Shown piece after piece: positions 1-39,888 of a DNA stretch of 39,888 bases. Origin of the DNA: Thermoguttaceae bacterium. Lineage in GTDB: Bacteria; Planctomycetota; Planctomycetia; Pirellulales; Thermoguttaceae. The notes beneath the pieces were generated by a model. That model saw nothing but the letters and a program-made list of their open reading frames with translations. It was not told the origin of the DNA and searched no databases. The stretch covers positions 1-39,888 of the forward strand of contig JAQVKF010000010.1 of assembly GCA_028694795.1 (NCBI GenBank). Reading direction: 5' to 3'. The position numbers and the translations under genes are program-made. Each line of letters opens with the position of its first letter. Position 1 is the first letter of the stretch.

Positions 1-12
1 AGTACCTATCCC

Positions 13-2634
13 TTACTCGGTCACCGGTTCTGGCGTTGTAGCGGGTTCAGGTGCAGGCTGCGGCACCGGTTCTGGCGTTGGAGCGGGTTCAGGTGCAGGC
101 TGCGGTACCGGTTCTGGCGTTGGAGCCGGTTCCGGTACGGGTTGCGGCGCGGGAGCGTTTTTCAAGGCTTCGATTTCCGCTTTCAGTGCTTTCACTTCTG
201 TCTTCAAGGCTTCCGCTTCCGCTTCCGCCGCGTTTTTGGCATCCAGAGCCACCTTCGCTGCCGTATCCGCTTCCGCACGAGCCTTTTCCGCCGCCGCCTG
301 CTTGGCCATTGCCTGGGCGACCGCCGCATCCGAGGCCGCCTTCGCATCAGTCGCCGCCTGAGTTGCCGCCGCCGCGTCTTTCACCGCCGCTTCAGCTGCC
401 GCATCGGCTGCCGCAAGTTTCTCCGCCGCCACTTTCGCCGCCGCCTCGGCATCCACGCGAGCTTTTTCCGCCAACGCTTTCGCCGCCGCGTCTACCGTCG
501 ATTGTTCCATCGCCGCCTTGGCATCCGCTACCGCCTTCGTCGCCGCATCGGCTGCCGCCTTCACGCCCGCTTCCGCTTTCGTCTTCGCCGCATTCGCCGC
601 ACTGGCCGCCGCATCCGCTTCCGCCTTCGCTTTTTCCGTAGCCGCAAGTTTTTCCGCGGCTGTCTTGGCATCCGTTTCCGCTTTCGCCCTCGCATCCGCT
701 GCCACCCTCGCATCCGCTTCGGCCTTTGCCATCGCATCCGCTGCTACCTTGGCATCCGCTTCCGCCTTTGCTTTGGCCGCCGCGTCGGTTGCCGCTTGCG
801 TTTCTGCCGCCACACGAGCCGCCTCGGCATCCGCTGCCGCTTTTTCCAACGCGTCACGTTCCATGCGTTCCGCCACAACAACCGACTGCGGTCCATCCAG
901 ACCCGCATTCGCTCGCGGATCGCGGATATTTTCGTTCCAATCAGCCAGCGTTTGAACCTGAGCGTTGAGCGTCGGCGTCATATAGTCAAGCAGCAGTTTC
1001 GGCGCACAGCCGAACAACACGGCCATCGCCACCAACGTTCCGGCAATCGTAATTTCTCGTTTCGTTTCCGGCATCTTATCAAACGCTTCGGCATGGGGTC
1101 CGACATATTCCGCACCATAATAAACACGCTTAATCGTCCACAGAATATACGACGCCGTCAAAATCACCACAAACGCCGCAATCACCGCCAAACACATACT
1201 ATATTTCCAAACCGACAAAACGACGAGAATCTCGCCGATAAATCCGCACAAACCGGGCAGCCCCAAACCAGCAAAGAAGATCGCAATCGCCAAACCGCTG
1301 TATACGGGCATTTTGGCGAAAATACCGCCAAACTCGTCCAAATTACGATGGTGAACACGGTCGTACAATACGCCAACCATAAAGAACATGCCAGCGGACG
1401 ACAAACCGTGCGCGATCATCTGGAACATCGCGCCTGCCGTACCCATCTGCCAGTATTCAACATTATAACCATAATCGGCCACCGCACTCCACACACCGAT
1501 ACCGAGTAGCACATAACCCATATGGCTGACCGAGCTGTACGCCACGAGACGTTTGAAATCCTTTTGGGCCAACGCCGCAAACGCTCCATATACCATACTG
1601 ATCACGCCTAATGAACAGACGAGCCACGCAAAAGTGTACGCTCCGTCTGGACAGATCGGATAGCAAATTCGCAAAATACCATAACCACCCATTTTCAACA
1701 GTACACCGGCCAAGATCATCGAAATCGGCGTCGGCGCCTCGACGTGCGCATCTGGCAACCACGTATGGAACGGAACCGCCGGCAGCTTGATGACAAATCC
1801 GATGAACAACAACAGGAACGTCCACCACTGGACCGATTTGCCGCACCACAGCGCCACATCAAATGGCGAATGTTCTATCTGACCCATCTTCGCCAACGCG
1901 AGGATGTTAAACGTATGGACCGGCTCGGTGTGATTGAAATTGGTCGCCGATTCCACTGCCAAAGCAATTGTTTCCTGTGGAATATACGACTCCACCATGT
2001 CCGCTTCAGAAAGCATACGCAGGTCACTATGGAAGTACAACGCCAAGAGCGAAATCAACATCAACACCCCACCCACAAAGGTGAATAGGAAGAATTTGAT
2101 CGCCGCGTATTCACGTCGCGGACCACCCCAGATACCGATCAGGAAGTACATTGGCAAAAGCATCACTTCCCAGAATATGTAGAACAGCACGAAGTCAAGC
2201 GAAACAAAAACGCCCAGCATCGCCGTCTCCAAAATCAGGAAAAGAATGCAATATGCCTTCACATGCTTCGTAATCGACCAGCTCGCCCACATCGCCAACA
2301 CGGAAAGGAACGAGGTCAAAATGACGAGTGGGAAACTAATACCGTCATAACCCACCGCATACTGAATGCCAAATGTCGGAATCCACGCGAATTGCGATAC
2401 CTGCTGCATGCCCGCCGCGCCGAGTTTGAAGTTTACATCAGTGCCGCCAACCGCCGCCGGAATCGCCATCCAAAGCGTAAGCAAAAAGACCGCAATCGTG
2501 ATCGCCAGCGAAACTCGCTTGATCGTTTGATCGGTATTTTGCGGATTCTCACCCTTCGGCATCACCGCTAAAAGCAATGTCCCCAACGCGGGCATAAATA
2601 CTACGAGTGAAAGCAACCAGTCTGAAAGTGCCAT
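13..2634 (-). CDS. nuoM: NADH-quinone oxidoreductase subunit M with a long C-terminal Ala-rich/Pro-rich extension
   Basis: Core motifs FWEVMLLPMYFLIGIWGG, VIKLPAVPFHTWLPDAHVEAPTPISMILAGVLLKMGGYGILR and LVAYSSVSHMGYVLLG are characteristic of NuoM; the last ~285 aa are non-homologous low-complexity sequence. Confidence 0.96.
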   Translation of the reverse strand: MALSDWLLSLVVFMPALGTLLLAVMPKGENPQNTDQTIKRVSLAITIAVFLLTLWMAIPAAVGGTDVNFKLGAAGMQQVSQFAWIPTFGIQYAVGYDGISFPLVILTSFLSVLAMWASWSITKHVKAYCILFLILETAMLGVFVSLDFVLFYIFWEVMLLPMYFLIGIWGGPRREYAAIKFFLFTFVGGVLMLISLLALYFHSDLRMLSEADMVESYIPQETIALAVESATNFNHTEPVHTFNILALAKMGQIEHSPFDVALWCGKSVQWWTFLLLFIGFVIKLPAVPFHTWLPDAHVEAPTPISMILAGVLLKMGGYGILRICYPICPDGAYTFAWLVCSLGVISMVYGAFAALAQKDFKRLVAYSSVSHMGYVLLGIGVWSAVADYGYNVEYWQMGTAGAMFQMIAHGLSSAGMFFMVGVLYDRVHHRNLDEFGGIFAKMPVYSGLAIAIFFAGLGLPGLCGFIGEILVVLSVWKYSMCLAVIAAFVVILTASYILWTIKRVYYGAEYVGPHAEAFDKMPETKREITIAGTLVAMAVLFGCAPKLLLDYMTPTLNAQVQTLADWNENIRDPRANAGLDGPQSVVVAERMERDALEKAAADAEAARVAAETQAATDAAAKAKAEADAKVAADAMAKAEADARVAADARAKAETDAKTAAEKLAATEKAKAEADAAASAANAAKTKAEAGVKAAADAATKAVADAKAAMEQSTVDAAAKALAEKARVDAEAAAKVAAEKLAAADAAAEAAVKDAAAATQAATDAKAASDAAVAQAMAKQAAAEKARAEADTAAKVALDAKNAAEAEAEALKTEVKALKAEIEALKNAPAPQPVPEPAPTPEPVPQPAPEPAPTPEPVPQPAPEPATTPEPVTE
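16..870 (-). other. TolA/TonB-like C-terminal extension of NuoM (Ala/Lys/Glu helix followed by PEPVPQPAPEPAPT repeats)
   Basis: Translation from about MERDALEKAAADAEAARVAAETQAATDAAAKAKAEADAK... to ...PAPQPVPEPAPTPEPVPQPAPEPAPTPEPVPQPAPEPATTPEPVTE, in frame with the NuoM core. Confidence 0.9.
26..151 (-). repeat. 42-bp tandem repeat (3 units, third diverged) encoding the 14-aa unit PEPVPQPAPEPAPT at the NuoM C-terminus
   Basis: Units at 26-67 and 68-109 (ggttctggcgttg[t/g]agcgggttcaggtgcaggctgcgg[c/t]acc) are almost identical; a diverged unit lies at 110-151. Confidence 0.9.
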
Positions 2635-2830
2635 TGTTCTATTCCGTACTATGTGATCAGATTCTGTTTATTCCCATTCCATCGGAGCGGTACGATGAGG
2701 GCGTTCGAAGCCGCTCTTTCACCACACCTCTCGACTATCACGTCCATCACCACCCCTACTCGAACTCGGCCGTACGACCCGATACGATAGATCGGACCGC
2801 ACACTCGATACCGCTTGTCAGTTCGACCGT

Positions 2831-5416
2831 TTATCGAATCGGGATATTCGCCACCGGGACATCAATTCCGAGGTACAACATCGAAACAATCGCCAACAGC
2901 AGCACCGCGCCGACACCCACCCACGCGACGTAATTTCCGATATTGCCCGTCTGTACCTGACGCAACGTATCGCCAACACGGTAGGTCAAACGCGCAATGC
3001 CATTGACACAACCATCTACGATACACCGATCAATCCATTCGTCAATCTTAGAAATCCATCTTGTTTGCGTCGCCAGCCCATCCGCAAAGCGATCAATTCC
3101 GAGTTTATCGATTCCAGCGATTACACCACCAACGGCGATGCTACCGCGAACAAATACCACGTCATAAATTTCGTCGAACCACCATTTGTTCTTAAATAGA
3201 ACATATAAAGGTCGGAACGTATCGGCTACCTTCTGTGGATCGATTTTTCGCAGCGCGTAAATAACGGTCGCAACGACAAATCCGAGCAGTGCGAGTCCCG
3301 AAGCCAATAGGGAGACAAACACGTGAATCGAATGTTCATGCGAGAGCGATTCCGCCGGCATGAGCACCTGCACGATCTCGCCGAGCTGCGAGCCAGCCGC
3401 GACACCCGCCGGTTCCGCCTGCATGATCAGTTCTTTCAAACCACCATTCACAACCGGAAGCGTCCAAGCACAACCGATGGCGAAAACCGCGGTGATCACC
3501 AGCGGCGCAACCATCGACCAGGGCGATTCATGAGCATGTTCGTAACGATGTGCGTCACGTGGTTTACCGAGGAATGTTAGATACCACAATCGGAACATAT
3601 AAAACGCTGTGATACAGGCACCGAAAGTCGGGACCCAGAACAGCAATCCGCCGTAGGGATTCGAACCGCCCTCGAACGTCATGAACGAATATCCTTGCGC
3701 CAAAATCGCGTCTTTCGAATAATATCCTGAAAGACCGATGATCAGCGGAATCCCCGCGCCGGCAATCGCCAAACAGCCCACGAGCATCGTGTACGCCGTC
3801 CACGGCATCTTTTTGAGCAAGCCTCCCATTTCCGTCATCTCGTTCGTATGTACGGCATGGATCACCGAGCCGGAACCCATAAAGAGCAACGACTTGAAAA
3901 AGGCGTGCGTAAACAGGTGCAGCATCCCCGCAAACCAACCACCGACACCCAATCCGAAGAACATATAACCTAATTGGCTAATCGTCGAATAGGCGAGTAC
4001 TTTTTTGATATCGGTCGCCGTAATCGCAATCGTCGCCGCCACGAACAACGTAATACAGCCGATCGCCGCAATCACGAGCAACACTTCCGGAACGAACGCC
4101 GGATAAAATCGTCCAACGAGAAAAACGCCCGCCGCGACCATCGTCGCCGAATGCACTAACGCACTCACCGGCGTCGGACCTTCCATCGCGTCTGGAAGCC
4201 ATACATGTAACGGGAATTGGGCACTTTTACCTACACAACCACAGAAAATACCCAATCCACCGATCATCATCAAAATATACGCAAACTGTTCTGGATCTTC
4301 CGCTCCCGCACCGCGTGCCAGATCAATAAAACCTTGCGGCACACTCAGTCTATGAGGATCGTCATCACCCGGAAGCGTCGCTCCACGCATCAGCGTAAAG
4401 ATACCCGGCTGGATATCGACCACTTCGTTCGAAGCGGATTCACTGACCGCACCAGCATCCGTCACAACCGCATCATTCGCAACTGGATCACCCGATTCCA
4501 CGGCCTGCGTAGTCGCCACTGGGGTCCTCGAACCGCCATGGACGGGCATATCGCCAAAGTTCAACGTACCGAGAGCCGACCAAAAGATCATCATGCCGAT
4601 AATGAAACCGAAGTCACCCACACGGTTCACGATGAACGCTTTGTTACCAGCCATCGACGAACTCTCTCGTTCATAATAGAAACCGATCAGGAAGTAGGAA
4701 CAAATACCGACCAATTCCCAGAACACGAACGTCATCGCCAGATTGCCCGAAATGACCAAACCGAGCATACTGAAGCAGAAGAGCGACAGATACTGGAAGA
4801 AACGATGATATCTTCCAGGACGGCGGAGCGGCGAACCGTCACGCAACTTCGCTTGGTGATCGACCATCGGTTCCAGCTCTTCGTGCATATACCCTGTGGC
4901 GTAAACGTGGATACAAGTCGCAATCAGTGTCACCATGCAGAACATCGCAATCGTCAACGCGTCAATATAACAGCCGAACGACAGCCGTAACGAACCGAAT
5001 TCACAAAGCGTATACCACTCACGGACCACCGGTGCGGCGGCATGTTCGGACACCTCGGCATCGAGTGTCGGAATATCGGTCACCACTGCGTCCGCCACTT
5101 CCGCAGCGGTCTTTTCCAACGCCGCTTCTGTCCGAGTACCTGCAACGGTCTGAGTACCCGTAGCCGCCTGATCATTCGCAACTGCCGCGTGAGCGGCCTC
5201 GTGTGAGACCGCAACCGGCGGATAATGCGAGCACCAAATGCACGCCGAGATCGCCGACAGAAGGAAACCCGTTCCAATCGCCGTAATCGCCAAATATCCC
5301 GCACACTTGCCAGCCTTCCCCATCTTCGGACCGAAGAAGAGAATGAGGACAAACGACGCGAGCGGTAAAAGCCACGCCAAACCGAGCAATGTTGGTAAAT
5401 AATTGAGTGTATTCAT
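2831..5416 (-). CDS. nuoL: NADH-quinone oxidoreductase subunit L with two lineage-specific loop insertions
   Basis: Motifs FVFWELVGICSYFLIGFYYER, GKSAQFPLHVWLPDAMEGPTPVSALVHSATMVAAGVFLVGR and FFKSLLFMGSGSVIHA. Confidence 0.96.
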   Translation of the reverse strand: MNTLNYLPTLLGLAWLLPLASFVLILFFGPKMGKAGKCAGYLAITAIGTGFLLSAISACIWCSHYPPVAVSHEAAHAAVANDQAATGTQTVAGTRTEAALEKTAAEVADAVVTDIPTLDAEVSEHAAAPVVREWYTLCEFGSLRLSFGCYIDALTIAMFCMVTLIATCIHVYATGYMHEELEPMVDHQAKLRDGSPLRRPGRYHRFFQYLSLFCFSMLGLVISGNLAMTFVFWELVGICSYFLIGFYYERESSSMAGNKAFIVNRVGDFGFIIGMMIFWSALGTLNFGDMPVHGGSRTPVATTQAVESGDPVANDAVVTDAGAVSESASNEVVDIQPGIFTLMRGATLPGDDDPHRLSVPQGFIDLARGAGAEDPEQFAYILMMIGGLGIFCGCVGKSAQFPLHVWLPDAMEGPTPVSALVHSATMVAAGVFLVGRFYPAFVPEVLLVIAAIGCITLFVAATIAITATDIKKVLAYSTISQLGYMFFGLGVGGWFAGMLHLFTHAFFKSLLFMGSGSVIHAVHTNEMTEMGGLLKKMPWTAYTMLVGCLAIAGAGIPLIIGLSGYYSKDAILAQGYSFMTFEGGSNPYGGLLFWVPTFGACITAFYMFRLWYLTFLGKPRDAHRYEHAHESPWSMVAPLVITAVFAIGCAWTLPVVNGGLKELIMQAEPAGVAAGSQLGEIVQVLMPAESLSHEHSIHVFVSLLASGLALLGFVVATVIYALRKIDPQKVADTFRPLYVLFKNKWWFDEIYDVVFVRGSIAVGGVIAGIDKLGIDRFADGLATQTRWISKIDEWIDRCIVDGCVNGIARLTYRVGDTLRQVQTGNIGNYVAWVGVGAVLLLAIVSMLYLGIDVPVANIPIR
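4385..4550 (-). other. NuoL insertion 2 (Ala/Val/Ser-rich, ~50 aa, predicted between TM6 and TM7)
   Basis: VHGGSRTPVATTQAVESGDPVANDAVVTDAGAVSESASNEVVDIQPGIFTLMRG follows the conserved GTLNFGDM. Confidence 0.75.
5015..5235 (-). other. NuoL insertion 1 (Ala/Thr/Glu-rich, ~70 aa, predicted between TM2 and TM3)
   Basis: SHYPPVAVSHEAAHAAVANDQAATGTQTVAGTRTEAALEKTAAEVADAVVTDIPTLDAEVSEHAAAPVV inserted before WYTLCEFGSLRLSFGCYIDALT. Confidence 0.8.
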
Positions 5417-5461
5417 AGCCGTATTCCGTTATCCGTTGAGCTGAAGACGTTTAGCGTATTT

Positions 5462-5827
5462 TCAACCGTGTAGTTCGTTCGCCTGTTCGACATCAATGGT
5501 GGTGTGCGTATGGTAAAAGTGGAGCGCGATGGCCAGAGCCACAGCCGCTTCCGCCGCTGCCAGCACGATCACAAACAGTGCGATGATTTGACCGTCGAGG
5601 CCAAGTGGCGCTTTCGCTTCCGGCCAGAGTGCCGGCGAACCGAACGCCACGAAATTCACATTCGCCCCGTTCAATACCAGCTCAATGCCCATCAACACAC
5701 CGATCGCGTTCCGTTTGGCAATCATACACGCCAATCCACAGCAAAATAGGACCGCGCCCACCGCCAAATAATGCGTCGCACCGACCGGTTGATTGACAAA
5801 GTCGAATATCTTCCAAAATAAATCCAT
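5462..5827 (-). CDS. nuoK: NADH-quinone oxidoreductase subunit K
   Basis: IAKRNAIGVLMGIELVLNGANVNFVAF...GQIIALFVIVLAAAEAAVALAIALHFYH is typical of NuoK. Confidence 0.95.
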   Translation of the reverse strand: MDLFWKIFDFVNQPVGATHYLAVGAVLFCCGLACMIAKRNAIGVLMGIELVLNGANVNFVAFGSPALWPEAKAPLGLDGQIIALFVIVLAAAEAAVALAIALHFYHTHTTIDVEQANELHG

Positions 5828-5986
5828 CTGTTTGCCTCATCTCGTTATCCAAACGGTATCCACCGCGATTGTTACCATCGCCCATCGCCCGCAAATGACA
5901 GCGTTTTTCATCGCCGTTTTTCGCATAGGCCTACTCACCGCATATTTTAGTCGCCCATATTTCGATTCGTTTTATGGAAAAAGAAT

Positions 5987-8341
5987 CTACCGAAAAATGA
6001 GCCAAGCATATCCCTCTGCCGGAATCGTCACACACACCACGGCGTTTTGCCGCTCGTCGAGTGTCACGGTGTACGCATCACTTAATCTATTCTCCGGACC
6101 ATTTCCATTCCGACTATCGTCACCACGGACCATGGCCGAACCGGTCAGCCCGGTGTAGTACAACGGAATTGTCAGCTCCGTCTCAATGTCTTCCGTAAGC
6201 GGGTTGTACAGGAACGCCAGACCGCGTTCACCCGTCATGCTATTCGGATTCACATGGAGCCAACCATCCCAATCACGGCCCGTCGCACGTCGAAGATGGA
6301 TCAGCTCTCCATCGAGGACTTCGCGATGAGCCTTGTAAAAATCAACCCATTTGCAAACGATCGCCTTCGTTTCCGGCGTATCGAAGAGGCGTGGCCCACG
6401 ATAACAGGCCTGAACACCCGCCCCGATCAAATTAGCGAATCGCGCGTCGTAATGTTCTAAATGTTCGCAAAGCGGTTCAATCGTCGCCGCCGCGCCACCC
6501 CCATGGTATTGACTCAACGGTACGAACATCCACCCCATCGAATTGAGTTTCGTCCATGTGCCATCGTAAACATTCTGACGTTCGATGATCACCTGTTCCG
6601 CGCGAGGCAGCGACCAATTGGTCTCACGGTATCCCATGCCCGTCTTGTTGCCGCCGTTCAGGAAATAACCATCCGGCTGATTGACGTAAATACCCTTTGA
6701 TCGACACCATCGATACAGCTCTGACTGTGCACGCCATTGGATCCACTGCGAATCCTCCAAACCGTGATGACCAGGATGCGTCGTCGTCCCGCAGCAATCG
6801 CCCGGGTAGGGACCATCGTTCTCGAAAACGCCAAAGCCAGCCTCTTCCATGAACGAACGCAGCGTCGCAAAGTAGTCGATTCCCCATTGCGATCCCAAAC
6901 ACGGCCCCACTCCGAATCGAGGGTTCGCCGTTTGGACATTGTCCGCCACCGTCGCCGCGCCGCGTGACGAAGTCAGCGAATAACCACCCAACGCGATACC
7001 CGCCTGCCGTGCTTCGTCCGTCAGTTCACGATAAAGTTTTCGATACTCCGGATCACGACTTTCCAAATTAAATCCAGAGCCAAAACTCATAATCACCAAC
7101 TCGAATCCCGTCTCGCGGCACTGCGTGATCGCCTCACGAATCGCATCGGGGGCCGACTGCACCTTGTGGAACATGAGCGGATTTTCCGTCGTCCACGGCG
7201 CAATCGTCCGATACATCCTCCGTACGCCCAGCCCACGTCGCTCACGATCGGTACTATCGTGGAGTAATTCATACACACGGAATGACTCAAATCGTTCACC
7301 CGGTTTCAAAATCTGGTCCGGTCCCAACGGCGGCACGCATTTGAGCAAACATTTCGTCTCGCACAGGTAGTTGACCTGCGTCGGATAATCGGGATCGTTT
7401 TCGAGCCTAACAGCCACCCCAGCTCCAAGTGACGTACTGCACATGCCGCCAAAGGTGTAATCACACTCAACATGCAGCCGGTATGCCTCCGTCAAAGCCG
7501 CTCCATCGACATTCGATTCCGGCTCGACCAACCGCAACTGTTCCGATACAAATTGATTCAGCCGAATCTCTTTGCCCGCTTCGCTCGGCAGCTCGACCTC
7601 GATCCACTTGGCAATAAGCGGAATCCCATCGTAAATCTCGTAATGCACCTCCACATTCGGCAGGACTACTCCACTCGCCGCATCACCCGTCGTCACATCT
7701 GGCGGTATGAACGTCATCACGAAATGCTTACCTCGCGGCGGCCACGCGACATCACGCGGCATCCATTCTAGCCGTTTTTTCCACGCAAACCGCTCTTCGA
7801 TTTCCGACACGCTCTGGCCGACGCAGCGGTAGGCACGCTCGAGCGGTTTCATCTCCGTCAACCATTCCGGTTTCAGGTAATTGTTGATTTTTTGCCCCGT
7901 CAACCCGCCTATCGGATATTCGATCCCGTCAATCGTCACGATTGCTTCCGGCCCAACCGCTCGCACATACTCCTCACCCGACGTGACATTTCGCAGGCTA
8001 ACCGTGGCCACCGCTGAAGTTCCAACCGGTACTGCTGAAGCAGCCGACACTGCCGAATCAAACGCTGCCGAATCAAACGGAGCGAACACCATCACTCGCC
8101 GAGCTAACCCATTATCGAGCGTCCAAGTCCTCTTCGCCGCGTTCCATTCCACACGAGCGACAAAATCCGAGGCATCCACCAGCCAATCCCGAACCGCCGT
8201 GGATTTTGCCGTGTTAGCCGGATTCACCGCCGATGGGACCGCCAAACCGCCAGCCGACACGGCGTTTCCACGCGACACGCCCACACTGGCCAATACGCCG
8301 CCGAGCAACAGGTTTCGTCGAGTTGTCGAAATGTTTCGCAT
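5987..8341 (-). CDS. Tat-signal exported glycoside hydrolase-like protein (possible melibiase/clan GH-D-like TIM barrel)
   Basis: Start placed at MRNISTTRRNLLLGGVLASVGVSRGNAVSA, a twin-arginine leader with hydrophobic core. The ORF track extends upstream to 8518, but the signal peptide supports the internal start. Barrel-like segments include ITQCRETGFELVIMSFGSGF and GFGVFENDGPYPGDCC. The family assignment is tentative. Confidence 0.6.
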   Translation of the reverse strand: MRNISTTRRNLLLGGVLASVGVSRGNAVSAGGLAVPSAVNPANTAKSTAVRDWLVDASDFVARVEWNAAKRTWTLDNGLARRVMVFAPFDSAAFDSAVSAASAVPVGTSAVATVSLRNVTSGEEYVRAVGPEAIVTIDGIEYPIGGLTGQKINNYLKPEWLTEMKPLERAYRCVGQSVSEIEERFAWKKRLEWMPRDVAWPPRGKHFVMTFIPPDVTTGDAASGVVLPNVEVHYEIYDGIPLIAKWIEVELPSEAGKEIRLNQFVSEQLRLVEPESNVDGAALTEAYRLHVECDYTFGGMCSTSLGAGVAVRLENDPDYPTQVNYLCETKCLLKCVPPLGPDQILKPGERFESFRVYELLHDSTDRERRGLGVRRMYRTIAPWTTENPLMFHKVQSAPDAIREAITQCRETGFELVIMSFGSGFNLESRDPEYRKLYRELTDEARQAGIALGGYSLTSSRGAATVADNVQTANPRFGVGPCLGSQWGIDYFATLRSFMEEAGFGVFENDGPYPGDCCGTTTHPGHHGLEDSQWIQWRAQSELYRWCRSKGIYVNQPDGYFLNGGNKTGMGYRETNWSLPRAEQVIIERQNVYDGTWTKLNSMGWMFVPLSQYHGGGAAATIEPLCEHLEHYDARFANLIGAGVQACYRGPRLFDTPETKAIVCKWVDFYKAHREVLDGELIHLRRATGRDWDGWLHVNPNSMTGERGLAFLYNPLTEDIETELTIPLYYTGLTGSAMVRGDDSRNGNGPENRLSDAYTVTLDERQNAVVCVTIPAEGYAWLIFR

Positions 8342-8489
8342 CGGATTCCCCTGTCCTTTCACGGTATGAACCAGTCTTATTCCATTTAGGTCAAACAATT
8401 CAATCTCAGTCAAAAAATTCTCTTTGTACCCAAACAGCATGTTTCTCGTACAAAAAGATGGTCTATGGACCACCGGCTGATTGATCGGA

Positions 8490-9272
8490 TCAGACGGTTG
8501 TCGATTGTTTTTCGGCACGCACTTTTTTGGCTCGGGCTAGGTAGGCCGCCGCAAGTAGCACCACCACCAAATGCACCGAAACGATCTCGAACGGTAGCAT
8601 ATATCCCGTACCAGGCGTGTGGTGACACGTCTCATCCGCCGCATCGCAATGCTCGTGATCGACACCCGCCAGCGTATCAGTTCGCACACCAGCCAAAGCG
8701 GAACCCAACGCACCGGAGGTCGGTGGAAACGGTTTTTCGCTATTCTCACGCATACTCTCCCGCTTCGCCGCAACCAACTGTGCCGCACGCGTTTCCGCAT
8801 CTACCGTACTCGCCACGGCGGTCCCATTGGTCGAATTTGCAGCGGAATCACCACCTTCACCGAAATCACCACGTTCACAGCCACCGCAGCCGACAGGGGC
8901 TTCACAGTATGCCGAGTCGATATTCATCGGACACAACACGCCGGAGACGATGAGCAGGAGCAACAGAAGCGAAGATCCAGCGAGGGTCGCCAACATGCCA
9001 TTCATGCAGCGTGCGGCCAATCCACCACGCGCACCACTGGCAGTCATCATCACACCAAAGATGATCAACACCAGCGTCCCCCCGACGTAAACCATCAACT
9101 GCAGAGCACCGACGAAATCAGCCCCCGCCAAGAAAAATAACAATGCCACCGAACCGAGCGAACCGACTAGTAACATCGCCATCCGGGTCATATTGCGTGA
9201 AAACACCATCCCAACCGCCGCCGCACAGGCCGCAAACGCGCCAATCAGGAAAAATATCGTATGCCAGTTCAT
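8490..9272 (-). CDS. nuoJ: NADH-quinone oxidoreductase subunit J with a large Cys-containing loop insertion
   Basis: Start MNWHTIFFLIGAFAACAAAVGMVFSRNMTRMAMLLV; GADFVGALQLMVYVGGTLVLIIFGVMMT is diagnostic of NuoJ; the final TM is FEIVSVHLVVVLLAAAYLARAKK. Confidence 0.93.
   Translation of the reverse strand: MNWHTIFFLIGAFAACAAAVGMVFSRNMTRMAMLLVGSLGSVALLFFLAGADFVGALQLMVYVGGTLVLIIFGVMMTASGARGGLAARCMNGMLATLAGSSLLLLLLIVSGVLCPMNIDSAYCEAPVGCGGCERGDFGEGGDSAANSTNGTAVASTVDAETRAAQLVAAKRESMRENSEKPFPPTSGALGSALAGVRTDTLAGVDHEHCDAADETCHHTPGTGYMLPFEIVSVHLVVVLLAAAYLARAKKVRAEKQSTTV
8600..8935 (-). other. NuoJ insertion (~110 aa) predicted between TM4 and TM5, with paired Cys/His motifs
   Basis: CPMNIDSAYCEAPVGCGGCERGDFGEGGDSAANSTNGTAVASTVDAETRAAQLVAAKRESMRENSEKPFPPTSGALGSALAGVRTDTLAGVDHEHCDAADETCHHTPGTGYM. 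Confidence 0.8.
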
Positions 9273-9286
9273 GGAAAACTCCGTTT

Positions 9287-10372
9287 TTATCCAGGAAACG
9301 CCGCCATCCAAAGCATGGCTCCCAAAAACATCGCCGCGGTAATTGGAAAACAGTATTTCAAACACATCGTCATCACTTGGTCCACACGCAAACGTGGCAG
9401 TGACCAACGCGCCCACATCATGATCGCAATCAAAATATAAATTTTGGCCAAAAAGCCGATCGCTCCACAACAGTTGCCGATCCAACCGAGAGCCGGATGC
9501 ACATGTTCGGACAACCAAACCCACTCGGTCCACGGAATCGGACCATTCCAACCGCCGAGGAACAAAATCGAACCTAAACCGCAAATGACCACCATCGAGG
9601 TGTATTCACCCATGAAAAACGCCGCCCAACGGAAACCGGAGTATTCCGTCATGAAACCGGCGACCAACTCGCTCTCCGCTTCCGCCATGTCGAACGGAGC
9701 ACGGTTACAACCTGCCGTCGCACAAACGAGAAATACGAAAAATGTTACGAACATGAATGGATTCGCAAAAATTCCCCAATGCCAGAACCAACCGCTCTGC
9801 GCCTCGCCGATCACGTTCAAATCCATCGTACCGAAACACATGACCGGAATCACCACACACATTCCCAGCGGCACTTCGTAGCTCACCATCTGGGCCGCCG
9901 CTCGCATACCTCCCAAAAGAGAGTATTTGGAACCGCTGCTCAAACCGGCCAACACCGTACCAAACACATCCATCCCGAGGATTGCCAACGCCATAAACGC
10001 CGCACTATTCACCTGTTGAGCCGCCCAACCATCGGCAAACGGCACCACGAAAAAGACGGTAAACGCCGCCGTCAGTCCGAGGTACGGAGCAAGCCGAAAG
10101 AGAATTGGGTCGGCTTCCGTCGGCACGAGATCCTCTTTGCACAACAATTTAATACCATCTGCGGGCGATTGGAGCCAACCGAAACGACCACCGACACGAT
10201 GTGGACCCAAACGGTCCTGGGTACGTCCGGCAATCTTGCGTTCCAGCCAGTTAAATATCGCCACTGACAACAACGCGATCGCGATCACAATCACCGCGAT
10301 CACGACTGCCCAGATGGTCTCCATCACCCACTGCCAGCCCGGCGGTACCAGTTCAACAAACCAAGTTTTCAC
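9287..10372 (-). CDS. nuoH: NADH-quinone oxidoreductase subunit H
   Basis: ERKIAGRTQDRLGPHRVGGRFGWLQSPADGIKLLCKED and APFDMAEAESELVAGFMTEYSGFRWAAFFMGEY motifs. Confidence 0.97.
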   Translation of the reverse strand: MKTWFVELVPPGWQWVMETIWAVVIAVIVIAIALLSVAIFNWLERKIAGRTQDRLGPHRVGGRFGWLQSPADGIKLLCKEDLVPTEADPILFRLAPYLGLTAAFTVFFVVPFADGWAAQQVNSAAFMALAILGMDVFGTVLAGLSSGSKYSLLGGMRAAAQMVSYEVPLGMCVVIPVMCFGTMDLNVIGEAQSGWFWHWGIFANPFMFVTFFVFLVCATAGCNRAPFDMAEAESELVAGFMTEYSGFRWAAFFMGEYTSMVVICGLGSILFLGGWNGPIPWTEWVWLSEHVHPALGWIGNCCGAIGFLAKIYILIAIMMWARWSLPRLRVDQVMTMCLKYCFPITAAMFLGAMLWMAAFPG

Positions 10373-10525
10373 GTTTATACCCTCATATTTGATGTTGAAT
10401 TCATATCCGCGTTTTTTGCGTCACGATGCTCAGTTTCATCCCCATCGCTCATTGATCCATGGCGTTCTCGTTTACCGACGCATCGTAATTGATGATCTCT
10501 TGCTTTCGCATGTCAGGCGGATCGT

Positions 10526-11725
10526 TTATCGGTCCACTTCACCCAACACAATATCAATCGAACCCAAAATTGATGGAATATCACCGATCATGCAACCTTT
10601 GGATATCTCGCGAAAGACCGAAAGATTGCAGAAACTACTGCTACGAATACGGCTGCGTTTCAAAATATTCGTACCGTCGCCGACGACGTAAAAACCCATC
10701 TGACCTTTCGGTGCTTCGGTTTCCACATAGGCGTCGCCTTCCGGAATTTTCGTGATAATTTTCATCGGCTCCGAGATCACAGGTTCCGATTTTTTATATT
10801 TTTGCAATCCCTGCTGAATGATCAACGCGGATTGGAACGCTTCAATCATACGCACATAAAATCGATGCCACGAATCGCCCAACACCGCGTGTGGCGGAAT
10901 CGCGGGATAAACGTGATCTTTCGGATAGGAACCACCGACGGATGCCGCGATCTCGAATCGATAATCGTCATACATTTTCGTATAAATCGGTTCGCCATGC
11001 CGGCGTAAATCCCAAGCCACACCGCTACCTCGCAGCACAGGCCCGGTACAACCATAGGCAACCGCCATCTCCGGCGAAAGTACACCGATATTCGCACCGC
11101 GTCGCACGAGAATCTCGTTCGAGGTCAACGCATGATGCAGATCGGGCACCACGGCCAAAAATTCTTCGACAAACTGTTCGCAACGTTCGACCCAACCATC
11201 CGGCAAATCGCCGTAACGTATGCCGCCTGGCATGATGTAGCTGCACGTCATCCGAGCACCGCACACCGCTTCAAACAGATTCAAAATCTTTTCACGCTCT
11301 CGAATACAGTACATGAGCGGCGTAAAACTTCCCAAGTCGAGACCGTAACAGCCCGCCGCGATGAGGTGACTCGCAATACGGTTCAACTCGCACACCATGA
11401 CACGAATATGCCGTGTACGTTCTGAAACTTCCACGCCACAGAGTTTCTCAACCGCCAGCGAGAAGCCCAAATTCATATTCATCGCGGACAGATAATCAAG
11501 ACGATCTGTATACGGCACAAATTGATGCGGTGACACCGTTTCACCAATTTTCTCCGCACATCGATGCAGATATCCCATGACTGGGTCCATATCGACGACG
11601 ACCTCACCATCCGTCCGCAACACCAAACGAAGCACGCCGTGCGTACTCGGATGTTGCGGCCCCATGTTGATCATCATTTCATCCGTATGAATCGGAAGCT
11701 CTATCGTCTTAAGTTCTTGTGCCAT
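10526..11725 (-). CDS. nuoD: NADH-quinone oxidoreductase subunit D (49-kDa)
   Basis: MINMGPQHPSTHGVLRLVLRTDGE, HLIAAGCYGLDLGSFTPL and C-terminal DIPSILGSIDIVLGEVDR. Confidence 0.97.
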   Translation of the reverse strand: MAQELKTIELPIHTDEMMINMGPQHPSTHGVLRLVLRTDGEVVVDMDPVMGYLHRCAEKIGETVSPHQFVPYTDRLDYLSAMNMNLGFSLAVEKLCGVEVSERTRHIRVMVCELNRIASHLIAAGCYGLDLGSFTPLMYCIREREKILNLFEAVCGARMTCSYIMPGGIRYGDLPDGWVERCEQFVEEFLAVVPDLHHALTSNEILVRRGANIGVLSPEMAVAYGCTGPVLRGSGVAWDLRRHGEPIYTKMYDDYRFEIAASVGGSYPKDHVYPAIPPHAVLGDSWHRFYVRMIEAFQSALIIQQGLQKYKKSEPVISEPMKIITKIPEGDAYVETEAPKGQMGFYVVGDGTNILKRSRIRSSSFCNLSVFREISKGCMIGDIPSILGSIDIVLGEVDR

Positions 11726-11860
11726 ATTTCTGAATCCGCTCTGATATATGTGTTCCAGTTAAAACGACCGTCACCTTTTCAACTGGGAAATATCCATTTC
11801 ATTTTGTTCATTGATCGCTCCGGACCCACCGCCCGGCAAGTGAGGCGACCATTTCATCTC

Positions 11861-12454
11861 CTAATGTTCGATGCCGTGATACGCTTTCGGTTCGGCATAA
11901 TCTTTACGCAATGGATGACCGACCCAATCGTCTGCACAGAGAATACGCCGCAGATCAGGATGATCCGTAAACGTCACACCAGACAGATCGTACACTTCCC
12001 GTTCGTGCCAATTGGCCGCCGGCCAGATGCCACTTACACTCGGCAACGCGGGCAAATTGGTATCATTTTTCGGCCCCTTTGCGTTCTGCCACCGTGGTAC
12101 CCGTACCTTCACCACCAAAGTGTGTTGATTTGCCAAACTTGACATATGGTAGACCACCGTGAAACCGGGGTCCGGTCGATTTGGATCGTCACCTGGCGCG
12201 AGAATCTCACCCGTCTTGGGATTCTTTTTCGGCGGTTTGAGCGGCGTCCATTCATCGACAGCTGAGACCAGATGCAGCATATCGAACCGCAGCGGCTCTT
12301 CGTCTCGCAAAAACTGACACAATGCCACAAGCGAACCTGAGGTCGTTTCAATCCACGGATCGACCGCATCCGACACCACCGACACCGCCGCTTTCGGCAG
12401 GCGATTCCGAACCATTTCAGCAATATCTGCAAATTTCATGGAATTTTGCCCCAC
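11861..12454 (-). CDS. nuoC: NADH-quinone oxidoreductase subunit C (30-kDa); start may be MKFADIAEMV at 12439
   Basis: WHEREVYDLSGVTFTDHPDLRRILCADDWVGHPLRKDY matches the subunit C signature. Confidence 0.95.
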   Translation of the reverse strand: MGQNSMKFADIAEMVRNRLPKAAVSVVSDAVDPWIETTSGSLVALCQFLRDEEPLRFDMLHLVSAVDEWTPLKPPKKNPKTGEILAPGDDPNRPDPGFTVVYHMSSLANQHTLVVKVRVPRWQNAKGPKNDTNLPALPSVSGIWPAANWHEREVYDLSGVTFTDHPDLRRILCADDWVGHPLRKDYAEPKAYHGIEH

Positions 12455-12539
12455 TTCACTAGTTTTCTAACACCGATTCAAGGATTTTTCCATCTCGTAA
12501 TCGGATTGTATCGGACACCACACGATTCGCACCACCGGT

Positions 12540-13295
12540 TCAATCTTCGGGTAATGTCAACCGAGCATCGCCGCGATTTTTCCAAGTACGAATCCAGTCG
12601 AGATCGCCGCGTCGCCAAACGTAGGCGAATCCGACCATCAAAACGAGAAAAAAGACCGCCATATCGGCCATCGCGATCCGCATCATTTTCTTGCCGTATT
12701 CCGAAATCGCGACCGCATTCTGATCCGCCGCCGCTTGTAGCAAAACCGTGCTGTCCGTCACGACTGGCAGCGTCGGTTCCCTTACTCCCAGCTCCGCAAA
12801 CGCCGCTCGCGTCTTCGGCTGCAACACCAGTTGGCCACGCTCAATCGTCACTTTATCATTTCCAGCTGCTGCGGAATCGCGAACCAAACTCGCCGTTCTC
12901 ACAGTGGAAATTTTCGCAGAATCACACATTTTACCATCGGCATCCGCACAAACCGTCATACCGGCATCGGCGTCTGCGTCATTCGTATTCACCGTAGCCA
13001 TGATGGCAGGAGACGAGGCGAGCTGAGCCGCGCGACCGAAAACCAAACTCCACGGAAAGAAAAACGCCAACTCAACATCGAAAATGAGGAAGACCAACGC
13101 GACCACATAGAATCGCAAGTCGAATTGCGGCTTACTCGAGCCAATCGGCTCTTCACCGCACTCATAAATGGCAAGTTTTTCTTTCGATGGCTTCTTCGGT
13201 CGCAAAAACCAACCGATCATCAGGGCCACCAGCACCAAACAAAAAGCTGTCGCCGCAAAAAGTGCAAAATAACCCACGAGTGAAGTCGAAGTCAT
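12540..13295 (-). CDS. nuoA: NADH-quinone oxidoreductase subunit A with a large insertion between TM2 and TM3
   Basis: KLAIYECGEEPIGSSKPQFDLRFYVVALVFLIFDVELAFFFPWSLVF is diagnostic of NuoA/ND3; TM3 IAMADMAVFFLVLMVGFAYVWRRGDLDW. Confidence 0.94.
   Translation of the reverse strand: MTSTSLVGYFALFAATAFCLVLVALMIGWFLRPKKPSKEKLAIYECGEEPIGSSKPQFDLRFYVVALVFLIFDVELAFFFPWSLVFGRAAQLASSPAIMATVNTNDADADAGMTVCADADGKMCDSAKISTVRTASLVRDSAAAGNDKVTIERGQLVLQPKTRAAFAELGVREPTLPVVTDSTVLLQAAADQNAVAISEYGKKMMRIAMADMAVFFLVLMVGFAYVWRRGDLDWIRTWKNRGDARLTLPED
12690..13035 (-). other. NuoA insertion (~110 aa) between TM2 and TM3
   Basis: RAAQLASSPAIMATVNTNDADADAGMTVCADADGKMCDSAKISTVRTASLVRDSAAAGNDKVTIERGQLVLQPKTRAAFAELGVREPTLPVVTDSTVLLQAAADQNAVAISEYGKKMMR. 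Confidence 0.8.
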
Positions 13296-13917
13296 CTGAT
13301 CACCTTATTCCAACAGGTTACCCGGTTTACCTTATATACTTAATCGTCTATTTTAACCTGAATATGATATCAGGAAAGGTTTCACGAAATAATTTCTTCT
13401 ATTTTCTCAGATATCCCTTTCCTATAACCCTCATATTTTCTATTTTAAGATTCGCAGAGGAGATTTCAACGGACAAACCAAGCGAATCTGTAAAACGACG
13501 TAAAAATAGGAAGCACATTGTAACGATTGTATAATTATTCCAGTTTTTTGATACCGAAAAAAGTTTGGTACACCATCGCCGTACGTGTACTCCTATCGCC
13601 AAAGTGGTCGACATGGATGGGTTACGTAGCCAGATTCCGGTTGGATGCGAAAGATAAACAGTATACAGATAAAAAACCGATTGCAAAATCGACTTGATAT
13701 ATAATTGATAAAAAGAATAGACATATTCGTGATCATACGCTGGCAAGCGAATTTAAGTGCTTTGTAAAAGATAAAAAAGGTTTTATTCAGAAAGAAAAAT
13801 CGACATCTTTTTTGGAAAAAACTCTTTCATTCTTCTCTCCTTCGGATTATCATGGAGGCTGTTAAATGTTTCGGAATATTTGCAGAATTGACAGCGTGTA
13901 TACTAGGGAGAAATCTC

Positions 13918-14946
13918 ATGGCAGAGTATCGTTTTTCGTTTGGTCCGTGGAACATTCACGAGGGTGCCGATCCGTTTGGTCCAACAGTACGTCCAACGGT
14001 CGCGTTCGCCGATAAGCTCAAAATATACAAAAAGCTCGGTTTTGATGGCGTTCAGTTCCATGACGATGACGCTGTGCCGAATTTGGAAAATATGACTCCC
14101 GACGCGATTGCCAAAGCGGCAGTTGAATTGAAGAAGGTGCTGGATGACGAAGGACTTGTGGCAGAATTTGTCGCGCCGCGTTTGTGGGAAAATCCAAAGG
14201 GAATTGATGGTGGTTTCACAGCCAATTGTCCCGACTGCCGCAAGTGGGCAAACGAGCGAGCGAAACGCTGCGTCGATATCGCACACGGTTTGGGTTGCAA
14301 CATGTTGGTCTTCTGGCTGGCACGTGAGGGTACCTATATCCGTGAATCAAAGAACGCGATTGAGGCCTATCGACAGATTATCGATACGATGAATCAGGTA
14401 CTCAGCTATGATTCGAAGATCACGATTGCGGTTGAACCGAAGCCAAACGAACCAGCCGATCACACCTATGTGCCGACGGTGGGTCACGCGTTGGCAATTG
14501 CGCATCGTACGATTGATCCGTCTCGTGTGGGTGGCTTGATCGAAACGGCACACGCTCAGCTGGCCGGTTTAGACCCCTCGGACGAAATGGCGTTCGCGCT
14601 CGAACAGGGCAAACTGTGGAGCGTCCACCTGAACGATCAGAACGGTTTGAAGTTTGACCAGGACAAGACGTTTGGCTCGGCAAATTTGCGCGGTGCGTAC
14701 AACCAGGTTCGCGTTTTGGAATTGGCAAACTATGCGGAGACCGGTCGATTCATCGGTTTGGACGTGAAGGCGATGCGTACGCAAAAGGCCGAAGTAGCCG
14801 AAAAGCATCTGTCGAACAGCCGCGAGATTTTCCTGCGTTTAGTTGAAAAAGTCCGAACATTCCCAAAAGATGTGGAGCAGCAGTGCGTTCGCAATCGCGA
14901 TTACGAAGCGCTCGAACTGGCCATCATCAACCACCTGCTTGGCTGA
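13918..14946 (+). CDS. Xylose isomerase / sugar isomerase-like TIM barrel protein
   Basis: MAEYRFSFGPWNIHEGADPFGPTVRPTVAFADKLKIYKKLGFDGVQFHDDDAVP...IAVEPKPNEPADHTYVPTVGHALAIA...WSVHLNDQNGLKFDQDKTFGS; RBS-like AGGGAG upstream of 13918. Confidence 0.85.
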   Translation: MAEYRFSFGPWNIHEGADPFGPTVRPTVAFADKLKIYKKLGFDGVQFHDDDAVPNLENMTPDAIAKAAVELKKVLDDEGLVAEFVAPRLWENPKGIDGGFTANCPDCRKWANERAKRCVDIAHGLGCNMLVFWLAREGTYIRESKNAIEAYRQIIDTMNQVLSYDSKITIAVEPKPNEPADHTYVPTVGHALAIAHRTIDPSRVGGLIETAHAQLAGLDPSDEMAFALEQGKLWSVHLNDQNGLKFDQDKTFGSANLRGAYNQVRVLELANYAETGRFIGLDVKAMRTQKAEVAEKHLSNSREIFLRLVEKVRTFPKDVEQQCVRNRDYEALELAIINHLLG

Positions 14947-14957
14947 CCTTTTTACCT

Positions 14958-15059
14958 GACGTTGGTGCTGCCGTTTTCTTAACCAGACGTTGGTGCTGCC
15001 GCTTCACACGGCGCACCTGCGGGCTACACCAACCATTTTACTGGACGTTGGTGTAGCCG
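14958..15059. repeat. Intergenic repeat cluster: three copies of GACGTTGGTG(C/T)(T/A)GCCG plus a 12-bp perfect inverted repeat
   Basis: Copies at 14958-14973, 14986-15001 and 15044-15059; GGCTACACCAAC (15022-15033) pairs with GTTGGTGTAGCC (15047-15058). Confidence 0.8.
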
Positions 15060-15172
15060 CTTCGGTGAGTAGGCCCAAAGAGTCCGTTCGGACGGTTGCC
15101 CATGGCTCCCGGCACTTACCCAATATGCGGGCGATCAAATATCAAAACCGAGAAGCACGCATCGCACGGCAA

Positions 15173-16087
15173 CTACTCAACAACCGCGCGGCGAGTTGCC
15201 GACCGTTGCCGACGGGCTTCGTAGAAAAGAATCGCTGCCGCCACTGAAACATTCAAACTATCCGCAATCCCCAACATCGGTAGGGATATCGCGGTGATAT
15301 CCTCGCCATGCCACCGGTCCGAAAGACCTTCCGCCTCCGTCCCAAGCACTATCGCCGACGCTCCTCGAAAATCCGCCTCCGTATACGAAATCGAACCCTC
15401 CACTCTGGCGGTAAAAATCCGTGGTTTCGCCGGATGAACACGCAACCAATCCAACGTCTCCACAACACTCGCACTCGTCACCGGCATTGAAAAAATTGTG
15501 CCTAAACTCGCTCGAATCGCGGTCGAATGGTATAAATCCACCCGTCGATCCGCCACAATCACGCCTGAAACGCCCGCCCCGTCCGCACTGCGAAGTATCG
15601 CACCAAGATTGCCAGGCTTTTCTACACTCTCTAAAACACCTATCAGCAACGGCTCTTCTGATGGAATTAATCTCGAAGCGGTAGATAGCGAATCTGTAAG
15701 CAGAGTGGAAGCGGTCAGCCGTGCGGCAAAGGTCGAGAGCGACGCATCGGGCATATGGGCCACGGCAACAAAACCTTCGTCACGATCGCCAAACGACAAT
15801 TTCGCCAATACCTCCGGCGTCACTTCGTAAAGACGCAACGTCGAATCTGTTTGACGTTCTCGCTCAAGCCGCGGAAGCCAGTCGTCGAGAAGCGACTTCG
15901 CCTCCGCATTTCGACATCGCCCTGGACAAACAAAAAGCTCAGCCAAACGCACTCCTAACTCCAGAGCACGACGCAATTCCCGCGCTCCGTCAATCAGAAA
16001 ACGCCCGGACGAATGGCGAATCCGCGATTCACGTAAGCGCATCGCTTCCTTGACCGCAGTATTTTGAAGGCTGGTAAGAGGAATCAT
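15173..16087 (-). CDS. TrmH/SpoU-family RNA 2'-O-methyltransferase
   Basis: GRFLIDGARELRRALELG N-terminal substrate-binding region, LIGVLESVEKPGNLGAILRSADGAGVSGVIVAD and AIVLGTEAEGLSDRW/ISLPMLGIADSLNVSVAAAILFYEARRQR SPOUT motifs. Confidence 0.92.
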   Translation of the reverse strand: MIPLTSLQNTAVKEAMRLRESRIRHSSGRFLIDGARELRRALELGVRLAELFVCPGRCRNAEAKSLLDDWLPRLERERQTDSTLRLYEVTPEVLAKLSFGDRDEGFVAVAHMPDASLSTFAARLTASTLLTDSLSTASRLIPSEEPLLIGVLESVEKPGNLGAILRSADGAGVSGVIVADRRVDLYHSTAIRASLGTIFSMPVTSASVVETLDWLRVHPAKPRIFTARVEGSISYTEADFRGASAIVLGTEAEGLSDRWHGEDITAISLPMLGIADSLNVSVAAAILFYEARRQRSATRRAVVE

Positions 16088-17889
16088 TCGGCAAACGGAT
16101 CTGTATCATTGGAATTCACATCGCTCGAGGCATCCTCCGAGGTATCACTTGAAGTAGCCGACGTTTCGCCCGCAAAGGGATCTTCCGAATCGGTAGTACC
16201 GGTCGTATGATTCTCTTCAAACGCGCCCTCGTTCATATCCGAGAATGGATTCTCGCTCGGTTCTTCCGGTACTACGGCGTTGCCATCCGGAGCGTTGGCA
16301 AACGGATCGAACACATCCGCGGTACTCGTCGCGGCTGCTTTCCCCTGTTGGTCCTTCTTACGCAAACCGGCGATAAATTCCGAATCAATTTTCGGATCAG
16401 GATCGAGCAGCGTTCGCAAAATAGGCGACTCTTGCGCTGTCTCGCAAAAACACTGAACCAGACCATCTTGCGCCGCAATATAAATACGGTCCGTTTGCGT
16501 ATTGACTAATTTGGTATGCTGGAGCGTGGTGGGAAGCATTCCAATCGGCGAACCATCCGCCAACGAGCGAATTGATATACGACCGAGCGAATCTTCTCCG
16601 TAGAACCGCGTCGCGGAAGCGGCGATAAAACGCAACGGTTCCTTCACATTCCAAACCACTTCCCCACTATCACCATCGATACAGAACGTACCGCCCAACG
16701 TACTGTGCACGAAGATCTGACGACCAATTGCAACGGGATGATCTAGGGGACGACTTTGGATCGAATTGCGCCAACGAATCACACCTGTTCGTAAATCAAA
16801 CGCATAGACCAATCCGCGCTCATCGACAATGACAATCGCACCCAAATCGCCATCAAGCGAAAGTTGTGGCACGCCCTCAGGGGTCACACGCATCGTGACT
16901 TCGTCAGTACCTGTCGCTTGCCCCGCATTCCCCGCTCCATTGGTTTCTACCGCTTTATTCCCCGCTCCAGCCGCGTTTTGCTTTTCGACTAACGCCATCG
17001 CCGCCGCACGATCAATCGGATAGCCCTTCGGTGGCACATAAGCGATCTGGCGTGTAGTTGGAGTTTCTAACGTCGTCTGAAACACTGGTTGGATATTGAG
17101 ACCATTACGATTGGTATAAAGTTTGGACACGTAGACCAGTCCCTTGTCCGATGTCCAGACATAGAACTCACTTCCGGGCAATCGCAGCGTCGCAACCACC
17201 GGATTTTCGACAGAACCGAGCGACACAAAATGGCTCGCCTCGTCGTACATTTTTTTGTCCAACCGCAAATTGGTCCATTTTTCTGCGTTAATCTGGCTCG
17301 CTTTGGTCGGATTGGCCGCCTTTTCATCCTCCAAACGCTCCGCCCATTCAATCTCCGGAATAACCGGCCAAGTCGCCAAACGCCCATCCATCAACGGAAC
17401 CACAATGCGGAAGTTGGAAATCATCGGGGCTGTCGTGCCCGCATTCGCCATCGACACCTGCCACAACAATTTGCCATTCTCTCGATTCAACACAAAAAGA
17501 CGAGTTCCACTGATCACCGCGATCATACGCCGACAAACGCCCGGAACGGTAAACGCCGTACCACGCACACGATCACTCGCATTCCACAGATGGCGTCCGG
17601 TCTCTCCGTCCATCGCTTCCAACGAACCGTCTCGCCCCTGAATCAAAAGCATCGTATCGTTAATCGAGATGTTTCGCAACGTATTGGCCGAATCACAGCT
17701 CGCCTGAGCGAACCACATCCGGGTCAATCCCGACTGTAAAGCGATCCCCTTTGAGATCAAACCTTGCGACCACGCTTCCTGAGTTGAACTCGCCATGGTG
17801 ACGGTGAAAATCAACGCGAAAAGGACCGCCGCTCGCATCGGAAATAGTCGAATACCGCAAAAAGAAAATGATTTCATGGGACTGCTCAT
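16084..17889 (-). CDS. PQQ-like beta-propeller repeat protein, predicted secreted, acidic Ser/Thr/Glu-rich C-terminal tail
   Basis: N-terminal signal-like RAAVLFALIFTVTMASSTQEAWS; repeats such as GSLEAMDGETGRHLWNAS, FVLNRENGKLLWQVS, YAFDLRTGVIRWRNS and FCIDGDSGEVVWNV; overlaps the methyltransferase start by 4 bp. Confidence 0.85.
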   Translation of the reverse strand: MSSPMKSFSFCGIRLFPMRAAVLFALIFTVTMASSTQEAWSQGLISKGIALQSGLTRMWFAQASCDSANTLRNISINDTMLLIQGRDGSLEAMDGETGRHLWNASDRVRGTAFTVPGVCRRMIAVISGTRLFVLNRENGKLLWQVSMANAGTTAPMISNFRIVVPLMDGRLATWPVIPEIEWAERLEDEKAANPTKASQINAEKWTNLRLDKKMYDEASHFVSLGSVENPVVATLRLPGSEFYVWTSDKGLVYVSKLYTNRNGLNIQPVFQTTLETPTTRQIAYVPPKGYPIDRAAAMALVEKQNAAGAGNKAVETNGAGNAGQATGTDEVTMRVTPEGVPQLSLDGDLGAIVIVDERGLVYAFDLRTGVIRWRNSIQSRPLDHPVAIGRQIFVHSTLGGTFCIDGDSGEVVWNVKEPLRFIAASATRFYGEDSLGRISIRSLADGSPIGMLPTTLQHTKLVNTQTDRIYIAAQDGLVQCFCETAQESPILRTLLDPDPKIDSEFIAGLRKKDQQGKAAATSTADVFDPFANAPDGNAVVPEEPSENPFSDMNEGAFEENHTTGTTDSEDPFAGETSATSSDTSEDASSDVNSNDTDPFAE

Positions 17890-18423
17890 TTATCAGGTGG
17901 ATTCTTTTTCACGCCAAAAAAGCACAAAACAGATCGACACCCCCCAAAATCGACATCTCTCTTCTTCGATGCCGACCCACTACTGGATTCATGTCGATAC
18001 CCCTTTCCAGCATAACTCGATGATTCCCTAATCGTAACTTTTTCCAGTAGAGAAAACAACTGATTCCGCTTATCAATTCCTCCTTTTTTCCAAATTTCCT
18101 ACCGAACAACACGAACAAACCGATGAAAAGGATCTTGCACAAAATACAATTTGCACAAGATAGGATAAATAAAAAGAATGTGCTCGTAGTTTTTTCTGGA
18201 AAACCCCGTAGTTTCTCGCACTGTTTTCATTCCTTTTCGTGGTAAGAATCCTTACAGTGTTTTTAGACGGACTCCATTCGTGTTAGCATTTTACGGTCAT
18301 TTCGTAAGCGTCATCCGAACGTCGTCCAACAATTTTGGTACCGACCGCCGGTTTTAGGGGTGTCCGAATAAGCCCATCGTTCCAACGAAACGATTCTCCG
18401 CAATCCGTTAAAAGGAGTTTCCC

Positions 18424-19197
18424 ATGTCACAAGCTGTACTGGGGCAATCAATTCCAGCTCAAACTCAAGCATCGTGTTCGAACATGACATCGACTTTTTC
18501 GGCCAACATGGCATCGAAGATGGAGTCGAAGCCGATTTCGATACATTCGCTGGTACTAGTATCGGAAGATTCGCTCACACGATTGGCGTTGCGTGTCATG
18601 ATTGAATCGGAATATCCCGAATGGCGTTGTCACGAGACCACCATCGCAGAAAACTGGGTCGAAAAAGTGGAACGCGAGAAACCGGACATCGTGATTTTGA
18701 GTCTTTCGATGCGTAGTGGGTTGGGATTGCGTCAAATACGCCAATTGACCTCGTTGATGCCGGAGATTGCGATGCTCGTGTTATCGCCACTGGAAGACGC
18801 GATCTATGCCAGTCAGGTTCTAGCGGCGGGCGCAATTGGTTTTTTGAGTCGTAATGCCGAGCCGCGACAAATTTTGGATGCGTTGGAACAGATGGCACAA
18901 GGACGTCTGTTCGTAAGTGATAAAATCGCGGAACAAATTTTATATTATTCCAACTCAACACGGGCACGTCATAAAAGTACGACAAACATGGACCCCATTT
19001 CGCAGCTCACGCCGCGTGAACGCGAGGTGTTCCAGCTGTTAGGTGCGGGATTTTCGACCAAACAGATCGCGCATCAATTGCATTTGAATGCGCATACGAT
19101 TGAAACGTATCGAGAACGAATTCGTACACGCATTCGCGCACAGGATGGAAATGAACTCGCGTATCGCGCCATCCTATGGCTTTTGATGAACGAATGA
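18424..19197 (+). CDS. LuxR/NarL-type response regulator with degenerate receiver domain
   Basis: C-terminal LTPREREVFQLLGAGFSTKQIAHQLHLNAHTIETYRERIRTRI is a LuxR HTH. The receiver-like region SLVLVSEDSLTRLALRVMIE...KPDIVILSLSMRSGLG lacks the phospho-Asp. RBS aaaaggag upstream. Confidence 0.92.
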   Translation: MSQAVLGQSIPAQTQASCSNMTSTFSANMASKMESKPISIHSLVLVSEDSLTRLALRVMIESEYPEWRCHETTIAENWVEKVEREKPDIVILSLSMRSGLGLRQIRQLTSLMPEIAMLVLSPLEDAIYASQVLAAGAIGFLSRNAEPRQILDALEQMAQGRLFVSDKIAEQILYYSNSTRARHKSTTNMDPISQLTPREREVFQLLGAGFSTKQIAHQLHLNAHTIETYRERIRTRIRAQDGNELAYRAILWLLMNE

Positions 19198-19363
19198 TTC
19201 GTGTTCCCCTATAGAAAAAAAGAACCAAAGAGATGAAATATTTTTTTGACACAGCAATCGAGGCTAAACCATTTACCACACTTTTACGTCTTGCTGAGCT
19301 TCGGGACTGAAGGCACATTGCGAAGTGAGAGATCGTTGACGATTTTTATACCTGCGAATCAGG

Positions 19364-20401
19364 TCATCCATCGCGCAAACGTATTCCCTGATAGGTACGA
19401 CGCCGCTGTAATTCGGCCTGCACGGCGTTACGGGCGGCTGATGCCGCTCGGCTCCACGTAGGGGCTACGAGCAACTCTGGTGGCGATTCTCCACCAATTC
19501 GATCAATCACAATCTCCGGTCGCAAATGTTCAATCTGATCCGCCGCTAATGAAGCAAACGCTTCCAAGGTGATCAGCTCCGCCATCTGACGCTCGACCAT
19601 TTGAGCCAATCGTGTCTCTCGGACGGCGTGTAAATTATGTAATTTGACCGCATAAACCGGTAACGCATTGAGCTGTCGGATTGTGTCGAGAGTCTCGGCA
19701 TGGCTCTCACCGGGAATTCCGCAGATGAGGTGTACCCCCACGACAATCCCTTGTTGTGCGAGTCGGGAAATCGCGTCCAGGGAACACTGTGCGTCATGTC
19801 CACGTTCGAGCCAACGTAACGAACGATCCGACAACGATTGAACACCAAGTTCCACACAAAGCGACGTCTGTTGGGCAAGTGCGGCGAGCATCGAAACGAC
19901 CGCGTCCGACAGACAATCGGGACGCGTACCAATCGATAAACCGACCACACGCGGATCACAAACGGCCGCCGTAAAGATCGAACGCAGTCGTTCCGGGTCA
20001 CCGTAGGTATTGGTACCTGGCTGAAAGTAGGCCACGACACGTCGAATGGGTTCACAACCACGTCGCTCACAACGCGCTTCGAGTGCTGCGATACCGACCG
20101 CCAATTGTCGAGAAACTTCGGACGTCACCCGTTCCACACTAAGTTCCGGCAGTAGCAGATTGAGCGGAGCCGCCGTTCTGATTGCGGTCAGAATCGGCGA
20201 ATGTAGCACGTCTTCTTCCTCGCGGCGTAATGTACTGAAGCTAAGCGGGTTGCAGAAAATACAGCCGCCATGTTGAGCATGTGGACACGAACAGCCCGCA
20301 TCAAGACTGATTTTCCACGTTCGTCCACCGAATTGATGTCGCCAATGCCAGCCCAACATGTGATAACGCAACCCATCTTTTCGCCAATCTAATCTGTTCA
20401 T
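19364..20401 (-). CDS. TIGR01212-like (YhcC-type) radical SAM protein
   Basis: KISLDAGCSCPHAQHGGCIFCNPLSFS, VAYFQPGTNTYGDPERLRSIF, LSIGTRPDCLSDAVV and VHLICGIPGESHAETLDT. Confidence 0.88.
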   Translation of the reverse strand: MNRLDWRKDGLRYHMLGWHWRHQFGGRTWKISLDAGCSCPHAQHGGCIFCNPLSFSTLRREEEDVLHSPILTAIRTAAPLNLLLPELSVERVTSEVSRQLAVGIAALEARCERRGCEPIRRVVAYFQPGTNTYGDPERLRSIFTAAVCDPRVVGLSIGTRPDCLSDAVVSMLAALAQQTSLCVELGVQSLSDRSLRWLERGHDAQCSLDAISRLAQQGIVVGVHLICGIPGESHAETLDTIRQLNALPVYAVKLHNLHAVRETRLAQMVERQMAELITLEAFASLAADQIEHLRPEIVIDRIGGESPPELLVAPTWSRAASAARNAVQAELQRRRTYQGIRLRDG

Positions 20402-20549
20402 CGTTTCTCATTTACCGCCGTGTTGGAATGGTCCGTTTGGGCGGTCACTCGTTTTCGGACCTCACGCATTCATGCCGATTCCGCATTTCTAGGCGGTGGA
20501 TCGTGGACGACATGGACCAAAAAACGTTACCAATCGTTACTAAGCCGCG

Positions 20550-23500
20550 TTACTGTTTGCCCTGTTGGAGTCCCTGCTGTAATGCGTTATTGAAAAAATT
20601 CAGCATGTTTTGCGCAGCGTTTTGCCCGGTATTTGCTGATGCATTGGGGCTTGTGCTACTGGTGGTTTCGGTCACCGCCGACGTCGCGTTCGTATTGGAT
20701 GGCATGATCTGGTTAAAAATCTTCGTTTGCAGTTGATTCATTTGATCTTGCAGCAAATTAGACGCTCCCTGTTGAATGAGAACACTCCAGTATTGATCAA
20801 GCGTTTTCTGATCGAGTTTCGGTTGATTGAGTGTTCCGACGAGCGGCACTCTGAGCCGTTGATCCTTCAATGCCGTATTGAGTTTTTCATTCTTCAGCCA
20901 ACCAGTCGGCAACGGCATGTCAATGACCAGATTCAACGTTCGATCAAAACCAATCGAACCGGAGGTGATGACTTGGAAATCGCGAGACCCCGTCACATTT
21001 CCAGAACTATCCCGCTGTTTGGTCGCAAAGTTCAACACCGTGGGCAAATGCGCGACGCGGCCTTGCGCAATCCGAATCGGCACGGTCGCATTTTCCGCCA
21101 TCGAAACCGTCCCCTCCACCTGGAGTAAGGCCAACAACGGACTCGAACTCACCTGGAACTGTTGAAACGTAATCCATCCGAGCATATCGGCCTGCGACGG
21201 ATTCGACAATGGAATCACCGCCCGATCAATAAATACCGAACAGACCCCTTGCGCCTGCATCGCACCAGCCAACACCGGACTCGCATATGCCAGTACCTTA
21301 TCACATACCTCTTGCGTCAACTGTATATTTTGTGCAACCTGCCCAGGTGCAAGCGTCAACACCGTTTCGTCAGTAGTGCTGGGCGTGACCGGTGGAATAA
21401 ACTGGTCCCATAGCGAGAGATCGAAATTGCCGCCGCTAACGGGCATCTGTGTTTGCGTCGGCTTTTCGAGCGGCCACGCCGAGTGACCAATCTCCGGCGT
21501 GAGCATCAGCTTGCCACCACCCGCCGTGACCGCAAATGGAGCGATTTGCACACGACCAGGTTCGGGACTTTGGCAACGTAACGTCGCGGGCCCAAATGCC
21601 ACACCGGCAATCGAGGCTTTCGTCCAACCGAACGTACCACTTAAAACCGCATCCGGACGATTGAGCGGTAATTTGACCTCGAATGGTGAGAAAGCACTGT
21701 TGCCTTGGAGTAAAATGGGGGTTCCAAATCGTGAGGTGAGTAGCGTACTAATCGCCGCGAGGTCATACGTTAAATTGCCGGAAAGGTTGATCTCCGTCTG
21801 CATACCGTTCGCACGATTCGATGCCGTGTCGGTCCCTGCGGGAACCATACCTTTCGGTATCGCCGCCCGGCGTAACGAGCCGCGTCCATCCGGAACGCTC
21901 ACCATCGACGATTGCAGCACCGCGTTGGTGATCGTAAAATTGCCCTCCGTTTGGTTGATACTGCCCGCTCCGGCGAGACTAATCTGTGGATCGCTGTACA
22001 GCGTATTACCTGCCGCGTCGGTAATGCGGAAATTGGCCACTTTCACGTCACACGTCGGCTGGACAAGCAGCCCGGCACTCGCTGTACAGTCAAGCGTGGC
22101 GTCGAGATTGCCATAGACAAGCATCGAGAGAGCCGAGCCGTCTGTCGGGGTAAATCGCCAGCGTTGCAATCGATTCAGATCGCCCGCCGCGCGAAACTTC
22201 CCCGCGAACATCCAGACCTGATTCGTCTTTTTACGTTCGAGTTGAAAACCGGTCGTGCGATCAATACCTATCGCCACGACAGGATATTCAGGAGATTGCC
22301 GCGAGTCACGCGCGGCCACGGTGTCCCAACACAAAAAGTTCGCCTCGCGGATTTTGACACGGCAATCTTGGTAAATCGCCCCGCTGAAATTCAATTGCGT
22401 CGCCTTCTCCACTCCCACATTCCAATCGCCGCACCACTGCGCAAACGCGCCGCCATCCCGACTGTGACTTCGGAAAATCAGATTATTGAGGTCGATTTTT
22501 AGCTGATCAATGTCAAAAACATCCGCCATCACCACACGCCCCCGCTCGTCGAGCATCGGCTGGCCGGCATCGTTGAGTACGGCCGTTTTGGTCACTTTGA
22601 GCGTCGTCGCTCCGTTGAATGTACCGCCAAATTCCACCCCATCAATCCCTCGGACTCGCGATACCCAGCGGCTGATCGAACCACGTCCTGCCAATTTTAA
22701 GACCGGTACCACATCGAATTTTCCCTCTTGAGCTGCTTTGGCGGCTTGCCCCGCATCAAACGGTTCCGCAAGCGCGGCGGAGTACTCCTCCATTCCTCCA
22801 TTGCCCAATTTCACGACAACACTGGCCGTTTGGAGCGTGGAAGATGTCGTGGACGAGGTGCCGGTCGCCCTGAGATTCAACTCGAATTTTGGCTCCGACC
22901 ACTCGAATGAGCCTGCGCGGTGCCAAAGAAAATCATCCGCGTAGGTGTTCCAAGCCATATCGAACGCCTGATCGTCTTTCCACGTCCAGTGGAACGTCGA
23001 TTGACCCGTTCCGCTGAAATTCCAATCACCAAAGTCAATGAATTTACTCAATTCAGTACGCATTTTTTGCAAATTGAAATTCGCCGTACCGGTAAATTCT
23101 TGACGTGTACCGGAAGCGTTCAGATCGAAGAATCCTGTTTGCGCGTTCAAATTTCGAAGTTTGACTCCAGTGGCCATCCGCACGGCATCGAAATCGGCGG
23201 TCATCGGACTAAAGTCGAGCGTTTGTCCATTTTGTTGGAATTTGAGATTGGTCGTTGAGAGATTGCCGACCCAACATAAACCTTCCGTGTCCTCTTTACT
23301 GTTCATATGGAGTTCGAGTGTTCCGCTTTCCGCGATCACGTCGCTCCGTACACGAAGCGAATCGGAAAAATTTCGCAGAAATTCCGGCACATTGATCTTC
23401 ATTTGGACCATCGTTTTCGCCGCCAAAATCTCCGTTAATTGGCTTTCCGTGGGCGATTCACCACTCGCGCGGCTGGCGACTAATCGATGAAAAACATCCG

Positions 23501-25478
23501 TGCGCACCGCACCGCGTAACGAAAGTTGGCCCCAACCCCAGTCTAACTCCGCCGCCGTCTGATCCTCACCACAATAGAACATCTGATCGCGCAGTTCACA
23601 ATAACCCGCATAATTCCAACGCTGAAAATAGGGATGATCATTTCCAATCGCGTCGCAACTGAATCGACTTTCCACACCACTAAGCTCTCCACGGAACGAC
23701 ATTTGCGTCGTCTCTGTCGGACTCGTTCGCCACACTAACTCACAATTGGTTTTCGCCGCACCGTCGAGCTGCGCACCTGGCAGAATCCGCCGCATTAATG
23801 GCGTCAACGCATCAAGCGGCACCCCTTCCGCGTCCACGACACACTGGTACCATCGAACGACCGGTTTTGCCGCTGTTGGAGGGAGGGTAGCATCGTTCGT
23901 CACCGCAGACTCACTCGCCGAACGTGTGGAGTCTGGTGCGGCGTCCTCGGCATAAGCTGCCGAACCGAGTATCGCGGCCAATCCTCGTAACGTGATGATG
24001 GAGAAATTCGGTGTGGAATCAGAATTGATGGAATCGGAACCAACGGAATCAGTTGGAAATATTCGAACCAGTTTGCCATCTGCCGGTTGAGCCGCCGGAG
24101 AGGTTGTCGGTTGTTCCGCGGCGATGGCTAATTTTAAACTACGGATGACCCCTTCAAGCGGCGTACTGGTACCATCAACACTGGTGATATTGAAAGGAAT
24201 TTTGGCTCCGCTAATCGTCAACTGGGTGGGTTGTACTGCGTCGGACGATTGCGTCCACGTACCGTTAATTTCCTGAATCACGGTTTCGTGTTGTCGAATG
24301 GCGTCCTGAATATGGAGCGTTCCCTGCACCACCTCGACCCGCATTCCCATGGAGTCCATTTGGGCCGTGCCTTCGAGATATTTGGCCAAAGCCAGTTCCC
24401 AATTGCTCGTCGATTCCGCACAGAGAAAAATCATCTCCGGATGGTGGAGTTTGAGCGAGATTGTATCGGTTTGACCAAAGAGCACATTCGCCAAATTCCA
24501 ATCGGTATCAATCTGAGGAATCGTGGCCAATGGAATCTTATTTTCGCCGTAGAGCGTCACATTGTTGAGTGAAATGGGCGAAAACCATCGAATGGAGGAG
24601 GAGCCGATTTTAATGGTTCCCTGAAAATCGGGAATCCGCTTCTGGACAATGGATTCGACAATACCGGTGTATCCCACGAGAAACGGGGCGAGTACTACGA
24701 GTACCACGAACACCCCGACGCCGATGGCGATTTTTCGCGGCATGCCGGCCAAAGTCCGACCCCACGCCTCGGAACCTTCCGCCGAAGCCGGCTCTCGCCC
24801 GTCATCATCCCGACCATTGCCACGACGATTGGCCCCGCCGCTGCCATCGGAGCCATCATTGTTGTTTGAATCGTCATAACCATTGGAATTATCTTGGGAA
24901 CGTTCACTCTCGAAAATGCCACCGTCCGACAGGGTACCGTCCAAATTCACTTGTCCATTTGCCGCGTCTTGTTCGGGGCCATTTTTGTCACTTGGTGTTA
25001 GGTTGGAAGTGGGATCCGAGAGCGTTCCCATGGAATTTTCGATTTTTTTCCTACGTGGTCGTGGAATGGGTAGTGAACGGATCATCTCTCGAAAATGCGA
25101 TATGCGTGAGAGCAGCGACGACCGTCGCGATTGCAACTGTTGGGCCGTTTGTTCCGCGGCGTTGCGAATCTGTTCGCGTTCACGTCGTGATTGCCGAATC
25201 AACCGTTCCGTGCCGACGGCTCCCGTTCCGCTTTCCGCATTCGGATTGAGAGCACGTTCTGCTCCACTCCATGGATCATCTTCCGATTCACCTTCGGTGA
25301 CATGGGACCAACCGAGGTAGAAATCTCGGTCCATCGCGGTATCGGACGTCGAATGATTTGCCCGAACGTTTGAGGTATTGTCTGTCGAGTGAGCCGATGC
25401 CAATTCGGTCATGTCCGTCGTCTGGGATGAGCCGGATGGGGTGGTTTTCGGGGAAGTTGGCAAACGATCACTCATCAA
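20550..25478 (-). CDS. Very large AsmA/TamB-like protein with ~245-aa disordered N-terminus before a single TM
   Basis: 1642 aa; TM IAIGVGVFVVLVVLAPFLVGYTG followed by ...IPDFQGTIKIGSSSIRWFSPISLNNVTLYGENKIPLATIPQIDTDWNLANVLFG, an AsmA-like opening; C-terminal ...PLPTGWLKNEKLNTALKDQRLRVPLVGTLNQPKLD. Confidence 0.7.
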   Translation of the reverse strand: MMSDRLPTSPKTTPSGSSQTTDMTELASAHSTDNTSNVRANHSTSDTAMDRDFYLGWSHVTEGESEDDPWSGAERALNPNAESGTGAVGTERLIRQSRREREQIRNAAEQTAQQLQSRRSSLLSRISHFREMIRSLPIPRPRRKKIENSMGTLSDPTSNLTPSDKNGPEQDAANGQVNLDGTLSDGGIFESERSQDNSNGYDDSNNNDGSDGSGGANRRGNGRDDDGREPASAEGSEAWGRTLAGMPRKIAIGVGVFVVLVVLAPFLVGYTGIVESIVQKRIPDFQGTIKIGSSSIRWFSPISLNNVTLYGENKIPLATIPQIDTDWNLANVLFGQTDTISLKLHHPEMIFLCAESTSNWELALAKYLEGTAQMDSMGMRVEVVQGTLHIQDAIRQHETVIQEINGTWTQSSDAVQPTQLTISGAKIPFNITSVDGTSTPLEGVIRSLKLAIAAEQPTTSPAAQPADGKLVRIFPTDSVGSDSINSDSTPNFSIITLRGLAAILGSAAYAEDAAPDSTRSASESAVTNDATLPPTAAKPVVRWYQCVVDAEGVPLDALTPLMRRILPGAQLDGAAKTNCELVWRTSPTETTQMSFRGELSGVESRFSCDAIGNDHPYFQRWNYAGYCELRDQMFYCGEDQTAAELDWGWGQLSLRGAVRTDVFHRLVASRASGESPTESQLTEILAAKTMVQMKINVPEFLRNFSDSLRVRSDVIAESGTLELHMNSKEDTEGLCWVGNLSTTNLKFQQNGQTLDFSPMTADFDAVRMATGVKLRNLNAQTGFFDLNASGTRQEFTGTANFNLQKMRTELSKFIDFGDWNFSGTGQSTFHWTWKDDQAFDMAWNTYADDFLWHRAGSFEWSEPKFELNLRATGTSSTTSSTLQTASVVVKLGNGGMEEYSAALAEPFDAGQAAKAAQEGKFDVVPVLKLAGRGSISRWVSRVRGIDGVEFGGTFNGATTLKVTKTAVLNDAGQPMLDERGRVVMADVFDIDQLKIDLNNLIFRSHSRDGGAFAQWCGDWNVGVEKATQLNFSGAIYQDCRVKIREANFLCWDTVAARDSRQSPEYPVVAIGIDRTTGFQLERKKTNQVWMFAGKFRAAGDLNRLQRWRFTPTDGSALSMLVYGNLDATLDCTASAGLLVQPTCDVKVANFRITDAAGNTLYSDPQISLAGAGSINQTEGNFTITNAVLQSSMVSVPDGRGSLRRAAIPKGMVPAGTDTASNRANGMQTEINLSGNLTYDLAAISTLLTSRFGTPILLQGNSAFSPFEVKLPLNRPDAVLSGTFGWTKASIAGVAFGPATLRCQSPEPGRVQIAPFAVTAGGGKLMLTPEIGHSAWPLEKPTQTQMPVSGGNFDLSLWDQFIPPVTPSTTDETVLTLAPGQVAQNIQLTQEVCDKVLAYASPVLAGAMQAQGVCSVFIDRAVIPLSNPSQADMLGWITFQQFQVSSSPLLALLQVEGTVSMAENATVPIRIAQGRVAHLPTVLNFATKQRDSSGNVTGSRDFQVITSGSIGFDRTLNLVIDMPLPTGWLKNEKLNTALKDQRLRVPLVGTLNQPKLDQKTLDQYWSVLIQQGASNLLQDQMNQLQTKIFNQIMPSNTNATSAVTETTSSTSPNASANTGQNAAQNMLNFFNNALQQGLQQGKQ

Positions 25479-25800
25479 AAAAACTCCATATCCGATTAGC
25501 GGTCGGTCATTACGTGGTCCGCGAGCATCCCACGGAGACTCGCATGGGTGATTTTCTCACCCTTTTGGGAATGTGTTTCGGCTCAAAATCGTGCGGCTCC
25601 GTGTGCCATAAGTCGCGAGGTCACGAGAAAATAAGTTTAACCCGATTGGCACGTGATACACGGCATTATTATAAGTATAACGGGAGAGCGTTGCTATCCG
25701 CAATATGAGATTAATCGAAATAGTCAGAATAAACAACGCCGTTCGGTCCAATGGTCAGCACGGCGAGCCAGAATGGATCATTGAGTCAATATTTGGCAAG

Positions 25801-25890
25801 TGAGAACCAGGAACGAAGTGACCGTCCGAACAATTTTGCAAACCTGTTCACCAAGTTCGAATCACCACCGCATAGTAAAGCGGCACGTTG
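25801..25890 (+). repeat. Dispersed intergenic repeat, copy A
   Basis: tgagaaccaggaacgaagtgaccgtccgaac...cctgttcaccaagttcgaatcaccaccgcatagtaaagcggcacgttg matches copy B at 36629-36747. Confidence 0.8.
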
Positions 25891-25924
25891 CCACCGCTCT
25901 TGTGTTGCCGTCGCTTGGTCTACG

Positions 25925-26905
25925 TTACGGAAAATGGTAACCTGGATTTTTCGTGTCAAAATCTTCATCCGTAAGCTGATCGAGCAGTTGGACATCTTCG
26001 TAGTAAAATTCCTCAATCAGCGGTGGCGCGCCGCCTTCGGCTTCGGGCCAATTGTATGCCTGATAAAACACCGGCAAATGAGTTTCGAGATCAACTCGAA
26101 TAATCGCCCGGTAGAATACGAAATAATCTCGTTTTACAGGGTGCGTGACGACGACCTCAGCACAGTGACGACCGTTCCACACCATATCCGGCGCAAATGC
26201 GACCTCGCATTCACCGTACGCCGTGTCTTTGGAACCAACCTCGATAAGCAAATTCAGCATCTTCAGAATGCCAATCGTCGTGATCGGATATTTCTGACCG
26301 AGCATAGCGATTTTACCGTAGGGATCCAACTCCAAAGTTCCAATGATCCGTTCTAAACCGACACCATGTCCCCACATCTTGCCCTTGCCCGACGGCGTGT
26401 CGGGCGTTTCGAGATAAATTGCTTCAACCCCCTTATTTTTCTGGGGAACCTCATATCGCAAGTAAATACTTAGCGGCTGGTGCCGTATTTTGAGGAACAT
26501 TTGCGTCGTTTCGCCTAATTCCCCATGAATCGTTTCACGTTTGGTAAACATGGCGGAATAGCCGGGAATCTGCTTGACACGCGGCAATTCACGTTTTGCC
26601 CAAGCCAAAGTCCGTGCCAACGGGTGTTCACCCTCTCGTGGTGTTAAATCTGGTAGCGAACCGTCCTCCGGCGTGTCCAACTCGACATCGACACGTCCCA
26701 CCGTATCCGGCTGCGTAGGGGACGTCGTAGGGACATTCGTGTTGGTCGATCCCACGGACGTCGGAGTTCCGGCGTGATCTTCGCTCTGCATGGGCGATAC
26801 GCCAAACGCACCCACGCCAAGCCAAATCGCTCCGCCAACGACGATCACCGTAAGAAGAAGGATCATTCCGCCAGTGATGATACATATCCGAGTAAAACGA
26901 CTCAT
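25925..26905 (-). CDS. DUF1571 domain-containing membrane-anchored protein
   Basis: N-terminal TM IITGGMILLLTVIVVGGAIWLG; RVKQIPGYSAMFTKRETIHGELGETTQMFLKIRHQPLSIYLRYEVPQKNKGVEAIYLE resembles DUF1571. Confidence 0.8.
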   Translation of the reverse strand: MSRFTRICIITGGMILLLTVIVVGGAIWLGVGAFGVSPMQSEDHAGTPTSVGSTNTNVPTTSPTQPDTVGRVDVELDTPEDGSLPDLTPREGEHPLARTLAWAKRELPRVKQIPGYSAMFTKRETIHGELGETTQMFLKIRHQPLSIYLRYEVPQKNKGVEAIYLETPDTPSGKGKMWGHGVGLERIIGTLELDPYGKIAMLGQKYPITTIGILKMLNLLIEVGSKDTAYGECEVAFAPDMVWNGRHCAEVVVTHPVKRDYFVFYRAIIRVDLETHLPVFYQAYNWPEAEGGAPPLIEEFYYEDVQLLDQLTDEDFDTKNPGYHFP

Positions 26906-27318
26906 CGAGAGGGATTCCTATTACCGAAATGGATGGTCCAAACGAGGGGACATGGTTGGGATATCGCACATTCAAAAATCGCTACGTACGCCGACCACCT
27001 ATGGAAGGCATCCGTTTTCTCCGCGGACATTCCACGGAAGCCTATATGGTTTGCGACAGGCCCGTATGGCCGCGTTGGGTTTCATTGGACTTTGTGCCGA
27101 CGTTTTTATGTTTGAGTCCGCAAATTTTATGGGAAACTCGCATGGGGCAAAGTTTCACTCCGTTGCCTTTTCGAACGGAACCAGAGTATATCTCTGTTTT
27201 TCCTTTTCGACAACAGGTGAAATCAGAAAACGTTTTCTCCGTTGATCCGATAAATCGACAAACAGGAACACAAAAAATGGGCTATTCATACAAAATGTAG
27301 CACTCGAATCAATATTAT

Positions 27319-27355
27319 GCAAAAAGTCCGTCACGGAACGCGACGGACTTTTTGC
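27319..27355. terminator. Rho-independent terminator, 14-bp perfect stem
   Basis: GCAAAAAGTCCGTC-acggaacgc-GACGGACTTTTTGC; lies just downstream of the minus-strand lipoprotein gene; symmetric, so possibly bidirectional. Confidence 0.9.
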
Positions 27356-27378
27356 ATTCTTCTAAATAACGGCCAAAA

Positions 27379-27888
27379 TCAAAGCTCGACTTCTTTCTTT
27401 TTCTTTTCGCCATTTGCAGAGGAGAGATCCGGTTTGATATCGCTCTTAATATCGAAATCAAACACGTTCTTGCCGCCCGCAACGATTTCCACCTCTTGCT
27501 TACTTTGGGTATTGTACTCCGGCGGCACCAATTCAACATCCACTTCGTTACCAAATTTAAGTGTGTTATCCGCGACTTTACCGGTCTTGCGGTCAAATGT
27601 CGTCTTCGCATTAATACGGACAATATATTTACCAGGCTTGACGCCATCTTGCTGCGTCAAAAGGTATTTACTTTCCATGATTTGGCCGCTACCGCCCGCT
27701 GTCTTATCTTCCCCAATCGGGTCGAAACGAATGCCCGCCGTGCCTTTGACTGGTTCTCCATTGATCTTCACCGTACCGCTCACATTTTCACGACCATCCG
27801 GATTCGCTTTACCACAGCCACTTAGCGTGAGGAAAAGACCACACAGTAAAAGGCAGGAATAGAACGATCGTACCGAATTCATCTTCAT
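27379..27888 (-). CDS. Small predicted lipoprotein, planctomycete transthyretin/carboxypeptidase-regulatory-like
   Basis: MKMNSVRSFYSCLLLCGLFLTLSGCGKANPDGRENVSGTVKINGEPVKGTAGIRFDPIGEDKTAGGSGQIMESKYLLTQQDGVKPGKYIVRINAK; lipobox LSGC. Confidence 0.8.
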   Translation of the reverse strand: MKMNSVRSFYSCLLLCGLFLTLSGCGKANPDGRENVSGTVKINGEPVKGTAGIRFDPIGEDKTAGGSGQIMESKYLLTQQDGVKPGKYIVRINAKTTFDRKTGKVADNTLKFGNEVDVELVPPEYNTQSKQEVEIVAGGKNVFDFDIKSDIKPDLSSANGEKKKKEVEL

Positions 27889-28085
27889 CTGATAGACCTC
27901 TTTGTATGGTATGTTCTTTCGCGAACACTCTTGGCAAAACACGCCGCTCGCTTTTAGTGGTCTGCCCCGCCGCGTTTTTTTCACGAAAATTTATTTTTTC
28001 ACACGGGTTAAAAACGCGGAGGAATACGACAAACCATATTCCTCCACGAAACACCAGAAAATCATCCACATTTGCGACATCATCA

Positions 28086-29252
28086 TTACGGCAGAGTGAC
28101 CGTCTCACCACCACGAGCCGTACCGAACGCGCGCCACGTCACACGATTAATCGAATCGCTTACAAACGCACAGCTGCCATCACCACGGCATACGTTGACA
28201 CCACCGGAGTGATAACTACGAGCTGACATACGCATCGCGTAGCCGGTCGGAGCGTTTTCTCGGATACACGGGGCCCCCTTCGTCACAACCACATCCGGGG
28301 TATGGCAATAACCGGTGGACATCAATTCGTCCGGATTCCGTGTATTCGGTTCATAGTACGTCGAGAAGAACGCCACCTCACCACGGTACGGGCCACCGCG
28401 GAAGTCACTATAATTCGCACTGTGCGAAGTTAAACTGTCCGTCATAATGATTTCGGAGAACATCGCCGTATTGGAAAGACCGTCTGTCGCAATTGCGATT
28501 GCCTCACCTTTCGCCTGTGTGTAGTCCGCTAGAGCCTTACCAACGACCGCATTTCCGAACAACGCGCCTTTTTCATCCAATATATCGGTCGAATCACCGC
28601 CGATACGCTTCAAACCGTAGTACTTCGACACACGCCAGTTTGTACCACCACTGTAAGATTGTTCATCACCGACAGCCGTCTGTCCACAACAGGCCACATA
28701 ACTAATTTTCGGCCAAACAGCAATACCAGACGGACCGGCAGTATAAAACGGGTACTTCACACTACTCGGGCAAGTATACGTCGGAACACCACCATCACGA
28801 CCACCCCATGCCGTGATATTTTGATAACGATCATAACGACCACCCTGATTCTGCGAGTTCGGCGTACTGGTATCGTAGACGAATCCGTCTGGACCAGAGG
28901 TTGCACCATACGCTGCGTAACCGATACTCATTTTGTTATAGCGTGCGGTTTCTTCCATATACGGAAGAATGAACGCACACCAACTCATGAAGTTGTAGTC
29001 ACGACAACCTGGCGGCAACATTTCATTGTTCGCGTCGACGAACGTGTGGGCCGCGACGCCCAACTGACGCATGTTGTTCGTGCACTGAGCACGACGTGCC
29101 GCCTCACGCGCGGCCTGAACCGCTGGCAGCAAAAGGGCAATCAAAATACCAATGATAGCAATAACGACGAGAAGCTCGACCAAGGTAAAACCTCGGATGC
29201 GAATTTTCGTCGAACGGGGCACATAGCGCAAACATCCATCTTTTAGAGTCAT
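28086..29252 (-). CDS. DUF1559 domain-containing protein with prepilin-type N-terminal cleavage/methylation motif
   Basis: [52 protein letters not shown] and C-terminal [41 protein letters not shown]. Confidence 0.95.
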
Positions 29253-29598
29253 AGGAACTCTCCCATAAGAATAAACAGCGCAAGGCTCGAGAAAAAGCTC
29301 TCTCACCATCAGATCCCATCGTATCGTATGAAAACACATTCTCTACATGCCTGTACAAAAGCAGTTTATGAACACCAAAACATACCGATATGGCAAAAAA
29401 GAAAAGTTTCGGCGTGTCCAAAATCTACCAATTCAGTGAGATTATATCCATTATTGATGGGAATGGAATAAGGGGGCTAAAATTTTTTATTTTTTTAAAA
29501 TTTAGTCCGATGTTTGCCAAACAAGCGGTAAATCTGCTGCAAACGGCGGATATTCGGAGTTACCGCCGTTTGATCTATCTTGCCAGCATGGCGTAAAT

Positions 29599-30405
29599 TC
29601 AGCCGTTGATCCGTCCTTCGATAGGACTGGAAGCGGTGGCGTATCGTTTTCTCGGAATGCGTCCGCTACGCGAGGCAAAATAACCGGCCTCACAGCCGAG
29701 TTTCATCGCCAATGCCATTTGGAGCGGATCTTTTGCATGTGCCACGCCCGTGTTGAGCAGAATCGCGTCCGCGCCGAGTTCCATCGCCATGACCACGTCA
29801 CTGGCCGTACCGACGCCCGCGTCAATGATCACCGGGTAAGTTGGGTCATTTTCCTTGAGATATTCTAAGCAAATCGACAAAGCGTTGGCGTTCAAAATTC
29901 CTTGCCCGGAACCGATTGGACTTCCTGCGGGCATGACCGCCGACGCACCGGCCTCTTTCAGTCGTTTCGCCATGATCGGATCATCCGACGTGTAAACCAA
30001 TACCTCGAACCCATCTTTCACGAGTTGTTGGGTCGCCTCCAACGTCGCAATCGGATCAGGCAGTAACGTTTTCGTGTCGCCCAGACATTCCAATTTAACC
30101 CAACTCGCTCCCGGATTCCCCATCTGTTCGAGAATTTCACGACCGAGTCGCGCCACACGCACCGCGTCCGCCGCGTTGAAACAGCCCGCCGTATTCGGCA
30201 AAATGGTGTAACGGGACGTGTCGATAAAGTCTAACAGACTACGACCTTCCGCATCGTATAACCGCTCACGACGTACCGCGACCGTGATGCATTCCGCTCC
30301 AGAAATTTCCAACGCCTGCTGCATTGTTTCATAACTGCTGTATTTGCCCGTACCGAGAATCAAACGACTTGTGAAACGATGTGAACCGATCGTCAATGCT
30401 TCCAT
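29599..30405 (-). CDS. thiG: Thiazole synthase
   Basis: [57 protein letters not shown] and [41 protein letters not shown]. Confidence 0.97.
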
Positions 30406-30487
30406 TTTTCATACCTCATCTATTGGAATATTGTTTTGATTTCTCAACGCCGCTGGGTCGCGAACCGCCCGCGGCGTGTTCGTGCTT

Positions 30488-30550
30488 CCCACTATACGAT
30501 AGTGACGCAAACTTGTGAGCAAGCATACAAAACGGTTCGGACGGATGGCA
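30488..30550 (-). repeat. Dispersed intergenic repeat, copy C (reverse orientation)
   Basis: Reverse complement ccatccgtccgaaccgttttgtatgcttgctcacaagtttgcgtcactatcgtatagtggg parallels cgtccgaacggactatcatgcctgttcaccaagtttgaaccaccaccgtctagtag. Confidence 0.6.
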
Positions 30551-30679
30551 ACGTACTAGAGCATGTTCGCACAAGTTGCCACCCCAATCAGAACGATCGG
30601 CTTTACCAATACCTGGCAAAAAGGCAATGTGACCCACAGGTTCGCCATGTGAAGTCGCAGCACCACCCATAGGTAAAAA

Positions 30680-30738
30680 GTTCAAAAAAGTTTGCGTATT
30701 CCCTACTGAAATGCTTTTCTCGTAAAACTTTTTTGAAC
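30680..30738. repeat. 14-bp perfect inverted repeat GTTCAAAAAAGTTT / AAACTTTTTTGAAC with 31-nt loop
   Basis: Arms at 30680-30693 and 30725-30738 in the thiS-thiG spacer. Confidence 0.85.
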
Positions 30739-30803
30739 GGGGAAAAAGCACATAGAGAGAAAAACTTTTGAAAAAGTTTTTCCTCCAAACCCCCTTTTCA
30801 AAA

Positions 30804-30839
30804 CTTTTTACTCACGGTAGTGATCCAAACTTGGTAAAT
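30804..30839 (-). repeat. Dispersed intergenic repeat, partial copy E (reverse orientation)
   Basis: Reverse complement atttaccaagtttggatcactaccgtgagtaaaaag vs ttcaccaagtttgaaccaccaccgtctagtagaaag. Confidence 0.5.
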
Positions 30840-30909
30840 ATTGGCGTTGGTTGTGGTCGCTGCGCTCTTGGCAATCAACTTTTTACCATGAGAATTATGT
30901 GAACACACC

Positions 30910-31113
30910 CTAGCCGCCACCCACGAGTGTCACAATTTCCACCTGATCGCCCTCGCTGAGCGACGTTTCGGCATGCCGACGCTTAGGTACCAACTCGCGA
31001 TTCCGCTCCACCGCTACAAATTTCCCCGAAAAACCTAACGAAACCAGCAACGCTTCAATCGTATACGCCTCCGGAATTTCGTGGCTTTCTCCATTCACTT
31101 GGATCGTCGGCAT
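30910..31113 (-). CDS. thiS: Sulfur carrier protein ThiS
   Basis: MPTIQVNGESHEIPEAYTIEALLVSLGFSGKFVAVERNRELVPKRRHAETSLSEGDQVEIVTLVGGG; ubiquitin-like with terminal GG. Confidence 0.93.
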   Translation of the reverse strand: MPTIQVNGESHEIPEAYTIEALLVSLGFSGKFVAVERNRELVPKRRHAETSLSEGDQVEIVTLVGGG

Positions 31114-31306
31114 CTCTCGTTTCCCTTCTTTTCTCCGGGACTTCTTACCAAAATTCCTTCCACACACCATTGTAACTCACCATCGTGAAATCACCAGTAC
31201 CGCCACACCTCAGAAACACTGCGCTTTCGGATGGGTAATTCAGGTAGTTTTGCTAACTTAACAAAAGTGGGAAGGTGGGCGAAAATCGTGACTATACTTA
31301 TTGTAT

Positions 31307-31364
31307 CGATTATTGCGAATAAGACGATTATTGCGAATAGGACAAATAAGTCGATTACGCAATA
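31307..31364. promoter_or_regulatory. Operator-like tandem repeats upstream of the sigma factor gene
   Basis: CGATTATTGCGAATAAGA (31307-31324) and CGATTATTGCGAATAGGA (31325-31342) plus partial CGATTACGCAATA (31352-31364); each full unit contains TTATT-GCG-AATA(A/G). Confidence 0.6.
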
Positions 31365-31387
31365 CTGCCAAAAAGGAGCGTTGAAAG

Positions 31388-32551
31388 ATGATCGTGTCGA
31401 TGATTTCCGCGGCGGTTGTAGAGGATTCGTCTTTGCCACTTCTTTCCTCGGCGGTGGAGGAGGGTGAATCTGCCAATTTTTTAGCGTCTCTTCCGGCCCA
31501 AGTGGAATCGGTGGCGTTATGGGAGAAAACTCCTACGGAAATGCGTGGACTTTCGCCACGTGTTCAAGATGAGATTTGTCGGCAGTTTCACGCTGGTGAG
31601 AAGGTGTGTGTTTTGGCGGCTAGGTTTGGTCGGTCGTCGAGTACGATTCGTCGTGTGGTGATGCTCACGCGGCTACTCCAGTTGCGACAGTTGCCGATCG
31701 AATGGATTGATCATCCCGAATTTCCAAAATGGGGGGAGGCCGAACATGCGGAGTTTTTAGGGAGTGGTCCGGCGGCAACTGTATGTTCTGGCGAATCGCC
31801 AAGAAATTTGCCCGCCTATTTGGCTTGTTTGTACGACGTACCATTGTTGACTCCACAGCGGGAGGTCCACCTGTTTCGGAAGATGAATTATCTTCTGTTT
31901 TTGGCGAGACAACTCCAATTATCGTTAAATCCAGAACATCCGCGTATTCGGACAATGGATCAGTTGGAGCGATATCTAGCAGAGGCGGCAGTGGTGCGTA
32001 ACGAGATTATCGCGGCAAATTTACGGCTCGTTCTGCCGATTGCCAAACGCTATATGCGACCGGGATGGAATTTTTTCGAGCTGGTGAGCGAAGGCAATAT
32101 GTCGTTAATTCGTGCGGTAGAAAAGTTTGATTTCGCACGAGGCTACAAATTTAGTACCTACGCCGTTTGGACGATTGTGAAGAATTTTACACGGTCGATT
32201 ACCTATGAGAATCGGTATCACGGTCGATTTTGTACAGGATTTGACGAACATCTTAACACATTGGCTGAAGAGCCGATTGATCCGGAAGAAATAGAACAGG
32301 TAGTACTGCGAAGTGACGACCTGATTCGTAAAATTCTCGGACATCTCGATCCACGTGAATACGAAGTGATTATCCATCGTTTCGGTTTATCGCCCGATCG
32401 TGAGTGTTTAACCCTCAAACAGATTGGACAACGCATTGGCGTAAGTAAAGAACGTGTTCGGCAGATCGAATCGCGAGCGTTGGGTAAATTACGAGCAGAG
32501 GCGTTGACCGCACGCCGACATCACATGGAAATTGCCTGCACAATAGATTAA
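31388..32551 (+). CDS. Sigma-70 family RNA polymerase sigma factor with N-terminal HTH-like domain
   Basis: NLRLVLPIAKRYMRPGWNFFELVSEGNMSLIRAVEKFDFARGYKFSTYAVWTIVKNFTRSI (region 2) and LTLKQIGQRIGVSKERVRQIESRALGKLR (region 4.2); RBS aaggag before the ATG. Confidence 0.95.
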   Translation: MIVSMISAAVVEDSSLPLLSSAVEEGESANFLASLPAQVESVALWEKTPTEMRGLSPRVQDEICRQFHAGEKVCVLAARFGRSSSTIRRVVMLTRLLQLRQLPIEWIDHPEFPKWGEAEHAEFLGSGPAATVCSGESPRNLPAYLACLYDVPLLTPQREVHLFRKMNYLLFLARQLQLSLNPEHPRIRTMDQLERYLAEAAVVRNEIIAANLRLVLPIAKRYMRPGWNFFELVSEGNMSLIRAVEKFDFARGYKFSTYAVWTIVKNFTRSITYENRYHGRFCTGFDEHLNTLAEEPIDPEEIEQVVLRSDDLIRKILGHLDPREYEVIIHRFGLSPDRECLTLKQIGQRIGVSKERVRQIESRALGKLRAEALTARRHHMEIACTID

Positions 32552-32628
32552 ATCGACCACACCAACCCCTTTTACCTGACGTTGTTGCCCCGATTGGGGT
32601 AGTTGCTTGTGTGAACACGCCAAAAAAA

Positions 32629-32654
32629 TAGGTCTGGAGCCATCCCCAGACCTA
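32629..32654 (-). terminator. Rho-independent terminator for the minus-strand gene ending at 32686
   Basis: On the minus strand: TAGGTCTGG-ggatggct-CCAGACCTATTTTTTTG. Confidence 0.9.
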
Positions 32655-32685
32655 GAATAATGGTCGAAAAACCTTGATGAACGCC

Positions 32686-33579
32686 TTACGGAAGAATGGC
32701 GACCGCACCACCCGCCGCCAAGCCCTCTGCGGCCACCGCCCGGAAACTAATCGGTAGCGGTTCTAGGTACTTCGGGGCATACGAACCAGGTCGATAATCA
32801 CCCAACGCATAGATACATTCGTTCGGCGGATACAGGCCCATGGCGTACGGCAACATCGGTACCGACACGAGGAAGTGACCGGCGGACACAAATGGCTGGA
32901 TGAATGGACCATTGCTCTGACCGTAACGCTCCAAATTGTTGTCCACAAAGTAGACCGGTTTCGAGCACAGTGCCGAGGCTGTCCAATGGTAACAGGTCCG
33001 ATCCCAACAACGTCCCTCAAATCCTTGATCAGTCATCGGACAGATCACCGGGACCTGCTCGTTAATCGCGATACGGTCCAAAATCGAAGTCGAGATCGGA
33101 GCTTCCTGTGCCGCATCCGGACAGATATCCGCATTGAATGGCTCGCCATTCTGTGGAGTAATTACGCCCGAAATCGGTGCCGGAGCCGCGGTCGGATATT
33201 TCGGCGCATCTTGCGCAACATCCGGCAGACTCTCCTGCCCCATCGCAATTCGCGGAATCTGATTCGCCGCGTATCCACCCACTCCCGGCGTCGAAACCAC
33301 ATTGGATGCCGAGACGGATTGCTGGTAACTGACCGGTTGTACGGCATTAATAAACTCAGTCATCTCGGTGGGATTTAACTCCACTTCCGACGCAGGTACT
33401 TCCGCCGCCGCTTTACCCCAACGTAGTACGGAACCTTGACGTCCCGCACTCTCGGATACAATGGCCTTCGTTCCCTGTGTGGCACCTGTACGTATCGGTT
33501 CCGCAGCGGAAAGTATTCCGCCAGTCACCAAACACCCGGCCAAACCAACCGCTCCAATCCATCGAAGCTGTCGTGTCAT
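32686..33579 (-). CDS. Secreted hypothetical protein, Cys-containing; start could also be 33609
   Basis: MTRQLRWIGAVGLAGCLVTGGILSAAEPIRTG signal peptide; directly downstream of guaB on the same strand. The ORF-track start (33798) would overlap guaB and is unlikely. Confidence 0.7.
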   Translation of the reverse strand: MTRQLRWIGAVGLAGCLVTGGILSAAEPIRTGATQGTKAIVSESAGRQGSVLRWGKAAAEVPASEVELNPTEMTEFINAVQPVSYQQSVSASNVVSTPGVGGYAANQIPRIAMGQESLPDVAQDAPKYPTAAPAPISGVITPQNGEPFNADICPDAAQEAPISTSILDRIAINEQVPVICPMTDQGFEGRCWDRTCYHWTASALCSKPVYFVDNNLERYGQSNGPFIQPFVSAGHFLVSVPMLPYAMGLYPPNECIYALGDYRPGSYAPKYLEPLPISFRAVAAEGLAAGGAVAILP

Positions 33580-33613
33580 ACGAAATACCGCGACGCCACC
33601 GCGACGCATTTCA

Positions 33614-35095
33614 TCAGAGATCCGACTCCATACTGTAGTTCGGAGCTTCCTGTGTGATAACGATGTCATGAGGATGACTCTCCCGCATACTTGCAGCCGA
33701 GACCCGAACAAACCTCGCTTCCTTGCGAAGCTCTTCGATAGTCCTTGTTCCACAATATCCCATACCAGAACGGAGACCGCCCGCAAGTTGATACACAAAC
33801 GAGCCGAGCGAACCCTTGTATGGTACTCGCCCTTCCACTCCCTCTGGTACTAATTTCTCTACCTGTTTCTCACTGCCCTGACGATATCGCTCACTCGAAC
33901 CGCGAACCATCGCCCCCAACGATCCCATCCCACGGTACGTCTTAAACACACGACCTTGGTACAAAATCTTTTCTCCAGGGCTTTCGTCCAAACCGGCCAG
34001 TAAGCCGCCAATCATCACCACGTGGGCACCCGCCGCGATCGCTTTCGTGATATCGCCCGAATAACGAATACCACCATCCGCAATGATCGAAACGTCTGTT
34101 CCTTCCACGACCTTGGCCGCATCCATGACCGCCGATATCTGCGGCACACCAATTCCGGAGATGATCCGTGTCGTACAGATCGAACCGGGACCGATGCCCA
34201 CTTTAATCGCGTCCGCTCCCGCGTCCAGAAGTGCCTTCACCCCTTCGCAAGTCGCTACGTTGCCGGCGATCACATCAATGTCCCAACGTCGCTTCAGCTC
34301 TCGCACCGTGTCGATCACGTTCGCCGAATGACCGTGGGCACTATCGACCACGAGTACGTCCACGCCCTTGGCAATGAGGGCTTCCGCACGATCGTAATTG
34401 TGGACACCGACCGCGGCTCCCACTCGCAAACGACCGTCTGTATCACGGCACGCTTTCGGGTACTTCCGCATCATATCGATATCTTTGATCGTAATGAGGC
34501 CCGTCAGTTTATTATTTTCGTCCGTTAGGAGAAGTTTCTCTACCTTTTTTTCCGTTAAAATCTTTTCAGCTTCTTCAAGCGTCACAGAACCAACAGCCGT
34601 TACAAGCGGTTTACTCGTCATTACCTCTGAAACGGAGACATTCCAATCAATTAAAAATCTTAAATCGCGGCGAGTCACGATGCCGACGAGCGTCTGGTCA
34701 GGATGCACGATCGGAATGCCGGAAACGTTGAACTGATCCATCAGTTGACGGGCCTCCTGAACGGAGGCATCCGGTGGAAGCGTCGCCGGATGACGGATGA
34801 TTCCGTTCGCCGAGCGTTTCACTTTCTCAACTTCGTTCATCTGAGCTTCAATCGACAGATTTTTGTGAATGAATCCGATACCGCCTTCCCGTGCGAGTGA
34901 AATGGCCATCGCCGATTCCGTCACCGTGTCCATGGGTGAACTGAGAATCGGTAGATTCATCCGAATCCGTCGCGTCAGTTGCGTTGAAATTTCGCATTGT
35001 GCGGGAATAATTTCACTGTAGCGCGGCATGAGAAGTACGTCGTCGAACGTAATACCCATTTTCACTATTTTATCATAACCGGCATCTGCATTCAT
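33614..35095 (-). CDS. guaB: IMP dehydrogenase
   Basis: [29 protein letters not shown], two CBS-type segments, [27 protein letters not shown] and [40 protein letters not shown]; start preceded by aggaggag. Confidence 0.97.
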
Positions 35096-35289
35096 AACGC
35101 TCTCCTCCTGTGGTACGGAATTCGGTTGAACATATGGCTCATGGTACTGGTACTCATTTGGGTTAAAAAACACGTTGGATTGGAACCCGGTTCTCCGCGA
35201 TTGTGGATGAAAAATCGCTACGGAAGTTCCCTTTCCAAAGGTCCTGTCGATTTTGCGTCGAGGGAATCACCCCTATGGGTATAAAAAAA

Positions 35290-35312
35290 TCCGCAGAATC
35301 ATCTTCTGCGGA
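35290..35312. terminator. Strong hairpin TCCGCAGAA-tcatc-TTCTGCGGA flanked by A/T tracts in the guaB/ROK divergent region
   Basis: 9-bp perfect stem; on the minus strand it is followed by TTTTTTT, on the plus strand by ctaaattttt. Confidence 0.8.
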
Positions 35313-35593
35313 CTAAATTTTTCCGATTTTTCGTTTCACGGTCCACCTCAACCGTGCGCAGCAATTCCTGCCAAAGCGGAATCGTGTTAAAATGAGGATA
35401 TGGACGCCGTGGAAACATAGGGATCTCCAGATTTTTTTATGTGGCGATTCGTCAAGAAGACGGACCACGCGACAAACAAAAAACATCTGTAACGATCCGA
35501 ACCTATTTTATGGATTTTGTTTCTCCTGTAAAGAGGGCAACAAGAAATAAGCCGAACGTCTGGCGACAGACGCCAAAAATTGAGGGAATCGTC

Positions 35594-36550
35594 ATGTATC
35601 TTGGGATCGAAATCGGTGGCACCAAATTACAATGGATCGTCGGAAATGGGCTGAATACCGACTGGATTGAGGTTCAACGTCTCGCTGTGTCGGCTGAACG
35701 TGGAGCGGAGGGGATTCGTGAACAGCTACGTGCCATGACCTTACAGCTCGTGGCGAAATATCCGCAAATCCAAAAAATTGGAATCGGTTTCGGCGGACCA
35801 GTCGATACCGTTCGAGGTCGTGTGATTCTGAGTAATCAGATCGACGGTTGGCGAGATTTTCCACTTGTCGAATGGATGGAATCGCAATTCGAGCATCCGA
35901 CGATTTTAGCAAACGACTCTGATTGCGCCGGGCTAGCCGAGGCCGTTTATGGGGCGGGCAAAGGGTTCGCGTCCGTCTTTTACAGTAACGTGGGCAGCGG
36001 TATTGGCGGCGCGTTGGTGATTGACGGACGTTTGTATACAGGCGGCAGTGGTGTGGCGTCGGAAATCGGTCATCTGCGTCCATCGCTTCAGGAACCGGAG
36101 GATGTCGAAGCACGCGCGAGCGGTTGGGCGATCACCGAACAAGTGAGACGAGCGTGTCTCGCGGCGCCAAATGCACCGGAAGCCCAATCCATTCGTGAGC
36201 ATGGCGAAGCATACTGGCAAGCATTAAACACGAAAACGATCGTTCAATTGGCGATGGAAGAGCAAAATCAATTCGCAATCGAGGCGTTTAACCGTTGTAC
36301 GACGTATTACGGCTGGGCGATTGCGCAAATGATTACGTTACTTGCGCCGAACGTGGTGGTATTGGGCGGTGGCGTATCACTTGCGCCAGAATCGCTGTTT
36401 CTTCAACCGGTGACACGAGCGGTGGAGCAATACGTATTCCCGGCGATGCGTGGTTCGTACGCCATTCGACCCGCGTTGTTGGGCGAAGAGGTGGTCGTAG
36501 CCGGAGCAATCGCCGCCGTTGCCGCCAAGCGTTCTCAAACCGTACTGTAG
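35594..36550 (+). CDS. ROK family sugar kinase / transcriptional regulator-like protein
   Basis: MYLGIEIGGTKLQWIVGN, GIGFGGPVDTVRGRVILSNQIDGW and NDSDCAGLAEAVYGAGKGFASVFYSNVGSGIGGALVIDGRLYTGGSGVASEIGHL. Confidence 0.92.
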   Translation: MYLGIEIGGTKLQWIVGNGLNTDWIEVQRLAVSAERGAEGIREQLRAMTLQLVAKYPQIQKIGIGFGGPVDTVRGRVILSNQIDGWRDFPLVEWMESQFEHPTILANDSDCAGLAEAVYGAGKGFASVFYSNVGSGIGGALVIDGRLYTGGSGVASEIGHLRPSLQEPEDVEARASGWAITEQVRRACLAAPNAPEAQSIREHGEAYWQALNTKTIVQLAMEEQNQFAIEAFNRCTTYYGWAIAQMITLLAPNVVVLGGGVSLAPESLFLQPVTRAVEQYVFPAMRGSYAIRPALLGEEVVVAGAIAAVAAKRSQTVL

Positions 36551-36628
36551 TACGGCTTTTTACCTCCCGGCCCTTTAGACGGTTGGGTTGGAGTAGAGTA
36601 TTTAGCGGTACGTAGTCGATTCGACTAG

Positions 36629-36747
36629 TGAGGACCGGGAACAAAGTGATCGTCCGAACGGACTATCATGCCTGTTCACCAAGTTTGAACCACCACCGTC
36701 TAGTAGAAAGTTTGGACCACCACTGTCTAGCAAAAAGCGGCACGTTG
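36629..36747 (+). repeat. Dispersed intergenic repeat, copy B, with internal 27-bp tandem duplication
   Basis: Matches copy A; internal units aagtttgaaccaccaccgtctagtaga (36681-36707) and aagtttggaccaccactgtctagcaaa (36708-36734). Confidence 0.85.
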
Positions 36748-36773
36748 TGAAGGATATATGATGGGAGTTTTAC

Positions 36774-38732
36774 ATGTTACGAAATCGTAGATTGATGAAT
36801 GGATTTTGCAGACTTTGGTTCTGCGTTGGGATCTGTGGGTGGTTTTGTGGAGTGGCGTCCGCAGCGGAACCGCTTCCACTCCCACCGGAAGCGATTCCGC
36901 TGTTGGAATCAACCATCAGCGAAGCGACGCTTCGGCCAATCATCGAACAGCTCACCGCTCCCGAATATGCCGGGCGAAGAACACAAAGTCTCGGCGGAGA
37001 AAAGGCGAGTACGGAACTCGCTCGACAGCTCGCCGCTTTGGGTTTCGAACCATTCGGAACGGAAGGGTTTTTTCAACCGTTTTCGCGAAAAGGATTAGGC
37101 CGCGATTTCTGTACCTCCGCGTTTGACATTCTCGACACCCAACCAAACGACGTACCTTCTGAACAAAAGTCCGAGGAACCCACGCTAGGTAAAAATGGGC
37201 CAACCGTGTCGGAAGAGGGTCGGTTATGTCGCAATGTGGTTGGAATTTTGCGAGGCAGCGATCCGGTATTGCGCGACGAATATCTACTGTTGATGGCACA
37301 TTATGACCACGCGGGACGTCAAGTATGGCGATACCGCGACACGGATGGATCAGAAGCCACCTGTACGGTTCGGACGAATCCCACAGAAGTGGTTCAGGGG
37401 CCGCCGGATATGGAACACGACTATGCTTTCATTGATGGAACGTGGCGAGAGCTGCTGACGCCGGAATTTGGTGAATACAAACCTGGAGCGGATGACAATG
37501 CGAGTGGTTGCGCGGGAATCTTGGCACTCGGTCGTTTTTTTGCCTCATTACCGCGCCGCCCCGCTCGGTCGATCATTATTCTATTTGCCGACGCGGAAGA
37601 GGTTGGGTTAGTCGGTTCTACGTGGTTTGCGACCCATTTGCCCGTTCCGGCGGGTCGGATTGTTTTCGTACTCAATTGTGACATGCTCGGTCGGATTCGT
37701 GATCGGCAGGTCCTTTGTGGGGGCGAACAGAGCGCGTTTGGACTGCGCACATTGCTCAGTCAGCACAACCAAAGCGAGAAGACGCAACAAGCCCTATTAC
37801 CGTTAGATCGTGCGACGGAGCGTGCGATTGGCACGGACACATTCGAGTTCGATTTTCGTGGTACCATGGGCGCAATTTCCGATCATTATCCATTCTTTCG
37901 CTTGAATATTCCGGGCATCGTTTTGAATTCGGAGATGCATGGCGATTATCACGGTGTGGGCGATACGGCGGGAAAGATTCAATTTCGAGAAATGACCGAA
38001 CTGGTGCGATGGGCCGCGAGCTGCGTCTACACACTTGCGGAACAACCAGAACGCTTGGTCTTTCGCGCGGAATCGAAGCAAGAAGTCGCTCAACCGACAC
38101 CGCTCACCGATAATGTATGGTCGCCATTCGAACAAGATTTGGGAATACTCTGTGGATTGGATCCTGCTGATCCTGATACGCTTGTGGTGACCGAAGTTGA
38201 ACCAAACCAGTGGGCCGCCTTACATGGTATTGCTAAGTCAGATCGTATCATTTCCATCACCGACGAAACAACGGAGTGGAATGGCGAACCATTTGAACAG
38301 TGTTGGAACATCCGATCCCACACCACGCCGCAAACGATCCAGTTTTATGAGGAGCAGCACCTCGATCAATTACTGGGTTCCGAACCGGAAATCGAACCCG
38401 ATCCGAAGTTTTTGGCCTCGACATCCTGTCCGAATGTGTATAATGAAGCGTCCGGGAATGCCGTGGACTCATCGCCTCGTTCTGATGAGGTTACCGACCT
38501 AGCCGACGTCGAGGAGACGACGGATGATGCGTCTGGCGATACGAACATCACAGAATCTCCGAAACCCCAGAAAGATATCGAGCGTCCGAAAGATTCGGAT
38601 TCGGCGAACGTTTTCCAAGTGCATCCGCAGACGACGGTGGAAAACACGGTACAATCGGAGCCGCGTTTGTACCGAGTGTTAATCGAACGCCATGGTCGGT
38701 TATTCCACTTATCGCTGCATAGCGCGCAGTAA
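36774..38732 (+). CDS. M28 family metallopeptidase, secreted, with a C-terminal PDZ-like segment
   Basis: LLLMAHYDHAGRQ, PGADDNASGCAGILALGRFF, ILFADAEEVGLVGSTWFA, LNCDMLGR and MHGDYHGVGDTAGKI metal-ligand motifs; later LVVTEVEPNQWAALHGIAKSDRIISI resembles a PDZ loop. Confidence 0.88.
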   Translation: MLRNRRLMNGFCRLWFCVGICGWFCGVASAAEPLPLPPEAIPLLESTISEATLRPIIEQLTAPEYAGRRTQSLGGEKASTELARQLAALGFEPFGTEGFFQPFSRKGLGRDFCTSAFDILDTQPNDVPSEQKSEEPTLGKNGPTVSEEGRLCRNVVGILRGSDPVLRDEYLLLMAHYDHAGRQVWRYRDTDGSEATCTVRTNPTEVVQGPPDMEHDYAFIDGTWRELLTPEFGEYKPGADDNASGCAGILALGRFFASLPRRPARSIIILFADAEEVGLVGSTWFATHLPVPAGRIVFVLNCDMLGRIRDRQVLCGGEQSAFGLRTLLSQHNQSEKTQQALLPLDRATERAIGTDTFEFDFRGTMGAISDHYPFFRLNIPGIVLNSEMHGDYHGVGDTAGKIQFREMTELVRWAASCVYTLAEQPERLVFRAESKQEVAQPTPLTDNVWSPFEQDLGILCGLDPADPDTLVVTEVEPNQWAALHGIAKSDRIISITDETTEWNGEPFEQCWNIRSHTTPQTIQFYEEQHLDQLLGSEPEIEPDPKFLASTSCPNVYNEASGNAVDSSPRSDEVTDLADVEETTDDASGDTNITESPKPQKDIERPKDSDSANVFQVHPQTTVENTVQSEPRLYRVLIERHGRLFHLSLHSAQ

Positions 38733-38826
38733 CACGGATGGCTGTTGCCATGGTGGCGACGGGCTGTCAATTAGCCGATCCCAGCGTGCCCAAGATTGGG
38801 AACCGGTATAACACGAGAGGTGTCTC

Positions 38827-39528
38827 ATGATTCGTCCTATTTTACAAGCGATGGTGCTTGCCGATCAGGTGTACGAAGACAAAAGTACGGGGAAAAAAGT
38901 GATCGCAGGCACGTTCAACACGCTGCTTTTTGCTCGCCGACATCCCTCTCAGCCACCGGTTAATCCAGCCGCTCCCTCCGCCTCTGGACACTCTCGGACA
39001 CCGGACGCGACAAATTCGGAAGGTGACGCGAGCTTTTTCGAAGAAGATGACGAGAAAGGATTGGACGACGAGTTTGACGAGGACGATGAACTCAATGAAG
39101 ACGATTCGGAGGATGAGGATACGGGGGATGTTGTCGAAAGTTCCGAACAGGATACCGCTACGACCGATGTGAACGAATCGCAAAAAACTCCCGCGAGGAA
39201 TTCGGATGCCAAACGTGTGTCCGGTTCCAACCCACACGTGCAGCTGATCCAACAACTCCGTCAGGCCGGTTCACCATCGCTGTATCTGAGTTTGACGGAG
39301 GTGATCGGGCATATTCAATTGCGGTTGCGTTATGTCGATCTCGATGACAACCAGGTGCTGTTCGAGATCGAGATGGAAGCAACCAGCAGTGATCCGCTAC
39401 GAACGATGGAATACTCATTGCCGCTGCCATCGTTACCGGCGCCGCACGCGGGCGTTTATGTGTTAGAATTGCTCTTTGGTGAGGAACCGCTCGGGTCGTT
39501 GCGCATTACGGCCCGTGAAACTAGCTGA
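38827..39528 (+). CDS. DUF6941-like protein with an acidic low-complexity insertion
   Basis: MIRPILQAMVLADQVYEDKSTGKKVIAGTFNTLLFAR N-terminus; SEGDASFFEEDDEKGLDDEFDEDDELNEDDSEDEDTGD inserted before the second conserved half. Confidence 0.65.
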   Translation: MIRPILQAMVLADQVYEDKSTGKKVIAGTFNTLLFARRHPSQPPVNPAAPSASGHSRTPDATNSEGDASFFEEDDEKGLDDEFDEDDELNEDDSEDEDTGDVVESSEQDTATTDVNESQKTPARNSDAKRVSGSNPHVQLIQQLRQAGSPSLYLSLTEVIGHIQLRLRYVDLDDNQVLFEIEMEATSSDPLRTMEYSLPLPSLPAPHAGVYVLELLFGEEPLGSLRITARETS

Positions 39529-39577
39529 TCACGCAAAATGCGGCGTACTTTGATGATCTCATGAACCGTGGAAACCG

Positions 39578-39888
39578 ATGAATATTTTATTGCAGCTTCG
39601 AAAATTTTTGGAGATGATTCGATTCAGTCATACCTTTTTCGCGTTGCCCTTCGCGTTGCTCGCACTGCTCATGGCGTGGAGCGCGACACCCACGATGGAA
39701 CCGTCCTGGGAATTGCGTCTGTGGCAACGTGGAATCGAATATTTCGCCCCATCTTCACCCACTTCCGCAACATACACCTCGAATTTCATCGCCAGTTCCA
39801 CTCCCGCGGATAGTACGCCCCCAGTAGAAACATCTGTGAAGAGAGCCGCTGGGCAAGCGGATACTACGGTAAATCGGGCGGTACCGTC
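39578..39888 (+). CDS. UbiA-family prenyltransferase (4-hydroxybenzoate or menaquinone pathway type), N-terminal part, truncated by the window edge
   Basis: MNILLQLRKFLEMIRFSHTFFALPFALLALLMAW matches the UbiA N-terminus; the frame stays open to the window end, so it is missing from the ORF track. Confidence 0.75.
   Translation, partial: MNILLQLRKFLEMIRFSHTFFALPFALLALLMAWSATPTMEPSWELRLWQRGIEYFAPSSPTSATYTSNFIASSTPADSTPPVETSVKRAAGQADTTVNRAVP

Follow-up and report, generated by a model that had tools for sequence, protein, structure and literature searches.

An alanine-rich C-terminal tail on NuoM and two adjoining genes with NuoN-like hairpins in the genome of a Thermoguttaceae bacterium

Introduction

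NuoM belongs with ND4 and Nqo13 to a family of Complex I membrane subunits (TIGR01972) whose members share a full core of 14 transmembrane (TM) helices, four catalytic residues and a gene order in which nuoM follows nuoL. The NuoM described here has all of these features but continues for about 300 residues past the core, compared with 6 at the equivalent point in Escherichia coli NuoM. Additions to this part of the complex have been described in Paracoccus, where ND4 and ND5 carry extra sequence on the periplasmic side, in one case with 44 disordered residues (PMC11522691). Like these, the tail studied here is predicted to be periplasmic; unlike it, the Paracoccus additions are loops and hairpins, with no C-terminal coil (PMC11522691). 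The supernumerary subunits named in the same study are not NuoN-derived hairpins (PMC11522691), unlike the products of two genes, here designated orfX and orfY, that adjoin nuoM in this genome.

A second point of comparison is provided by domain II of TolA and of TonB, with an Ala-rich helix and a Pro-rich segment on the periplasmic side, as the NuoM tail appears to have. In-frame repeats are also a source of variation in tolA (PMC3477136). In contrast to TolA and TonB, the NuoM tail hangs on a 14-TM pump and has neither an SHLS helix nor a C-terminal domain. Our literature search on NuoM extensions and planctomycete Complex I coils found no description of such a tail, although this does not prove that none exists. 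Here, we analyze the tail and its surroundings in a 39,888-nucleotide stretch of DNA from a Thermoguttaceae bacterium, referred to throughout as the window.

Results

A complete NuoM core is followed in frame by a long tail. The open reading frame (ORF) occupies positions 13 to 2634 of the window on the minus strand, from an ATG at 2634 to a TAA at 13 to 15, and encodes 873 amino acids with no internal stops. The NCBIfam profile TIGR01972 (NDH_I_M) matched residues 8 to 561 at 520 bits, against a curated cutoff of 263.8, and Pfam PF00361 was found with an E value of 1.3e-65. All four catalytic residues of E. coli NuoM (E144, K234, K265, and E407) are kept, aligning to E156, K283, K314, and E468. 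Hydropathy alone gave 12 TM helices, an even number. The AlphaFold2 (AF2) model, compared by Foldseek, matched chain 8qby_M with a TMt of 0.93 (up to 0.94 for solved NuoM chains), indicating the 14-TM fold. Profile score, catalytic residues and fold all place the protein in the NuoM family, with the core at residues 1 to 585 (window 880 to 2634, minus strand). The sequence-only reading had described a NuoM fused in a single frame to a long tail, and the uninterrupted ORF and complete core confirm this. Upstream on the same strand lie nuoL (2831 to 5416), which was recognized by Pfam and encodes 861 amino acids, and nuoK (5462 to 5827).

The tail spans residues 589 to 873 (window 16 to 870), or approximately 285 residues. 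These coordinates are as first reported, but the figure of 285 had been assigned to the Ala-rich sequence with a Pro-Glu repeat thereafter, when in fact it covers both parts. The first part (residues 590 to 825; window 160 to 867, minus strand) comprises 236 amino acids, 46% of them Ala, and is predicted from its periodicity and the AF2 model to be a helix, possibly heptad-periodic. It contains 42-bp (14-amino-acid) repeats of the AKAEADAKVAADAM type (window 653 to 771, minus strand; Tandem Repeats Finder [TRF] score, 161) and is closed by a short, leucine-zipper-like Leu/Val/Leu/Ile/Leu stretch. The second part (residues 826 to 873; window 16 to 159, minus strand) is a Pro-Glu repeat of 48 amino acids, predicted to be disordered from its pLDDT; TRF placed this array at 22 to 148, with a period of 42 bp, equal to 14 amino acids, and a score of 205. 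The power of Ala at 3.5 residues was 2.20, compared with 2.13 at 99% of shuffles, with a heptad phase that is discontinuous along the tail. A hendecad (11/3) pattern was rejected, its power being 0.36 against 2.20 at 3.5. Among the lags listed, self-similarity was strongest at 14 amino acids. Given the TRF scores, the Ala periodicity and this lag, the repeat pattern is not due to chance.

Codon usage and GC3 in the tail match those of the nuo core, with GCG as the main Ala codon in both. Codons differing by a single change among three 14-amino-acid repeats of the coil showed 11 synonymous and 7 nonsynonymous changes (27% expected; P = 0.0025); this excess of synonymous changes, in a small sample with few changes, suggests selection at the protein level. 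At the DNA level the Pro-Glu units are almost the same, with 2 synonymous and 4 nonsynonymous changes, a ratio to be expected in the absence of selection. A search of the genome matched only the tail itself and its overlap with a second contig (see below), and copying from another genomic site was rejected. Neither Pfam nor NCBIfam gave a domain match in the tail, including the sequence after the Pro-Glu repeat, and no PDB match was obtained at 0.01.

The tail is predicted to form long helices on the periplasmic side. Helices in the C-terminal part of the AF2 model ran from 546 to 579, 581 to 663, and 681 to 826, and pLDDT fell below 50 at 659 to 684 and 828 to 873. The AlphaFold check proposed at the outset thus returned a tail modeled as two long helices with a disordered end. 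Lys and Arg residues in the short loops of NuoM numbered 2 on the N-terminal side and 13 on the opposite side, and in the Paracoccus Complex I structure the TMH2-3 and TMH6-7 loops of ND4 and ND5 are periplasmic (PMC11522691). The charge rule, the sides of these loops and the 14 helices together place the NuoM C terminus in the periplasm. We therefore predict that the tail lies on the periplasmic side, as had been claimed.

The operon probably continues on a second contig. The genome is a draft (89% complete, 310 contigs), and the start of the window is the end of its contig, C86, within the Pro-Glu array. Positions 1 to 126 of the window overlap exactly, over 126 bases, with positions 44 to 169 of contig C44, which carries the operon on (locus L004). 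C44 contains at least one further Pro-Glu unit and the same frame end and stop, after which come orfX, orfY, and nuoN, in keeping with the order typical of nuo operons. The overlap and the gene order suggest that C86 and C44 are adjacent. Because the window opens at a contig end inside the array and C44 has at least one extra unit, the number of repeats is uncertain.

orfX and orfY encode NuoN-like hairpins. Both genes sit between nuoM and nuoN on C44, outside the window, and each begins with a hairpin of two TM segments (by hydropathy) that is homologous to NuoN TM1-2. Against an N-terminal NuoN profile made from relatives, with this genome left out, the hairpins of orfX and orfY gave E values of 1e-5 and 3e-5, while the lowest E value among 2,000 shuffled hairpins was 0.12; BLASTP against NuoN gave 2e-7 and 5e-9, respectively. 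By homology with NuoN, both ends of each hairpin would be periplasmic. Counts of charged residues do not settle the side, being 2 to 2 for orfX and 6 to 2 in the opposite direction for orfY. Past its hairpin, orfX continues for about 200 Ala-rich residues and then about 100 more. The Ala-rich segment looks coil-like from its sequence, and our analysis found no significant periodicity in it. It resembles the NuoM coil only in composition, and homology between the two was rejected. Past the hairpin of orfY come just some 50 hydrophilic residues, and it is not to be described as a coil protein. No S.H.L.S motif was found in either product, neither exceeded the cutoff for any Pfam or NCBIfam profile, and a PDB search with orfX returned chance-level matches only. 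The operon position and the NuoN homology of the hairpins suggest that both proteins may be Complex I subunits. By eye, two similar stretches of about 35 bp, resembling direct repeats, are present upstream of orfX (L004, about 190 to 400).

Tails are common in relatives, but the arrangement seen here is unusual. Across 70 NuoM loci of the same order, our own included, the median tail was 25 amino acids; in the operons of 20 relatives it was 34.5, with a range of 1 to 166 and no conservation of sequence. As tails of 1 to 166 amino acids are common in relatives, the tail described here takes a known tendency to an extreme. The distance from the nuoM stop to the start of nuoN ranged from −25 bp (nuoN starting ahead of the stop) to 277 bp in 38 relatives and is 2,005 bp here. 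Searches of 118 further genomes of the family and of the other 196 genomes sampled from the order, a set that overlaps the 118, returned no orfX; no second genome of the same genus was among the relatives searched. The combination of tail and hairpin genes thus appears unusual, occurring only in this genome among those compared, and the function that we discuss for it is a predicted one. Two NuoM matches in other genomes (G220:C181 and G366:C435) lie within frames that stay open for 1,735 and 1,731 amino acids, possibly reflecting fused subunits or read-through. Many genomes of the same family had no match to this NuoM, and some members of the family may lack Complex I.

Other features of the locus and genome. 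Loops of NuoA (window 12540 to 13295), NuoJ (8490 to 9584), and NuoL (2831 to 5416), all encoded on the minus strand, are enlarged. Between the anchors used, their lengths were 118, 116, 77, and 92 residues, compared with 3, 29, 16, and 14 in E. coli, and the same loops in relatives are intermediate (medians, 64, 55.5, 47.5, and 72). By standard topology, those of NuoA and NuoJ presumably face the periplasm, and the enlarged TM2-3 and TM6-7 loops of NuoL would do so too. An ORF of 843 amino acids (5987 to 8518, minus strand) occupies the nuoJ-nuoK interval; by eye it has a twin-arginine-like N terminus and resembles a secreted enzyme, and NCBIfam gave no match. We found no nuoI at the locus between nuoH and nuoJ (8490 to 10372). 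Three matches to PF10589 (NuoF-type NADH_4Fe-4S) on contigs C28, C122, and C99 suggest several NuoF- or hydrogenase-like proteins, and a genome-wide search for OmpA gave one match.

Discussion

We tentatively favor the possibility that the NuoM tail is a periplasmic structural scaffold or assembly element, its coil pairing with itself or with that of orfX. A short hydrophilic ancestral tail, of the kind common in relatives, may have been lengthened by internal duplication of 14-residue units, giving a periplasmic helix that engages in, or is poised for, coiled-coil pairing and ends in a flexible Pro-Glu segment. Pairing of the NuoM coil with itself would link two copies of Complex I; alternatively, the partner may be the predicted orfX coil. 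In either case, the paired coil, on the periplasmic face of the membrane arm, could help to assemble or order the complex. We favor this reading because of the intact frame and complete NuoM, the Ala periodicity and terminal zipper, the AF2 helices, the synonymous bias and the predicted periplasmic side, and also because orfX and orfY have NuoN-like hairpins, orfX was found in this genome alone and the gap between nuoM and nuoN extends to 2,005 bp. Against it, the NuoM and orfX coils are alike in composition only, the heptad phase is broken and the periodicity of orfX is not significant; moreover, the arrangement comes from one draft genome, and the unconserved tails of relatives fit low constraint equally well.

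Indeed, growth under low constraint is nearly as likely as a scaffold role. In this order, Complex I may simply tolerate hydrophilic additions to its periplasmic ends and loops, with replication slippage producing a long repetitive tail of little function. The variable and unconserved tails of relatives, the enlarged periplasmic loops of NuoA, NuoJ, and NuoL, and the near-identical Pro-Glu units, with changes as expected without selection, all fit this explanation. It accounts less readily for the synonymous bias in the coil repeats (P = 0.0025), for the heptad-type order with its terminal zipper, for a tail that has no second copy in the genome, and for its coincidence with two new adjoining hairpin genes, one with a predicted coil.

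The sequence-only reading had proposed, among other roles, a tether or spacer. In the version considered here, without energy coupling, the rod would span the periplasm and its Pro-Glu end would reach the peptidoglycan or outer membrane, anchoring Complex I. The length would suffice, since at 0.15 nm per residue the helices of 83 and 146 residues would together extend about 34 nm when straight; the tail is on the appropriate side by the charge rule and the Paracoccus structure, and its flexible Pro-rich end resembles TonB domain II (PMC12204202). We nevertheless regard a tether as unlikely, since searches of Pfam, NCBIfam, and PDB recognized no wall- or outer-membrane-binding domain at the tail end, and the low-confidence break at 659 to 684 could let the helix fold back. 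That assembly or binning joined unrelated sequence to nuoM is very improbable: the genome is a draft with a contig end inside a repeat, but the core-tail junction is internal to the contig and away from the Pro-Glu array, tail and core share the same codon usage, and C44 repeats the frame and the stop before leading on to nuoN in the normal gene order. The energy-coupled TolA/TonB-like link that had also been suggested, a transducer powered by proton-motive force, can practically be dismissed, as it has in its favor only the overall look of an Ala-rich helix with a Pro-rich segment, whereas NuoM has no SHLS motif (searched as S.H.L.S), ends in a disordered Pro-Glu repeat without a globular C-terminal domain or a Pfam or NCBIfam match, and belongs to a genome in which no TonB_C gene was found.

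The scaffold reading can be extended to a Complex I periplasmic scaffold built within this lineage from the NuoM coil and two accessory proteins derived from duplicated NuoN TM1-2 hairpins; this fuller version is doubtful as a whole. Bacterial Complex I is usually regarded as minimal. If the fuller version is true, pieces of core subunits have taken on the role of supernumerary subunits in a bacterium. The core genes of Complex I would then be seen to give rise to accessory parts of the same complex, and the locus would offer a testable case of a membrane arm organized from the periplasmic side.
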